A DNA stretch of 64,000 bases from Clostridia bacterium (GTDB lineage: Bacteria; Bacillota; TC1; UBA5767). The stretch spans positions 1,846,001 to 1,910,000 of the forward strand of contig CP069393.1 in NCBI GenBank assembly GCA_016887505.1. The letters run 5' to 3'. How positions within the stretch are numbered: the first letter of the stretch is position 1; every line of letters begins with the position of its first letter. The position numbers and the translations under genes are program-made. Positions 1 through 64,000 of this stretch are shown here, one piece after another. The notes beneath the pieces are model-generated. The model saw only the letters and a program-made list of their open reading frames with translations, was not told the DNA's origin and made no database searches.

Positions 1-1018
<1,018 letters not shown>

Positions 1019-1471
1019 TTAGTCTATCTTGGTTTCCCTCAATTTACGCACAAGCAATCTTCCCAATGTAAATACGACTACTGCTTCTCCAACAGCTATG
1101 CTGGCCGCAGTTGCCAAATAGGGTAGCTCATAAAACTTGTGTAGATAGTATCCTACAATAATTCCATTCACAATCACAGGTGACCAATAGGCCCAAATAC
1201 TCTTGCGCAAACGATAAGTCAATCCTGCCGCGAGCAATGTCGCTATACTGCCAAAAATTGCATCAATCAGCCCTATAGGTCCAGTTAAATTTGCAACAAA
1301 AGCACCTATAAAGAGTCCCGGAATAGCTTCCGGATATAGAATCGGCAATACAACAAGGCTCTCCGCTACCCTAAACTGAAGTGGCCCAAAAGATATAGCC
1401 GATATGCCTGGCATGACGCAAAGAACTATATATATAGCGGCAATCAAAGCGCCTTTTATAAGTTTTCTCAT
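1019..1471 (-). CDS. queT: QueT-type vitamin/queuosine-precursor ECF transporter S component
   Basis: Predicted integral membrane substrate-binding (S) component of an energy-coupling factor transporter of the QueT family, thought to import a queuosine precursor. It has about 150 residues and hydrophobic segments over most of its length. The N-terminal half contains the family-typical stretch ISFGPLQFRVAESLVVLPIL followed by YPEAIPGLFIGAFVANL. A longer reading begins at 1534, but I prefer the ATG at 1469-1471, which follows a GGGGGT motif at ribosome-binding distance and gives the usual MRKLIKGALIAAIY start. No ECF ATPase or EcfT gene is nearby, so a shared energy module elsewhere is expected. 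No preQ1 riboswitch is evident in the 63-base gap to dnaB. Confidence 0.85.
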   Translation of the reverse strand: MRKLIKGALIAAIYIVLCVMPGISAISFGPLQFRVAESLVVLPILYPEAIPGLFIGAFVANLTGPIGLIDAIFGSIATLLAAGLTYRLRKSIWAYWSPVIVNGIIVGYYLHKFYELPYLATAASIAVGEAVVVFTLGRLLVRKLRETKID

Positions 1472-1492
1472 CAATACCCCCAACACTGAACC

Positions 1493-1498
1493 ATTATA
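1493..1498 (-). promoter_or_regulatory. Possible -10 element before queT
   Basis: A perfect TATAAT on the minus strand lies 22 bases before the queT ATG, inside the short dnaB-queT gap. No good -35 hexamer is visible, so it is only a candidate internal promoter. Confidence 0.3.
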
Positions 1499-1534
1499 AG
1501 CGAGAGTTGGAAAGAATGCTAGTACTTTCCCCAA

Positions 1535-2845
1535 TTAATGCGCTAAATCAGCGAACTTGGTAAGCTCCGCAAAAAATGCCAAATCTACGGTTCCAGTAGG
1601 TCCATGACGATGTTTAGCAATAATAATTTCCGCAATATTCTTCTTGTCTGTTTCATCATCATAGTATTCTGGACGATGGATAAACATTACACAGTCACTA
1701 TCTTGCTCCAGTGAGCCAGATTCTCGCAAATGGCTCAGAGCCGGTTTCTTATCGGAAGTTTGTTCCACCGCTCGGCTTAATTGTGATAACGCCATCAAAG
1801 GTACGTTCAATTCCCTAGCCAAGGCTTTCAGATTTCTCGATATCTCCGATACTTCCTGTTGTCGGTTCTCCGTTTTCTTATGTGATTGCATAAGTTGCAA
1901 ATAGTCAATAATTATCAATCCCAAGCCATGTTTCGCCTTGAGTCTTCTAGCTTTTCCCCGTATTTCCATAGCTGAAATACCTGGTGTATCATCAATATAA
2001 ATGGGCAATTTAGAAATCTCACCCGCTGTTTTTATCATACGCTCTATCTCGTCAATATCAATATTACCTGATCTAAGTTTTTGCTGGTCTATCATAGATT
2101 CAGAAGAAAGCATCCGGGTAACCAGTTGGTCTGCAGACATCTCTAGGCTAAACAAAGCCACCGGATAGCCAGCCTTTGCTGCTTTCAGAGCCAAATTAAG
2201 ACAAAACGAAGTCTTACCCATACCTGGTCTCGCGGCAACGATTAGCATATCACTTTCGTGTAAGCCCAATAAATACTTATCTAAATCTCGGAAAGTAGGT
2301 ATCCCCGTCACATCACCTTTATTTTTGGCCATTTTAGAAATGTTGTCGATGGCAATATTTAGAGCATCTTGGATTTCAGTAAAGCCCTCTTTCTGACGCT
2401 TCTCGGCAACATCCAAAATCATACGCTCTGATTCATCTAGCAAATACTCTACTTCAGCCTCTCCTTGGAAAGCCTTATTGGCAATATTAGTTGAGGTTTT
2501 GATAAGTTCCCGTAAGACAGCATTCTTTTCCACAATATCTGCGTAATAGACCACGTTGGCTGCAGTAGGAACAACCGTGGATAAATAGGCAATATAGGAA
2601 GAGCCTCCCACCTTATCCAAACTACTCTTTTCTTTCAACTTGTTGGTTAGTGTGATTAGGTCAATCGGCCGATATTCTTCAGCCAATTCTAAAATAGCCT
2701 GATAAATGACCTCATGCTTTTCAAAATAGAAACTATTTTTATGAATCTTCGAGCTCACTTCATCGAGCATATCGCCCTGTAATATAAGCGATCCCAAAAA
2801 GGCTTGTTCAGCTTCTTCGTTGTGTGGAGGAACTCTTTCCAGCAT
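1535..2845 (-). CDS. dnaB: Replicative DNA helicase DnaB
   Basis: Hexameric 5'-3' helicase that unwinds DNA at the fork and recruits primase. The protein has 436 residues, normal for the family, with no intein. The N-terminal domain begins LERVPPHNEEAEQAFLGSLI. The RecA-like domain carries Walker A ARPGMGKTSFCLN (about residues 205-217), the Walker B region GLGLIIIDYLQLM and the C-terminal motif ELARELNVPLMALSQLSR. The ATG at 2845 is preceded by AGGAGTCTGCT. It sits nine bases downstream of rplI, the common Bacillota arrangement. Confidence 0.97.
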   Translation of the reverse strand: MLERVPPHNEEAEQAFLGSLILQGDMLDEVSSKIHKNSFYFEKHEVIYQAILELAEEYRPIDLITLTNKLKEKSSLDKVGGSSYIAYLSTVVPTAANVVYYADIVEKNAVLRELIKTSTNIANKAFQGEAEVEYLLDESERMILDVAEKRQKEGFTEIQDALNIAIDNISKMAKNKGDVTGIPTFRDLDKYLLGLHESDMLIVAARPGMGKTSFCLNLALKAAKAGYPVALFSLEMSADQLVTRMLSSESMIDQQKLRSGNIDIDEIERMIKTAGEISKLPIYIDDTPGISAMEIRGKARRLKAKHGLGLIIIDYLQLMQSHKKTENRQQEVSEISRNLKALARELNVPLMALSQLSRAVEQTSDKKPALSHLRESGSLEQDSDCVMFIHRPEYYDDETDKKNIAEIIIAKHRHGPTGTVDLAFFAELTKFADLAH

Positions 2846-2854
2846 AGCAGACTC

Positions 2855-3304
2855 CTATTCTTCTTCTTTGACAAGCACTTTCAGATTTGCTGAGATTTGA
2901 GGATACAGCTTGACCCTAATTTCATATTCACCAAGAACCTTGATATGCTCACCCATATCAATCTTCTTCTTGTCAATTGACAAGCCATACTTCTCATTAA
3001 TACTTGCAACCAAATCTTTATTGGTAATCGCTCCAAACAAGCGCCCAGCCGAACCAGCTTTGGTTACGTATTCCAAAACGCCACCTTCGAGCGCTTCCTT
3101 TTTCTTCAAGGCTTCCTGTCTACGCGCCCTTTCCTGTTCCTTTAGTTCTTGCTTCCTAGTTTCCGCTTGGCGCACGTTGCCTTCCGTGGCCTCCTTTGCC
3201 AAATCCTTAGGTAATAAAAAATTGCGAGCATAGCCGTCACTAACTGTGACTACATCGCCCTTGTTTCCCAGTTTTTTTACATCCTTATTGAGTATTACTT
3301 TCAT
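2855..3304 (-). CDS. rplI: 50S ribosomal protein L9
   Basis: L9 binds 23S rRNA domain V and affects reading-frame fidelity. The start at 3304 gives 149 residues and the signature MKVILNKDVKKLGNKGDVVTV followed by GYARNFLLPKDLA. The middle is a charged helix (EQERARRQEALKKKEALEG) linking the two globular domains, as expected for L9. A longer reading to 3373 would add 23 non-homologous residues and is rejected. Its first 20 bases overlap the end of the DUF2232 gene, suggesting translational coupling. Confidence 0.96.
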   Translation of the reverse strand: MKVILNKDVKKLGNKGDVVTVSDGYARNFLLPKDLAKEATEGNVRQAETRKQELKEQERARRQEALKKKEALEGGVLEYVTKAGSAGRLFGAITNKDLVASINEKYGLSIDKKKIDMGEHIKVLGEYEIRVKLYPQISANLKVLVKEEE

Positions 3305-4298
3305 GATTATCTCCTCCCCCATTGGATCTTTTCCTATAATCAAAGAATAAATCAAACAGTCCAATGAATACAAGTAAGTATAGCGTAGCTTGTATAAAGA
3401 TTACCGCAAATAGGATCATCATCATCCTTGGCAGTATCTTTCCCTTCATCAAATGGAACAATGAGCTCAGCACAGCCAATCCCTGTAAAGCAAATATAAA
3501 CCCAAAAACTACTAATAAATTCACACCAATTGTACCCAGTAATGGTATCTGCAAAAAATCTGACAGCAAATATGCCACCAATCCTGCTATGAACCCATAA
3601 ATAAAACGGAAGTCAATCTTCCAGTCTCGAAATGGCGGAAGTTGGGTTGGAACCTTCATTTTGAGCTTTTTGAGTACATGTCTAGTCAAAATCAAAGAGA
3701 AAATTGCTGTTAGCATAGCCATCGCTACAATAATACTCGGAATAATCTTCAACATGACCCTTCCAACATTATCGAATATTTCCACAATCTGTGTTCTTGA
3801 GATGCCCTGCTCCTCAAATCGTTCCAGCATGCCAGTTTTTTCATAAAAGGATATCGCCATCTCAGATGATTGTTGCATATCTTCCACAAAAGTACTCGGT
3901 TCAAATCCCAGCAATCCTATTGCTAATAGAATCATCAAAACACTTCCCAAAGCGGCAGCTACTATCCCACGCAGCAACGTTTTTGGTAATTGGTCACCTT
4001 TCCTAAAGCTGTAACCATATACTAGAGCAACCCCACCGTATTGTACCAGCAAAAGCAACGCATCGACCGGTGAAGACAGCATGGCCATTAGTGAGCCAGC
4101 AACCAGCAACGAAATCAGTCCTCTTCCGAAACCCCATCGCAATGTTATTACGATAAGCGGAATCAGCCATAGCAAATTACTAATCAGGCTAAGCGGTGGT
4201 ACATAAATACCAATAAGCCCTAGTATAGCTGCAACCGCACTAAGGATAGCTCCTTCCGCTATGAATCTGCTATCTGTCATTTGTTTGTTTTCAAACAT
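3285..4298 (-). CDS. YybS-like DUF2232 multi-spanning membrane protein
   Basis: Membrane protein of the DUF2232/YybS family; its function is not established. It has about 337 residues and roughly eight hydrophobic segments, starting with an ECF-S-like stretch (FIAEGAILSAVAAILGLIGIYVPPL). A central loop near residues 140-175 is the main soluble part. The start at 4298 is chosen because AAAGGAGAAAAT directly precedes that ATG, whereas the ATG at 4316 has no ribosome binding site. Position next to rplI and dnaB matches the B. subtilis yybS-rplI-dnaC order, which supports the family call. Confidence 0.85.
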   Translation of the reverse strand: MFENKQMTDSRFIAEGAILSAVAAILGLIGIYVPPLSLISNLLWLIPLIVITLRWGFGRGLISLLVAGSLMAMLSSPVDALLLLVQYGGVALVYGYSFRKGDQLPKTLLRGIVAAALGSVLMILLAIGLLGFEPSTFVEDMQQSSEMAISFYEKTGMLERFEEQGISRTQIVEIFDNVGRVMLKIIPSIIVAMAMLTAIFSLILTRHVLKKLKMKVPTQLPPFRDWKIDFRFIYGFIAGLVAYLLSDFLQIPLLGTIGVNLLVVFGFIFALQGLAVLSSLFHLMKGKILPRMMMILFAVIFIQATLYLLVFIGLFDLFFDYRKRSNGGGDNHESNTQ

Positions 4299-4344
4299 AT
4301 TTTCTCCTTTTGACATAAGCTTATTCTACTACTTTAATAGGAAT

Positions 4345-4382
4345 AAAAAAAGAGACTTCATGAAATCCCGAAGTCCCTTTCC
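4345..4382 (-). terminator. Intrinsic terminator after rpsR
   Basis: On the minus strand, AAGGGACTTC and GAAGTCTCTT form a stem around a ten-base loop, with one G-U pair, followed by a run of seven T. It ends the rpsF-ssb-rpsR transcript. Confidence 0.8.
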
Positions 4383-4386
4383 TAAC

Positions 4387-4620
4387 CTAATCCTGTGTCG
4401 TATAAGGCATCAGTGCAATATGTCTCGCTCTCTTGATGGCAGTAGTAATCTGTCTCTGGTGAGCAGCACATGTGCCGGTGATTCTTCTAGGAAGAATCTT
4501 TCCACTCTCGGTAACATATTTCTTCAGCTTATTAACGTCTTTGTAGTCGATATAATCCACTTTATCTACGCAAAAGCTGCAGACCTTTCTACGTGGTCTT
4601 CTATTTCTATCACGTTTCAT
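4387..4620 (-). CDS. rpsR: 30S ribosomal protein S18
   Basis: Small-subunit protein that pairs with S6 on the platform. It has 77 residues with the signature [33 protein letters not shown]. The N-terminus has CSFC and a second Cys in GTC, so this is a Cys-containing S18 variant that may bind zinc. It is the last gene of the rpsF-ssb-rpsR operon, 18 bases after ssb, and is followed by a clear terminator. Confidence 0.97.
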
Positions 4621-4638
4621 GATTATTTCCTCCCTCGA

Positions 4639-5049
4639 TTAGAATGGCAGACCGTCATCTGAGAAATCGCTCATATCGCCTTTATTGCTATCAGCAACGG
4701 AAGCATTATTCTCTTGACTGTTTTTCTTGCCGCCCGGTGAGCTCAAGAATCGCACATCGTTGGCAGTAACGTCCACACTAGTTCGTTCCTGTCCATCCTT
4801 GTCGGTATATTTATTCATTTCTATGCGTCCATCGATAGCAGCGAGGCTACCCTTGGACAGATAATTTGCACAATTTTCAGCTTGTTTGCCCCAAACCGAA
4901 ATTCTAAAAAAATCAGCTTCTGGTTGTCCTTCTCTTTTGAAAGCCCGATCCACTGCCAAGGAAAAACTTGCTACTGCCTTACCGTTTTGTGTAAATCTGA
5001 GTTCAGGATCTCTTGTGAGTCTCCCTATCAATACGACTTTATTGAACAA
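4639..5049 (-). CDS. ssb: Single-stranded DNA-binding protein
   Basis: Binds single-stranded DNA in replication and repair. The OB fold covers residues 1 to about 105 (NKVVLIGRLTRDPELRFTQNG). A low-complexity linker and the acidic tip DDGLPF, which recruits partner proteins, follow. No ATG fits: the best start is TTG at 5049, six bases after the ribosome binding sequence GAGGTG, giving MFNKVVLIG. A GTG at 5058 lies inside that binding sequence and is unlikely. Located between rpsF and rpsR as in most Bacillota. Confidence 0.95.
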   Translation of the reverse strand: MFNKVVLIGRLTRDPELRFTQNGKAVASFSLAVDRAFKREGQPEADFFRISVWGKQAENCANYLSKGSLAAIDGRIEMNKYTDKDGQERTSVDVTANDVRFLSSPGGKKNSQENNASVADSNKGDMSDFSDDGLPF

Positions 5050-5065
5050 TGCAAGCACCTCTTCC

Positions 5066-5353
5066 TTATTTTTCTTTTTTAGTAACTAAATACTTCATTA
5101 CTTTTTCATCGATTCCCATTAAACGCTCTAATTCGCTGACAAAATCAGCTGGGCCGTTGTATTCCATAAGAACATAATAACCCTCGCGTTTTTTACGAAT
5201 CTCGTAAGCAAGTCTGCGTTTTCCCCACGCATCGATACTGACCTCTTCACACTCATGCTTTTCTAGCAATTGTGCATATTTGTCTACTTCTGCCTGAATG
5301 GCATCTTCTTCGAGTTCAGCGTCAATAATGTAAAGACACTCATACTTTCTCAT
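5066..5353 (-). CDS. rpsF: 30S ribosomal protein S6
   Basis: S6 forms a heterodimer with S18 in the 30S platform. The start at 5353 (95 residues) follows AAAGGAGGTG at six bases; a GTG nine bases upstream is part of that binding site. Typical motifs are YECLYIIDAELEE and GKRRLAYEIRKKREGYYVLMEY. It is the first gene of the operon and has its own promoter. Confidence 0.96.
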   Translation of the reverse strand: MRKYECLYIIDAELEEDAIQAEVDKYAQLLEKHECEEVSIDAWGKRRLAYEIRKKREGYYVLMEYNGPADFVSELERLMGIDEKVMKYLVTKKEK

Positions 5354-5421
5354 TCTTTTCACCTCCTTTTGGACTTTGACCCCATCATACAGGGGTAAGG
5401 ATGATAATTCATCGTCGAATC

Positions 5422-5450
5422 ATTGTAACACTTCTTGTTGAAGCTAGCAA
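5422..5450 (-). promoter_or_regulatory. Promoter of the rpsF-ssb-rpsR operon
   Basis: On the minus strand TTGCTA and TACAAT are separated by 17 bases, about 70 bases before the rpsF start. The leader between them contains a small ACCCC/GGGGT hairpin just before the ribosome binding site. It might be the S6:S18 autoregulatory leader, but I cannot confirm that motif by eye. Confidence 0.55.
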
Positions 5451-5453
5451 TGA

Positions 5454-5636
5454 CTATTTTTCATTCAACTTGCGTTTCACATTCTTCTCGAATTTTTTTC
5501 TAGGAAGTAAAACTACTCGCTGACAGCCAAGACATTTTATTCTAAAATCCATCCCTTCGCGAAGCACTTCCCATCTATTTTCCCCACAGGGATGTCCTTT
5601 TTTCATCTGTACTATATCTCCGACTTTATAATCCAT
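5454..5636 (-). CDS. DUF951 small protein (YyzM-like)
   Basis: A 60-residue protein of the DUF951 family, function unknown. It shows the family pattern VGDIVQMKKGHPCG, then W, then FRIKCLGCQRVVLLPRKKFEK. The three cysteines (one in HPCG, two in CLGC) suggest metal binding. The ATG at 5636 follows AAAGGAGGTAAGACT, an excellent site, so the longer reading to 5684 is rejected. In B. subtilis this family also lies near rpsF; here the Tad pilus genes sit directly upstream with only 19 bases between. Confidence 0.85.
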   Translation of the reverse strand: MDYKVGDIVQMKKGHPCGENRWEVLREGMDFRIKCLGCQRVVLLPRKKFEKNVKRKLNEK

Positions 5637-5655
5637 AGTCTTACCTCCTTTCCCA

Positions 5656-6330
5656 TCATAGCAAGTCTTTGTAGCTCTTGGCAATTTCTTTTTTTAGGCA
5701 AATTAAGCATGGTCTATATCCAGCATCCATGGCATCTTGTGTAGACATAGTTTCATAAGACTTTTGCCGGACATATTGGCAATCTTTGTGCAAATGGTAT
5801 ACCTTAAGATAATCATGTTCTTTAGAGGAAGTATCAACCACATATACCTCGCTTTTATTAATGGGAGATTCTTCATTTTTTTCCACCATCTTTTTAAGCT
5901 CAGGTAAAATCTCATCTTCTATCAGCTTCGCTGTTCTTAGCTGATACGTCGGCAAAGGGCTAGTATCTTTGAGCTGACATTGGCATGTCAATTTCAAAGG
6001 GCCATACGAGAAATCCTTTCTAACAGTACCTTCCCATCCAAATCGTAGCCCCATCTCACTAAATCGTTCCCTACTTACACCTGCAACCCCGTCCAAAGGA
6101 ATTGCCGCACCACCTCCTTCTAGAAAAAAATCCTTTGCGTCCCAGTAAAGTCCCTCTTCAGGACTTATCCAAGTCAATGATTCTTCTCGGATAAGACGCA
6201 GCATTTGTTGTGTTGACCATCCAAAATCTAAAAGTTGTACTTCTAACATCAAGGCTCCTAATAGTAAGCTGATGATAAAAGGGATTAGCCACACAGCCTC
6301 CAATAAAACAGCACCCTTCTTATTTCCCAA
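5656..6330 (-). CDS. TadE-like pseudopilin with C-terminal Ada-like Cys/His tail
   Basis: Probable minor pseudopilin of the Tad system. The N-terminus MGNKKG|AVLLEAVWLIPF has the prepilin-peptidase pattern (Gly6 at -1, Glu11 at +5) and one membrane helix (about residues 8-30). The exported part has CQC at 116-118. Residues about 177-211 (YHLHKDC, then GYRPCLIC) contain H179/H181, C184, C208 and C211. This resembles the small Ada-type metal-binding module often found at the end of secreted nucleases. The fusion to a TadE-like protein is unusual. The start overlaps the pilin gene by 11 bases. The TadE call is by motif and context. Confidence 0.7.
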   Translation of the reverse strand: MGNKKGAVLLEAVWLIPFIISLLLGALMLEVQLLDFGWSTQQMLRLIREESLTWISPEEGLYWDAKDFFLEGGGAAIPLDGVAGVSRERFSEMGLRFGWEGTVRKDFSYGPLKLTCQCQLKDTSPLPTYQLRTAKLIEDEILPELKKMVEKNEESPINKSEVYVVDTSSKEHDYLKVYHLHKDCQYVRQKSYETMSTQDAMDAGYRPCLICLKKEIAKSYKDLL

Positions 6331-6529
6331 ATGTTCCCACCGTTACTTTGACATTGCCATTTTTGGTACCATCGCCGATTTGGCCTACTAGTCCATTAAA
6401 CCAATTGGTTAGTGTGGATTTAAATGCAAAGCCAATTGCAACGATTGCAATCATTAGAATCACGGCTTCTATGGTTTCCACGCCACGTTCGTCTTGGATA
6501 AAACGGCTACAGATATGTATTATTTGCAT
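6320..6529 (-). CDS. flp: Flp/Tad-type pilin precursor
   Basis: Likely the major pilin subunit. It has 69 residues: a short leader ending DERG, then VETIEAVILMIAIVAIGF with Glu at +5 after the predicted cleavage, the hallmark of Flp pilins. The rest is short (NWFNGLVGQIGDG and a Gly/Thr-rich end). The ATG at 6529 lies six bases after AAAGGAGG; a TTG two codons upstream is too close. No TadV/CpaA prepilin peptidase gene is in this window, so the processing enzyme must be elsewhere. Confidence 0.8.
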   Translation of the reverse strand: MQIIHICSRFIQDERGVETIEAVILMIAIVAIGFAFKSTLTNWFNGLVGQIGDGTKNGNVKVTVGTFGK

Positions 6530-6542
6530 ACTCAACCTCCTT

Positions 6543-7262
6543 TCAAAAAGCTGAACTTAGAGTGATAATACCGGGTGCCAACGCCAAAATCGCAATTGAA
6601 ATAAACATCATAATCATGGGAAATACCATTTTGGAAGACGCTTTCGCACTATCCTCCCGAATTAAGTCCATTTGTTCCCGCCAACACTTTGAAGACAATG
6701 CTTCTAAACCAGGCATCACTTGTCGCTTACCTATTCGCATTCCCTGCTCAGCCATAAAGATTAATTTTGATATATAGGAGTCTTTGGCTTTCGCAACCAT
6801 ATCCCGAAACGCCTTATCTCGTTGTTCACCATTGTCTATTTCTTTAAAAGCTTTCCGGAATAATTCCTTAAGGGGATTGTTTGCTCCAATCTCAGCTGAT
6901 TTTCGCAGTGCCATTTCCATGGAGTAACCTGCTTCCAAAAAAATAATTAAATTACTTATATATACTGGAAACGCTCTACGATATGCTCGTGTTAGCTTTT
7001 TAGCACTCTTATATAAGGAAAGTTCTTCCTTCAAATTGAAATAACTCATTACCATTAACAGGAAAATACTCTTTTCCTTAATCAAAAAGGCTAATCCAAA
7101 ACCAATCAATACAATCAATAGCTGGACGCGAATCTTTTTTTCAATATACTCCTCAAAAGAGGCTTGGTCCGACTCAAGACCCAGTTTGATTTTTGCCTGT
7201 TGGTGAAATCGCCCAAACCGGCTAGTCCGGACCCAGTTCAAACATGACTTTTGAAACTGCAT
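6543..7262 (-). CDS. tadC: Tad pilus inner-membrane protein TadC-like (type II secretion F domain)
   Basis: Platform membrane protein of the Tad assembly machine. It has 239 residues from the ATG at 7262 (GGGGGTGCAGTT precedes it), with hydrophobic segments near the N-terminal third (LLIVLIGFGLAFLI) and at the C-terminus (FPMIMMFISIAILALAPGIITL). Between them lies the cytoplasmic GspF-type helical domain (ISNLIIFLEAGYSMEMALRK). A longer reading upstream lies inside tadB and is rejected. It overlaps tadB by 25 bases. Confidence 0.82.
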   Translation of the reverse strand: MQFQKSCLNWVRTSRFGRFHQQAKIKLGLESDQASFEEYIEKKIRVQLLIVLIGFGLAFLIKEKSIFLLMVMSYFNLKEELSLYKSAKKLTRAYRRAFPVYISNLIIFLEAGYSMEMALRKSAEIGANNPLKELFRKAFKEIDNGEQRDKAFRDMVAKAKDSYISKLIFMAEQGMRIGKRQVMPGLEALSSKCWREQMDLIREDSAKASSKMVFPMIMMFISIAILALAPGIITLSSAF

Positions 7263-7942
7263 AACTGCACCCCCAAGAATAATGAAAAAGCCATTAGTAG
7301 CGCAGAAACAATTAGCGCCACCCAACCCATTGGATTTGAGATTAACGTTGTTAAATAATCCTGATTTGAGCTTTTCATAATCGCCAATAGTACAAATGGC
7401 AAAGCAATTATTACATCTAACTCAAATTTTTGCCTAGCCAATAAGACTTCTTTATCTCTCTGCATGCGAACACGTTCTTCTAGGAGCGATGAGCAGTATG
7501 CAATAACCCGGTCCATATCGCCGCCCTTCTTACTCGCTAGATACAGCATTTGGACAAATACATCAATTTCTTCTCTAGCAATAGCAAACGTATGGTCCCG
7601 AAATATTTGATAAATATCTTGATCCATGTTGGTCCTAGAAATTACGTCTTGGAGATCCTTCATAAAGCCCTCATCAAGAGGGTGAATCATACTTAGCTCA
7701 TCCAGGCAGTATTGAAATGCATCTAGGCCTCCCCGTCCAACACTTGTGGTCATCGAGAATACCGTAAGAAAGTCTAAATATTGAGCCAAATATTTTTTCT
7801 CTGTGCTTTCCTGCAAATGCTTTTCAATTCTCCCAGCAAAAAAGAGTCCCAACGGAGCCATCAAAAGACCCACCAACCAAAGATCAAATAGGAACAGTCC
7901 TAGTAGAAATGTGATCACCAAACAAACCAATCTTAGTTTCAT
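7238..7942 (-). CDS. tadB: Tad pilus inner-membrane protein TadB-like (type II secretion F domain)
   Basis: Second platform protein of the Tad machine. It has 234 residues: two N-terminal membrane segments (LVCLVITFLLGLFLFDLWLV and LLMAPLGLFFAG), a cytoplasmic helical GspF-type domain (FLTVFSMTTSVGRGGLDAFQYCL), and two C-terminal membrane segments (IIALPFVLLAIM and VALIVSALLMAFSLFLGV). It overlaps tadA by four bases and tadC by 25, so the three are translationally coupled. It is shorter than proteobacterial TadB, as is common in Bacillota. Confidence 0.82.
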   Translation of the reverse strand: MKLRLVCLVITFLLGLFLFDLWLVGLLMAPLGLFFAGRIEKHLQESTEKKYLAQYLDFLTVFSMTTSVGRGGLDAFQYCLDELSMIHPLDEGFMKDLQDVISRTNMDQDIYQIFRDHTFAIAREEIDVFVQMLYLASKKGGDMDRVIAYCSSLLEERVRMQRDKEVLLARQKFELDVIIALPFVLLAIMKSSNQDYLTTLISNPMGWVALIVSALLMAFSLFLGVQLCSFKSHV

Positions 7943-9138
7943 TTATTTAAACTCCTGCTAAGATTAAGCTTATTTGTATTTAATAACTCTCCCGTTCGCA
8001 ATAAGCCACCTTTTTCAAGATTGTATGAGAATAAATGATTCATGACATATTCTCCTTTTTCAATGCCAGCCAGTTCTGAAATATTCATCACCCTACGCTT
8101 GCCATCACCCATTCTTGAAAGCTGAACTACAATGTCTATGGCGCTTACTATCTGCTGTTTCGCAGAATCAAGTGGGATTTCCCCAGATTCCACTGCCATG
8201 ACTTCCAAACGTTTCAGTGCATCTCTCGGGTTATTAGCATGACCAGTAGATAAGGATCCATCGTGTCCCGTATTCATCGCTTGTAACATATCTAAAGCCT
8301 CGCGGCCTCGCACCTCACCTACAATAATTCGGTCGGGCCTGAGCCTTAGTGCTGTTTTAATTAAGTCTCGTATCGCTATGGGACAGCCACCGCTCGCATC
8401 GCTTCTCGCTTCTAGGCGAATTATGTTTTCCTTTCCTTTTATCTGTAATTCTGCAGAATCTTCTATCGTTACAATACGCTCTTCGCTGGGGATATAATTC
8501 GAAAGAATATTTAGAAAAGTTGTCTTTCCAGAGCTCGTTCCTCCACTGATAAATATATTGTATTTACTAGTCACAAGCATCTGCATAAAGTCTGCAGCTT
8601 CTTGAGTCATACTTCCACTTCGCAAAAGGTGTTCCATGGTAAGTGGATTTTCTGGAAATTTTCTTATGGTCATAATGGGCCCTTGCAAGGCAACGGGTGG
8701 AAGAACTACCGCGACTCGAGAACCATCTTCCAAACGGGCATCCACAATTGGTGTCGTTTCATTAACTGACCGATTAACCTTGGTAACCACATTCTGAATG
8801 ATATTATGTAAGGTATCGGAAGTTTCGAAGCTTTGATGGATGCGCTCCATCCGACCGCCCTTCTCCACAAATATGCAATCTGGTCCATTAATCATAATCT
8901 CCGAAATGCTGTCATCTTCTAGAAATGGTTGTAGGATATCTAGTTTCCTCATGGAATTATAGATACTGACTATTAATTTTTCTTTTTGGGAAAAACTTAG
9001 AATATCTGCCTGTTCATAAGAGAGCACCTCCTCCGTTATCACGTCCTGCAATTGGTCGTCCTCGATATCAGGATAGTGCGCAATTTTCTCATTCACATTC
9101 TGACGTATCTGGTTTTTTATCAAATACAAATCACTCAT
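7939..9138 (-). CDS. tadA: Tad pilus assembly ATPase TadA/CpaF
   Basis: Secretion ATPase of the VirB11/PilB superfamily that powers pilus assembly at the cytoplasmic membrane. It has 399 residues. The N-terminal domain ends near EIMINGPDCIFVEKGGRMERI, and the catalytic domain has Walker A SGGTSSGKTTF (about residue 200), the Asp box/Walker B region RIVTIEDSAELQI and RPDRIIVGEVRGREALDMLQA, and the His box TGHDGSLSTGHAN. All ATPase motifs look intact. It overlaps its neighbours by four bases on both sides. Not to be confused with the tRNA deaminase gene tadA at 22.7 kb. Confidence 0.93.
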   Translation of the reverse strand: MSDLYLIKNQIRQNVNEKIAHYPDIEDDQLQDVITEEVLSYEQADILSFSQKEKLIVSIYNSMRKLDILQPFLEDDSISEIMINGPDCIFVEKGGRMERIHQSFETSDTLHNIIQNVVTKVNRSVNETTPIVDARLEDGSRVAVVLPPVALQGPIMTIRKFPENPLTMEHLLRSGSMTQEAADFMQMLVTSKYNIFISGGTSSGKTTFLNILSNYIPSEERIVTIEDSAELQIKGKENIIRLEARSDASGGCPIAIRDLIKTALRLRPDRIIVGEVRGREALDMLQAMNTGHDGSLSTGHANNPRDALKRLEVMAVESGEIPLDSAKQQIVSAIDIVVQLSRMGDGKRRVMNISELAGIEKGEYVMNHLFSYNLEKGGLLRTGELLNTNKLNLSRSLNK

Positions 9139-10145
9139 GACATCATCCTTTCTAACATATGCTCTACAAACGACTCCATTTCCCCTACCAATTTCCGACC
9201 GGGATCAAATTCTACACCAAGGCTAGATTCCTGAAAAAAATCAAAAACTTCAGCAACAAGAAAACATTCATCCTCGCTAGGCATTCCAGGAATTGTTGAA
9301 TTAGATACTGTAGTGTCTCCAAAGCGAAGATGCACGCATTTTTCTTCTAGTAAAGGGTATTCCTTGAATAATCTCTTCAAGCTTTCTTCCCACTTTATTC
9401 GCTCATAAAGACTTGCGCACTGCACACTAACTACAGTATCGGCCCGAGTAAGAAGCCACATTTCTAAATCATTTAATTCCTGGCTCAATTCTAGTACCAC
9501 ATAGTCAAAAGCATTTTCATTCCGAAGGCATTGTAAAATCTGTTTAAAGTCTTCTGTTTTGATTGAGCGTTTATCCTTGCGGCTTCTAGATGAGCCTAAA
9601 AAATAAAAATGGTGGGTGTGCTGATACGAAAAATAGGTCATTGCCGCTTGTTTTTTAATATTTAGGAAGAGTTTCGTAAAGCCCTCATCTTGCGGACTAT
9701 CCAATAAGCGGTCATTCACATCGATCCCCTCGGTTGTCAAATAGGCAACATGATCGAATTTTTCTGCAAGACAACTAGAAAGGGCTAGGGAAATTCCCGT
9801 TCTTTTCTCCTCGCATCCTGGACAAAGCACACCAATAATTTTCATATTCTCTTCAAGAACTAATTTCTGTTTTTTAAGAATGTAGTGAATGATATGGGCA
9901 TACACAAAAGAGAATCTTTGAAACTTATACACCTCGAAGTCCTCTTTCGGCTTTTGTCCAACCAAGAAAATTGTATTTACCGGCTGAGTCTTATCATCAG
10001 CTACTTGGTCTGTCACAAAAAACTCGCAAGACGTGTATGCCTCATCTTCTGCCATAATGAAGGTGACCTCTAGACTCGTCCGTGCTAAGAATTCCCGAAT
10101 AAAGCAATCGCAGTAATTTTTTTCCAAGTTCAATCCAATACGCAT
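9135..10145 (-). CDS. CpaE-like degenerate ParA-family protein of the Tad locus
   Basis: Likely pilus-localisation protein related to CpaE/TadZ. It has 336 residues from the ATG at 10145, preceded by AAGGAAGGAA. Residues 1-100 could be a receiver-like domain of low similarity; the second part begins MKIIGVLCPGCEEKRTGISLALS and continues with a ParA-like strand pattern (VAYLTTEG, FDYVVLELSQ, ADTVVSVQ). The P-loop lacks a KGGxGKT lysine, so ATP binding or hydrolysis is doubtful. It is the first gene of the minus-strand Tad operon and overlaps tadA by four bases. Confidence 0.65.
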   Translation of the reverse strand: MRIGLNLEKNYCDCFIREFLARTSLEVTFIMAEDEAYTSCEFFVTDQVADDKTQPVNTIFLVGQKPKEDFEVYKFQRFSFVYAHIIHYILKKQKLVLEENMKIIGVLCPGCEEKRTGISLALSSCLAEKFDHVAYLTTEGIDVNDRLLDSPQDEGFTKLFLNIKKQAAMTYFSYQHTHHFYFLGSSRSRKDKRSIKTEDFKQILQCLRNENAFDYVVLELSQELNDLEMWLLTRADTVVSVQCASLYERIKWEESLKRLFKEYPLLEEKCVHLRFGDTTVSNSTIPGMPSEDECFLVAEVFDFFQESSLGVEFDPGRKLVGEMESFVEHMLERMMS

Positions 10146-10172
10146 CCACAATTCCTTCCTTTTTATGCGCTC

Positions 10173-10178
10173 ATTATA
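10173..10178 (-). promoter_or_regulatory. Possible -10 element of the Tad operon
   Basis: A perfect minus-strand TATAAT lies 28 bases before the first Tad gene. No convincing -35 is visible. The rest of the 214-base divergent gap (10146-10359) shows no gene and no clear operator. Confidence 0.35.
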
Positions 10179-10359
10179 ACTCGCAGAATGTGTAGAATCC
10201 TCCGTATAAGGAACATCAAATTATGATGAATCGCTCTGAGCACGGCTGGCCATAGTCTAATATACATATTGGCGAGTCAAGAAACTGCTAAATTTTTCTT
10301 TCATCTATCCACTCGCTACAACTCCTAGCGCTTAATTTATGTTTTTTTTCGGAGGTCTT

Positions 10360-11385
10360 ATGCCAGCAATTGTAGCAGTACACCCAAAGATTTCTTCCAT
10401 CGTACAAGACTGTTTAGTAAGAACAAACTTCTCACCTGTATCGATACAATCTCATTTATCATCCTCTAGGAATGTAAATGAACTGTTCGCTATTCTCAGG
10501 AAAGTCGACTCTACTTTATTGATATTAGACACTGTTCTGCTACCAAAAGAGCATTGTATCGATACGCTTAGGAGACTGCGGTTGAGTCAGCCTAGCCTCA
10601 GAATCATTCTTTTAAGCCCTCAAATAGTCTTTTTAGAGCAACACCGAAATGAATTTGCAATCCTACAAATTTTCGATACTTTTGCATATAAGGCAAACAC
10701 TAACGGACTTGTTCATTTGCAAGATTCCTTGCCACAAATGATTCTTCATCCTGCAGATGCGATGGACTTTTTACAAAAAAAAATTTTTGAGCCAGATCTA
10801 AAAAATCCAATATCCTTTTCCAAAAGTTTTATCTCTGTTGCTGGTCTTGAAGAAAGAACAGGAACTACTAAGACCGCTCTTCTTTTTTCTTTATTTTTGA
10901 GGGACAAGGTTCTCCTAGTAGAATTGAATGAAAAGCATCCAGTTTTACTTGAATATTTTCTCCTTGAAGAATATTTCGATGCTGCTACCGGATTATACTA
11001 TCTACCCAATTGCCCTAATCTAGCCATTCTTCCCCTGGAGCGGTCGCAAAATTGGACCCAGTATATCGAAAATTTCAAATATGTTGTGCTCGATCTAGGT
11101 GTTTTTTCTCCCCATGTCAGTGATTCCTGCTACCAAGAATTTCAACGTAGCAGCATGCGTATTCTCACCTCATTAGGCAGCCCTTGGAGCATTCAACATC
11201 TTCAAAACCTGAATATTCCACAGGATACCTTTCTATGGTTAAACTTTTGCCCTGAAGAAAGCCTTAAAGCGATACAAAGAAATATAAAAGGTAAATATGG
11301 CACTATTGTCGCTTCTCCTTATCAACCAAATTGGTTGTTTGTGAGTAAAGAGCAAAAAAAAGTATGCCGCCAATTATTCTTCTAA
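10360..11385 (+). CDS. Second CpaE-like protein, divergent from the Tad operon
   Basis: A 341-residue protein with an N-terminal receiver-like region (LLILDTVLLP and RLRLSQPSLRIILLSPQ) and a C-terminal ParA-like region starting FISVAGLEERTGTTKTALLF, followed by DKVLLVELNEKHPVLLEYFL and YVVLDLG. The GTTKTA motif replaces the classical P-loop, as in a degenerate CpaE-like lineage. I take it to act with the Tad machine, perhaps in localisation, because it lies head-to-head with the operon that carries another CpaE-like gene. The start at 10360 follows CGGAGGTCTT; the ATG at 10339 lies upstream of that site. Confidence 0.55.
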   Translation: MPAIVAVHPKISSIVQDCLVRTNFSPVSIQSHLSSSRNVNELFAILRKVDSTLLILDTVLLPKEHCIDTLRRLRLSQPSLRIILLSPQIVFLEQHRNEFAILQIFDTFAYKANTNGLVHLQDSLPQMILHPADAMDFLQKKIFEPDLKNPISFSKSFISVAGLEERTGTTKTALLFSLFLRDKVLLVELNEKHPVLLEYFLLEEYFDAATGLYYLPNCPNLAILPLERSQNWTQYIENFKYVVLDLGVFSPHVSDSCYQEFQRSSMRILTSLGSPWSIQHLQNLNIPQDTFLWLNFCPEESLKAIQRNIKGKYGTIVASPYQPNWLFVSKEQKKVCRQLFF

Positions 11386-11428
11386 TAGAAAACAATTCTG
11401 CAGCTTTTATAAGATACCTATCTTTCGG

Positions 11429-11457
11429 TTCTCAAGTAGTCCGTTTAATGCTATAAT
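11429..11457 (+). promoter_or_regulatory. Promoter before the Na/Pi symporter gene
   Basis: TTCTCA and TATAAT are separated by 17 bases, with a TGC extended -10 element, 39 bases before the start codon. Confidence 0.5.
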
Positions 11458-11495
11458 TCTTATGGCTTATTTAATAAGAAAAAGGTGGTACTTAT

Positions 11496-13133
11496 ATGGA
11501 AGCAATTATTGGATTATTTGGGGGACTTGCCCTTTTTATTTTTGGTATGCAGATGATGAGCAATGGTCTCAAAAATGCTGCTGGTGATCGGATGCAAAGC
11601 ATCCTAGAACGTCTAACAAGTAAACCAGTTTTAGGGGTAATGGTAGGTGCTGGTGTTACAGCACTAATTCAATCCAGCAGTGCAACCACTGTCATGGTAG
11701 TCGGTTTTGTAAATGCTGGCCTGATGACTCTACGACAATCAATTGCTGTAATTATGGGTGCCAACATTGGTACAACGGTAACCTCACAGTTAATTGCATT
11801 TGACATCAGTAATTTTATTTTACCAATTATTATTATTGGTTTTCTTCTCAACTTTCTAGCATCAAAATCTTCTGTGAAATATATTGGCTCCATCATTTTA
11901 GGCTTCGGCATCTTAATGCACGGTATGAGCATTATGAGCGGCGCTATGACACCACTTAGAAGTAATGTACAATTCACAGGTACTATGGCAAGTTTTGCCG
12001 ACAGACCATTTCTAGGTTTGCTTAGTGGGATGGCGGTTACCTTTGTACTACAAAGTTCTAGTGCAGCCACTGGTATCTTGATTGCAATGGCTAGTACTGG
12101 TTTGATCGATATTCAAGGAGCTATTCCCGTACTGTTTGGTACTAATATTGGCACATGTATCACCGCAGTGCTTTCCTCTATTGGGACAAGCCGCAATGCC
12201 AAGCGTGCTGCTTTGGCTCACGTACTGTTCAATGTGATGGGTTCTTTGATTTTCATGATCCTTTTGAAACCATTTAGTAGCTTAGTAATAAATGGGACCG
12301 ACATGATTGTGAATTCTTTTGGGGGAGAAGTAACCGTAGCACGGTTGGTGGCCAATGCTCACACCGCTTTCAATATTATCAACACCGTTCTCTTTTTCCC
12401 ATTGATAAGCTTTTTTAACAAACTAATCTTGCGGATTGTTCCTGTTTTGGAAGAAGAAAAAGAACTAAACAAAAATCCCATTTATTTGGACGAACGGGTT
12501 TTGCATACACCAGAGATTGCATCGTCACTGGCCAGGAAAGAATTGGTTAGTATTGGTAACCTAGCTTCTAAAAATCTAAAGAATGCCTTTGTAGGTTTAG
12601 TAGACAAGAAGCCCAAAAAGTTACGCAAAGTATTTGAAGTGGAACCTATTATTGATAAGCTGGAAAAAGAAACCACGGTATATCTAACGAAAATTGCTCA
12701 ACAAAATATTAGCGAGCGTCTCTCAGAGGAGAATTCCGGGCTATTGCACGTGGCATATGATGTCGAAAGAATCGGAGACCATGCAGAAAATATTGCTCAA
12801 ACTGCCTTGCTCTATATAGATGGTCAATTTAAATTTAGTGATTTAGCCATAGAGGAATTGAAAGAAATCTATAAGATAACACATGAATGTGTTCTTGCTG
12901 CGCTAAAGGCCCTAGCTGACAGCGACGAAGAATCAGCCCATACTGTAGAGTATCTCGAAAACGCAATCGATAATTTAGAAAAAACACTTCGTGAAAAACA
13001 TATCAAACGTCTTAATGAAGGAGTATGCTTCCCTCAATCCGGTGTAGCTTTTCTAGATGTACTAAGCAACATGGAGCGAATTGGTGACCACTGCAGTAAC
13101 ATTGCTGGTATCATAATCGCTCACAATGAATAA
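11496..13133 (+). CDS. Na+/phosphate cotransporter (NptA-like) with PhoU domain
   Basis: Sodium-dependent phosphate transporter of the NptA/PNaS family. It has 545 residues. The membrane part (1 to about 310) contains the two inverted repeats with the QSSSA motif (TALIQSSSATTVMVVGFVNAG and VTFVLQSSSAATGILIAM) and GANIGTT / GTNIGTC. The C-terminal part (about 330-540) is a PhoU-like helical domain with ERIGDHAENIAQ and ERIGDHCSNIAG. It is monocistronic: its own promoter precedes it and a strong bidirectional terminator follows. It is one of the few left-arm genes transcribed towards the origin. Confidence 0.93.
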   Translation: MEAIIGLFGGLALFIFGMQMMSNGLKNAAGDRMQSILERLTSKPVLGVMVGAGVTALIQSSSATTVMVVGFVNAGLMTLRQSIAVIMGANIGTTVTSQLIAFDISNFILPIIIIGFLLNFLASKSSVKYIGSIILGFGILMHGMSIMSGAMTPLRSNVQFTGTMASFADRPFLGLLSGMAVTFVLQSSSAATGILIAMASTGLIDIQGAIPVLFGTNIGTCITAVLSSIGTSRNAKRAALAHVLFNVMGSLIFMILLKPFSSLVINGTDMIVNSFGGEVTVARLVANAHTAFNIINTVLFFPLISFFNKLILRIVPVLEEEKELNKNPIYLDERVLHTPEIASSLARKELVSIGNLASKNLKNAFVGLVDKKPKKLRKVFEVEPIIDKLEKETTVYLTKIAQQNISERLSEENSGLLHVAYDVERIGDHAENIAQTALLYIDGQFKFSDLAIEELKEIYKITHECVLAALKALADSDEESAHTVEYLENAIDNLEKTLREKHIKRLNEGVCFPQSGVAFLDVLSNMERIGDHCSNIAGIIIAHNE

Positions 13134-13156
13134 CCTTACATTATAGTAGATAACTT

Positions 13157-13190
13157 AAAATCCCCTACGGAATATTCCGTAGGGGATTTT
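13157..13190. terminator. Bidirectional intrinsic terminator
   Basis: A perfect 34-base palindrome (17-base arms, core CCCTACGGAATATTCCGTAG) with A and T runs at the ends lies between the convergent symporter and Nudix genes and can stop transcription both ways. Confidence 0.9.
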
Positions 13191-13216
13191 AATAAAAAGA
13201 AGTCTATTTAATAATT

Positions 13217-13738
13217 CTAATCGTTAGATGCAGTGTTGTTTTGGTAACAATAGTACGCTAGCACGGTCTTAACATCAAGTATTTCCCCTTCTTCTATCGC
13301 TAGCTTTAACTCCTCCATCGTCCACCAACGGGTCTTTTCTACATCTACATCATCTACCATCTGTTCTAGCTGTTGTCCGCTTGGTACTTTGGCAGAAAAT
13401 ATTTGCATGGTTGAATAGTTATGACCAATTTGAGGTATGTATGATACCAGTGGTTGTAAATCGCTACTTTGGATGTTGAGTGCACATTCTTCTTCGATTT
13501 CTTCCACCATTACCTCGACTGGAGATAATGCAGGTTTATCCAAGCAACCGGCCGGGATCTCCCAAGTCATTTTTTCCACAGCTGGTCTGTATTGTTTAAC
13601 TAGTAATATTCGGTCCTCTTCATCAAGCAAGACCGCTGCAACAGCACTCGGCGATTCTAGGATCTCATATTTTCGGCCATTTCTCTGTTTGCGAAAAATC
13701 TTCAACCAGCCTTGATAAAGATATTCCTTATTACTCAT
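13217..13738 (-). CDS. Nudix hydrolase, ADP-ribose pyrophosphatase-like, degenerate box
   Basis: Probable nucleoside-diphosphate hydrolase of the ADP-sugar pyrophosphatase type. It has 173 residues. The fold signature is present: LLVKQYRPAVEKMTWEIPAG, then the Nudix helix, then SYIPQIGHNYSTMQIFSAKV. The Nudix box is altered. Where REUxEExGU is expected it has EEIEEECAL, so the Arg is Glu and the Gly is Ala, with about one extra residue between the conserved Gly and the helix. The metal-binding glutamates remain. Last gene of a three-gene operon; it overlaps the mutase-like gene by eight bases. Confidence 0.8.
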   Translation of the reverse strand: MSNKEYLYQGWLKIFRKQRNGRKYEILESPSAVAAVLLDEEDRILLVKQYRPAVEKMTWEIPAGCLDKPALSPVEVMVEEIEEECALNIQSSDLQPLVSYIPQIGHNYSTMQIFSAKVPSGQQLEQMVDDVDVEKTRWWTMEELKLAIEEGEILDVKTVLAYYCYQNNTASND

Positions 13739-14426
13739 CGCGTAACTCCGATTTAGAAATATAATTCAAATCATCGTCTAATGTATAAACCATGGGAATC
13801 CCTCGCATGATAGGACGTTCGATTACTTCCTCTATGGGAGCATCTTCTATCATGGTCATAAGTGCACGAATGCTATTATGGTGTCCTACTACCAAAACTT
13901 TACGGTCGATAGCAATCATGGGCTTAATCTTGTTATCCCAGTGTGGAAATACCCTTGAAAAAGTCTCTACTAAATTTTCTCCTTGTGGAATTTCCTCAGG
14001 GATAAGATCGCCATATCGGGGGTCATTCGATGGATGCCGCAAATCGTCGAGCTCCACCATAGGAACAAACGCTTTATAATCATGCATCCAATGCTTCAGT
14101 TTTTCTTCCCCATATCGCTCAGCAATTTGCTGGTAGTCCATCCCCTCGAGCTGTCCATAGTATCTTCCGTTTAATCGCCAATTCTTATTCGTTTTTACCC
14201 AATGTAAGTCCATCGCATCAAGAATCTGCCATAAAGACTGGACGCCTCGCGTCAACACGGAGGTAAATGCCAGATCAAAAGTATAATTATTCCTTTTAAG
14301 AATTCTGCCAGCATTGTACTCTTCTTCCAAGCCTGCTTTCGAAAGTCTTACATCCTGCCAACCGACTAATTTGTTCTTACTAGATTCTTCTGTTGAGCCG
14401 CTGCAGACGAGCACGATTTCTTTCAT
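13731..14426 (-). CDS. Phosphoglycerate mutase (GpmA)-like protein lacking catalytic residues
   Basis: A 231-residue relative of cofactor-dependent phosphoglycerate mutase, recognisable from GWQDVRLSKAG, FDLAFTSVLTRGVQSLW, NGRYYGQLEGM, DPRYGDL and GHHNSIRALM. The phospho-acceptor motif RHG is CSG here (residues 8-10), so catalytic Arg and His are gone. The acid/base Glu (LNERHYG in E. coli) is Gly, and the two Arg that hold the substrate phosphate (QWRRGF) are replaced (HWMHDY). The second His (GHHNS) and the SVLxR Arg remain. It is unlikely to be a mutase; a binding or regulatory role is possible. The start at 14426 follows GGGAGAG. Middle gene of the HAD-mutase-Nudix operon. Confidence 0.85.
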   Translation of the reverse strand: MKEIVLVCSGSTEESSKNKLVGWQDVRLSKAGLEEEYNAGRILKRNNYTFDLAFTSVLTRGVQSLWQILDAMDLHWVKTNKNWRLNGRYYGQLEGMDYQQIAERYGEEKLKHWMHDYKAFVPMVELDDLRHPSNDPRYGDLIPEEIPQGENLVETFSRVFPHWDNKIKPMIAIDRKVLVVGHHNSIRALMTMIEDAPIEEVIERPIMRGIPMVYTLDDDLNYISKSELRDE

Positions 14427-14428
14427 TA

Positions 14429-15151
14429 TTATCTCTCCCAAATCAGTTTTTCTTCTTTATCTATCAACTCAGCGACAGACGAAATCACAAAATCTGCAGT
14501 TTCGCCCACATCACTCGATTCCTTTTCAATCCCTATCAAAGCCCCAACCTTTGTGTTGCGTCCAAACTCCATGTCCGTCATGGTGTCTCCTACCATAGCT
14601 ACTTCAGAAGGTTTTATTCCATATTGCTGACAAAACATCTCCATTATCTCGGGATTTGGCTTTGGCTTTATTATACCATCATCTGCTCCTATATAATCAA
14701 AGAGCTCCATTACGTTCAATTTTTGTAAACAATTTCTAGCAGACAACATCGTGTCTGCTGTCGCTAGCCCGACAAATAAACCTCTTTGTTTTAATTTCTG
14801 AATCAATTTTGGTAAATCTTCTACTGTGGGGATTATCTGTACATCCATGGAAAAAGTATTAAAATATTGCTCAGATTTGGCAAAAAATGAATTTTGATCA
14901 ATCTTTACACCATGGTTGTGCATTACGCGAATCAAATCACCTGCAATATCTGCGTTCGTGCCCATTGCCATCGAGCCTGCTGGATTCACAATCTCACCTT
15001 CAATACCAATTGCTAGAAGTAGTTCCTCTTGATTTATATCTGGAGCATAATCTTTTGCTAAAGCCAGGCAAACTTTACGAGCTACTGGTATCCATGTCTT
15101 CTCTATGTCTAAAATAGTTCCATCTTTGTCTAACATTATCCCTTTTATCAT
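14429..15151 (-). CDS. HAD-superfamily hydrolase, phosphoglycolate phosphatase-like
   Basis: Predicted small-molecule phosphatase with 240 residues. Motif I is LDKDGTILD near the N-terminus, motif II is LATAD, motif III includes KPKPNPEIMEMF and motif IV is AMVGDTMTDMEFG, so the active site looks complete. The helical cap lies between residues about 20 and 95. First gene of the operon; its stop is two bases before the ATG of the mutase-like gene. Substrate unknown: phosphoglycolate is only the nearest family name. Confidence 0.85.
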   Translation of the reverse strand: MIKGIMLDKDGTILDIEKTWIPVARKVCLALAKDYAPDINQEELLLAIGIEGEIVNPAGSMAMGTNADIAGDLIRVMHNHGVKIDQNSFFAKSEQYFNTFSMDVQIIPTVEDLPKLIQKLKQRGLFVGLATADTMLSARNCLQKLNVMELFDYIGADDGIIKPKPNPEIMEMFCQQYGIKPSEVAMVGDTMTDMEFGRNTKVGALIGIEKESSDVGETADFVISSVAELIDKEEKLIWER

Positions 15152-15226
15152 AATCTTCTCCTGTCTGTATACGATAACATTCGACTAATAAAAATGAAAG
15201 TATTGACTTTTTGAAAAACTAGGCAC

Positions 15227-15256
15227 AAAAAGAGCACGGTTACCCGTGCTCTTTTT
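15227..15256 (-). terminator. Intrinsic terminator after the aldolase gene
   Basis: The minus strand reads a 13-base stem (AAAAAGAGCACGG with its complement) around a four-base loop, ending in a T run, directly after the aldolase stop codon. Confidence 0.88.
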
Positions 15257-15258
15257 GA

Positions 15259-16194
15259 CTATATTTTATTGTTGCATCCCAATACGTTTACAATTTTATG
15301 TCTTACCATCGCTTTAATGGCTTCCCTTGATGGTCCTAAATACTTTCTAGGATCAAAGACTTCTGGGTGCTCAGCCATTTCCTTGCGAATGGTTCCTGTC
15401 ATTGCTAATCTTAAGTCTGAGTCGATATTAATCTTGCAAACGGCCATGCTGGCTGCTTTGCGCAGCATATCTTCAGGCACACCCTTGGCACCAGACATGT
15501 CCCCTCCATAAGCATTAATCATTTCTACGTATTCTGGAATAACCGAAGATGCTCCATGTAAAACGATGGGGAAGTTTGGCAATCTTCTGCTTACTTCCTC
15601 TAGAATATCGTATCGTAACTTGGGCTCACCTTTAAACTTAAAGGCACCATGGCTCGTACCAATTGCAATTGCCAAAGAATCAACCCCTGTGCTAGAAACA
15701 AATTCTTCAACTTCTTCTGGTCTTGTATAACTAGCATCTTCTGCAGATACATTTACATCATCTTCTATACCAGATAACTGTCCGAGTTCACCTTCAACCG
15801 TTACACCCTTGTCGTGTGCATACTCGACAACTTTCTTCGTTAGTGCAATATTCTCCTTGAAGGACAAGTGGGATCCATCAATCATAACTGAACTAAAACC
15901 ACCATCAATACAAGATTTGCATAGTTCAAAAGAATCCCCATGGTCTAGGTGCAATGCAATAGGCAAATCAGTTTCAATCAAAGCTGCTTCAACCAACTTT
16001 GTAAGATAAGTGTGATTCGCGTATTTTCTTGCTCCTGCGGAAACCTGAAGAATTAAGGGTGCCTTTTCTTCATAAGCTGCTTCTGTAATTCCTTGGATAA
16101 TCTCCATGTTGTTGACATTGAAAGCCCCGATAGCATAACCGCCCTCATAGGCTTTCTTAAACATTTCAGTCGTGGTAACTAGTGGCATTTGCAT
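15259..16194 (-). CDS. fba: Class II fructose-bisphosphate aldolase
   Basis: Zinc-dependent aldolase that splits or forms fructose-1,6-bisphosphate. It has 311 residues. Zn and substrate motifs are visible: ALHLDHGDSFELCKSCIDGGF, MIDGSHLSFKENI, VEGELGQLSG, IGTSHGAFKF and VLHGASSVIPE, close to the family's usual spacing. Two ATG codons, 16194 and 16188, follow AAAGGAGGAG; either is possible. It overlaps the end of the MFS gene by 29 bases. The related enzyme tagatose-bisphosphate aldolase cannot be excluded, but the length and motifs fit Fba. Confidence 0.93.
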   Translation of the reverse strand: MQMPLVTTTEMFKKAYEGGYAIGAFNVNNMEIIQGITEAAYEEKAPLILQVSAGARKYANHTYLTKLVEAALIETDLPIALHLDHGDSFELCKSCIDGGFSSVMIDGSHLSFKENIALTKKVVEYAHDKGVTVEGELGQLSGIEDDVNVSAEDASYTRPEEVEEFVSSTGVDSLAIAIGTSHGAFKFKGEPKLRYDILEEVSRRLPNFPIVLHGASSVIPEYVEMINAYGGDMSGAKGVPEDMLRKAASMAVCKINIDSDLRLAMTGTIRKEMAEHPEVFDPRKYLGPSREAIKAMVRHKIVNVLGCNNKI

Positions 16195-17404
16195 TCTCCT
16201 CCTTTTTACTGGAAGACGGCCTAAGACCGCTCCTGTTCATCAAAACGGGTAATATGATTCCCGAAATCCCCAGAATTAGAAATATGACCTGGTGTGTGGC
16301 AAATAAAGTCAACAGGCCAAAGACAAAACTGCCGATGGCAAAACCACCATCCATAGCGTTTTCTTGCACGCCCAAAGCTGTTCCTCTAGTCTTCTCGGGC
16401 ACTGACGCAATAAGCCAGTTGATACTGATTGTTGTAGTCGCTGAAAATCCAAATCCGCCCAGCAAGGAGCATAGCACTAGCATCAGCATTGGATGGTGCG
16501 GTATCAAATATAAAAGTGCTGTGGCCAATGCCAACAATCCTGCACAGACTGTGGCAGCTCTAGCAGGCGCAAATCGGTTCGCACTAAAACCCCCTACAAC
16601 ATTACCCATTAAACCACCAGTTGAGAAGAAAGTAAAGAACAAGCCCACATTTGATATTGCCGGAAACCCAGACAAGTAGATAGCTACAAACGACAGGATT
16701 GCACCATATATAATACAAACCATCAGTATAAGGCCAAAGATCCGGGCTAAATTACGATTCTCCAGTAATTCCTGGTATTCATAAATAATTTTTTTCAATT
16801 TAACTTTAGTTTCTGATGGTTTATAGGTATCTCTAAGCAGTAGAATCAAAAAGCTCATGCAAATCGATACACCAATCAAGGCTAAAAACATCCCCTTATA
16901 ACCATATTGGCTCTTCACAATGGCTAGGGCTCCAACTGGTCCTAGCATTAGGCCCAGTGAATACAATGCACGCTGTATTCCGATTGCCATACCTCGGCTC
17001 TCGCTAGGAACTAGCTCAGAAATATAACAACTCATGGCTGACAGGAAAGAAGCCATCCCCACACCCATGGAAAGTCTTGCCAAAATTATGAGAAGAAGCG
17101 AGCCCATAGAAAGATAGAAGAAGGTTGTTCCTAAGACAAAGCTAAGTGTCCCTAATAGCATCATCGCTTTGCGGCCCTTGATATCAGCAAGAGGCGCAAA
17201 ATAAAAGCGAAAAACTACACAAAATAAGGCATATAGTGTATTTTGCAATCCGGCTGCAAATTCAGAGTACCCCACATGCAACATGTATAGTGGGCTAAGC
17301 GTAAACAGGGCAAAATTAATCGTTATAAATAAACCGCCAGACAAAACAGCAAGAATATAGTCCTTCTGAAGTAGCGGGTGTTTTTTTTTATTGCTATTAC
17401 CCAT
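16166..17404 (-). CDS. Major facilitator superfamily transporter
   Basis: Predicted 12-segment membrane transporter with 412 residues. The loop between segments 2 and 3 is RFYFAPLADIKGRKAMMLLG, the MFS motif A. Segment 5 has GIQRALYSLGLMLGPVGALAI, resembling the drug-efflux type. A cytoplasmic loop (RDTYKPSETKVKLKKIIYEYQELL) separates the halves. Substrate unknown. The ATG at 17404 follows AAGGAGGTACTA, so the upstream ATG at 17437 is rejected. It is co-transcribed with fba. Confidence 0.85.
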   Translation of the reverse strand: MGNSNKKKHPLLQKDYILAVLSGGLFITINFALFTLSPLYMLHVGYSEFAAGLQNTLYALFCVVFRFYFAPLADIKGRKAMMLLGTLSFVLGTTFFYLSMGSLLLIILARLSMGVGMASFLSAMSCYISELVPSESRGMAIGIQRALYSLGLMLGPVGALAIVKSQYGYKGMFLALIGVSICMSFLILLLRDTYKPSETKVKLKKIIYEYQELLENRNLARIFGLILMVCIIYGAILSFVAIYLSGFPAISNVGLFFTFFSTGGLMGNVVGGFSANRFAPARAATVCAGLLALATALLYLIPHHPMLMLVLCSLLGGFGFSATTTISINWLIASVPEKTRGTALGVQENAMDGGFAIGSFVFGLLTLFATHQVIFLILGISGIILPVLMNRSGLRPSSSKKEENANATSYHD

Positions 17405-17480
17405 TAGTACCTCCTTGTTTGCTTCTGATATAATCATAATATATAATCCAAAAATAGGAATACCAAATTGAGGAGGAAAT

Positions 17481-19229
17481 ATGCTTAATATTTATGATGC
17501 GGAATCACTTGAAAAATATTCTTCCGCTGTGACACTATCCGATATGGAAATCTTTATTTTTCCAGAGCTAATGTTCTCATTGGTTCTTGCCAATATCATG
17601 AGCCCAACCATCTGGAAATGGAAACAAGCAGATTGGTTTTCAAAAATGGATAGTTTGAATGATTATCGAAAAGTCTTACGCGTAAAGCAATATATTATGG
17701 ATAATTATGACTTTAATCTAGACTTAGATACATGGGGACTTACCAAAAAAGATATCGAGAAAGAACGCTTCAAACAGTTTGTGGACGATGACACTCTCTC
17801 CAAAAGCAATGCTCTGTTTGGCTATGAAGGAGACAAGTACTATTTTGATATGGATATCCGCAAACATTTTGGTTTAGAAAAATATGATTCGGATACCATA
17901 CCCTATTGGAAAACTGAAACACCCGAGGCCATGGAGAATTTCTACCGCCGTCCTGGATACAAGAAAGGCGCAGGAGAATGTGTCTCCTTTTCCACCTTGT
18001 ATTATGCAGCATTATTTATCATGGCCGGTGTACCTACTGAGAAAATGTATATGATTGCTACCCCACTGCATTCTCAAAATTTTGTGGAAATTAAAGGTGG
18101 TCTACTTACGAATAACCGTAGACTAGTAACTAAGAATATGTGGTTCAATGGAACCGTTCTTTCACATAAAGCAAAGCGTGCCTTGGTTAATGAACATATC
18201 ACGTTTATTGCAAACTCAAATGGTTATATTCACCGTGTTTATGATCAAGCTACTCTACCCCAAGAAGATTTTGAAAACTTTCAAAATGAATTGAAAGATT
18301 TCTTGGTTACAGATGTAAGCTACGAAATCATTGCGAACTTTTTGCGAGAATTCAATAATCGACAGTGCTGTTTCCAATTTGAAACGGAGCGTTTTGGAAA
18401 AACACTCTATATACCTGCGGAGGATGTTTATCGTTATGAACACAGAAGTCCTTATCAAGTGGGTACGAATACCCAAAGTAAATTACTAGATTCTATTGAA
18501 GAAGATGATTTCTATAGCAACCCACTAGAAGGTAGGGTCAGCCTGAAAACCATTGAATTATTCTTCAAAGACAACCAAATCCATATCAAGGAATTGGAAA
18601 AGAATCCAAGCATAATCACAGATCAGTTGTCTCAAATCTGTAAAAAAGCGCATGAGATTGTACCTGACCTTCTTGATTTTTGTAAAACGGAGCCCATGCT
18701 TCCTTCTTATGAAGGAAAAACCTTTAAAGCGCAAAAAGAGGATCTCACTTTACGCAACCTCACTTCAAGAGAAGAAATCATCAGCTACCTAAGAAGCTTA
18801 AAAGACACCTCGGAAATTGCCGGACTAGCCTTTATGGCATATAGAGAAGTAACGGGAGATTACTGGTACCCATTCCTTAAGGCGGCATTGGAGCGTAATC
18901 CAGTAAGCATAGAGATGTTCTCTGAGCAGTCCATCGATGAAGCCTATCAAATTCTACTAGAGTTTGGTGAGGACTCCATTTATAGTGAAAATAGATTGGC
19001 TCAGCCAGATGAAGTAGCTAATTTCCGGACCGGAGATGGCATAGAAAAAGCAATTCTTTTATGGAATCTGGCAAAAAGAAAACACCCTGATGCAGTAATC
19101 GAACTGACTCTCAATAATGCTACGGCTGTCATTACCGGACTTGAAAAGAACTATGAATTTGCCACAAACAAAAATGTTGCTTTACCAGAAAAGATGAGTG
19201 AAATGTTAAAAGAACTAGGCATAGCCTAG
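17481..19229 (+). CDS. Large transglutaminase-like protein of unknown function
   Basis: A 582-residue protein I cannot assign to a named family. No signal peptide or clear membrane helix is visible, although residues 28-40 are hydrophobic. Residues about 160-225 resemble a transglutaminase/protease-like core: GAGECVSFSTLYYAALFIMA puts Cys167 at the start of a helix, TPLHSQNFVEI gives His197, and KNMWFNG may supply the third residue. The C-terminal 230 residues are helical and acidic. The start follows TTGAGGAGGAAAT. It is divergent from the MFS gene and monocistronic, and its last codons lie inside its own terminator. Enzymatic role is inference. Confidence 0.6.
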   Translation: MLNIYDAESLEKYSSAVTLSDMEIFIFPELMFSLVLANIMSPTIWKWKQADWFSKMDSLNDYRKVLRVKQYIMDNYDFNLDLDTWGLTKKDIEKERFKQFVDDDTLSKSNALFGYEGDKYYFDMDIRKHFGLEKYDSDTIPYWKTETPEAMENFYRRPGYKKGAGECVSFSTLYYAALFIMAGVPTEKMYMIATPLHSQNFVEIKGGLLTNNRRLVTKNMWFNGTVLSHKAKRALVNEHITFIANSNGYIHRVYDQATLPQEDFENFQNELKDFLVTDVSYEIIANFLREFNNRQCCFQFETERFGKTLYIPAEDVYRYEHRSPYQVGTNTQSKLLDSIEEDDFYSNPLEGRVSLKTIELFFKDNQIHIKELEKNPSIITDQLSQICKKAHEIVPDLLDFCKTEPMLPSYEGKTFKAQKEDLTLRNLTSREEIISYLRSLKDTSEIAGLAFMAYREVTGDYWYPFLKAALERNPVSIEMFSEQSIDEAYQILLEFGEDSIYSENRLAQPDEVANFRTGDGIEKAILLWNLAKRKHPDAVIELTLNNATAVITGLEKNYEFATNKNVALPEKMSEMLKELGIA

Positions 19230-19240
19230 TTCTTTTTTTT
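19211..19240 (+). terminator. Intrinsic terminator overlapping the stop codon
   Basis: AGAACTAGGC and GCCTAGTTCT pair around ATA, followed by nine T. The last two sense codons and the TAG stop of the transglutaminase-like gene are inside the stem. Confidence 0.9.
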
Positions 19241-19455
19241 TGAATTTTGTAGAAAATGGGAGAATAAGGGAGTATATGCCTGTAATCATAAGAACGCTTA
19301 TTTTGATGTCAACAGTAGTCTACCACACCCGAAGCCTGCTTATTTCAGCCTTGAATCCCCGCCTTTCCACTACTACCCCTTATATGGTAGGATTGCATTC
19401 GGTACAGGGAAACCGTACTAGTAGTAAATCTGGACATAAGGAAAGGTAGATTGAA
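19241..19455 (+). other. Intergenic leader with inverted repeat before the glucosaminidase gene
   Basis: No convincing gene. ACTACTA (from 19371) can pair with TAGTAGT (19419-19425), enclosing an inner CGGT/ACCG stem. A short frame from 19276 with a weak ribosome site codes only for low-complexity Ser/Thr-rich sequence. This may be a structured 5' leader or a regulatory region. I cannot match it to a known riboswitch. Confidence 0.3.
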
Positions 19456-20133
19456 ATGAGAAGAAAACAACACGTGGCCGACAAGAAATTTTTCTTGATT
19501 GTTGCGACTATCGTATTGCTCTCCGTCTTGCTCTCATCCAATTATTCTTACGCCACCACAGAAGGAAATTCTTCCGTTAGTAATCCTGTCTTAAAACGGG
19601 CTAATGCAGAAGATCTAAATATAACTATGGAACCCATTGCTGTGCGACAGCCTCGGTTACCCCAGACTTCCTCTGAACTGGACATTGAATATTTGAATAT
19701 GAGCTTAGTCAGCCAGACCAACATGAGTGCAAAAGATTTAGATGCAGTCTTTGAAGGAACAGGTATGGAAGGTTTAGGTGAAGCATTTAAAGAAGCAGAA
19801 TCCCTTTACGATATTAATGCAGCAGCCCTAGCCTCAATTGCGATTCATGAAAGTGCTTGGGGTGCTAGCTCCTATGCTAGAAACCGCAATAACCTATTTG
19901 GTTTTGCAGCATATACCAATAGTCCCAACTCCGCTAAGGGTTTCGATACTAAAGAAAGTTGTGTACTATACGTAGCCGATTTCTTGAAGACAAATTATCT
20001 AGAAGAAGACGGCAAATACTATGTAGATGCCACCTTAGCTGGTATCAATCCTATTTATGCAGCTGATACAAGCTGGAAACACAATATTTCGACCATCTGG
20101 GAACGTCTTGAAAATGGATATTTTCTTCACTAG
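19456..20133 (+). CDS. Secreted glucosaminidase-domain cell-wall hydrolase
   Basis: Probable N-acetylglucosaminidase acting on peptidoglycan. It has 225 residues. Residues 1-33 are a signal peptide (basic start, FFLIVATIVLLSVLLSS, then YSYATT). The GH73-like domain covers about 100-225 with SLYDINAAALASIAIHESAWG, the probable catalytic Glu in HESAWG, and ARNRNNLFGFAAY. Before the domain is an unstructured linker. No cell-wall-binding repeats are present. AAGGAAAGG lies nine bases before the ATG. It is monocistronic. Confidence 0.85.
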   Translation: MRRKQHVADKKFFLIVATIVLLSVLLSSNYSYATTEGNSSVSNPVLKRANAEDLNITMEPIAVRQPRLPQTSSELDIEYLNMSLVSQTNMSAKDLDAVFEGTGMEGLGEAFKEAESLYDINAAALASIAIHESAWGASSYARNRNNLFGFAAYTNSPNSAKGFDTKESCVLYVADFLKTNYLEEDGKYYVDATLAGINPIYAADTSWKHNISTIWERLENGYFLH

Positions 20134-20222
20134 TTAAGTACAAACGTGGAAATATTCTCGAGATAACATAAAAATATAGACATAGTTCATGCACAATATC
20201 ATACGTAAATATTGACTGATAT

Positions 20223-20278
20223 AATCCCCTTGTAGTAGGCAGGTAAGAAGTTGCACTGTTTACCATAAGGGGATTTTT
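20223..20278 (+). terminator. Terminator-like structure with a long structured loop
   Basis: AATCCCCTT (20223) pairs with AAGGGGATT (20267) and is followed by TTT. The 35-base interior contains a second stem (GGTAA with TTACC). It lies 90 bases after the glucosaminidase stop and probably ends that transcript; the elaborate loop leaves a small RNA possible. The rest of the 20134-20369 gap shows no gene. Confidence 0.55.
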
Positions 20279-20361
20279 CTGTTGATGCTAGTTGATAATT
20301 GAATAAGAAGGTTTAGAGCCTGTATCTATTCAAGAAAATCTATGGTCTAAAAGTTACAAAC

Positions 20362-20409
20362 AAAAATGCCAAATCCTAGTTCCTCATTTGAGGAAAAACT
20401 AAGATTTGA
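20362..20409 (-). terminator. Intrinsic terminator after the hydroxyacid dehydrogenase gene
   Basis: On the minus strand CAAATCTTAG pairs with CTAGGATTTG through CCTC/GAGG and a small loop, followed by GCATTTTTG. Confidence 0.65.
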
Positions 20410-20423
20410 CATCATAATACAGT

Positions 20424-21371
20424 TTATTTTATTAAATTCGAGGGACTGCTACCCCTATCTACTTCTAAAAAGCCCTCTATGCCCTCACAGAACATCTTTT
20501 GGCATACTTCTAGGGTATCTGTACCAGCGTGTGGCATAAGCACCGTTTTATGGCTTTTCAGTAATCCTGGATGAACATGGGGTTCATGTTCGAATACATC
20601 TAAGGCAGCCCCCGCAATTTGTTGGTCCTCCAAAGCATTTACCAATGCCTCTTCGTCCACAACTTTTCCTCGAGCTGTATTAATTAAGAATGCACTCTTT
20701 TTCATTAAACGTAAGACATTTTGATTAACCAAATGATAACTACTTTTGCTAAGAGGCATATTCAAACTTACCACATCCATTTTGGTAAATAGATCTTCTA
20801 GGGGTAAATATGTGACCTGATGTTTCTCTTCTTCTGCTTGACTCAATTTATTTCGATTATGGTAATACACTTTCATGCCCATCGCTGTGGCACGTCGCGC
20901 TAAAGCTTTTCCGATTCGTCCCAACCCAATGATGCCCAAGGTTTTACCATATAATGTCGTTCCTGGATTTTTCATAACGCCAAATTCGACTATTTCCGCC
21001 CGCATTCCCGCATCAATCTCTGGGATGCGACGACATAAGGCCAACAGTAAGCCCATTGCTAACTCTGCTGTTGATTCTGTCACCGAATTAGGAGTATTGG
21101 TTGCAAGAACGCCTCTTTCCTGACAGGCTGCTACATCAATATTATCGAAACCTACACCATATGAATTTACTGCTTGTAGGTTATGAGCTATATTCAGTAG
21201 CTCACGGTCCACAGTCTGCTGACATGCAATAATATAGTGAGCCTGTTGAGCACGCTCAAGGTACTCTGAACGACTATAACTAATCTCAGGCATATCCAAT
21301 TCGAATACATCTTGCCAATTCTTATAATTACATATTGGAATATTCTGCGTAATCAGTAGCTTCTTTTTCAT
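20424..21371 (-). CDS. NAD-dependent D-2-hydroxyacid dehydrogenase
   Basis: Reversible reduction of a 2-oxoacid to a D-2-hydroxyacid. It has 315 residues. The nucleotide-binding motif is GKTLGIIGLGRIGKALARRA (about residues 145-164); the catalytic Arg, Glu and His lie in LINTARGKVVDEEALVNAL, AALDVFEHEP and LMPHAGT. The N-terminal substrate domain has VNSYGVGFDNIDVAACQERG. The ATG at 21371 follows AGGAGGAAGC. It is 45 bases downstream of the diaminopropionate lyase gene and probably in the same transcript. It could consume a keto acid produced nearby, but the substrate is unknown. Confidence 0.88.
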   Translation of the reverse strand: MKKKLLITQNIPICNYKNWQDVFELDMPEISYSRSEYLERAQQAHYIIACQQTVDRELLNIAHNLQAVNSYGVGFDNIDVAACQERGVLATNTPNSVTESTAELAMGLLLALCRRIPEIDAGMRAEIVEFGVMKNPGTTLYGKTLGIIGLGRIGKALARRATAMGMKVYYHNRNKLSQAEEEKHQVTYLPLEDLFTKMDVVSLNMPLSKSSYHLVNQNVLRLMKKSAFLINTARGKVVDEEALVNALEDQQIAGAALDVFEHEPHVHPGLLKSHKTVLMPHAGTDTLEVCQKMFCEGIEGFLEVDRGSSPSNLIK

Positions 21372-21416
21372 GCTTCCTCCTGAAAGTCTGCGTCTTGTTT
21401 CCACATGTTTCAGAAA

Positions 21417-22652
21417 CTATTTTTCCTCAGATGGTAAACGATATTTCCCATCCCAAAGAATTTCTCCATAATTCACAGGATCCGTGTCACCTTCCGTATT
21501 GAAAAACAGCACTTCAGAACTTTCATTTAAATCCAGTTCTTCCCTAATTGTGGCAAACTCTTCATTCCTCATCATCAAGGATAATAAACCAATCCCAACA
21601 GCACCTGATTCACCAGATACAATTTTCTGGTCATTGCCTAGGGGATTTGCTAATACCCTAACACCCCTAGCAGCAATCGTATCGTCACAAGTAACAAATA
21701 AATCAGAGAAATCTCTAAGAATTTCCCATGCCATAGGACTTGGAACGCCGCAGGCCAGGCCTACCATGATGGTCTTTAAATCGCCCTCTACTATATGTGG
21801 TTTACCATCATTTGCCTTTGCTGATTCAAAAATGCAGGCAGCCTCATCCGGTTCAACGATGATAATCTTTGGCGCGTTCTCTTTACCATAAATATTAACA
21901 AAGTATCCAGCAATAGCACCTGCCATTCCGCCTACACCTGCTTGCAGAAATACATGAGTAGGTTTTCGTATACCTTTTAAGGCCATTTGATCCACTACTT
22001 CAGCTGCCATCGTAGTATAGCCTTGCATAATCCAGCGAGGAATATCTGTGTAACCTTCCCATGCAGTATCTTGAATAAGGTAACCACCAATTTCTTCAGC
22101 CTTTTGCTGTGCTTTCAAAACTGTATCGTCATAGTTCAAATCTGTGACGATTGCCTCAGCGCCCGTTTCGCGAATCGCTTCCACTCTTCTCTTAGCAGAA
22201 TTTTTAGGTAAGTAGACAATAGCTTTTTGTCCTAGCTGGCTTGCTGCCCAAGAAATTCCTCTTCCATGATTACCATCTGTTGCTGTTACGAATGGAACAT
22301 CACCGATTTCATTTTTTGCCTCTGATTTAATGTAATCAAAGTCAATCTCTGATACATCAACACCTAGTTTTTGGCAAATAAGTTGAGTTATGGCATACGT
22401 TCCTCCTAAAACCTTAAAAGCGTTCAAACCAAACCTTGAAGATTCGTCTTTTACCAAAATACTCTTAAGACCCAGTGCCTTGGAAAGATTTTCTAAACTC
22501 ACCAATGGTGTTGCCTCATAGTTATCGAAACTCATATGAAACTCTCGGGCTTTTACTACTTCTTCAACTGAAAAATCAGCAGGTATCTCAACATTTTTGG
22601 GTTTGTTGTTTTTTATTGTTTTCACTTTGATTGGACCTGTGGTAATTTGCAT
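21417..22652 (-). CDS. dpaL: 2,3-Diaminopropionate ammonia-lyase
   Basis: PLP enzyme that converts 2,3-diaminopropionate to pyruvate and two ammonia (E. coli YgeX). It has 411 residues. The PLP lysine lies in RFGLNAFKVLGG (about residue 79), FVTATDGNHGRGISWAA is the phosphate-side loop, FLQAGVGGMAGAIAGYF is the glycine-rich PLP phosphate loop and GESGAVGIG lies near the end. This long form with an N-terminal extension fits DpaL better than threonine synthase or dehydratase. In E. coli ygeX lies near xanthine dehydrogenase-type genes; here such genes are 32 kb away. Confidence 0.9.
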   Translation of the reverse strand: MQITTGPIKVKTIKNNKPKNVEIPADFSVEEVVKAREFHMSFDNYEATPLVSLENLSKALGLKSILVKDESSRFGLNAFKVLGGTYAITQLICQKLGVDVSEIDFDYIKSEAKNEIGDVPFVTATDGNHGRGISWAASQLGQKAIVYLPKNSAKRRVEAIRETGAEAIVTDLNYDDTVLKAQQKAEEIGGYLIQDTAWEGYTDIPRWIMQGYTTMAAEVVDQMALKGIRKPTHVFLQAGVGGMAGAIAGYFVNIYGKENAPKIIIVEPDEAACIFESAKANDGKPHIVEGDLKTIMVGLACGVPSPMAWEILRDFSDLFVTCDDTIAARGVRVLANPLGNDQKIVSGESGAVGIGLLSLMMRNEEFATIREELDLNESSEVLFFNTEGDTDPVNYGEILWDGKYRLPSEEK

Positions 22653-22709
22653 AATTCCTCCTTGTAGGTTTCCTTTTTCATCTCTCTATTTGTTAATGAG
22701 ATGTTACAG

Positions 22710-22732
22710 ATTTTTGCTGCTATAGCAAAAAT
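22710..22732. repeat. Inverted repeat between dpaL and tRNA deaminase gene
   Basis: ATTTTTGCT and AGCAAAAAT flank a five-base spacer in the dpaL upstream region. It could be an operator for dpaL or a weak terminator for the deaminase gene; it has no GC-rich stem. Confidence 0.35.
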
Positions 22733-22742
22733 ACAGAAATAA

Positions 22743-23192
22743 TTATTTTCTGATATTAGCAAAAAATGTCTCTAGTATCTTCTGGGACTCCTCTTCTGCA
22801 AATCCACTGAGAACTTCTATCTGATGGTTGTATACATTATCGAATAATGCTCTTCCTCTTGATTCAATGGCCCCTCGGTCATTATCTCTAGCACCATAAA
22901 CCAGGGTAGAGACTCGTGCTTGTAGGATAGCGGATGCACACATTGCACATGGTTCCAGGGTTACGTATAAAGAACACCCATCCATACGCCAGTTACCAAG
23001 AACGCGGCATGCCTCGCGTATGGCCAATAATTCTGCATGAGCCGTGGGATCCTGCCATGCTTCTTTGCGATTATGTGCTTTAGCAAGAACTACTCCCTGC
23101 TTCACCACGACAGCACCAACCGGTACCTCATTTTCATGCAAAGCAATTTGTGCCTCATGCAATGCGATTTTCATATAATCCATGTGCTTCAT
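22743..23192 (-). CDS. tadA: tRNA-specific adenosine deaminase (A34 to inosine)
   Basis: Deaminates A34 in tRNA-Arg(ACG), allowing inosine wobble reading. It has 149 residues. Zinc-binding and catalytic motifs are DPTAHAELLAI (His and proton-shuttle Glu) and LEPCAMCASAI (two Cys). The ATG at 23192 follows AGAGGTAGCT. Its substrate, tRNA-Arg(ACG), is encoded at 48.3 kb in this window. It lies just downstream of tRNA-Arg(CCT) and its terminator, so it probably has its own promoter. Confidence 0.94.
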   Translation of the reverse strand: MKHMDYMKIALHEAQIALHENEVPVGAVVVKQGVVLAKAHNRKEAWQDPTAHAELLAIREACRVLGNWRMDGCSLYVTLEPCAMCASAILQARVSTLVYGARDNDRGAIESRGRALFDNVYNHQIEVLSGFAEEESQKILETFFANIRK

Positions 23193-23233
23193 AGCTACCT
23201 CTTACGCTAATCATAACAAAATAACGGAAACAT

Positions 23234-23258
23234 AAAAAGGCTTACTGACGTAAGCCTT
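23234..23258 (-). terminator. Intrinsic terminator after tRNA-Arg(CCT)
   Basis: On the minus strand AAGGCTTAC pairs with GTAAGCCTT around a four-base loop and is followed by five T. It begins at the last base of the tRNA. Confidence 0.85.
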
Positions 23259-23334
23259 GGTGCGCCTAGAGAGACTCGAACTCCCGACACATGGTTTAGG
23301 AAACCATTGCTCTATCCACCTGAGCTATAGACGC
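23258..23334 (-). tRNA. tRNA-Arg (anticodon CCT)
   Basis: Cloverleaf on the minus strand. The acceptor GCGTCTA pairs with TAGGCGC with one G-U, the D arm is GCTC...GAGC, the anticodon loop is TTCCTAA (CCT), the T arm has GGTTCGAGT-type sequence (GGAGTTCGAGTCTC), and CCA is encoded. It reads AGG. Confidence 0.95.
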
Positions 23335-23483
23335 AATGCTACGAGAGCTATTATAACATAATCTATCTACTAAGACTAGCATACCTTTATGCAAGACTTT
23401 GGAATGATATTGTTCCTTGTCTTTAGAATAGTTAACAGATCTAGCTCACTAAATTAGCTATGTATATCTACCTTTTGTATTTT

Positions 23484-23621
23484 TTACTTTGCTTTTTTCA
23501 TGGACATAGCTGATATATGCAGCTGTTGATCCAATTGGCTACATACTTCTTGGTAAAATTGTAAACAAAGGTCCAAATTATTTCTAGCACATACTACAAA
23601 ATTCTCATTTCTTTTTAGCAC
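23484..23621 (-). CDS. Possible small protein overlapping the Cys-rich gene
   Basis: An open frame of 45 codons starts at GTG (23621) inside the last codons of the Cys-rich gene and ends at TAA (23484). The product (VLKRNENFVVCARNNLDLCL and on, ending SMKKAK) would be a short, possibly amphipathic helix with three Cys. There is no good ribosome binding site, so translation would depend on coupling to the upstream gene. It may be chance. Confidence 0.22.
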   Translation of the reverse strand: MLKRNENFVVCARNNLDLCLQFYQEVCSQLDQQLHISAMSMKKAK

Positions 23622-23862
23622 TATCGATAACCAAGCCCATTTTACTCATGACATATTCATAACTTTCTTTATTGTGCGGTTTTGTACAGTTTGAGCAGTC
23701 TTTAATATCCTTTTTATTATAATAGAAATTCCCACCGCAGTCTTCACCAAGCATGTATAATGGGCAAAAGCAGAACAAACAGTTAAAGTCCTCCTCTGGC
23801 ACTCCCTTATGGCACGGAAAATATTCGCAGTTTCGATTTTGTACAAATTTATAGTGTTCCAT
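23605..23862 (-). CDS. Cysteine-rich small-domain protein
   Basis: An 85-residue protein of the Cys-rich small domain family (PF04071 type). Its pattern NCEYFPCHKG, NCLFCFCPLYMLGEDCGGNFYY and KDCSNCTKPH gives nine cysteines, probably a metal-binding fold. Function is unknown; members are often stand-alone or fused to cobalamin-related proteins. GAGGTGATAAC precedes the ATG. No cobalamin gene lies nearby. Confidence 0.75.
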   Translation of the reverse strand: MEHYKFVQNRNCEYFPCHKGVPEEDFNCLFCFCPLYMLGEDCGGNFYYNKKDIKDCSNCTKPHNKESYEYVMSKMGLVIDSAKKK

Positions 23863-24067
23863 GTTATCACCTCTATAGTATTATCTTAAAAATACTCAAA
23901 AAGTACAAGATATTTCACTCAGATACAGCTAAGGATCAATTTTTGCCTGCTTTACTGTCCGTATTACTTTGATGATAGAATTATTCTTACTTTTTAGAAG
24001 GAATTTTCTTAGATAACTAGAACTATTAAAGTATGTTGTTAGACATCTAAACTATTGGGAGGTATGT

Positions 24068-25087
24068 ATGAAAAAACTTTTTAAAGGTATTGCACTATTA
24101 TTGATGCTCGCTATGTTGTTTACTGTTGTTGGTTGCGGTGGTGGGGACGCTGAAGAACCTGTCGAAGAACCTGGTGAAGAGCCAGTCGAAGAACCAATGG
24201 ATGTCCCATCCGTAGCCTTGTTGCTTCCTGGTCCTATCAACGACATGGGATGGAATGCATCTGCTTATAGCGGTCTGAAATTAATTGAAGACAATTATGG
24301 GGCTGATGTTTCCTACACTGAGTCAGTAGGCCAATCCGATATGGAAGAAGTATTTCGCAGCTACGCTTCAATCGGATATGACATGATTTTTGGACACGGT
24401 TCTCAGTTTACAGATGCTGCAGTGGCTGTAGCAGCTGAATTCCCAGATACTATGTTTATTCTAGTCAACGGTAATGCTCCAACTGAGCCCAATTTGGCTT
24501 GTGTACAAGTAGCCGATGAACAACAAGGCTTCTTAATGGGTGCTTTTGCTGCTTTAATGACTGAAACTGGTACAATTGGAGTCATTGGTGGTCAAGAAAT
24601 CCCACCAATAACCAATGCTGTTGCTGGATTTATAGCTGGTGCTGAATATGTTGCACCTGATGTTGAAGTACTCTCTAGCATGACTGGCTCGTTTGATGAT
24701 GTAAATGCTGCCAAGGAAACTGCTCTTGCTTTTATTGACAGTGGTGCTGACTATGTTGGTGCGATTGCAAACCAAGCAGGTTTAGGATCTATCGAAGCTT
24801 GTGAAGAACGTGGTGTTTATGCAATCGGTGCAAACCAAGACCAATTTGATATTTCCCCGGATTCAGTAGTCGTATCTGTCTTGAAAGAAGTACCCATTGC
24901 ATTCGATTTTGCTTATAAAACTTTCATAGATGGAAATCTTAAAGCTGAAGTCTACCGTCTAGGTGTAAAAGAAGGTGTTGTATTCTTCTCAAGTTATCAT
25001 GATTTTGAAGACTTTGTTCCTCAAGAAGTTAAAGATCGTATGGCAGAAGTTGAAGCAGAGCTTTCAGCTGGTAATATTGAATTTTAG
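24068..25087 (+). CDS. BMP/PnrA-type solute-binding lipoprotein
   Basis: Surface lipoprotein of the basic membrane protein family, typically a purine nucleoside receptor of an ABC importer. It has 339 residues. The lipoprotein signal ends VVGC with Cys23 as the lipid site; a short low-complexity linker of EEP/VEEP repeats (residues 29-43) follows. The mature part begins SVALLLPGPINDMGWNASAY and has GYDMIFGHGSQF and EVEVLSSMTGSFDDV-like periplasmic-binding features. No permease or ATPase genes lie beside it, which is unusual. Monocistronic, with a terminator nine bases after the stop. Confidence 0.88.
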   Translation: MKKLFKGIALLLMLAMLFTVVGCGGGDAEEPVEEPGEEPVEEPMDVPSVALLLPGPINDMGWNASAYSGLKLIEDNYGADVSYTESVGQSDMEEVFRSYASIGYDMIFGHGSQFTDAAVAVAAEFPDTMFILVNGNAPTEPNLACVQVADEQQGFLMGAFAALMTETGTIGVIGGQEIPPITNAVAGFIAGAEYVAPDVEVLSSMTGSFDDVNAAKETALAFIDSGADYVGAIANQAGLGSIEACEERGVYAIGANQDQFDISPDSVVVSVLKEVPIAFDFAYKTFIDGNLKAEVYRLGVKEGVVFFSSYHDFEDFVPQEVKDRMAEVEAELSAGNIEF

Positions 25088-25095
25088 ATGATTGA

Positions 25096-25133
25096 ATAAT
25101 AAAAGAGGCATCCTAGGATGCCTCTTTTATTAT
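25096..25133. terminator. Bidirectional intrinsic terminator
   Basis: A perfect 38-base palindrome (19-base arms, centre GGCATCCTAGGATGCC) lies between the convergent BMP and DUF2179 genes. Its AT ends give U-runs in both directions. Confidence 0.9.
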
Positions 25134-25141
25134 ATATATTA

Positions 25142-25651
25142 CTATTTCTTTAACCCATATCCACCTGCGATGTTTTTAACATCATATATGTTAATCATCG
25201 CCTCTGGACATATCTCTTTTATCAACTTAACCGCTTCTTTTCTTTTTCTTCTTTTAATATGTATCATGAGTATGCTTTTCCCTGCATCTCTACCTTCACC
25301 CTTTAAATGCGTTACTGCAATATTTTGGGCTCGTAAACCACTCGCTATCTGCATACCATCTCTAATGTCTGCTATGACATGCATGGTGACTAGGCCCACG
25401 CCGATTCTTTCTTCTATTGTACTCCCTAAGTAAATACCACATGCAAAGCCTAGAGCATATGAGACGGCTTGAAGAGGATCGGATTGAATATTTGTTAGGA
25501 TTGTACTCATCAGGTAAATCCAAATGGATATTTCAAACATTCCGAGAATTGAGGCATAAAGCTTCTCCCCTTTGGTCATCAAGACTGTTCGTATTGTCAT
25601 AAATGATATTTCAACAATCTTGGCTGTAAATATAAGAATATAAATAATCAT
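25142..25651 (-). CDS. UPF0316/DUF2179 membrane protein
   Basis: A 169-residue protein with three N-terminal membrane segments (IIYILIFTAKIVEISFMTIR, LYASILGMFEISIWIYLMS, AVSYALGFACGIYLGSTIEE). A soluble C-terminal DUF2179 domain (GLRAQNIAVTHLKGEGRD to INIYDVKNIAGGYG) follows. Function unknown. The start at 25651 follows TAGGAGTGAAT; the longer reading to 25669 is rejected. It is the gene after parB, with parS in between. Confidence 0.82.
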   Translation of the reverse strand: MIIYILIFTAKIVEISFMTIRTVLMTKGEKLYASILGMFEISIWIYLMSTILTNIQSDPLQAVSYALGFACGIYLGSTIEERIGVGLVTMHVIADIRDGMQIASGLRAQNIAVTHLKGEGRDAGKSILMIHIKRRKRKEAVKLIKEICPEAMINIYDVKNIAGGYGLKK

Positions 25652-25676
25652 ATTCACTCCTATAATCAATTTTCAA

Positions 25677-25692
25677 TGTTTCACGTGAAACA
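25677..25692. promoter_or_regulatory. parS centromere-like site
   Basis: TGTTTCACGTGAAACA, an exact match to the 16-base ParB-binding consensus, directly next to the parB stop codon. It loads ParB for origin segregation. I found no second exact copy in this window. Confidence 0.95.
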
Positions 25693-26538
25693 TTACAGTT
25701 CCAACAACAAATCCGAAATACGCATGAGGTCATCCTTGGAATAATACTCTATTTGGATACTACCCTTGTCTTTTGCATATCTGACTTTAACTCGGGTCGA
25801 GAATTTTTCCTCCAGTTGATCCTGAAATGATTTTATTTCCGCAGGTAGTTCTTCTATCTTCGCACCTTGGGTCTGCGTTTTATTCCATTTCTTCATTTCC
25901 CTCTCAACAGCTCGTACGGATAAATCCTTCTTTACAATTAATTCGCACATCTCCTGTTGGTCTACAGGATCAAGCGTGAGTAATGCTCTTGCATGCCCAG
26001 GCGTTATCTTTCCAGCCTGAAGATAGGCTTTCGCAGCTTGTGACAGGTCCAATAGGCGAACTGTATTGGCGATATGCGCCCTACTCTTACCAACTTTTTT
26101 AGACATTTGTTCTTGAGTCAGCTCAAATTCACTCATAAGTGCTCTGTAAGCTAATGCTTCTTCAATTTTGTTTAGGTCTTCTCTCTGGATATTCTCTATT
26201 AGGGCGATTTCAGCCTTATCTCGCTCGTTATAATCCCTTACAATAGCAGGAATCGTCTTCAAATTTGCTAGCTTTGCAGCACGAGTTCTTCGTTCTCCAG
26301 ATACCAACTCATAATACCCGTCCTTCTTTACGACCACAACAGGTTGAATGAGCCCCTTCTCCTTAATGGAATTAGCCAATTCCCTCAAGGAGTCTTGGGA
26401 AAATTCTTTTCTAGGTTGGTGTGCGTTGGCTCTAATCTTGCCGACTTCAATATTGACAAGTCCTTCTGTCTCTTGGAACTCAACCGACTCAGCAGGCATT
26501 AAAGCGCCCAAACCTCTTCCTAATGCTTTCTTAACCAT
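25693..26538 (-). CDS. parB: Chromosome partitioning protein ParB (Spo0J)
   Basis: CTP-dependent DNA clamp that loads at parS and spreads. It has 281 residues. The N-terminal domain holds the CTP-binding motifs SGERRTRAAKLA and ALIENIQREDLNKIEEALAY; the helix-turn-helix is QEQMSKKVGKSRAHIANTVRLL; the C-terminus is a dimerisation domain. It overlaps parA by eight bases. One parS site abuts its stop codon. Confidence 0.95.
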   Translation of the reverse strand: MVKKALGRGLGALMPAESVEFQETEGLVNIEVGKIRANAHQPRKEFSQDSLRELANSIKEKGLIQPVVVVKKDGYYELVSGERRTRAAKLANLKTIPAIVRDYNERDKAEIALIENIQREDLNKIEEALAYRALMSEFELTQEQMSKKVGKSRAHIANTVRLLDLSQAAKAYLQAGKITPGHARALLTLDPVDQQEMCELIVKKDLSVRAVEREMKKWNKTQTQGAKIEELPAEIKSFQDQLEEKFSTRVKVRYAKDKGSIQIEYYSKDDLMRISDLLLEL

Positions 26539-27292
26539 GATTCAACACTTCCTTTGCCAGTGAGAGGTACGCTTCGCACCCCTTCGAATTTTTATCGTAC
26601 ATACATATTGGTAAACCAAAGCTCGGTGCTTCCGCCAATTTGATATTCTTTGGTATTCTCGTTTTGTAAAGTTTATCCTTAAAAAAGGCTTTTACTTCAT
26701 CCTCAACTTGATTTGATAAATTTGTTCTCTTATCATACATAGTCAAGAGTACCCCTTCTAGTTTTAATCGCTGATTTGTAGACTTCTTTATGGATTCTAT
26801 GGTCCTGAGCAAAAGAGTCAAACCTTCTAGTGCATAATACTCAGCCTGAACTGGGATCATATAGCTATCTGCCGCTGTCAATGCGTTAATTGTTAGTAGA
26901 CCTAGCGATGGAGGACAATCAATCAAGATATAATCATACCGTTGTTTGACCGTATCCAATGCAATCTTAGCCAAATATTCACGTTTTTCCTTCTGAACCA
27001 GCTCAACCTCTGCACCAGCCAATTGTAATGTCGCTGGAACAACATCTAAGCCCGGTATCAGGGTCTCTTTAATCAAAGAATCAATGCTTTCATCATTAAT
27101 CAATATATCATAATAACATTCCGAAAGGTCATATTTTTGAATTCCTATTCCACTCGTAGCATTGCCCTGGGGATCAGAATCCACCATTAGCACTTTTTTT
27201 CCCATTCCAGCCAAACATGCACTGAGATTAACGGTAGTAGTAGTCTTTGCTACACCACCTTTTTGATTGGTTACAGCTATGATTCTTCCCAT
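26531..27292 (-). CDS. parA: Chromosome partitioning ATPase ParA (Soj)
   Basis: Deviant Walker-type ATPase that drives origin segregation with ParB and affects DnaA activity. It has 253 residues from the ATG at 27292. The motif KGGVAKTTTTVNL (residues 11-23) has Ala where most homologues have Gly (KGGVGKT), as in many ParA/Soj. DYILIDCPPSLGLLT is Walker B. The start is chosen by GGAGGCGAAA; a reading from 27319 would extend into the leader hairpin. Its leader carries a terminator-like hairpin. Confidence 0.95.
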   Translation of the reverse strand: MGRIIAVTNQKGGVAKTTTTVNLSACLAGMGKKVLMVDSDPQGNATSGIGIQKYDLSECYYDILINDESIDSLIKETLIPGLDVVPATLQLAGAEVELVQKEKREYLAKIALDTVKQRYDYILIDCPPSLGLLTINALTAADSYMIPVQAEYYALEGLTLLLRTIESIKKSTNQRLKLEGVLLTMYDKRTNLSNQVEDEVKAFFKDKLYKTRIPKNIKLAEAPSFGLPICMYDKNSKGCEAYLSLAKEVLNHG

Positions 27293-27304
27293 TTTCGCCT
27301 CCAT

Positions 27305-27331
27305 AAAAAAATCAAGCATTTCTGCTTGATT
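27305..27331 (-). terminator. Terminator-like hairpin in the parA leader
   Basis: On the minus strand AATCAAGCA pairs with TGCTTGATT around a four-base loop, followed by a run of T, ending only a few bases before the parA ribosome binding site. It could end rsmG transcription or attenuate parAB. Confidence 0.7.
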
Positions 27332-27333
27332 TC

Positions 27334-27342
27334 ATTATAGCA
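27334..27342 (-). promoter_or_regulatory. Extended -10 promoter of parAB
   Basis: TGC-TATAAT on the minus strand, about 50 bases before the parA start and upstream of the leader hairpin. No strong -35 hexamer. Confidence 0.45.
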
Positions 27343-27376
27343 TAGAAACTAACCGCTTTTGTTTTAAAGTTATAAC

Positions 27377-28081
27377 CTATAAGGGCGATTTTTTTGGAAT
27401 TCCGGCCTTTCTAGGATATTTCTTTGGAGATTCCGTTACTTTTCTTAAAATCAACACCTGCCGTTCTTCTTCGCCTTCTGGCAATGTGTACAAATGTTGC
27501 TCCTCTAGAACCATTCCTAGTTCCTTTATCGCTCTTCTTGACTCTTCAATTTCAACAATGCTATTCATTTTTGCTGCTACCAATAATCCACCAACTTGTA
27601 GTAATGGGGCTGCATACTCAACTAGTACAGGTAAATAGGCAACTGCCCTCGCCACGACCACATTCATTTTCTCGCGCAAATCTTCATCTTGCCCTGCATC
27701 CTCCGCTCGCATGTGAAGAAACTGGACATTATTAATACCCATTTCCTCACAACTAGTCCGTATGAAATCTAATTTTTTTCTAACGGAATCTAAAAAGTAC
27801 ACTTTTGCCTCGGGATACATTACCTTTATCGGTAAACCTGGGAATCCTCCTCCGGTACCTAGATCCAACAAGGATTCACCCTCTTTTAAATTAATATACT
27901 TTGCTATTATTAGTGAATCAAGAAAATGCTTAATCTCAATTTGCTTGGGTTCTCTAATTGCAGATAGATTCATCACCTTATTGATATTCTGGAAACGAAT
28001 GTTATACTCACTAAGTTGAGAGAGTTGATCACTGTCTATTTGTATATTATATTTTCCTATTACGCTATTTAGATTCTCCAT
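27377..28081 (-). CDS. rsmG: 16S rRNA (guanine-527-N7) methyltransferase RsmG
   Basis: SAM-dependent methyltransferase modifying G527 of 16S rRNA. It has 234 residues. The SAM-binding motif is [19 protein letters not shown], followed by [14 protein letters not shown] and [20 protein letters not shown]. It overlaps mnmG by 17 bases, as in many Bacillota. Confidence 0.95.
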
Positions 28082-29960
28082 CTTTTCGCTTCCTCTTCTC
28101 TAAATGAACTAGGAGTACGGTAATATCAGCAGGTGATATACCAGATATTCTAGAAGCTTGCCCTACCGAAGCTGGTTGCATCTTTTTAAGCTTCTGAGCA
28201 GCTTCCCTAGTTAGTCCTCTAATACTATCGTAGTCTATATCGTCTGGTAGCTGTTTCTTCTCCATTTTTGCAAAACGATCTACCTGATCCTTTTGCTTTT
28301 GGATATAGCCTGCATACTTAATGCCTAAGGTCACCTGTTCAATTATCTCCTGAGATAAGTCTCTATCACTAGGATAAAATTGTTCCACAATATTATATCC
28401 AAGTTCTGGTCTCTTTAGTAGTTCCTTAAGACCATACCCCTGGGTGATAGGTGTTGAGCCCTTAGAAATCAGGTATTCATTGATTCCAGGCACCTTGGGT
28501 CCTACAATAATATTCTCTAGACGTTTGGTTTCTTCTTCAATTTCAGCCAATTTAATTTTAAAACGACCAAATCTCTCTTCAGATATAAGCCCTAGCTCAT
28601 GCCCTATTGCCGTTAGACGCTGATCTGCGTTATCCTGTCTTAATAACAATCTGTATTCCGAGCGCGCCGTGAACATCCTATAAGGTTCATTGGTGCCCTT
28701 TGTAACCAAATCATCGATCAAAACCCCAATATAGCTTGAGCTTCTGAGCAGTATCTTCTCAGGAAGGCCTTTTACTTTAAGTGCAGCGTTAATTCCAGCT
28801 ATTAACCCTTGTGCAGCAGCCTCTTCGTAACCAGAAGTACCGTTGATTTGACCTGCACAATACAATCCTGGAACTTCTTTTAACTCTAGTGTGGCTTTCA
28901 GCTGTGTTGGATTCACATAGTCATATTCAATTGCATATGCCGGCCGGATTATCTCTGCGTTTTCTAGCCCTGTTATGGTATGCATCATCTCTACTTGAAC
29001 ATCTAGGGGTAAACTCGTTGATAAACCTTGTATGTAAAGCTCCGAAGAATCATATCCTTCCGGCTCTATAAAAATCTGATGACTTTTTTTGTCAGGAAAA
29101 CGCATGATCTTATCCTCGATTGAAGGACAATATCTTGGTCCCAAACTATCGATTATTCCGCAATATAAAGGGGCTCTATGGATATTATCTCTAATAATCT
29201 GATGCGTTTGCTCATTGGTGTAGGTTAAATAGCAAGGAACCATCTGTTTTTGCTTAACTATATTTTCAAAAGAAAAACTCCATTGTTTTTCATCGGAAGG
29301 TTGCAATTCCATTTTATCAATGTTTACAGTTCGTTTGTCGACCCTTGCCGGGGTTCCCGTCTTAAATCTGCCTATCTCAATGCCTCTTTTTTCCAAAGAA
29401 TCGGTTAGGCTTTCTGCACTATGTTGCCCTTGTGGACCACCAATCGTTTTCAATTCACCAATGATGATTCTTCCTTTCAAGTAGGTTCCACTCGTTATTA
29501 CAATAGTCTTAGCTGAATAAAAAGAATCGTACACCGTTTTCACACCAGAAACTGCACCACTTTTATCATAGACTATTTCCGTTACTATCTCTTGTTTTAT
29601 ATCCAAATGGTCCTGTGAAAAAAGAGCCTGCCTCATCTGATTCTGGTATTCAAGCTTGTCTACCTGAGCCCTTAATGCCTGTACCGCAGGTCCCTTTCTA
29701 GTATTTAGCATCCTAACTTGTATATAAGATTTATCAGTTGCCTTAGCCATTTCTCCACCTAGAGCATCAATTTCTCTTGTCAGATGTCCTTTAGCTGGGC
29801 CTCCAATTGATGGGTTGCAGGGCATTAGTGCAATATTATCTATATTCAAGGTAATTAGCAGAGTTTCGACACCCATTCTAGCGCTAGCTAAAGCAGCCTC
29901 GCAGCCTGCATGTCCCCCTCCAATAATTATATTCTGATATTGATTGCTAATATAAGTCAT
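28065..29960 (-). CDS. mnmG: tRNA uridine 5-carboxymethylaminomethyl modification enzyme MnmG (GidA)
   Basis: FAD protein that with MnmE modifies U34 of tRNAs. It has 631 residues. FAD motif [20 protein letters not shown] is at the N-terminus, [16 protein letters not shown] and [19 protein letters not shown] are conserved, and the C-terminal domain (from about residue 545) includes [21 protein letters not shown]. It is nine bases after mnmE. Confidence 0.97.
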
Positions 29961-29968
29961 GCCTTACC

Positions 29969-31342
29969 CTACTTTCCTAAGCAGAATTCTTGAAATATTG
30001 TATCAAAAATATCTTCTGCTGTGTTTTTGCCTAAGATCTCATCAAGACTTTCAAGAGCTGAGCGGAGATCTATGCTCAAGAAATCCATCGGCATATGAGC
30101 ATTTGAGCTTTCCAAAAAGTTCTTCAGTTCTTTTTCAGCTTTTAATAACAATTCGTAATGTCTTGCTCTGGTAATTACCTGCTGACTATTAACACTAGTA
30201 TCCGATAGGGAAACGCGCCTCTTGATGGTTTCAACCAATTCTTCGATTCCTTCATCATTTTTAGCTGATATGGCTACTGATTCCGGCATCTCTTGTAACC
30301 ATTCGGGAATGTTTTCCTTCGAAAGCAGATCTGCTTTATTCCAAACCGTTATATATGGTTTCCCTAATTCTTCCACACGCTGTAAAAGCACTTTATCTAA
30401 CTCGTCTATCCCCTCATGAACATCTAGTACCAAAAGCACTAAATCTGATTGCTCTAAAGCCTTTATCGATTTTTCTACACCAATTTTTTCTACCACATCT
30501 TCAGTTTCATGTATACCAGCGGTATCCGTAATTCGAAGCGATATGCCACCCAAATTGAGTATCTCTTCAATGGTATCTCTAGTCGTACCAGGTATATCGG
30601 TTACGATAGCCCTTGATTCCTGAAGCAGGACATTTAATAGACTTGATTTCCCCACATTTGGCTTGCCGATGATGGTCGTATTTATACCGTCCTTCATCAT
30701 CTTCCCTTGTTTATAGCTTTCGATTAAACTACCAATTCGTTGCTTAACTTCCGTAACCTCTTGTATTACCTTGTCCTCGGCAATAGCATCTATTTCATCA
30801 TCAGGAAAGTCTAGTGCTGCTTCATAGTAGGCTATTAGTTTTAATAATCTTTCTGAAAGCTCTTCTATGCCCCTTGAAAGACGTCCTTGAAGCTGAGAAT
30901 TAGCTGCTGTTAAGCCCTGTTCATTATTCGCTTCAATAATGTCAATTACAGACTCCGCCTGGACTAAATCCAACCTTCCATTCAAAAAAGCACGTTTTGT
31001 AAATTCTCCTGGCTCCGCTGCACTTACCCCTGTTTCCAAAAGAATCTCCAAGATTTGACGTTGTACCAGCATCCCGCCATGACTGTGTATTTCCACAACG
31101 TCTTCACCAGTATAGCTTTTAGGCGATTTCATGAAAACGACCAATACTTCATCTATGCTTTTATCATTTTTCATTATGTGGCCTAAATAGAATTGCCATG
31201 GTTTTTTATTCTTCCACCGCTTTGAATCCAATGGCACAAACAGGCTTTCCAATACCGAAAGTGAATCTTTTCCACTGATTCGGATGATTCCTATTCCACT
31301 CTGCCCTGGACTAGTGGCAATTGCTGCAACCGTCGTTTCCAT
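29969..31342 (-). CDS. mnmE: tRNA modification GTPase MnmE (TrmE)
   Basis: K+-dependent GTPase partner of MnmG. It has 457 residues. The N-terminal tetrahydrofolate-binding domain begins METTVAAIATSPGQSGIGII; the G domain has GKPNVGKSSLLN (about residue 224), DIPGTTRD and DTAGIHET, and NKAD; the C-terminus is FCLGK, which carries the conserved Cys. AAGGAGATAAAC precedes the ATG, itself directly after a terminator. Confidence 0.97.
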   Translation of the reverse strand: METTVAAIATSPGQSGIGIIRISGKDSLSVLESLFVPLDSKRWKNKKPWQFYLGHIMKNDKSIDEVLVVFMKSPKSYTGEDVVEIHSHGGMLVQRQILEILLETGVSAAEPGEFTKRAFLNGRLDLVQAESVIDIIEANNEQGLTAANSQLQGRLSRGIEELSERLLKLIAYYEAALDFPDDEIDAIAEDKVIQEVTEVKQRIGSLIESYKQGKMMKDGINTTIIGKPNVGKSSLLNVLLQESRAIVTDIPGTTRDTIEEILNLGGISLRITDTAGIHETEDVVEKIGVEKSIKALEQSDLVLLVLDVHEGIDELDKVLLQRVEELGKPYITVWNKADLLSKENIPEWLQEMPESVAISAKNDEGIEELVETIKRRVSLSDTSVNSQQVITRARHYELLLKAEKELKNFLESSNAHMPMDFLSIDLRSALESLDEILGKNTAEDIFDTIFQEFCLGK

Positions 31343-31354
31343 GTTTATCTCCTT

Positions 31355-31384
31355 AAAAAGCCCAGTAATCTAGATTACTGGGCT
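31355..31384 (-). terminator. Intrinsic terminator between jag and mnmE
   Basis: A perfect 26-base palindrome (AGCCCAGTAATC with its complement, TAGA centre region) followed on the minus strand by TTTTT. The mnmE ribosome binding site begins right after that T run. Confidence 0.8.
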
Positions 31385-31389
31385 AATTC

Positions 31390-32013
31390 TTACTTCAGTA
31401 TGATGACTACTTTTCTATAGGGTTCCTCACCCTCACTCGCCGTATAGACATAAGGATGATCCTGTAAGGTAGTATGGATGATTCTTCTCTCTTGAGGATT
31501 CATCGGTTCCAATACTATGCTCCGTTGCGTTCTTTTGGCTTTTTTAGCCAAATTCTGAGCTAAACGCTCTAGTGTCTGTCTTCGTTTTGCTCGATACCCC
31601 TCAACATCCAATATGATGTGAGGTTTTTCTCCTGTTTTCTTATTTACAGCAAGATTAAGCAAATACTGCAAGGCATCTAGCGTTTCTCCTCGTCTTCCAA
31701 TTAAGACGCCTAAATTCTCACCTGTCATGCTCAAGTATGTATAATCGCCTTTTTCATCAACTTCGATCGTCACTACGACGCCCATTTGCTCGCAGACTTT
31801 TTCCAAAAACTCAATTGCGATTACATTTTTACTTGGCTTTTCGATTTTCGTAACTCTTACCGCTGCATCCTTATTGCCCAAAATCCCAAAAATACCACTC
31901 TTAGGTTCAGCCAATACCTCTATTTCCACTTCTTCTCGTAATACGCGGAACTCATTCAATGCTTCGGTGACAGCTTCTTCTACAGTTTTGCCAGTAAATA
32001 CTTTACTTTCCAT
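31390..32013 (-). CDS. jag: Jag/KhpB RNA-binding protein
   Basis: RNA-binding protein with three parts. The Jag N-terminal domain is residues 1-53 (FTGKTVEEAVTEALNEF, GIFGILGNKDAAVRV), the KH domain is about 80-150 (VLIGRRGETLDALQYLLNL) and the R3H domain is about 150-207 (EPMNPQERRIIHTTLQ, then TASEGEEPYRKVVI). It shares one base with yidC and is translationally coupled. It has 207 residues, normal for the family. Confidence 0.94.
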   Translation of the reverse strand: MESKVFTGKTVEEAVTEALNEFRVLREEVEIEVLAEPKSGIFGILGNKDAAVRVTKIEKPSKNVIAIEFLEKVCEQMGVVVTIEVDEKGDYTYLSMTGENLGVLIGRRGETLDALQYLLNLAVNKKTGEKPHIILDVEGYRAKRRQTLERLAQNLAKKAKRTQRSIVLEPMNPQERRIIHTTLQDHPYVYTASEGEEPYRKVVIILK

Positions 32014-32672
32014 TACCTGGCTGTCTCCTCTCCACGATTCAGTTTTATTTTACCATGAATAACTAGTTGCTCAATTGTGCTAATTACATTGTAGCAGAAC
32101 CAATACAAAGCCAAACCAGCCGGAAAAGTTCTACTAATCCACGCCATAAACAATGGCATAATATACAACATCGTCTTTTGTTGACTTGCAGCAGCACCTG
32201 TTTGGTTTTGTCCAGACATGGTTGCTTTTTGTTGTACAAAGGTAGAAAGACCAGCCATGATAGGTAGAATCCACAAATCCGGTTCTCCTAAGTTTGGTAT
32301 CCAAAGGAAAGACGCTCCCAATTCAGGCACAAAATAAGCTCTCATTGCCTGAAATAGTCCAATAATAATAGGGAACTGTACCAACAGCGGTAAACAACTT
32401 GCCATCGGATTTACTTTGTTCTCCTTGTACAAATTAGCTGTCTCAATATTTAGTTTTTCCTTATCTTTACCATACTGCTTCTTAAGCTTCTCCAACTTAG
32501 GCTGTAAATCCTGCATAGCCTTCATTGATTTAGCTTGCATCCTAGTTAAAGGAAATAAAACGGTCTTAATCAAAATTGAAATAATTACAATGGTTAAGCC
32601 ATGGTTGGGAATACCAATTGTTTCAGTAAAACCATATATGGCTTTTATTATCGTTAAAAAGAAATTTGTCAT
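32013..32672 (-). CDS. yidC: Membrane protein insertase YidC/OxaA, short form
   Basis: Inserts proteins into the cytoplasmic membrane. It has 219 residues, without the large periplasmic domain or lipoprotein signal seen in longer forms. Membrane segments are IVIISILIKTVLFPL, LPLLVQFPIIIGLFQAM, LWILPIMAGLSTFVQ and TMLYIMPLFMAWIS-ALYWFCYNVISTI. Its ribosome binding site AAGGAGGTG (32695-32703) is unusually far from the ATG (about 22 bases) with a perfect hairpin between them. No in-frame start codon lies closer. Confidence 0.93.
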   Translation of the reverse strand: MTNFFLTIIKAIYGFTETIGIPNHGLTIVIISILIKTVLFPLTRMQAKSMKAMQDLQPKLEKLKKQYGKDKEKLNIETANLYKENKVNPMASCLPLLVQFPIIIGLFQAMRAYFVPELGASFLWIPNLGEPDLWILPIMAGLSTFVQQKATMSGQNQTGAAASQQKTMLYIMPLFMAWISRTFPAGLALYWFCYNVISTIEQLVIHGKIKLNRGEETAR

Positions 32673-32677
32673 GTTAT

Positions 32678-32693
32678 ACTGCGTAAACGCAGT
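32678..32693 (-). promoter_or_regulatory. Hairpin between yidC ribosome binding site and start codon
   Basis: ACTGCG-TTTA-CGCAGT forms a six-base-pair stem. When folded it leaves about eight bases between AAGGAGGTG and the ATG, an ideal effective spacing. Confidence 0.75.
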
Positions 32694-32701
32694 TCACCTC
32701 C

Positions 32702-32911
32702 TTAGGGAAAATCCACGCCGCCCCTCGAAAACGGATTGCATCTTAAGATGCGCCAAACCGCTTTGATTCCTCCTCTTATTAACCCATACTTTTCAATCGC
32801 TTGAATCGCATAAGTGGAACATGTCGGGTAATATCGGCATCGAGGCTGTAGAAATGGCGATATAAACTTCTGATATAGTCTGATCATACCAATGAAAACT
32901 CGTTTGACCAT
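32702..32911 (-). CDS. yidD: Membrane protein insertion efficiency factor YidD
   Basis: Small membrane-associated protein linked to YidC function. It has 69 residues with the signature [33 protein letters not shown], then [15 protein letters not shown]. The stop codon overlaps the yidC ribosome binding site, and it follows rnpA by four bases, the standard rpmH-rnpA-yidD-yidC order. Confidence 0.94.
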
Positions 32912-32915
32912 TATC

Positions 32916-33260
32916 CTATTCTTCCTTTTGAGGACCTTCCTTACTGAGCAAAGCGTCCACGTCTTTCTCTAGTTCGCTATAAGCTGCCGAAGCAGCACTG
33001 GAACGAGCAATGATAACAAAATCCATCCCTTTTCCTGATGAAATAGGATGATTTCTAACGATTTCTCGCAATTTTCTCTTAACGCGATTTCTCTTTACAG
33101 CATTGCCAACTTTTTTGGATACTGTAAAACCTATTCGGTTCGGTCCAGCAGACCGATTGCGAAAATAAATGACTATATGGCGGCCAACCGCTTTTTTCCC
33201 TCTATTATATAACGAAGAAAAATCTTTTGGCTTCGTCAGTCTATTTTCTTTGTTAAGCAT
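32916..33260 (-). CDS. rnpA: Ribonuclease P protein component
   Basis: Protein subunit of RNase P, which matures tRNA 5' ends. It has 114 residues. The conserved basic motif [20 protein letters not shown] is present with GFT at its start, and FVIIARSSA lies near the end. Start ATG at 33260. It is 45 bases downstream of rpmH, with a hairpin overlapping the rpmH stop between them. Confidence 0.95.
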
Positions 33261-33287
33261 TTTCTCTCCATTCAGCCTATAAACGAA

Positions 33288-33307
33288 AAGGCCACGTAAG
33301 CGGCCTT
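33288..33307 (-). terminator. Hairpin at the end of rpmH
   Basis: AAGGCC pairs with GGCCTT around an eight-base loop, partly closed by two more pairs, followed by TTCGTTT. It overlaps the rpmH stop codon. A weak terminator or processing hairpin is likely, since rnpA needs readthrough. Confidence 0.45.
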
Positions 33308-33440
33308 ATGCTGAAAGTCTTTTTCTTCCTCTTGCTCTTCTCTTCTTGATGATGGTTCTGCCACTTGCTGAACTCATTCTAGATCTGAAGCCATGTACTT
33401 TTTTATGTTTCCTATTGTTAGGTTGATAAGTCCTCTTCAT
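33306..33440 (-). CDS. rpmH: 50S ribosomal protein L34
   Basis: A 44-residue basic protein, [22 protein letters not shown] and ending [13 protein letters not shown], unmistakable for L34. The ATG at 33440 follows GGGGGGATTACA, so the longer reading to 33494 is rejected. First gene of the left-arm operon, with a consensus promoter. Confidence 0.96.
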
Positions 33441-33494
33441 TGTAATCCCCCCTATCTCTATCGATTGTCTATTGTAGCTTAGACATATGTCCAA

Positions 33495-33523
33495 ATTATA
33501 TTCAGAAATTCTCTTTCTGTCAA
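33495..33523 (-). promoter_or_regulatory. Consensus promoter of rpmH
   Basis: TTGACA, 17 bases, TATAAT on the minus strand, about 55 bases before rpmH. It lies next to the DnaA box at 33543-33551, so DnaA could affect it. Confidence 0.85.
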
Positions 33524-33883
33524 TAAAAAAAACAATAACATATGTGGATAATCTTATCCTTATACACCTTTTTTTGCTTAGAATCCTGTTGAATTTGTGG
33601 ATAATTTTTGCTAAGCTTGCTATACTAGTTTTAGCCGTTCACAAGATAGTCCACATTGGACATCGTTGAATGTGGCTATAACCTTTCTAGAAACCCTATT
33701 TTATCAGAATTCTAGGTTTTTTCCATCCCTTGTATTAATTTTGAATAAACCTTTTCTTCTTATAGGATATTTATAGTTATTATTGTGTCTTTTCTTGTGG
33801 ATAAGTAAGACTTTTTTTTGCCTATTTTTTACTATCCACATTGAATTTCTTATTTTTGTGGATAATTTTTCGGAGGTCACACT
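33524..33883. other. oriC: Replication origin oriC, upstream DnaA-box cluster
   Basis: Gene-free, AT-rich region between rpmH and dnaA. Exact DnaA boxes (TTATCCACA on one strand) lie at 33543-33551, 33596-33604, 33796-33804 and 33857-33865. A one-mismatch box (CTATCCACA) lies at 33832-33840. Long T runs and AT-rich blocks surround them. A small frame at 33487-33669 is not credible. The dnaA ribosome site CGGAGGTCACACT follows the last box. Confidence 0.88.
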
Positions 33884-35260
33884 ATGTCGACTGTCAATAA
33901 AACAAAATTGACTGAAATCTGGGATACAGCTCTTTCATTAATACGGGAAGATATAGCAGACTCAGCATATAAAACTTGGTTCGATAAAACCCAGCTCTTA
34001 TCAATCAATAATAATGTTGCAACCATTTCTTGTCATAACGATTTCGCAGCAACTTGGTTGGAGGAACGTTTCAGCGAATTAATTACCGGTTTTTTAGAAA
34101 ATATTCTTAAAACAACCGTAAAAGTAGAATTTATGCCCATCGATTCAAAAGAATATAATCAAAGCAAAAATAATCCCTCGGAATTAGCTGATTCGAATCG
34201 AAATAGCAATACAATTCAAAATAAACCTTCTTTTCTATTATCAAAGTATACATTCGATACTTTTGTTGTAGGAAATAGCAATCGCTTCACGCATGCTGCT
34301 TGCCTAGCTGTGGGAGAAACCCCAGCAAAAGCCTATAATCCTCTATTTATCTATGGTGGTGTAGGTTTGGGTAAGACCCACCTTATGCATGCAATCGGAC
34401 ATATGGTACAATCCCATAGTCCAAATGCCAAAGTGTTGTATGTTTCTACAGAAAAATTTACCAATGAAATGATCAGTTCCATACAAAATAATGCAACGGA
34501 AAAATTTCGTAACAAATATAGGAATATCGATGTTTTGTTAATTGATGATATACAGTTCTTAGAAAGAAAGGAAAGTACGCAAGAAGAATTTTTCCATACT
34601 TTCAACGCACTGCATGAATCTAGTAAACAAATAGTGATTTCCAGCGACCGTCCTCCAAAAGATATACCTACTCTAGAGGATCGGCTAAGATCTAGGTTTG
34701 AATGGGGCTTAATTACAGACATACAAACACCGGATTTTGAAACCAGAGTAGCAATTCTTCGTAAGAAAGCAGACCTTGAGGATTATATTCTCACTGATAA
34801 AATTCTTTCATCTATTGCAGAAAGGGTGCGTACCAACATCCGGGAACTTGAAGGGGCCTTGGTAAGGGTTGTCGCTTATTCTCAAATTAATTCGATTCCT
34901 TTCGAAGATATTACTGATGAAGTAGTCGGTATTGCCTTGAAAGATGTGATTATTTCAAATCAAGCTATGAAAATTGATATTAAAAGAATTATTGAAGTAG
35001 TTGGAGAATACTATAATTTAAGAATAGATGATTTCGTAAGTAAAAAACGTACTAGAACCATCGCCTACCCAAGACAGATTGCCATGTATTTAAGCAGGGA
35101 AATGACCGATTTACCCCTAATCAAAATTGGTGAGGAATTCGGAGGTAGGGATCATACTACAGTAATGCATGCCATTGATAAAATTGGAGAGGAAATTAAG
35201 GAAAGCCACGATTTGAAGAATATAGTCAAATCTCTGGAAAAACAGATTAAAAATAGCTAG
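33884..35260 (+). CDS. dnaA: Chromosomal replication initiator DnaA
   Basis: AAA+ initiator that binds DnaA boxes and opens oriC. It has 458 residues. Domain I is 1 to about 85. Domain III has Walker A GGVGLGKTH (158-166) and Walker B VLLIDDIQFL. The sensor and linker region reads RERVRTNIRELEGALVRV, and domain IV has the recognition motif GEEFGGRDHTTVMHAI. All are intact. It is the first plus-strand gene at the origin and sits between two DnaA-box clusters. Confidence 0.98.
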   Translation: MSTVNKTKLTEIWDTALSLIREDIADSAYKTWFDKTQLLSINNNVATISCHNDFAATWLEERFSELITGFLENILKTTVKVEFMPIDSKEYNQSKNNPSELADSNRNSNTIQNKPSFLLSKYTFDTFVVGNSNRFTHAACLAVGETPAKAYNPLFIYGGVGLGKTHLMHAIGHMVQSHSPNAKVLYVSTEKFTNEMISSIQNNATEKFRNKYRNIDVLLIDDIQFLERKESTQEEFFHTFNALHESSKQIVISSDRPPKDIPTLEDRLRSRFEWGLITDIQTPDFETRVAILRKKADLEDYILTDKILSSIAERVRTNIRELEGALVRVVAYSQINSIPFEDITDEVVGIALKDVIISNQAMKIDIKRIIEVVGEYYNLRIDDFVSKKRTRTIAYPRQIAMYLSREMTDLPLIKIGEEFGGRDHTTVMHAIDKIGEEIKESHDLKNIVKSLEKQIKNS

Positions 35261-35410
35261 TGTGGATAACATCTAGAAACTTATCCTAACTATCCACAGG
35301 TTATCCACAGGTTATGACCTGCTATATCGCGGTTTTGGTCCGTTATCAACATAATAACAGGCCTTACTATTATGACTATATTATATAAAAGAATAAGATA
35401 GGAGAATAAC
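35261..35410. other. oriC: oriC, dnaA-dnaN spacer with DnaA boxes
   Basis: Exact DnaA boxes at 35261-35269 and 35301-35309, a one-mismatch box (CTATCCACA) at 35290-35298, then AT-rich sequence up to dnaN that may contain the unwinding element. With the cluster upstream of dnaA this makes a bipartite origin of the B. subtilis type. Confidence 0.8.
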
Positions 35411-36541
35411 ATGAGATTTTCAATCGACCAAACAACATTCTTAGAAGGCGTTCAAACAGTACAACGCGCTATTTCCACCAAATCTGTTTTACCTCCAATC
35501 CTATCAGGCATATACATTGAAGCGAAGGACAACGAGGTTTACCTTAAAGCAACTGACTTGGAGATCGGAATAGAATATGTAATACCTGCGAACGTGGAAG
35601 AAAATGGTGCTAGTGTTTTGCCAGCTCGCTATTTTGTGGAATTGGTCAAAAAATTACCTAGTATTGAGCTATTGATAGAAGAAATAGAAAATTCACAAAT
35701 TCGCATAGGTTACGGAAAATCGGAAATCATATTAAATGCATATGATGCTGATGAATTTCCTCCCTTGCAACAGTTTGATGAAACAAATTATCTTTCTATG
35801 AAGAAGAATGTTTTGATTGGTGGTATTAAAAACGTATCTATAGCAGCATCGAGCGATTATACAAGACCGATATTCACAGGAATTTTGTTGGAAATTCTCC
35901 AGGGAAACCTACTTAAGCTAGTTGCTACAGATACACATCGGTTAGCCTATACGGAAATAGACCTGGGTGTTGAACCGAGTGATGTGAATACATCCGTAAT
36001 TATTCCTAGCCGTAGTTTGATAGAAATTAGTCGCATATTCAAAATGGATGAAGGAGAGTTAAGAATATTTATTGATAGAAACAAGATTCTTTTTCAGGCA
36101 GATGGTATAAAAATTACTTCTCGATTAATAGAGGGAAAATTTGTTAATTATAAACAAGTCATCCCGGAAGAGTATTCAACCCGTGTACGTCTTATGAAGC
36201 GTGGTTTTGCAGACTCACTGGAAAGGGCCTCACTTTTATCACGTGATGATTTATCTAAAAGAAAACACAATACCGTAAAACTCTCGATTGGAGAGGGTGA
36301 AATGCAAATATCTTCAAAATCGTCACAAATCGGAGAATTAGAAGAAGAATTGCCAATCCATTTGGAGGGTGATTCCTTGGAAATAGGCTTTAATGCCAAA
36401 TACCTATTGGATGTATTACGCGTTGTGGATACAGAAGAAGTGGTCATAGATCTTACGACTGAACTTAGTCCAGGAATTATTCGTCCTGTAGACGGTAAAG
36501 ATAAGTCTCTGTTTTTGGTTCTTCCAATTCGGTTAAGCTAA
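35411..36541 (+). CDS. dnaN: DNA polymerase III sliding clamp (beta)
   Basis: Ring-shaped clamp that tethers polymerase to DNA. It has 376 residues, the usual three-domain length. Typical motifs are PPILSGIYIEAKDNEVYLKATDLEIGI, YTRPIFTGILLEI, LVATDTHRLAY and the C-terminal LFLVLPIRLS. AGATAGGAGAATAAC precedes the ATG. The stop overlaps the next start as TAATG. Confidence 0.98.
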   Translation: MRFSIDQTTFLEGVQTVQRAISTKSVLPPILSGIYIEAKDNEVYLKATDLEIGIEYVIPANVEENGASVLPARYFVELVKKLPSIELLIEEIENSQIRIGYGKSEIILNAYDADEFPPLQQFDETNYLSMKKNVLIGGIKNVSIAASSDYTRPIFTGILLEILQGNLLKLVATDTHRLAYTEIDLGVEPSDVNTSVIIPSRSLIEISRIFKMDEGELRIFIDRNKILFQADGIKITSRLIEGKFVNYKQVIPEEYSTRVRLMKRGFADSLERASLLSRDDLSKRKHNTVKLSIGEGEMQISSKSSQIGELEEELPIHLEGDSLEIGFNAKYLLDVLRVVDTEEVVIDLTTELSPGIIRPVDGKDKSLFLVLPIRLS

Positions 36542-36759
36542 TGCTTTTAACAATAAATACAGAACAGATTGCTTTGGATGCATTGCTTAAGTGGGCCAAC
36601 GTTGTCGTCAGCGGTGGTGAAGCAAAATATATCATTTCGGAAGGTTTAGTTCGTGTTAATGGTGAGGTTGTTACACAACGTAAGAAAAAACTTAGTGTAG
36701 GGGATATTGTATCCGTAGAAGGTCTTGAAGAGGCCATAGAACTGGCCCGGGAAAATTAG
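36541..36759 (+). CDS. yaaA: S4-domain RNA-binding protein YaaA
   Basis: A 72-residue S4-like domain protein (LDALLKWANVVVSGGEAKYIISEG, VRVNGEVVTQRKKKLSVGDIV), found between dnaN and recF in most Bacillota. Linked to ribosome assembly in related species; role inferred. It overlaps dnaN by one base and is six bases before recF. Confidence 0.93.
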   Translation: MLLTINTEQIALDALLKWANVVVSGGEAKYIISEGLVRVNGEVVTQRKKKLSVGDIVSVEGLEEAIELAREN

Positions 36760-36764
36760 ATAAA

Positions 36765-37868
36765 ATGAGAATCACCAGAATTTTTATTCAGAATTTTACA
36801 AATTATCAGGCTCAGGATTGTTCACCTGATACAAAAATAAATATACTACAAGGAGAAAACGCCCAAGGGAAAAGTAATTTTTTGGATGCAATCCATTACT
36901 TAAGTCGGGCTACTTCTTATAGACATAGTAAGGATAAAGAACTCATTCGTTGGAACAATGAGTTCTTTCGTTTAAAAGCGCTTATTGAAGGAAAAGAAGG
37001 TAATAAGAAGATTGAAATCAACTACCTTTCAGGCAAAAAAGGAATATTTATTGATGATATGCGTATCGATACAATAGATAATTTTCTAGGATCGTTTTTG
37101 ACAGTCATATTTTCTCCAGAGGATTTGACCCTAATTAAGGGCTCTCCTGATAACAGAAGACGTTTTTTAGATGATGAATTGTTGCAATCTAGTCATCGGT
37201 ATGCAAAAGAATTGTACCGATACAAAAAAATCCTATTACAACGGAATAATTTACTGAAAAAAATGCGAAATGGCGAGATAAATGAGGAACTTTTATCTGT
37301 TTATGATAGACAGATGGCTCAAAATGGAATATATGTATTAGAGAGTCGAAAGGATATGTTGGAAAAATTAAAACCATTGGCACGACTATCTCATAGAAAA
37401 CTCACAGATGGAAAAGAGGAATTAGAAATTATATATCTTTCCTCATTTGATCCATCTAATTCCAATGCTGGTTTAACAGAAGAATCCTATATCCAATTAC
37501 TAAAAAATCATTGGAAAGAAGATACGTTACGTGGCTATACTGGACTGGGACCACATCGAGATGATTTTAAAATTCTAATAAATGGAAAAGATGCAAAAAT
37601 TTATGGATCGCAAGGTCAACAACGAACAGTTGCTTTGAGTCTTAAAATGGCCGAAATCGAATTTTTGAAGGCTGTGCATGGTGAATATCCGGTTTTGTTA
37701 TTAGATGATGTACTTTCTGAGTTAGACAATAGTCGTCGCAATTGTTTGATTGAATTGGTCAGTCAAAATATTCAAACATTCATTACTTGTACAGATGTGG
37801 AGGACTTGAAAGGGATTCATCCTGAGGCGCATAGGATGATGTTGGTAGAAGATGGAAAAATTGTGTAG
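36765..37868 (+). CDS. recF: DNA repair protein RecF
   Basis: SMC-like ATPase that helps load RecA at gaps. It has 367 residues. Walker A is GENAQGKSNFLDAI (about residues 30-43). The signature is YTGLGPHRDDF with GSQGQQRTVALSLKMAE, and Walker B is PVLLLDDVLSELD. A weak hairpin follows the stop. Confidence 0.97.
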   Translation: MRITRIFIQNFTNYQAQDCSPDTKINILQGENAQGKSNFLDAIHYLSRATSYRHSKDKELIRWNNEFFRLKALIEGKEGNKKIEINYLSGKKGIFIDDMRIDTIDNFLGSFLTVIFSPEDLTLIKGSPDNRRRFLDDELLQSSHRYAKELYRYKKILLQRNNLLKKMRNGEINEELLSVYDRQMAQNGIYVLESRKDMLEKLKPLARLSHRKLTDGKEELEIIYLSSFDPSNSNAGLTEESYIQLLKNHWKEDTLRGYTGLGPHRDDFKILINGKDAKIYGSQGQQRTVALSLKMAEIEFLKAVHGEYPVLLLDDVLSELDNSRRNCLIELVSQNIQTFITCTDVEDLKGIHPEAHRMMLVEDGKIV

Positions 37869-37900
37869 AACGCTTTTTCTTTTGGGAAAAGTGTTCTTTT
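37869..37900 (+). terminator. Weak terminator after recF
   Basis: AACGCTTTT and AAAAGTGTT pair with one G-U around a nine-base loop, followed by CTTTT. Weak U run. Confidence 0.45.
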
Positions 37901-37927
37901 GGGTTAGTGATATTAAAGCCGAATATG

Positions 37928-39884
<1,957 letters not shown>

Positions 39885-39885
<1 letters not shown>

Positions 39886-39901
39886 GGCTCCCTAGGAGCC
39901 C
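39885..39901 (+). repeat. Hairpin after gyrB
   Basis: GGGCTCC and GGAGCCC pair around CTA immediately after the gyrB stop. No T run follows, so it is probably an RNA-stability hairpin or a poor terminator. Confidence 0.5.
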
Positions 39902-39918
39902 ATTTCCTTGGGTGAATC

Positions 39919-41793
39919 ATGAATTTAATTACTGTAGAAAAAATTAGCAAAGCATATAATGAGCAGAAACTTTTTCAAGAGATTACGTTTGGTATTGAGC
40001 TAGGTGAAAAAGTTTCTCTGGTAGGTCGAAATGGTACGGGAAAATCTACACTTTTGAGCCTCATTGCAGGCAAAGAATTGCCAGATAGCGGCAAGATCAT
40101 GATAAACCAGCAGTGCAGGATGGAATATTTGGAACAAAATCCTGACTTAGTCCCTGGTTTAAGTGTGATGGAGCAGATTTTCTATGATGGTTCTCCGGAA
40201 TTAGATGTGGTCAAAGAGTATACGGCAACATCTAACGATTTGGAACAAAATCCAAATAACCAGGAATTGCAGAATAAGTTGCAAAAGTTAGCACTTAAAA
40301 TGGAACGATTGCAACTTTGGAATATCGAAGAGGAAGTAAAGAGTATTTTAAATCGCCTAGGTATTGGAGAGTATCACCGTATGGTGGATACCTTATCTGG
40401 AGGAGAAAAAAGGCGCTTGGCTTTGGCGCGTGCCTTAATCCGTCCGGCGGATTTGCTACTTTTGGATGAGCCAACCAACCATTTAGATTTAGATACCATT
40501 CAGTGGCTAGAGAAAACACTTAAGAAACGCAAGACTGCGATTCTTATGGTTACACATGACCGAGAATTTTTAAACCGTGTAACAGATAAAATTCTAGAAC
40601 TGGATGGCACAAAGATATATGCACATCTAGGTAAATTTTCTGACTATTTGAAAAACAAGGATGACAGGTTGTGTACAGAGCAAGTCATGCGCAAAAAGGA
40701 AAAAGCGCTCTACCGTCAGGAATTGGAATGGATGAAAAGTGGTGTGCGTGGAAGAGGGACTAGGCAAGAAGCAAGGATTGAGCGTTTTCGTGTCCTTGAA
40801 GAAGGTCTGGTACAAATCAATGATCAAGAGTTGGATATGGCTTTTCCTATGCAAAGATTGGGCAAGAAAATCATTGAGATGAAACACGTTGGGAAGTCTT
40901 TTGGTGAACTTCAGGTGTTGGATGATTTTTCTTATCTATTCAACCGCTACGACCGGATTGGGATTGTAGGTAAAAATGGAATTGGGAAAAGTACCTTGTT
41001 AAAACTACTGCAAGGAACTGTTCAACCTGATACAGGGCATATTATCCGGGGCGAGACACTAAAGATAGGATATTTGTCTCAACAATCTGAACAACTCAAT
41101 GATGAAATTACACTTTATGAAACAGTGAATCAACGTTGGTCTTACATAAAAGACAGTCGAGGGATAGAAGTTACAGCTGCAAAATGGTTGGAACGTTTTC
41201 TTTTCCCTAAAGAAAAACAACAATCTTTCGTAGGACAGCTTTCTGGAGGAGAAAAACGGCGTTTGGCAATTTTACTCGTTCTACTAGAGGGACCGAACGT
41301 ATTGTTATTAGATGAACCGACTAATGATTTAGACCTAGATACTTTATTGGTACTAGATGCTTTTTTAGATGACTACCCTGGTGTTTTGTTAGTGGTATCC
41401 CATGACCGTTTTTTCTTAAATAAGAATGTTGATTGTATTTTTGAATTTTTAGATGGCGGACAGGTGAAAAGATATAGCGGAAGCTTCGATGCCTATATGG
41501 AAAAAAGACAGCTAGAAAAACCAGTAGCTAAGAAAAAAACGCTAGATAAGTCGAATGGGGAAAAGAAGAATAAGATATCCTATGGAGAAAAGAAGCGTTT
41601 CGAGGAACTGGAGCAAATAATTCCGGTGCTGGAAAATGAAATTGGATGTCTTGATGCAGAAATGCAGGGTGGAAACGATGATTATGCCCATCTGCAAGAC
41701 TTACATCAAAAAATTGAAGGTAAAAAGGCCAGTTTAGAAAATCTTTATGAAGAGTGGACAGCTCTGGCTGAAAAGATAGAGGAGAATGCATGA
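39919..41793 (+). CDS. ABC-F family ATPase, Uup-like
   Basis: Cytosolic twin-ATPase of the ABC-F family, ribosome-associated or DNA-linked in Uup. It has 624 residues. Two ABC domains are complete: GRNGTGKSTL (about 36-45) with LSGGEKRRLALARAL and LLLLDEPTNHLD, and GKNGIGKSTL (about 354) with LSGGEKRRLAILLVL and LLLDEPTNDLD. The C-terminal 75 residues form a Uup-type coiled coil (FEELEQIIPVLENEI, KIEGKKASLENLYEEW). No membrane segment. It sits between gyrB and a PurM-like gene. Confidence 0.9.
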   Translation: MNLITVEKISKAYNEQKLFQEITFGIELGEKVSLVGRNGTGKSTLLSLIAGKELPDSGKIMINQQCRMEYLEQNPDLVPGLSVMEQIFYDGSPELDVVKEYTATSNDLEQNPNNQELQNKLQKLALKMERLQLWNIEEEVKSILNRLGIGEYHRMVDTLSGGEKRRLALARALIRPADLLLLDEPTNHLDLDTIQWLEKTLKKRKTAILMVTHDREFLNRVTDKILELDGTKIYAHLGKFSDYLKNKDDRLCTEQVMRKKEKALYRQELEWMKSGVRGRGTRQEARIERFRVLEEGLVQINDQELDMAFPMQRLGKKIIEMKHVGKSFGELQVLDDFSYLFNRYDRIGIVGKNGIGKSTLLKLLQGTVQPDTGHIIRGETLKIGYLSQQSEQLNDEITLYETVNQRWSYIKDSRGIEVTAAKWLERFLFPKEKQQSFVGQLSGGEKRRLAILLVLLEGPNVLLLDEPTNDLDLDTLLVLDAFLDDYPGVLLVVSHDRFFLNKNVDCIFEFLDGGQVKRYSGSFDAYMEKRQLEKPVAKKKTLDKSNGEKKNKISYGEKKRFEELEQIIPVLENEIGCLDAEMQGGNDDYAHLQDLHQKIEGKKASLENLYEEWTALAEKIEENA

Positions 41794-41794
41794 G

Positions 41795-42787
41795 ATGGAA
41801 GTAGGCAAATTGGAAATTGAAGATCTTAAAAAGCGCATATTTCCGTATACTGGGGAAAAAAGAAAAGAAACATTGATTCGCGCCATGATTGGAGAGGATT
41901 GTAGTGCATTAGACCTTGAAGGTGATGTTACAGTCTTATCCACTGATCCTATTACTGGAGCAGATGAGGAGGGTGGGTACCTTTCCATACTTGTATCTTG
42001 TAATGATGTACTTTCGAATGGTGCGGAACCAGTGGGCATATTGCTTACGCTCCTTTTACGAGAAGGGGAAACAGTAGAAAAAGCGGAAAAAATAATGGCT
42101 TCTGCCCATCGTGGTGCTAAGGAACTTCATGTAGAAATCATTGGAGGGCATACTGAAATAACGCCAGGACTTAATCAGACAATACTTTCAGTCACTGCAA
42201 TTGGGCGAGCTACCAAAAAAGAGCTTCTTCATGCAGAAGATATTGAGTTTGGAGATGGACTAGTTCTTACCAAAGGCGCGGGAATTGAAGGGACAGCTAT
42301 TCTTTGCTCAGACTATCCTGAACAAATGCGTAAACTGCTCGGTGATGAGCAGTGGAAAAAAGGGAAGGATATGCTGCAGGAAATAAGTGTTTATAAAGAG
42401 GCTATGCTTGCCAAACAATTCGAGCTACATGCTATGCATGATGTTACAGAAGGTGGAGTCTTTGGTGCTTGCTATGAAATGGCTGTTGCATCTAAAAGTG
42501 GACTTACAGTAAATACAGATAGCATTGAGCTAAGACCTAGTACTAAAAAGATTTGTGAATCTATCGGGCTTGATCCGTATCGTTTGATTTCTAGTGGCTC
42601 ATTGTTGATTGCAACACCACAGGCTGATGAATTGGTTGAGTATTTAAATGAGAATCAGGTAGCAGCTACTAGAATTGGTACTTTCCATGAAGGAAAGATA
42701 CAAATTCAGGATGCTCAGGGGCTTAGAATGATGAAACCACCTCAAGGTGATGAACTATGGCGAGCCAAAGAGCTGTTGCAAGGATAG
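41795..42787 (+). CDS. PurM/HypE-like AIR-synthase family protein
   Basis: ATP-binding protein of the AIR synthase-related superfamily (PurM, HypE, ThiL, SelD folds); a specific substrate cannot be named. It has 330 residues. The signature is GEDCSALDLEG and VTVLSTDPITGADEEGGYLSI with NDVLSNGAEPVGIL, then EIIGGHTEI and HDVTEGGVFGACYEM. It lacks the PRIC C-terminus of HypE and the Cys/Sec region of SelD. The ATG at 41795 follows AGAGGAG; another in-frame ATG is at 41786. It starts just after the ABC-F stop. Confidence 0.8.
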   Translation: MEVGKLEIEDLKKRIFPYTGEKRKETLIRAMIGEDCSALDLEGDVTVLSTDPITGADEEGGYLSILVSCNDVLSNGAEPVGILLTLLLREGETVEKAEKIMASAHRGAKELHVEIIGGHTEITPGLNQTILSVTAIGRATKKELLHAEDIEFGDGLVLTKGAGIEGTAILCSDYPEQMRKLLGDEQWKKGKDMLQEISVYKEAMLAKQFELHAMHDVTEGGVFGACYEMAVASKSGLTVNTDSIELRPSTKKICESIGLDPYRLISSGSLLIATPQADELVEYLNENQVAATRIGTFHEGKIQIQDAQGLRMMKPPQGDELWRAKELLQG

Positions 42788-42847
42788 AAAAAAAATAGCC
42801 TATGCGATATAATATTATTTAGTTTGGAGACGGGAGAAATAGAATCA

Positions 42848-45286
42848 GTGGAATATTCACACGGAAAGATACTTCAAGTAAATCTTGAAGACGAAATGAA
42901 GAAGTCCTATATTGATTACGCCATGAGCGTCATTGTGGGAAGAGCTTTGCCAGATGTAAGGGATGGACTTAAACCGGTTCATCGCCGCATTCTCTACTCA
43001 ATGTACGAGACGGGTATGACTGCAGACAAACCATTCAAGAAATCAGCTTGGGTGGTTGGTGATGTGTTAGCAAAGTACCACCCTCATGGTGATATAGCAG
43101 TATACGATACCATGGTACGTATGGCCCAAGACTTTTCTTACCGCTATCAATTGGTAAATGGACATGGTAACTTTGGTTCTGTAGACGGAGACCGTGCTGC
43201 AGCCATGCGTTATACGGAAGCCAAAATGTCTAAAGTGGCAATGGAATTACTTCGAGATATCGATAAGGATACCATCGATTACGCACCCAACTACGATGAA
43301 AGCTTAAAAGAACCAACCGTAATGCCGTCACGTTTTCCTAATTTACTGGTCAACGGATCCTCCGGTATCGCGGTCGGTATGGCGACCAATATTCCACCAC
43401 ATAATATGGGTGAGGTATTGGATGCTCTCAATGCCTTGATTGAGAATCCGGATGTTACCATCAAGGAATTGATGAATTATATCAAAGGTCCGGACTTTCC
43501 TACGGCAGCGATTATTATGGGCATGGAAGGCATTTATAACGCTTACCATACCGGCCGAGGCTCAGTGAAGATACGTTCTAAAAATACCATCGAGCATATG
43601 AAAAATGGGAAGGAACGCATCATTGTAAATGAACTACCCTATCAAGTAAACAAAGCACGTTTAATTGAAAAGATAGCTGAATTGGTTCGTGACAAAAAAA
43701 TTGAGGGAATAACTGACCTGCGCGATGAATCTGACAGAAAAGGTATGCGTATTGTCATTGAACTCAAAAAGGGCATCAATGGAGATGTAATTTTAAACCA
43801 ACTATTCAAGCATACGCAGATGCAGACAACCTTTAGCATCATTATGTTGGCATTGGTGGACAACAAACCTCAAGTTTTAAATATTAAACAAATTTTAGAG
43901 CATTATTTGGCGCACCAAAAATCTGTATTTACTCGCCGTACCCAGTTTGAATTAGATAAGGCTGAAGCAAGAGCACACATCGTTGAAGGTCTTCTTTTGG
44001 CATTAGGCAGTATTGAACGTGTCATTAAGATCATTAGAGGGTCGGAAAATGCTGACTCTGCTAAGTTTGCGCTGATGGAAGAAATTGGATTGAGTGAAAT
44101 CCAAGCCAAGGCTATTTTGGATATGAAATTATCCAGATTGACGGCTTTGGAGCAGACAAAGTTGGATGAAGAATACCAGGATCTTTTAACCACAGTAGGT
44201 TATCTAAAAGAAATACTTGCTGATGAATTAAAACTGATGCAGTTGATTAAAGATGAATTTGAGAGAGTTCGTAATAAATATGGTGATGAAAGAAGAACAG
44301 CACTCATTGCGGATGAAGGTGACCTTGAGATAGAGGACCTGATCGCTGAGGAAGATGCAGTTATTACCATTACGCACAGAGGATATATTAAGAGATTACC
44401 GGCCACCACTTACCGCAGTCAGAAGCGGGGAGGCAAGGGAGTCAAAGCACTTAGTAAAAAGGATGAGGATTTTGTAGAGCACTTATTTATAACGACTACT
44501 CATCATTACCTGATGTTCTTTACCAACACAGGTCGAGTGATGCGCCTCAAGGTTCATATTTTACCAGAGGCAAGTCGAACAGCTAAGGGGTCAGCCATTG
44601 TCAATCTTTTGCATTTAGAAAAGGGAGAGTACGTGACGACAGTTATTCCTGTTAAAGAGTTTAACGATGATGAGTATTTGCTCACCGTGACTAGGAAAGG
44701 TGTCGTTAAGAAATCTAGCTTAAGTGCATATGATACCAAACGCAAGGATGGCATTATTGCGCTTACCTTGGATGAGGATGACGAACTGATTAGTGTGAAC
44801 TTAACAGATGGAAGCAAAGAAGTAATCATGGGTACTAGACATGGTCATAGTATTCGCTTTTCTGAAGATGATGTCCGTAAAATGGGTAGAACAGCACGAG
44901 GCGTCAAGGGTATTACTTTAGGAGCAGGAGATGAAGTAATCGGAGCTGATGTAGTGAATGAAAGTGCTGATTTATTGGTGATTAGTGAAAACGGTTATGG
45001 AAAACGGACTGATTTATCAGAATATCGTACTCAGACTCGGGGTGGTAAAGGAATCTTCACCATCAAGGGCTCGGAACGAAATGGTAATTTGGTTGCCTTA
45101 ATGATTATTAGTGAAGGGGATGACATTATGTTAATCTCTAAAGAAGGAATCATTATCCGTGAACCTGTTACCGACATTTCCAAAATTGGAAGAGTTACCC
45201 AAGGTGTTAAGGTTATGAACATGGCGGAAAACGATCAAGTTGTAGCGGTCGCTAGGGTAGCCATTAAGGAAGAAAACGATAACTAA
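42848..45286 (+). CDS. gyrA: DNA gyrase subunit A
   Basis: DNA-cleaving subunit of gyrase. It has 812 residues if started at the GTG (42848), giving [20 protein letters not shown]; a TTG at 42824 is also possible but has no ribosome site. The catalytic Tyr lies in [11 protein letters not shown]. The quinolone region is [18 protein letters not shown], with Ile83 where E. coli has Ser83. The C-terminal half holds the beta-pinwheel repeats, including a GyrA-box-like motif [10 protein letters not shown]. In contrast to the usual layout, two genes separate it from gyrB. Confidence 0.97.
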
Positions 45287-45328
45287 GCCAAAAAGATTGC
45301 TTGGCAGTGGTTAAAGTAAGGAGAATAG

Positions 45329-46681
45329 ATGGATATTGCATTTACTGGCGGTACTATCGTAACTGTCAATGAAAGCAGAGAAATCCTTTTTGATGCGGGC
45401 CTGCTAGTAGAAGGCGATAAAATTATAAATATCGGTAGTGCTCAAGATATCAGAAGAAAAGCGCTTGAGAAGAAGATTGCAGTCCAGGACTTCAGTGGAA
45501 AAGTGATGTTTCCTGGACTGATTAACACCCATACGCATCTATTTCAAAACCTCTTAAAAGGGATTGGTAACGGATATCGTATGGAAGATTGGTGGAGTAA
45601 GACCATCGGCTATTATGGAGCCTTTATTGAAGAGCAGGACTTTAGAAATGCCGCCTGTGCTGGATTGCTTGAAGCAGCCAAGTCGGGAACAACCACTATT
45701 TTGGATTATAGTTATGCCAATCCAATTCCCTATGTGGGAGATGCCATTATTGAATCTGCTACAAAAATTGGGATTCGCCTTATCTATGGAAGAGGCTTTA
45801 ACGTATCCAATGAATTTGTGCCGAAAGCATTAAGAGAACCTTTGGAAAAGGTGTTTACAGATACGCTACGGCTGCGTGAGCAATATAAGGAAATAGATAT
45901 TTGGTTAGCACCAGCGGTCAACTGGAGCATGACTAGAGATGAACTAATCCGGATGAACCAGTTTGCTAGAGATGAAAAATTTCCAATAACCATGCACTTG
46001 CTGGAAACGGCAAGCGATGAAGAGATATGGCAGGATCTTTACCAAAAAAATCTGATGAGAGATTTATCAGATATTGGTATCCTGGATAAGTCTTTTTTGG
46101 GGGTTCATTTCGTTTCTGCAACGGATAAAGATATTCATTTTTTAAAAAAACATGGAGCTAGCGTTTCTCATAACCCTATATCCAATATGTATCTGGCTTC
46201 AGGAGTATGCCCTCTACCAGAACTGTTAGAACAAGGTATCCCTGTTTCATTGGGTACAGATGGTGCTGCTAGTAACAATACCTTGGACATGCTGGAAACG
46301 ATGAAAATGACGGCACTACTCCAAAAGGTACATCGTAAGGATCCACAGTGCATAGATGCCATGCAGGTTCTAGAAATGGCTACGATCCAGGGGGCTAAAG
46401 CACTTAAAAAGGATCATGAAATAGGTTCCTTAGAGGTAGGAAAACAAGCAGACCTCTTTTTAATGGAACCCACTGCCAGTTTGAAAAGTTCCCCCATGCA
46501 CGACCCGCTGGCAACACTTATATATTCTAGTAGCGAAGATGCGATTTCTCATGTAATGGTTGCAGGAAAGTTTGTGATATGCAATCATATTTCAGCACGA
46601 GTGAATACGGAAGAAACAATTCAATCGCTGAATAAGAGTGCTAGAAAACTGATAGAAAACTCGGGAGGTTATCATGATTGA
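45329..46681 (+). CDS. Amidohydrolase, SsnA/MTA-SAH deaminase-like
   Basis: Metal-dependent hydrolase of the ATZ/TRZ-SsnA group, probably deaminating a purine-like or related heterocycle. It has 450 residues. Metal-binding motifs are [13 protein letters not shown] (HxH), [19 protein letters not shown] and [14 protein letters not shown], so the active site looks complete. The typical HCV becomes HFV. The substrate is not known. TAAGGAGAATAG precedes the ATG. It overlaps serS by eight bases. Confidence 0.8.
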
Positions 46682-47945
46682 TATAAGGTTTATTCGTAGT
46701 GAACCGGAAAAGGTTAAGGAAAACCTGGTAAGACGGGGAGTAGATGTTGATGTTGAACAAATACTAAATCTTGACCAAAGAAAACGCGATATATTGGGAC
46801 AGGTAGAAGAAAAGAAGGCTCATCGGAACAGTGTTTCTAAGAGCATTGGTAAAAAGAAAAAAGCTGGTGAAGATGTAAGTGCGGTCATGCAGGAAATGCG
46901 TAGCCTAGGAGAAGAAATTTCTTCTCACGATGAGGAAGTTAAAGAGTTAGATCAACAAATTTTTACTATGATGTTGCAAATTCCCAATATGTTACATGAA
47001 TCGGTCCCTTCAGGAGAAGGTGAGGAAGATAATGTGGAAATCGCTTGCTATGGTGAAATACCACATTGGTCCTTTGAGGCAAAGAACCATTGGGAAATTG
47101 GGGAAGAATTGGATATTATCGATCCAGTCAGAGCAGGTAAAGTGACTGGTGCTCGATTTACATATATGAAGGATGCCGGGGCTAGATTAGAGCGGGCCTT
47201 AATCAATTTTATGTTGGATTTACATTGTGATAAGCAAGGATACAAAGAAATAGTTCCTCCTTTTCTTGTAAATTCCGACAGTATGCTTGGTACGGGTCAA
47301 TTGCCCAAATTTGCTGACGATATGTTTAAGGTTCAAGGAACAGATTATTACTTAATTCCTACTGCGGAGGTTCCTTTAACCAATATGTATGCAAGAGAAA
47401 TTTTAGAACCAGAGGATATGCCACAGTTTTTTACGGCCTATACCCCCTGCTTCAGAGCTGAAGCAGGCTCAGCTGGAAAAGATACTCGAGGACTAATTCG
47501 CCAACATCAATTTAACAAGGTGGAAATGGTCAAGTACTGCCGTCCAGAAGATTCATATGTAGAGTTGGAAAAGCTGATTCAAAATGCTATGGAGGTTTTG
47601 GACCTTCTTAAACTCCCCTACCGTACAGTTTTGCTGTGCAGCAAGGATGTTGGTTTCTCAGCAACCAAAACGATTGACTTGGAAGTTTATATGCCAGGAT
47701 TTGGGGGTTATCGGGAGATTTCTTCTTGCTCCAATTTCGAAGATTTTCAAGCGAGAAGAGCGGGAATTAAGTTTCGCCGTGAAAAAAAGGGAAAACCGGA
47801 ATATGTACATACCTTGAATGGATCAGGCCTGGCTGTAGGTCGTACCGTAGCAGCAATTCTAGAGAATTATCAACAAGAAGATGGAAGTGTCAGGATTCCT
47901 AAGGTACTGTTACCATACATGGGTGGAAAAGAATGGATTAAATAA
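46674..47945 (+). CDS. serS: Seryl-tRNA synthetase
   Basis: Charges tRNA-Ser. It has 423 residues. The N-terminal coiled-coil arm covers about 30-110 ([24 protein letters not shown]). The catalytic core has motif 2 [44 protein letters not shown] and motif 3 [20 protein letters not shown]. Both tRNA-Ser genes in this window lie directly downstream. It starts inside the end of the amidohydrolase gene, so the two are translationally coupled. Confidence 0.98.
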
Positions 47946-47955
47946 GGTAAACCTG

Positions 47956-47985
47956 TTGACAAAGCGTTTTTGGCAATGCTATAAT
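47956..47985 (+). promoter_or_regulatory. Promoter of the tRNA cluster
   Basis: TTGACA, 18 bases, TATAAT with an extended TGC element, 31 bases before tRNA-Ser(TGA). One of the best promoters in the window. Confidence 0.85.
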
Positions 47986-48016
47986 CTACCTTGCGTGATT
48001 CGGAAGAAAAACATCT

Positions 48017-48105
<89 letters not shown>

Positions 48106-48116
48106 AAAAACTTTGT

Positions 48117-48210
48117 GGAGAAGTACTCAAGCGGCTGAAGAGGCTCCCCTGCTAAGGGAGTAGGTCTGTTAATAGCGGGCGCGAGGGTTCAAATCCCTCC
48201 TTCTCCGCCA
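48117..48210 (+). tRNA. tRNA-Ser (anticodon GCT)
   Basis: Acceptor GGAGAAG pairs with CTTCTCC; anticodon loop CTGCTAA (GCT); long variable arm; T arm GGGTTCAAATCCC; encoded CCA. Reads AGC/AGU. Confidence 0.97.
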
Positions 48211-48254
48211 CATTGTTACATAGGACATTTGTCCTTTCCTATATAATTGAACAT

Positions 48255-48331
48255 GCGCCCGTAGCTCAGCTGGATAGAGCGTTTGGCTACGGACCAAAAG
48301 GCCACAGGTTCGAATCCTGCCGGGCGTACCA
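48255..48331 (+). tRNA. tRNA-Arg (anticodon ACG)
   Basis: Acceptor GCGCCCG pairs with CGGGCGT (one G-U end pair); anticodon loop CTACGGA (ACG, modified to ICG by TadA encoded at 22.7 kb); T arm AGGTTCGAATCCT; encoded CCA. Confidence 0.96.
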
Positions 48332-48332
48332 A

Positions 48333-48358
48333 AACAGTGCTTAGGCACTGTTTTTTTT
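48333..48358 (+). terminator. Terminator of the tRNA cluster
   Basis: AACAGTGC and GCACTGTT pair around TTAG, followed by six T. Confidence 0.92.
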
Positions 48359-48412
48359 ATTGAAATGCGGAAGGTTTTGGTATACACTCCCTATAAGATA
48401 GATGGAGGTACT

Positions 48413-49447
48413 ATGGTAACATACGCAATTTTGGGAAATCCAGGACATAATAGGGTATATTTCGAGGAATCTAGCAGATTGGCCTTACGTGAACTTGCAG
48501 TTGCATTTAAAAAAATGGAGGCGCAGTGCAGTAATATTCGCAAGGAGAGCATTGCGGGTATTGGCTATAGCCTGTTTGATAGTGACCGGGAGCTAAACGA
48601 TAGAGATTTACAAATCATATCTTGGCTGTCCTTTGGCTATGCGCTTTTTAAATTTGAAGAAATGGGTGTATTGCGTCCAGTGGAAAAAAACAGCACTAAT
48701 TTTTTTGACACGGATTTTAGCAGTATCTTGAAATATAGTGGTAAGACCAATGAATTGTTTACACGTTTGATGTTGAGTATTGCTGAACTTTCCTCGGCTT
48801 TCTACGGAAGTCAGGAGATTCGCCTTTTGGACCCTATAGCCGGAAAAGGAACCACACTTTTTGAAGGTCTAATCCGAGGGCACCATGTATATGGTATTGA
48901 GATAGGAGATAAAGTCGTAACGGAATCCTACCATTTTATTAAAAAGTATCTTGAGAATAAATGTTATAAGCATGTAAGCAAGACGATTCGCTTTAGTGGA
49001 GAGAAAAAGGAGTTTACGGTCAAACGGTATCAGCTAGAGATTGGACGAGACAAGAAAGATTTCAAGGAAAAGGCCCAGAAGTCTTGTGAACTAATCTCAG
49101 GTAATTCCCTATATACCAATCAATACTATAAGAAGAACTATTTCCATCTTATTGTAGGAGATCTACCCTATGGGGTGCAGCACGGTAACGTAGCCAAGGT
49201 GAAATCTTCTTCTATTACTAGAAGCCCTGAGGAATTGCTAAAGAATTGTCTTCCTGGATGGTATGACGTATTAAAACCAGGAGGTTCCATGGTTTTAGCC
49301 TGGAACACCTATGTTTTTCCTAGAGAAGCGATGGTAGGCTTAATTAAGGAAGCTGGCTTTGAGGTTCTCGAACAGGTTTATGAGGAATTTGTGCACCAAG
49401 TGGATCGTTCTATTCGTCGTGACATCATAGTGGCTCAAAAACAGTAA
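48413..49447 (+). CDS. Putative RNA (guanine-N2) methyltransferase-like protein
   Basis: SAM-dependent methyltransferase resembling the Trm11/UPF0020 group. It has 344 residues. The SAM-binding motif is LLDPIAGKGTTLFEGLIRG and the catalytic motif is GDLPYG (DLPYG at 250-254, in place of D/NPPY), fitting N2-guanine methylation. The N-terminus (MVTYAILGNPGHNRVYFEESS) is not a standard THUMP domain. The start at 48413 follows GATGGAGGTACT; a reading from 48365 is rejected. RNA target unknown. Confidence 0.75.
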   Translation: MVTYAILGNPGHNRVYFEESSRLALRELAVAFKKMEAQCSNIRKESIAGIGYSLFDSDRELNDRDLQIISWLSFGYALFKFEEMGVLRPVEKNSTNFFDTDFSSILKYSGKTNELFTRLMLSIAELSSAFYGSQEIRLLDPIAGKGTTLFEGLIRGHHVYGIEIGDKVVTESYHFIKKYLENKCYKHVSKTIRFSGEKKEFTVKRYQLEIGRDKKDFKEKAQKSCELISGNSLYTNQYYKKNYFHLIVGDLPYGVQHGNVAKVKSSSITRSPEELLKNCLPGWYDVLKPGGSMVLAWNTYVFPREAMVGLIKEAGFEVLEQVYEEFVHQVDRSIRRDIIVAQKQ

Positions 49448-49527
49448 CGATTCACCAATTCGTACTCCTGTTGCAGCTCATCCATGGGCCAGAGTGGGAA
49501 GTGGGACTTAGATAAAGTTTTTTATTG

Positions 49528-49552
49528 AGACAGCGTAATTACGCTGTCTTTT
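49528..49552 (+). terminator. Intrinsic terminator after the methyltransferase gene
   Basis: A perfect 22-base palindrome (arm AGACAGCGTAA) followed by TTTT-type sequence. It lies 80 bases after the stop. Confidence 0.75.
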
Positions 49553-49597
49553 GCGTTTGGTGTACAATTGAATAAAATAAATGAATATGGAGGCAAA

Positions 49598-50062
49598 ATG
49601 AAAACAGTTTTAGAATCACGTGTAGAACATGTTGAAATTGTATTCCAACAACATATCAATAGCTATGGACGACTTTTTGGTGGAGTGCTGATGTCTTGGA
49701 TAGATGTGGTAGCAGCAGTGGTAGCCAGACGTCATTCGCATATGGAAGTAAGCACGGTAACGGTGGATAGCCTACGGTTCAAGAAACCAATCTTCTTAAG
49801 TGATACGGTAGTCCTTATTGGACAAATAACTTGGACGGGACACCGTGCTATGGAAGTGCGGGTAGACACGTACACAGAAACCCTCAAGGGCGAAAGAACC
49901 CATGTGAATAGAGCGTATCTAGTGTTGGTTGCTATTGATGAGAATGGCCAGGTAGTAGAAGTGGAACCGATACAGCCACAGGGCCCTGAAGAACTAGAAG
50001 AATACGCGTCAGGAACGAAGCGGCAAGAGTATCGTTTGCAACGTAAAGAAGAAGGATTTTAG
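49598..50062 (+). CDS. Hotdog-fold acyl-CoA thioesterase
   Basis: Predicted thioesterase of the YciA/BACH acyl-CoA hydrolase group, 154 residues, one hotdog domain. Motifs: HINSYGRLFGGVLMSWIDVVAAVVARRHS (the Gly-Gly helix region with the catalytic Asp in WID) and VTVDSLRFKKPIFLSD. The ATG at 49598 follows TGGAGGCAAA, so the earlier ATG is rejected. The last 30 residues are charged and probably disordered. Confidence 0.85.
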   Translation: MKTVLESRVEHVEIVFQQHINSYGRLFGGVLMSWIDVVAAVVARRHSHMEVSTVTVDSLRFKKPIFLSDTVVLIGQITWTGHRAMEVRVDTYTETLKGERTHVNRAYLVLVAIDENGQVVEVEPIQPQGPEELEEYASGTKRQEYRLQRKEEGF

Positions 50063-50079
50063 AAAATTTGTGAATTAAC

Positions 50080-50108
50080 TTGCAAGGATTTACGCTTTGT
50101 AATATAAT
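50080..50108 (+). promoter_or_regulatory. Promoter of the CoADR-rhodanese-TusA-DsrE gene
   Basis: TTGCAA, 17 bases, TATAAT, 64 bases before the start codon. The expected transcription start falls at or just before the inverted repeat at 50115-50131. Confidence 0.7.
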
Positions 50109-50114
50109 TCACTT

Positions 50115-50131
50115 ATACCCAACCGGGGTAT
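50115..50131. promoter_or_regulatory. CsoR/CstR-like operator
   Basis: ATACCC-AACCG-GGGTAT, an inverted repeat of the TACCC-N5-GGGTA type used by CsoR-family repressors (copper CsoR and persulfide CstR). Its position, just after the predicted start site, would block transcription. A persulfide-sensing CstR-type regulator is the better guess because the gene handles sulfane sulfur; no CsoR-family gene is in this window. Confidence 0.6.
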
Positions 50132-50171
50132 GGTATAAAATGGATGATTTAATCGACCTGGGAGGAGAATA

Positions 50172-52625
50172 ATGGGAAGAAAAATACTAATAGTCGGCGG
50201 TGTAGCCGGCGGTGCGGGCACAGCAGCTCGACTGAGACGTATGGATGAAGAAGCAGAGATTATCGTTTTTGAGCGTGGAAGCTATATTTCCTTCGCAAAC
50301 TGTGGTTTGCCGTATTATGTTGGGGGGACAATCAAGAACCGAAGAGATTTGCTCTTGCAAACTCCGGAAGCCATGATGGCTCGCTTCAATATCGAGATTC
50401 GCATTAACAATGAAGTAACTAGGATTGACAGACAAGAAAAAGAAATAGAGGTCAAGGGAGAAAATGGCTTCTATAAAGAATCATATGATGTATTAGTACT
50501 CTCCCCTGGTTCGACACCACTTGTGCCACCGATTCCGGGAATAGCCAATCCCAATATCTTTTCTCTATGGACTGTACCCGATGTAGACAAGATTAAATCT
50601 TATGTAGAGGATAAGAATCCTCGAACTGCAATAGTCATTGGTGGCGGTTTTATCGGTATTGAAATGGCGGAAAATTTATATGATTTAGGCATTGAGGTAT
50701 CGATTGTCGAAATGCTGGATCAGGTGATGACACCTTTTGATTATGATATGGCTCAGATCTTGCATGAAAACATTACCTCTAAAGGGGTTAATTTGGAGTT
50801 GTCTAATGGGGTTAAGTCGTTTGACTATCAAGATGGAACGACAAAGGTTACTTTGCAAGATGGCAAGGAAATCTCAGCAGACATGGTCATACTATCCATT
50901 GGCATCAGGCCGAATGGTGAACTGGCAAAAGCAGCAGGACTTGAAGTAAACAAACGAGGTGGTATTGTGGTAGACGATTACCTAAAGACCTCGGATGATA
51001 GTATTTATGCATTAGGTGATGTTATTGAAGTAAAACACTATATAGGCAGAGAAGAAACCATGATTCCCTTAGCAGGACCGGCTAACAGACAAGCTAGAAT
51101 CCTAGCCAATAACATTTGTGGTGCTAAGGAAGCCTATCGTGGTTCACAAGGTACTTCTGTGGCCAAGGTATTTGATTTGACAGCAGCTAGTACGGGATAT
51201 AATGAGAAAGCACTTAAGGCCAAAGGCTTGGAGAAAAAGAAAGATTTTGATTCAGTCATTACTATCCTACGTTCCCACGCTGGATATTATCCGGCAGCTC
51301 TTCCACTGACCTTAAAGGTTATTTATGACATGGAAGGTAAGATTCTAGGCGCGCAAGGAGTAGGATACGACGGGGTCGATAAACGTATTGATGTAATTGC
51401 TACTGCCATTCGCTTCAAGGGAACAATAGATGACCTGAAGGATTTGGAGCTTGCTTATGCACCACCTTATTCTAGTGCTAAGGATCCCGTGAATATGGCC
51501 GGTTTCGTAGCAGATAATGTGCTCACAGGTAGGATGGGTAGTATCGACTGGGATGAAATTGCAACATTAGACCCTAAGACGACTCAGCTTTTGGACGTGC
51601 GTGAGGCTGAAGAGCGCGAATTGGGCAAGATTGATCCATCTATACATATACCAATCAACTCTTTGCGGAAACGTATTGGTGAATTGGATAAAGATAAGGA
51701 AGTCATAATTTATTGTGCAGTAGGCATCCGAGGATACATTGGAGCCAGAATATTGATGCAAAAAGGGTTCAAAGTAAGAAACTTACTTGGTGGATATACC
51801 CACTATAGAAGAGCGATCAAAGATTATAGCCTGAAGGATGTATTGGGCATACAAAATGCCATGAGCTATGGCGACCAGATTAAACAAAATGTGGAATCCA
51901 AAGCTGTAATTAAAGTGGATGCTTGTGGTATGCAGTGTCCCGGTCCGATTATGGAAGTAAACAAGAAGATGCAGGAGCTTAGGCCTGGAGAAGTGCTAGA
52001 AGTTATGGCGACAGATCCAGGATTTCCGTCTGATGCCAAAGCCTGGTCAATTAAAACAGGAAACCGTTTTCTGCATGAAGAAAGAACGCCAGAGGGTTTC
52101 AAGGTTAGCATTGCGAAAGGTGGAGAAGTGGCAAAAAGCCAAGGAACTGTCTCCGGCGATAATGGAACCATGGTGGTATTTAGTGGAGACCTAGATAAGG
52201 CCATTGCAGCTTTTATCATCGCCAATGGTGCTGCGGCTATGGGCAAACAAATGACCCTGTTCTTTACTTTTTGGGGATTGAATATTTTAAGGAAAGATAG
52301 CAAGATTTCTTTAAAAAAATCACCAATTGAGCGTATGTTTGGCATGATGATGCCTCGTGGTGCTAAAAAACTAACCTTATCTAAGATGAATATGGGTGGT
52401 ATGGGTACCAAGATGATGCAAAAGGTTATGAAGGATAAGAACGTAACCAGTTTGGAAGATTTGGTAAATTCTGCATTAGAAAGTGGCGTAAAGATTGTGG
52501 CTTGTACGATGAGCATGGATATTATGGGCTTGCAGAAGGAAGAATTAATTGATGGCATCGAGTATGCAGGCGTAGCTTCTTATTTGGGAGAAACGGATGC
52601 AGCCAACTTTAATCTATTTGTATAG
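50172..52625 (+). CDS. CoA-disulfide/persulfide reductase fused to rhodanese, TusA and DsrE-like domains
   Basis: A multidomain flavoprotein, 817 residues, predicted to move or reduce sulfane sulfur. Domain 1 (about 1-445) is a pyridine nucleotide-disulfide oxidoreductase of the CoADR type, with FAD motif LIVGGVAGGAGTAARLRR and the single redox Cys44 in SFANCGLPYY. Its NAD(P)H motif is AIVIGGGFIGIEMAENLYDLG. Domain 2 (about 460-555) is a rhodanese with active Cys515 (YCAVGIRGY). Domain 3 (about 577-646) is TusA-like with DACGMQCPGP, catalytic Cys589. Domain 4 (about 660-817) is DsrE2-like. GGGAGGAGAATA precedes the ATG. It stands alone behind its own promoter and operator. Confidence 0.9.
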   Translation: MGRKILIVGGVAGGAGTAARLRRMDEEAEIIVFERGSYISFANCGLPYYVGGTIKNRRDLLLQTPEAMMARFNIEIRINNEVTRIDRQEKEIEVKGENGFYKESYDVLVLSPGSTPLVPPIPGIANPNIFSLWTVPDVDKIKSYVEDKNPRTAIVIGGGFIGIEMAENLYDLGIEVSIVEMLDQVMTPFDYDMAQILHENITSKGVNLELSNGVKSFDYQDGTTKVTLQDGKEISADMVILSIGIRPNGELAKAAGLEVNKRGGIVVDDYLKTSDDSIYALGDVIEVKHYIGREETMIPLAGPANRQARILANNICGAKEAYRGSQGTSVAKVFDLTAASTGYNEKALKAKGLEKKKDFDSVITILRSHAGYYPAALPLTLKVIYDMEGKILGAQGVGYDGVDKRIDVIATAIRFKGTIDDLKDLELAYAPPYSSAKDPVNMAGFVADNVLTGRMGSIDWDEIATLDPKTTQLLDVREAEERELGKIDPSIHIPINSLRKRIGELDKDKEVIIYCAVGIRGYIGARILMQKGFKVRNLLGGYTHYRRAIKDYSLKDVLGIQNAMSYGDQIKQNVESKAVIKVDACGMQCPGPIMEVNKKMQELRPGEVLEVMATDPGFPSDAKAWSIKTGNRFLHEERTPEGFKVSIAKGGEVAKSQGTVSGDNGTMVVFSGDLDKAIAAFIIANGAAAMGKQMTLFFTFWGLNILRKDSKISLKKSPIERMFGMMMPRGAKKLTLSKMNMGGMGTKMMQKVMKDKNVTSLEDLVNSALESGVKIVACTMSMDIMGLQKEELIDGIEYAGVASYLGETDAANFNLFV

Positions 52626-52746
52626 AGAAGAATAGTTGCTAGGAAAAGAAAAGGGTTATACGATTAACATAGTACTTGCAATCTGAACCAACTTGCATTA
52701 TTATGAAATTAAATAAATTGATAAAGTGGGTTTAGAAGACCGCATT

Positions 52747-52779
52747 AAGACCGAGAAAACTTTTTTTCGGTCTTTTTTA
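52747..52779 (+). terminator. Intrinsic terminator before the amidohydrolase gene
   Basis: AAGACCGA and TCGGTCTT pair, with further A-T pairs inside, followed by TTTT. It lies 120 bases after the previous stop and only about ten bases before the ribosome site of the next gene. The intervening 52626-52746 shows no gene. Confidence 0.75.
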
Positions 52780-52800
52780 ATTCAAATAAGGGGTGTAGAG

Positions 52801-54156
52801 ATGCAAGAAAAAAAGAGCATATTGATTGAGAACGCTTGGATTCTGACGTTGGACCCAGACAACACTGTAATCGAGGACGGATACCTGTATATGGAAAATG
52901 GTCGAATCACGGAAGTGGGAAAAACCAGAGAAAATATGGGTGAAATCAAACAGAAAGCCTCCCAGATTATTGATGCTGAAGGTATGATTCTAATGCCTGG
53001 TATGGTTAACGCTCATTCGCATTTATTCCAGACCTTCACAAGAGGATTTGCAGATGACAAATTGTTATATCCTTGGCTTAAAGAAGAGATTTGGCCTTTT
53101 GCAGCGAATATGGAACATGGGGATTTCGCTCTTAGCGGTTTACTAGGATGCGTAGAGAATCTGAAGAATGGAGCGACGGCAGTTATTGACCAGCACTATG
53201 TACATACCTTCCAAGACTCATCCGATCTGATTCTTGAAGCTATGAAGGATACGGGAATTCGTGGCACGCTTTGCCGGACTTTTTCAAACTATAACTATAC
53301 GCCGCTTTTGCAAGAAGAAGACGAAACCATTTATTCTTCACTAGTTCGTCTGACTGAGAAGTATCACAACAGCGAGAACGGTCGCCTGCAACTGTCTGTT
53401 GGTCCTATCAACCCATGGGGCTGCACGGTTGGGCTTTATCAAAGGACGTATGACTATGCCAAGGCCAATGGCTTAATGTATCAGATTCATACTGCTGAAA
53501 CGGAAGATGTAGTGGAAAAATGTATAGAAATGTATGGGAAACGAAATGTAAACTTTTTTGATTCCATGGGTATCTTAGGGGAAAATACGCAGTTGGCTCA
53601 TGCAATTTGGCTTGACGATGAAGAATTGGAACTAACGAGAGCAGCCAAAGCTAGTGTCGTACATTGTCCAGTAGCCAATATGTATCTGGCAGATGGTATT
53701 GCTAGAGTACCTGAGATGCGTAAGATGGGTATTTCTGTTTGCCTAGGAACAGATGGACCTGGTAGCAACAATGCACAGGACATGATGGAAGTATTAAAGA
53801 CAGCCGTGATTTTACATAAGGTAAATACGCTAGATCCTATGATTCTTTCAGCAGAAGATGTTTTGAAAATGGCCTGCGTTGAAGGGGCAAAAGCGCTAGG
53901 ACAGGAAGATTTAGGTCGCTTACAACCCGGTTACATTGCGGATATGATTTTGGTGGACTGGAAGAAGCCGCATATTGCTCCAGTACATAAGCCTGCTTCG
54001 GCCGTGGTTTTTTGTGCCAATGGGAATGATGTTGATACTAGCATTGTAGACGGAAAGGTTGTAATGCGAAATCGCAAAGTCGTTGGTGTGGATGAAAAAG
54101 CATTGATCGAGGAATGCCAACTTAGAGCACGTGCAATTAAACGCAAAATTTCCTAA
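52801..54156 (+). CDS. Amidohydrolase, SsnA/purine-deaminase-like
   Basis: Metal-dependent deaminase or hydrolase of the SsnA/ATZ group, 451 residues, related to the one at 45.3 kb. Motifs: NAHSHLFQTFTRG (HxH), HTAETEDVVEKC, AHAIWLDDEEL and LGTDGPGSNNAQDMM. The ATG at 52801 follows GGGGTGTAGAG; the reading from 52726 crosses a terminator and is rejected. It lies 15 bases before an xdh operon, suggesting that it deaminates a purine substrate (guanine or 8-oxoguanine-like), which is inference. Confidence 0.85.
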   Translation: MQEKKSILIENAWILTLDPDNTVIEDGYLYMENGRITEVGKTRENMGEIKQKASQIIDAEGMILMPGMVNAHSHLFQTFTRGFADDKLLYPWLKEEIWPFAANMEHGDFALSGLLGCVENLKNGATAVIDQHYVHTFQDSSDLILEAMKDTGIRGTLCRTFSNYNYTPLLQEEDETIYSSLVRLTEKYHNSENGRLQLSVGPINPWGCTVGLYQRTYDYAKANGLMYQIHTAETEDVVEKCIEMYGKRNVNFFDSMGILGENTQLAHAIWLDDEELELTRAAKASVVHCPVANMYLADGIARVPEMRKMGISVCLGTDGPGSNNAQDMMEVLKTAVILHKVNTLDPMILSAEDVLKMACVEGAKALGQEDLGRLQPGYIADMILVDWKKPHIAPVHKPASAVVFCANGNDVDTSIVDGKVVMRNRKVVGVDEKALIEECQLRARAIKRKIS

Positions 54157-54171
54157 TACCAAGGAGGATAA

Positions 54172-56436
54172 ATGTTTAAAGAGATACCGCGAGTAGATGT
54201 TAAAGCGAAAATCACAGGTAGTGCCAAGTATGCCGACGATATGATATTTCCAAAAATGGTCTACGGGGCCATGGTACGCAGCAGCATAGCACATGGAGAT
54301 ATTCTGTCCATAGATACAAAAGAGGCTTTAAAGCAAGAAGGTGTTTTGTCCGTAATTACGTATGATGACATCCCAGGAATAGCTGGTAAGGATAAGGAAC
54401 GCCCGGTTTTAGCCAAGAAGCGGGTGCGATTTGTGGGAGATGGCATCGCAATTGTGGTGGCAAGTAGCCAACAAATTGCCAGAAGCGCAGCTGCTAAAGT
54501 AGTCGTTCGCTATAATGAGATTCCAGCTGTTTTCGATCCTTCCGAAGCGATTTTAGATAAACTACCAGCCATTCATGGTGATAGTAACCTAGAGAAGACG
54601 ATTACCATGCACCATGGTGATACAGAAAAAGGTTGGAATGAGGCGGATGTAATCGTGGAACAAGAGGTCTGCACCCATAGAGTGCAGCATGCGGCCATCG
54701 AACCGGAATCAGCGGTGGCAGTTTGGCAAGAGGATCATTTAGAACTTTACTGTCCACCCAAGAGCCCTTTCAACGTGAGGCGAGTTGTGTCAGAGACGCT
54801 TGGCCTTAGTGTCAACAAGGTGCGCTTGATTAGTTCAACAGTAGGGGGATCCTTTGGTGGCAAAGATTACGATATGAGTTTATTGGGTTCCCGGGTAGCG
54901 CTAGTGTCCCGTTTGTCGGGTAGACCCGCTAAGATGACCTACAACCGAGAGGAATCCATTACGGAATGCACCAAACGCCATCCCTATAAAATGCAATACA
55001 AGATTGGTGCTAAAAAAGATGGAACCCTGACTGGATTGCAAGTGGATATCCTTAGTGATGCAGGAGCGTATCTATCAAAGTCAGCCATGGTTGGCTGGCG
55101 ATCTTGTGTAGAGTCTTCCGGACCCTATCTTATTCCGAATATTCATACAGATGTGAAGGTAGTGTATACAAACCAGATTTATTCTGATTCGCTAAGGGGC
55201 TTTGGTTCACCTCAAGTGGACTATGGGATAGAAGTGGTTATGGATAAATTGGCGGAAAAATTGGGAATGGATCCACTGTTACTTCGTCGAAAAAATGCTC
55301 TAAAAGATGGAGATGAGCATGCTACAGGCCAGATTCTTACTGGTGTAAGCATGAAAGAATGTTTGGATAAACTGGAAGAAGCGTCTAAGTACGAAGAAAC
55401 CAAAATACGCATAGATAATTTTAATAAGAAACAGACGGGGCCCTTGCGCCGTGGATTTGGTATTGCTGCGCTACATAGAGGGGAAGCCTTGGGCGCAGGC
55501 GGTGAAGGAATCGATACGGCAGGCGTGAATGTGCATATAGAAAAGGACGGCAGTGTCTTAATATACTGTGGCTTAAGTGAAGTCGGACAGGGCTGTCAAA
55601 CCATGATGGTGCGCATTGTAAGTGAGATGCTGGGTATTAATCCGAGCCGTTGTCGTGTTAGCAAATTAGATACGGACTATGTCCCAGATTCAGGACCTAC
55701 GGTAGCCTCAAGGGGTACTGTTATTGCTGGTAATGCTACCGTCATGGCAGTGGAAATAATTAAAGAAAAAATCCATAAAGCGTTGGCTGGCCAAAAATGG
55801 TTCAAAAATAATGCCGAATTAGTTTATGAAGGAGAAAAAATCCGTCTAAAAGATAATCCGGAAATAGAAGTAAGTTTCGATGAAGCCGTGAAAATGACTT
55901 TTTCCAACTGCGATAATCTGTATGGCAATGGTTGGTGGGCTGCACCCAAATTGGTCTGGGACTGGGAAAAAGGCCAGGGCGATGCCTATTTCAACTATGT
56001 CTATGGTGCTTGTGGTTGTGAGGTAGAAGTCGATTTGGATTCAGGTAAAACCAAAATCATTCGCTTTATCGCAGTACACGATGTTGGAACAGCCCTGAAT
56101 ATTGAAGAAGTGTATGGTCAAATATGTGGTGGGGTAGCCATGGGAATTGGGTATGCTCTGATGGAAGAAGTAAAATTGAGAGATGGTCAAATTCAAAATA
56201 CTAATTTGGATTCCTACCTACTGCCCACAGCTATGGACATTGGGCAGATTGAGCCAGTGATTGTCCAAGATCACTCAGCAATCGGTCCTCTCGGTGCAAA
56301 AGGTTTGGGTGAACCGGTTACCTCTATTGTAGCTCCAGCTATCACGAATGCTATATCAGATGCCTTGGGAACTAGAATATATGAACTGCCTGCGGATTTA
56401 GAGCATGTCCTAGCAGCCAGCCGGAGGGAGGAATAA
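54172..56436 (+). CDS. Xanthine dehydrogenase-type molybdenum-binding subunit
   Basis: Large subunit of a molybdenum hydroxylase, 754 residues. Substrate and cofactor motifs: VGGSFGGKDYD (Moco-binding loop), YSDSLRGFGSPQ, GGEGIDTAGVNVH and the C-terminal GAKGLGEP with the catalytic Glu. The N-terminal a/b hammerhead starts PRVDVKAKITGSAKYADD. Genes for the FAD and 2Fe-2S subunits follow with no gap or a small overlap, so it is a three-subunit enzyme. Substrate not known; nicotinate or purine are possible, the amidohydrolase context favours purine. Confidence 0.92.
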   Translation: MFKEIPRVDVKAKITGSAKYADDMIFPKMVYGAMVRSSIAHGDILSIDTKEALKQEGVLSVITYDDIPGIAGKDKERPVLAKKRVRFVGDGIAIVVASSQQIARSAAAKVVVRYNEIPAVFDPSEAILDKLPAIHGDSNLEKTITMHHGDTEKGWNEADVIVEQEVCTHRVQHAAIEPESAVAVWQEDHLELYCPPKSPFNVRRVVSETLGLSVNKVRLISSTVGGSFGGKDYDMSLLGSRVALVSRLSGRPAKMTYNREESITECTKRHPYKMQYKIGAKKDGTLTGLQVDILSDAGAYLSKSAMVGWRSCVESSGPYLIPNIHTDVKVVYTNQIYSDSLRGFGSPQVDYGIEVVMDKLAEKLGMDPLLLRRKNALKDGDEHATGQILTGVSMKECLDKLEEASKYEETKIRIDNFNKKQTGPLRRGFGIAALHRGEALGAGGEGIDTAGVNVHIEKDGSVLIYCGLSEVGQGCQTMMVRIVSEMLGINPSRCRVSKLDTDYVPDSGPTVASRGTVIAGNATVMAVEIIKEKIHKALAGQKWFKNNAELVYEGEKIRLKDNPEIEVSFDEAVKMTFSNCDNLYGNGWWAAPKLVWDWEKGQGDAYFNYVYGACGCEVEVDLDSGKTKIIRFIAVHDVGTALNIEEVYGQICGGVAMGIGYALMEEVKLRDGQIQNTNLDSYLLPTAMDIGQIEPVIVQDHSAIGPLGAKGLGEPVTSIVAPAITNAISDALGTRIYELPADLEHVLAASRREE

Positions 56437-56438
56437 TC

Positions 56439-57308
56439 ATGGAAGAGCAATGGATTGCTAGTGAAACACTAGACGCTTTGCTAACAGAAATCGCGGATGG
56501 CAAAAAAACTATGGTAGCGGGTGGTACCGATTTGCTAATCCAAATGCGTGAGATGGATGAGGATGATAAACCGACAGAATTTGCCGACTTGTCTAAGGTC
56601 GGAAGTCTTCGGCACATTGAAATAGAAGAAGATACTCTGGTACTAGGGGCTACGGTGACATACTCGGACCTAATGAAGAGTGAGCTTGTAAAAGAAGCTC
56701 TGCCAATGTTGGCTCAAGCAGCGAGTCAGGTAGGTTCGCCGCAAATACGAAACCGAGGAACCATTGGGGGTTCGTTGGCCAATGCTAGTCCAGCTGCAGA
56801 CCTAGCTCCGATTTGGGTATTATTGGATGCCGAGGTGGTTTTAAAGCGTTTGGGACAAAAAAGAGTTCTACTCGTACGAGAGTTTTTGACAGGAAATAAG
56901 ACTACAGTCCTAGAAGAAGGCGAGTTGATTTGTAAAATTCGTTGTCCAATTAAGAAGGAATGTATCTCGCACTTCATAAAAGTGGGCCGGAGAAATGCGG
57001 CTGCTATTGCTAGATTGAACGGAGCGGCACTGTTATGCATGGAAGAAAAAAAGATAGCAGAGATTAAACTGGTTATTGGAGCGGCTACGCCGACACCACT
57101 AGACCTAAGTGACACTTGCGAAGTATTAAAAAATGACGGAAGTGTGGAAAATATAAATAAAATTGCACAGGAAACCCTTAAAAGAGTGGAGACCATATCT
57201 GGCAGGAGAGCGTCAGCAACTTGGAAGTTTCCTGCTATAGAGAACCTTACGCGTCGTCTACTTATTGAAGTGTTAAATAAAGGGGGTTGGGACATTGAAA
57301 CAGATTAA
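56439..57308 (+). CDS. Xanthine dehydrogenase-type FAD-binding subunit
   Basis: FAD-binding medium subunit, 289 residues. Motifs: MVAGGTDLLIQMREM, LVLGATVTYSDLM, GSPQIRNRGTIGGSLANASPAADLAP (FAD-binding loop) and the CO-dehydrogenase flavoprotein C-terminal domain (KVGRRNAAAIARLNGA). Two bases after the large subunit. GGAGGGAGGAATAATC precedes its ATG. Confidence 0.93.
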   Translation: MEEQWIASETLDALLTEIADGKKTMVAGGTDLLIQMREMDEDDKPTEFADLSKVGSLRHIEIEEDTLVLGATVTYSDLMKSELVKEALPMLAQAASQVGSPQIRNRGTIGGSLANASPAADLAPIWVLLDAEVVLKRLGQKRVLLVREFLTGNKTTVLEEGELICKIRCPIKKECISHFIKVGRRNAAAIARLNGAALLCMEEKKIAEIKLVIGAATPTPLDLSDTCEVLKNDGSVENINKIAQETLKRVETISGRRASATWKFPAIENLTRRLLIEVLNKGGWDIETD

Positions 57309-57759
57309 TCTCCACTTTTGGTTAAATGAAGAACAACAGAACATTAGGGTACCCATAACAGCTACATTGCTGGATGTTTTAAGGGAATACCTTGGCATGA
57401 CTGGTACCAAGAGGGGTTGCGAAGTAGGCGAATGTGGTGCCTGTACAGTCATTCTGAATGGCCATGCAGTCAATTCCTGCACGGTACTCGCAATACAGGC
57501 CCAGGGGCAGAAAGTGGAAACGGTTGAAGGCCTTGCGAAAGATGGCGAATTATCTAGTTTGCAACAATCTTTTGTGGAGGAACATGCTGTTCAGTGCGGC
57601 TTCTGTACACCTGGAATGCTGATGAGTTCGAAGGCGTTGTTGCAGGAAAATAAGAATCCAAGCGAAGAAGAAATACGACAGGCGATCTCGGGTAATCTTT
57701 GCCGCTGTACAGGTTATATGCCGATAATTAAGGCCATAAAAAAAGAATCAGAACGATAA
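57295..57759 (+). CDS. Xanthine dehydrogenase-type [2Fe-2S] subunit
   Basis: Iron-sulfur small subunit with two clusters, 154 residues. The plant-type cluster ligands are CEVGECGACTV and a later Cys; the second cluster is CGFCTPGMLM and CRCTG. The start codon is TTG at 57295, after AAAGGGGGTT; it overlaps the FAD gene by 14 bases. Confidence 0.93.
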   Translation: MKQINLHFWLNEEQQNIRVPITATLLDVLREYLGMTGTKRGCEVGECGACTVILNGHAVNSCTVLAIQAQGQKVETVEGLAKDGELSSLQQSFVEEHAVQCGFCTPGMLMSSKALLQENKNPSEEEIRQAISGNLCRCTGYMPIIKAIKKESER

Positions 57760-57763
57760 AGAT

Positions 57764-57797
57764 ACCGGCTGCCCTTTGTGAGGGTGGCCGGTTTTTA
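57764..57797 (+). terminator. Intrinsic terminator after the xdh operon
   Basis: ACCGGC pairs with GCCGGT, enclosing GCCCT/AGGGT, followed by TTTTT. Confidence 0.9.
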
Positions 57798-57885
57798 TAT
57801 ATAAGCATTCCAAAAAAAGGATCCGGAAAATCTTCTTAAGACAGCGCTTATTCTTTCCGTATAATAGCTTTCAGTATGAGAATAT

Positions 57886-57913
57886 TTGACATTCAAAGCA
57901 ATTTTGGTAAAAT
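57886..57913 (+). promoter_or_regulatory. Promoter of the biotin/acc/fab operon
   Basis: TTGACA, 16 bases, TAAAAT with an extended TGG, 21 bases before the birA GTG. No biotin-repressor or FapR-type inverted repeat is evident near it. Confidence 0.8.
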
Positions 57914-57934
57914 CGTAATGATAGGAGTGAGAGC

Positions 57935-58561
57935 GTGGAGAAAATTGTTTTGGAAACGGTTGATTCCACCAATGCTGCATGCAGAAGAGGAATCAAAAAC
58001 GGCAACAGCCGAGAACATTTGATTATTAGTGAGAGACAGACAGCAGGAAGAGGGACTAAAAACCATCATTGGGATTCTGAAAAAGGGGGCTTGTATTGCA
58101 CCTGGTATATGGGCTTGTCGAAAGATTTGACCCAAGACATCTGGGTTAGTGTTTTCGCCGCCTTGGGCATACAGGATTATTTTTCATCCCTTGGCATACA
58201 GACAAATCTCAAATGGCCCAATGACATCTTACTTCAAGGAAGAAAGGTAGGTGGACTGCTGGCGGAACGATTTGTAGAAAACGGTGAAGACCACCTGATG
58301 CTTGGGATGGGTATTAATTTTTTACAAGCAAAAGAAACGTTTGCCAAAAAAGATTACCTTGCGACTTCCGTTTTAGAAGCTACCGGGATGAGGTTAGAGC
58401 CTTTGATGCAAGTGGAACCACTCCTCGCTTGTATCAAGAAAAGAAGAATGCAAGGTGTCGAAGATCGTTTTGCCCTGATGATTTCCTTTTTGGGGCAAGT
58501 AACCATCGGAAAGGAGAAAGCAGAAAAACATGTAAGGAGGATGTATGAGACAACTGAATAA
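57935..58561 (+). CDS. birA: Biotin-protein ligase, monofunctional (BirA without DNA-binding domain)
   Basis: Attaches biotin to the carrier AccB, encoded 550 bases downstream. It has 208 residues. The conserved biotinyl-AMP motif is ERQTAGRGTKNHHWDSEKGGL, with LKWPNDILLQGRKVGGLLAE and GMGINF. There is no N-terminal helix-turn-helix, so it cannot repress. The C-terminal SH3-like domain seems shortened. The start is GTG after AGGAGTGAGAGC. It overlaps bioY by 17 bases. Confidence 0.93.
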   Translation: MEKIVLETVDSTNAACRRGIKNGNSREHLIISERQTAGRGTKNHHWDSEKGGLYCTWYMGLSKDLTQDIWVSVFAALGIQDYFSSLGIQTNLKWPNDILLQGRKVGGLLAERFVENGEDHLMLGMGINFLQAKETFAKKDYLATSVLEATGMRLEPLMQVEPLLACIKKRRMQGVEDRFALMISFLGQVTIGKEKAEKHVRRMYETTE

Positions 58562-59087
58562 ACTTACGCGTTCGTCTATTGTCATTGCTTTGATGGCTGT
58601 CAGTGCGCACCTTAAGATTCCCATAGGAACGATCCCGATGACGCTGCAAACGACAGTATGCATTGTGGGTGCTCTACTCTTAGGAGCCAAATGGGGTGGG
58701 CTAGCAATGCTGGCTTATATGGTACTAGGGTTGATTGGGCTCCCAGTATTTTCGACAGGAGGTGGACTAGGTTATGTAGTTTCTCCAAACTTTGGCTATA
58801 TTATTGGCTTTGTATTTGCGGCAATGGCTATAGGCAAGATGGGCGAACAAATTATTTCGATGAAACGTGGTTTCTTGATTGTTGTGATGGCTTTATTCAT
58901 TATTTATTTATTTGGTGTTACCTATTTATTTTTTGTTATTCGTTTTATTCAAGAATCACCCATCGATATTTACCAAGCGCTTAGTTTGGGCGCTATTCCC
59001 TTTGTCGCAAAAGACTTTGTAACCGGCATGCTTGGCGTTTTGCTTTATTTGAAATTAAAACGTACCAATGCCTTGCTCGGAGAATGA
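58545..59087 (+). CDS. bioY: BioY biotin transporter (ECF S component)
   Basis: Membrane protein for biotin uptake, 180 residues with about six hydrophobic segments. Typical motifs: IPIGTIPMTLQTTVCIVGALLLGAKWG, MVLGLIGLPVFSTGGGLGYV and SPNFGYIIGFVFAA. AAGGAGGATGT precedes the ATG. Its position between birA and accB couples biotin import, attachment and use. Confidence 0.94.
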   Translation: MRQLNKLTRSSIVIALMAVSAHLKIPIGTIPMTLQTTVCIVGALLLGAKWGGLAMLAYMVLGLIGLPVFSTGGGLGYVVSPNFGYIIGFVFAAMAIGKMGEQIISMKRGFLIVVMALFIIYLFGVTYLFFVIRFIQESPIDIYQALSLGAIPFVAKDFVTGMLGVLLYLKLKRTNALLGE

Positions 59088-59108
59088 TTCATAAAGGAAA
59101 GGGATTAT

Positions 59109-59540
59109 ATGAATATTAAAGAAATTAAGCAGCTAATGGCTGCCTTGGAAGAAAGTACGATGGACCGTTTGGAGATTCAAGAAAATGACTTCAAACTAGT
59201 TCTTAGCAAAAATCAAGCGGTGGCCTATAGTAAGCCACCGACCGTTTTAGAAACACCAATCCAAAAAATTGTTCCTGCCGAAGAAGAGGATTCAAATCTC
59301 GTGTATGTGACCTCTCCAATAGTAGGAACCTATTATGCTGCGCCTGCACCTGGGGAACCTGATTTTGTTCAAGTAGGGGACCATGTGAAGGCCGGAGAGG
59401 TGGTCTGTATTATTGAAGCGATGAAACTGATGAATGAAATCAAGGCGGAGATGGATGGTGTCGTAAAGGCCATCTTGGTAGAAAACGAAGATGGAATTGA
59501 ACATGGCCAGAAAATTATAGCCATAGATCCAAGGTCCTAA
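59109..59540 (+). CDS. accB: Acetyl-CoA carboxylase biotin carboxyl carrier protein
   Basis: Carries biotin on Lys106 in the EAMKLMNE motif; a flexible linker (about 35-65) joins an N-terminal helix to the biotinyl domain (about 65-143). It has 143 residues, normal. AAAGGGATT region precedes it; two bases before accC. Confidence 0.95.
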   Translation: MNIKEIKQLMAALEESTMDRLEIQENDFKLVLSKNQAVAYSKPPTVLETPIQKIVPAEEEDSNLVYVTSPIVGTYYAAPAPGEPDFVQVGDHVKAGEVVCIIEAMKLMNEIKAEMDGVVKAILVENEDGIEHGQKIIAIDPRS

Positions 59541-59542
59541 CC

Positions 59543-60886
59543 ATGTTTAATAAAATATTAGTAGCAAATCGTGGAGAAATTGCAGTCCGGATCATTCGTT
59601 GCTGTCGAGAACTGGGTATCAAGACGGTAGCTGTTTATGCAGAAGAAGATCGTGAAGCATTACACACCCAACTTGCAGATGAAGTTGTTTGCGTCGGTAA
59701 GGGTGATGTACGTAACAGTTATTTGAATATTCCGAATATTATTAGTGCAGCACGAATAACTGGTGCTGAAGCGGTGCATCCAGGATATGGATTTTTATCA
59801 GAAAATGCCAGTTTTGCCAAAACGCTTGAAGATTGCGGTATTGTATTCATTGGACCCAAGGCGGATATCATTGATCGAATGGGAGATAAATCCAATGCGA
59901 GACAAGCCATGATGCAAGCAAATGTGCCAGTGGTGCCAGGAAGCAAAGAAGAGATTGAAACCTTTGAAGAAGGTATTGAGATTGCAAGGGAGATTGGATT
60001 TCCTGTGCTGATAAAGGCTTCAAGTGGTGGCGGCGGTCGTGGTATGCGTATTGCCAACACCAAAGAAGAATTCAAGGATGCCTATCATGCTGCTAAGAGT
60101 GAAGCGGAAATAGCCTTCGGCAATGGCGGGGTATACGTTGAAAAATTCATCACCAACCCTAGGCATATCGAGGTGCAGATTTTAGCAGATGCCTATGGAA
60201 ATGTTATCCATTTAGGAGAACGAGACTGCTCCTTGCAACGCAGAAATCAAAAGGTGCTGGAAGAAGCGCCGGCCGCTTGTTTAAGTGATGAGCAACGAAG
60301 CGCTCTCCATGAGGTTAGCGTCAAGGCTGCTGCCTCGGTCCGATACCAAAGTGCTGGTACATTAGAGTTTATTTTCGACGGTGAAAACTTTTATTTCATC
60401 GAAATGAATACTCGCGTTCAGGTGGAGCACCCTGTCTCCGAAATAGTTTCTTCAATAGATATTATTGCTTGGCAGATTCGTATTGCTGCAGGAGAGAGAC
60501 TCAGTGTAAAGCAAGAGGATATTTGTATTAGGGGTCATGCGATTGAGTGCCGTATCAATGCTGAAAATCCCAAACTGAATTTCATGCCTTCACCAGGAAC
60601 CATAGATACATTACATCTCCCGGGTGGGTATGGTGTGCGCATAGATGGGGCAATTTACCAAGGAGTCGTAATACCTTCTAGATTTGATTCATTGCTAGCA
60701 AAAGTGATTGTACACGGAAAAGACCGCCAGGAAGCAATCAAGCGTATGCAACGGGCTTTGGCAGAGTTCATCGTAGAAGGAGTCGACACCAACATCGAAT
60801 TCCAATTGAAGTTGGTGACCAATCCAGACTTTATCAAGAATAACATCCATACGGGATGGATTGGGGAACAGAATTGGAGTGAATAA
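59543..60886 (+). CDS. accC: Acetyl-CoA carboxylase biotin carboxylase
   Basis: ATP-dependent carboxylation of the biotin carrier. It has 447 residues. ATP-grasp motif ASSGGGGRGMRIA, QRRNQKVLEEAPA, MNTRVQVEHPVSE (catalytic Glu/Arg) and RGHAIECRINAENP. N-terminus FNKILVANRGEIAVRIIR. Two bases after accB; two bases before accD. Confidence 0.97.
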   Translation: MFNKILVANRGEIAVRIIRCCRELGIKTVAVYAEEDREALHTQLADEVVCVGKGDVRNSYLNIPNIISAARITGAEAVHPGYGFLSENASFAKTLEDCGIVFIGPKADIIDRMGDKSNARQAMMQANVPVVPGSKEEIETFEEGIEIAREIGFPVLIKASSGGGGRGMRIANTKEEFKDAYHAAKSEAEIAFGNGGVYVEKFITNPRHIEVQILADAYGNVIHLGERDCSLQRRNQKVLEEAPAACLSDEQRSALHEVSVKAAASVRYQSAGTLEFIFDGENFYFIEMNTRVQVEHPVSEIVSSIDIIAWQIRIAAGERLSVKQEDICIRGHAIECRINAENPKLNFMPSPGTIDTLHLPGGYGVRIDGAIYQGVVIPSRFDSLLAKVIVHGKDRQEAIKRMQRALAEFIVEGVDTNIEFQLKLVTNPDFIKNNIHTGWIGEQNWSE

Positions 60887-60888
60887 AT

Positions 60889-61764
60889 ATGTTAAGAAAG
60901 AGTTTTCAAAAACAATACTTTTTAGTAGATGGAAACAAGGTACAGCCTAAGCAGAAAAAGATGGAAGAAATTCCAGATTGTTGTATAAAATGTACGGGTT
61001 GTGGAGAAATTTTTCTCGAAGAAGAAATTAAGAAGAATTTGATGGTATGCAAAAAATGCAACACACATATGCCTATCGCTAGTGACCAGAGATTGGAGAA
61101 TCTGTTTGATGATGGCCAATATCAAGAGATGTTTGCAGATATCAGGACTAAAAATCCACTCGATTTTCCAGAATATGAAGAGAAGATTGCTGCCTACCAG
61201 GATAAAAGCGGATTAAGGGAGGCCGTCATCATTGCAAAAGGGAAAATGGATGGTTTTCAGACCGTGCTTGGGGTAATGGACAGTCGTTTTATGATGGGTT
61301 CTATGGGCAGTGTGGTAGGAGAAAAAATTACTCGGGCTGCAGAACTAGCTCTATCTGAAAGGCTGCCACTAATTTTGTTTACAGCATCTGGAGGCGCTAG
61401 GATGCAAGAAGGCATCATATCCCTAATGCAGATGGCAAAGACTAGTGCTGCCTTGGGGAGACTTGAGACAGAGAAGATCCCATTTTTCGTAGTTTTGACA
61501 CATCCCACTACGGGTGGAGTGACAGCAAGCTTTGCTATGTTGGGAGATGTTATACTTGCGGAACCGAATGCCTTAATCGGCTTTGCCGGGCCTAGGGTCA
61601 TCGAGCAGACCATCAAGCAAAAGCTCCCAGAAGGTTTTCAGTCAGCTGAGTTTCAGCTGGAAAAGGGCTTTGTAGATGCTATTGTCAATCGGAGTGATAT
61701 GAAAAAAACGCTGGGAACTCTCCTGCGCATGCATGGAGGTGAAGCGAATGAGCACATTGGATAA
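60889..61764 (+). CDS. accD: Acetyl-CoA carboxylase carboxyltransferase subunit beta
   Basis: Zn-finger carboxyltransferase half, 291 residues. The zinc site is C35-x2-C38 and C54-x2-C57 ([15 protein letters not shown]). Core motifs: [46 protein letters not shown] and [11 protein letters not shown]. It overlaps accA by 17 bases. Confidence 0.96.
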
Positions 61765-62719
61765 GGAAAAGAATATTGAAGAACTGGAAAAGAAAATTGC
61801 TTCTTTGGCCTTATTTTCGAAGGAACAAGGACTCGACCTTAGTCGTGAAGTGTTACGGCTCCGGAAAAAATTAGCAGCCCTGAGAGTTCAAAACTTCAAA
61901 TCCCTGGAAGCATGGGATAGGGTAACGCTAGCTAGACTTAGAGGAAGACCGACGACATTAGAATACATTGAATATATTTTTGACGATTTCATTGAACTGC
62001 ACGGAGACCGTGCTTTTGGGGATGATTCTTCTATCGTAGGCGGCATTGCTTTTTTAGAAGGCAGGGCCGTTACCGTTATTGGACAGCAAAAGGGCAGGGA
62101 TACCCAAGAAAGCATTGCTAGAAACTTTGGTATGACTTTACCGGAAGGATATAGGAAGGCCCTTCGACTTATGAAGCAGGCAGAGAAATTTAATCGTCCG
62201 GTGATTTTATTTGTAGATACGCCAGGAGCCTTTTGCGGATTGGGTGCGGAAGAACGAGGACAGGGTGAGGCGATTGCTAGAAACCTTATGGAGATGAGCC
62301 GTCTAAGAATACCCATAATAAGTACGGTGATCGGCGAAGGTGGAAGTGGTGGTGCGCTGGGACTGGCTGTGGCAGACCAAGTGTTTATGCTGGAAAATGC
62401 CATATATTCCATCCTGTCCCCAGAGGGATTTGCGAGCATTCTATGGAAGGATGCAGGATTAGCAAGAAAAGCTGCCCAAGTGATGAAAATTACAGCAGAG
62501 GATTTATTGGAATTGGGAATCATCGATGGAATCATCGAAGAACCCCTGGGCGGTGCGCAGAAGGATAAAAAAATGGTGTTTGAAAAGGTAGAAAAGCAGA
62601 TTAAAGAAACTCTGACACAATTGGATAAGCTAGATAAAAATGAGCTAATAGAGGGCAGGTATCAACGCTTCCGGGTATTTGGAAGCTTCCAAGAGGATAT
62701 ACAAAATGAAGAATGCTAG
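61748..62719 (+). CDS. accA: Acetyl-CoA carboxylase carboxyltransferase subunit alpha
   Basis: Partner of AccD, 323 residues. The N-terminal coiled-coil is [16 protein letters not shown]; core motifs are [79 protein letters not shown] and [15 protein letters not shown]. The start at 61748 follows GGAGGTGAAGCGA; it overlaps accD's end and fabH's start. Confidence 0.96.
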
Positions 62720-63674
62720 AATAGTAGGTATCGCAAAAGCACTGCCGGAAATGGTGGTATCCAACAAGATGCTAGAAGAAATTGTAGATACTAGTGACCA
62801 GTGGATTCGTGAAATGACCGGTATCGAAAACCGACATATTGCAACCAAAGAAACGACGACTTCTTTAGCCATTGAGGCGGGAAGAAAGGCCTTGGATGAT
62901 GCTGGCATGGGGCCAGAAGAGGTGGATATGATCCTTGTTGCCACCATGACGCCAGACGATTTCATGCCTAGTACAGCTTGTAAGGTACAGCACGCACTAG
63001 GAGCAGTCAATGCGGCTGCGTTAGATGTATCGGCTGCTTGTAGTGGATTCATCTATGCTATAACTGTCGCTGACCAGTTTATTAAGACGGAACAGATGAA
63101 AACCATCTTGGTAGTGGGAGCGGAGGTATTGACAAAGACCGTGGATTGGGAAGACCGTTCTACCTGTGTCATTTTTGCAGATGGAGCAGGTGCAGTAGTT
63201 CTAACTGCTTCGGAAAAAGAAGGTATAGTAGCCACTGAATTGGGGGCCAAAGGTGAGACCGGAGAGATACTGAGAACACCAGCACTCGAAAATAAAAATT
63301 ATTTTATCCAAGGTGAAGAAAAAGAAAGTATTATGACAATGGATGGGCAGACGGTATTTCGTTTTTCCACTAAAATTTTTGGGAAAAGTGTCAAAAAGGT
63401 GTTGGAAGGAAGCGGGTATAGTTTAGAGGATATAGATGTTTTCGTTCCCCATCAAGCGAACATTCGCATTATTGATTATGCGGCCTCTCGTTTTAAAGTG
63501 GATGTAGACCGTTTTTATGTTAATCTGAACAAAAGAGGCAACACTTCTGCTGCGAGTATTCCGATAGCCCTAGCAGATATGAAGCAAGAAGGATTACTAA
63601 AAAAAGGCATGTTAATCTGTTGTACAGGTTTCGGTGGTGGATTAACCTGGGGCAGTGCCTTAATCCGTATTTAA
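62706..63674 (+). CDS. fabH: Beta-ketoacyl-ACP synthase III
   Basis: Starts fatty-acid chains by condensing acetyl-CoA with malonyl-ACP. It has 322 residues. Catalytic Cys112 is in [12 protein letters not shown]; the His is in [12 protein letters not shown] and the Asn in [12 protein letters not shown]. The start at 62706 follows AGAGGATATACAA. It overlaps accA by 14 bases. Confidence 0.96.
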
Positions 63675-63718
63675 GTGATTTATCCCTACGGGGCAATACA
63701 ATAAACTAAAAAGAAAGG

Positions 63719-63734
63719 CCTAAGTGCGCTTAGG
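63719..63734 (+). promoter_or_regulatory. Hairpin covering part of the acpP ribosome binding site
   Basis: CCTAAG-TGCG-CTTAGG: the 3' arm includes the AGG of AGGAG (63732-63736). Confidence 0.5.
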
Positions 63735-63746
63735 AGAGTGAGAATC

Positions 63747-63974
63747 ATGATTGAAAGAGTTAAAGAAATATTGGCAGAAGAACTGAGTTTGGAATTGGAT
63801 GAGATCAAAGATGATAGCGATATCCGTGAAGATTTGGGTGCTGATTCTTTGGATATGGTTCAGTTGGTAATGAGCCTAGAAGATGAATTTGATTTAGAGA
63901 TAGAAAACGATGAGATTCAGAGTGTTACTACCGTAGAAGGTATTGTGGAATTCATCAAAAAGAAAAGAGGATAG
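63747..63974 (+). CDS. acpP: Acyl carrier protein
   Basis: Carries growing fatty-acid chains on a phosphopantetheine at Ser34 (GADSLDMVQL). It has 75 acidic residues. The ATG at 63747 is preferred over the GTG at 63738 because AGGAGAG lies eight bases before it. Confidence 0.96.
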   Translation: MIERVKEILAEELSLELDEIKDDSDIREDLGADSLDMVQLVMSLEDEFDLEIENDEIQSVTTVEGIVEFIKKKRG

Positions 63975-63975
63975 C

Positions 63976-64000
63976 ATGATTTTTCAGCGTGGAAAAGAAG
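63976..64000 (+). CDS. Start of next operon gene, cut by window edge
   Basis: ATG at 63976 after AGAGGATAGC, one base after the acpP stop. Only MIFQRGKE is visible. A FabK-type enoyl-ACP reductase would fit the operon, but eight residues do not prove it. Confidence 0.4.

Follow-up and report, generated by a model that had tools for sequence, protein, structure and literature searches.

What has become of a glycolytic enzyme whose catalytic centre is largely missing? The question is raised by a gene located in the window analysed in this work (64,000 nucleotides of contig CP069393.1, from a Clostridia bacterium), which encodes a relative of the 2,3-BPG-dependent phosphoglycerate mutases (dPGMs). 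The protein could be a working mutase, a decaying one, or a protein retained for another role.

A full-length homologue of dPGM

The gene (13731..14426, minus strand) started with an ATG at 14426, preceded by a GGGAGAG-type ribosome-binding site, and its stop codon ended at 13731. It encoded 231 amino acids with no internal stops, and the coordinates, frame and intact full length given in a preliminary description of the locus were borne out. The product, a pseudo-dPGM (hereafter pPGM), passed TIGR01258 with 224 bits (cut-off 81.7; residues 3-230), a score below every equivalog cut-off, and PF00300, the histidine phosphatase superfamily, with 66 bits (gathering cut-off 21.7). Using phmmer, it was aligned end to end with the E. 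coli dPGM 1e58 (E = 1.2e-57), and also with 5um0 from N. gonorrhoeae. Homology with GpmA (TIGR01258; E. coli 1e58) extended over the full length, with 34-45% identity and the same predicted fold. The AlphaFold model of pPGM, obtained from a 7-row alignment, had a mean pLDDT of 68 and was usable for the fold only: its best PDB matches were all dPGMs (TM-score ~0.8), and the pocket and active-site loops were too uncertain (pLDDT below 50 in residues 77-97 and 114-126). The GpmA-type relationship proposed previously was therefore confirmed by the TIGR01258 score, the phmmer alignment and the tree with canonical dPGMs described below. Since TIGR01258 is passed, pipelines for automatic annotation will probably label pPGM as a working 2,3-BPG-dependent phosphoglycerate mutase.

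Replacement of the catalytic residues

In dPGMs, the His of the RHG motif is the phospho-acceptor and the Glu of LNERHYG the general acid/base. In pPGM, the RHG Arg was replaced by Cys (C8) and the phospho-acceptor His by Ser (S9), the resulting C8-S9-G10 being present in 4/4 genomes of the family; the catalytic Glu, found in 21/21 canonical dPGMs, was replaced by G87, also in 4/4. The substrate Arg pair and the Lys were gone (MMML at position 114, HNNT at 115 and YYEF at 98 in the four family members; M114-H115 in the window), and position 15 read SSTA. The paired motifs in the phmmer alignment were VCSG/VRHG, LNGRYYG/LNERHYG and HWMHDY/QWRRGF (pPGM/canonical), exactly the changes (CSG, LNGRYYG, HWMHDY) that had been noticed before. 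Additions to that earlier description are the core residues which survive (with Tyr90 and Asn184), the losses of Asn15, Lys98 and Gly183, and the presence of the change throughout the family. Of the four core residues of the superfamily, two survived in 4/4 genomes, namely the second core Arg (R60, in LTRG) and the second catalytic His (H182, in GHHNS), and the nucleophile half was gone. Overall, the pPGM clade had lost R8 (to C), H9 (to S), S12 (to T), N15, T21 (to V or I), E87 (to G), H89 (to Y, 3/4), K98, R114, R115 and G183, and had kept G10, G22, R60, R88, Y90, H182 and N184. pPGM thus shared R60, Y90, H182 and N184 with GpmA, but lacked its RHG Arg and His, catalytic Glu, Lys and RR substrate residues.

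The canonical reference set consisted of 21 dPGMs (19 from the phylum and two planctomycete), with 82 columns conserved at 90% or more. The columns R8, H9, E87, K98, R114 and R115 were conserved in 21/21 of these proteins, and the substitutions in pPGM are therefore far from chance. The lost columns were enriched at active-site/substrate positions (11/18 vs 19/64 for the other conserved columns; Fisher p = 0.016), defined by what we take to be the standard GpmA list of UniProt/HAMAP. The earlier statement that the catalytic centre had been removed was correct for the nucleophile, the Glu and the substrate Arg, but slightly too strong, as Arg60 and His182 persist. That the protein cannot be a normal mutase was well supported by the replacement of the His, the Arg, the Glu and both substrate Arg, and these losses suggest that pPGM has no mutase activity.

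The genome also encoded an intact GpmI (MGNSEVGH) within a gap-pgk-tpi-gpmI-eno cluster, so that glycolysis is predicted to be covered by GpmI with no need for pPGM. This is a further difference from GpmA: the pPGM gene lies in an operon of a genome which has GpmI for glycolysis. The genome's remaining three histidine phosphatases (a GpmB/CobC-like protein, one encoded beside cobalamin-type genes, and a SixA-like protein) kept RHG. In metabolic reconstructions of the family bearing it, pPGM should not be counted as a mutase.

Distribution and phylogeny

Orthologues with C-S-G and Gly87 were found in 4/4 available genomes of the window's family, belonging to two genera: the three relatives (Clostridia bacterium CSMAG_109, Peptococcaceae bacterium UBA5767 and Bacillota bacterium CSSed162cmA_249) had pPGMs with 84% and 70% identity to that of the window within the same genus (g1), and 57% in the second genus. 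In the phylogenetic tree these proteins formed a monophyletic clade (support 100/100) that a long branch separated from the canonical dPGMs. The 20 other dPGMs detected in 398 genomes of the phylum all had RHG. No match to the pPGM clade profile was obtained in six genomes of the sister family. When 84,980 species genomes were scanned with a sensitivity limited to close relatives, no further CSG member was found and only three planctomycete enzymes, all with RHG, were recovered. Viral contigs contained no pPGM relatives; plasmids gave 241 records with matches, all below 60% identity and hence no close relative, and the annotated ones among the five matches listed were gpmA.

Conservation of CSG across genomes in the same operon, proposed earlier as a check, was thus observed in 4/4; RHG homologues or frameshifts would have pointed to decay, and every homologue in the family had CSG and none a stop. 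A private mutation or a sequencing error in pPGM was rejected, given that the same substitutions were present in independent genomes. Judging from this distribution, the catalytic residues of pPGM appear to have been replaced before its bacterial family diversified.

Selective constraint

Fourfold-degenerate sites of the window matched those of the relatives at only 29-36%, indicating saturated synonymous change, and fourfold-site identity was consequently used for pPGM in place of dN/dS. With protein identities to the window of 84/70/57% in the three relatives, pPGM had diverged less than its HAD (72/55/42%), NUDIX (69/50/45%) and MFS (73/52/39%) neighbours and more than the aldolase (92/88/85%). 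C8, S9 and G87 were invariant among the four family members. Conservation of the protein and of the replacement residues despite saturated synonymous sites all but rules out decay, and strong purifying selection and selective retention of pPGM are well supported by these comparisons. The usual features of a pseudoenzyme, loss of key catalytic residues in all orthologues together with purifying selection, were both found, and the proposal that the gene had been kept intact for another role gained support from the family-wide CSG and the absence of stops.

That pPGM is the remnant of a dPGM left to decay once GpmI had made it redundant is, against this background, very hard to sustain. The presence of GpmI would make the mutase function dispensable, and the absence of a dPGM match in the sister family would fit such a loss; however, pPGM was intact in 4/4 genomes, carried identical replacement residues across two genera and diverged more slowly than its functional neighbours despite the saturation of synonymous sites.

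Among 55 columns variable in canonical dPGMs, 19 were invariant in the pPGM clade and clustered at 131-173 (permutation p = 0.014). The helix-and-loop region 131-192 may consequently be newly constrained and form a possible new interface, a signal which is weak because only four sequences define the clade.

Gene neighbourhood and transcription

pPGM was encoded between two putative hydrolases on the minus strand. The stop codon of a HAD-superfamily phosphatase gene (14429..15151; phosphoglycolate-phosphatase-like, with DKDGT and GDTMTD intact) was located 2 nt before the pPGM ATG, and the gene for a NUDIX hydrolase (13217..13738; 173 aa, ADP-ribose-pyrophosphatase-like) overlapped the pPGM stop by 8 nt. 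The cluster also comprised, further upstream, the genes for a class II fructose-bisphosphate aldolase (fba, 15259..16194, minus strand) and, overlapping fba, an MFS transporter (16166..17437, minus strand) present in 4/4 family members. All four family genomes had the gene order MFS-fba-HAD-pPGM-NUDIX, and in each the cluster converged on a gene for a Na/Pi cotransporter; the pPGM/NUDIX overlap was 8, 8, 4 and 4 nt, and at the HAD/pPGM junction the two genes either overlapped slightly or were separated by up to 3 nt. Sister-family genomes had an fba-HAD-NUDIX operon lacking pPGM, in which HAD abutted or overlapped NUDIX. Either one family gained the pPGM gene at the HAD/NUDIX junction, or the sister family lost it.

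A 14-bp hairpin with a T-rich arm (15226..15257, minus strand) directly followed fba and separated it from HAD-pPGM-NUDIX; hairpins were present at the equivalent site in the three relatives, being clearest in the window and in relative G002 and weakest in G001. Upstream of HAD, a conserved non-coding block (15166..15210, minus strand), AAAGTCAATNCTTT-N-N-TTTTT followed by TATCGTATACA, is a candidate promoter/operator. In genus g1 it comprised AAAGTCAATNCTTT and, downstream, TTTTT and TATC-TATACA, and AAAGTCAATNCTTT occurred in exactly one copy per genome in the three g1 genomes, always before HAD-pPGM-NUDIX. Because of the terminator-like hairpin after fba and the unique upstream block in g1, the three genes probably form their own transcription unit, with a putative promoter/operator of their own. 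The block was partly an inverted repeat (GAAAAG-N6-CTTTTC in G002).

This arrangement bears on the reading of pPGM as a non-catalytic partner of Fba or GpmI, and not of HAD or NUDIX. The position of fba upstream in 4/4 genomes and the glycolytic nature of the dPGM fold are in its favour, but fba is divided from the three genes by the hairpin and the separate promoter-like block, and the overlapping translation is with NUDIX; we regard it as improbable.

In the NUDIX box of the window (13217-13738, minus strand) the first Glu was absent and the metal-binding Glu residues were present; the box Arg was missing in 9/10 genomes of the class (VE/IE for RE). Co-degeneration of this atypical box with pPGM was considered and rejected, as the sister family without pPGM has the same atypical box. 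In one sister-family genome (G005, L079, 4726-5966) the reading frame of the operon's HAD gene was disturbed and contained stops, and the NUDIX match continued past one stop, reflecting decay or an assembly error.

Putative role of pPGM

Rather than a glycolytic enzyme, whether functional or defective, pPGM is probably a helper or sensor without enzymatic activity. The reading we favour, with a probability of about one half, is that of a lineage-specific pseudoenzyme which, itself non-catalytic, serves the co-translated hydrolases as a partner or regulator. Three lines of evidence point to this role: the coupling of pPGM to NUDIX and HAD in every genome having it, the clustering of clade-specific invariant columns at 131-173, and the precedent of mycobacterial MutT1 discussed below. 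Since the sister family retains HAD and NUDIX but has no pPGM, any dependence on it would be specific to the pPGM-bearing family. Operon neighbours need not interact physically.

According to this proposal, in a family ancestor which relied on GpmI for the glycolytic step, a dPGM gene would have been placed between the HAD-phosphatase and NUDIX genes; the ancestral dPGM would then have lost its phospho-acceptor His, RHG Arg, catalytic Glu and substrate Arg/Lys set, and the altered protein would afterwards have been fixed as the non-catalytic pPGM. It would most likely bind the co-translated NUDIX and/or HAD hydrolase, stabilising or regulating it, perhaps through the helix-and-loop region 131-192, and the remodelled pocket (R60, H182, N184 and Y90, together with C8, S9 and G87) may still bind an anionic ligand serving as a regulatory signal. 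The kept R60, H182, N184 and Y90 hint at a pocket function and speak against a pure scaffold.

The same residues are compatible with a ligand sensor or binding protein whose altered pocket reports a phosphometabolite or another anion without a dedicated partner in the operon. Besides the four kept residues and the fixation of C8, S9 and G87 in 4/4 genomes, such a route was taken by the pseudo-acid-phosphatases of fleas (PMC10728186). Nevertheless, most phosphate ligands (Lys98, both Arg of the RR pair, Asn15 and the RHG Arg) are lost, and sites 15, 98 and 115 drift, which would be unexpected for a conserved phosphoglycerate site, and this alternative can be held only tentatively. Of the roles suggested earlier, metabolite sensing is unlikely for 3PG or 2,3-BPG bound in the canonical way, because most phosphoglycerate ligands are gone; partner regulation would fit the gene arrangement.

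A new function in the old pocket, with C8/S9 and R60/H182 forming either a new catalytic site or a metabolite sensor allosterically controlling NUDIX and HAD, seems doubtful. Changed catalysis in the narrower sense, in which C8 or S9 would build a new active site with H182 and R60 (e.g. a Cys- or Ser-based hydrolase), is more doubtful still: the site of the former nucleophile is occupied by an invariant C8-S9-G10, and H182 and R60 are kept, but the general-acid/base Glu is replaced by Gly, and we know of no family using residues of the C8/S9 type catalytically in this fold. The AlphaFold pocket was too unreliable for the geometry of the dyad. New catalysis by pPGM is less likely than a ligand in the remodelled pocket.

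Comparison with known systems

Pseudoenzymes and histidine-phosphatase members lacking the His are already known kinds of protein. Catalytic-site variants, by title phosphoprotein phosphatase homologues, were reportedly described among dPGM homologues by Rigden in 2003 (cited in PMC2964296), a precedent for catalytic-site variation in this group. No report of such a loss in a bacterial dPGM proper was found in the literature searched, which included few subscription journals.

The non-catalytic partner role resembles the case of mycobacterial MutT1, in which a histidine-phosphatase domain is fused to a NUDIX domain, the tested activity belongs to the latter, an RHG to RAG change did not abolish phosphatase activity, and an accessory role was suggested for the histidine-phosphatase domain (PMC11784022). 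A NUDIX protein is likewise paired with a histidine-phosphatase fold in the case of pPGM; however, the MutT1 domain is fused, has an intact RHG and is not of the dPGM type, whereas pPGM is encoded by a separate, overlapping gene and has lost RHG. The flea salivary acid-phosphatase-like proteins XcAP-1, XcAP-2 and XcAP-3 lost the catalytic His, have no phosphatase activity and are binding proteins (PMC10728186). They share with pPGM the superfamily and the absence of the catalytic His, but are secreted eukaryotic proteins of the acid phosphatase branch and have lost both His, the second of which is kept in pPGM.

In pPGM, nature provides a clear-cut example of a glycolytic enzyme converted to a conserved protein that is probably no longer an enzyme, and the sister-family operon without it allows the behaviour of HAD and NUDIX to be compared with and without pPGM.

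Other open reading frames in the window

Divergent from the MFS gene, a 582-aa ORF (17481-19229, plus strand) had no Pfam or NCBIfam match; ORFs sharing its N-terminus, ESLEKYSSAVSLSDMEIFIFPELMFSLVLANIMSP, adjoined fba in 6/6 sister-family genomes, and its predicted product is a conserved protein outside the Pfam and NCBIfam families. Two divergent ORFs (9135-10151, minus strand, and 10339-11385, plus strand) adjoining a gene for a CpaF-like ATPase had no Pfam match; the product of the second resembled a diverged ParA/CpaE ATPase (GTTKT, LLVELN).
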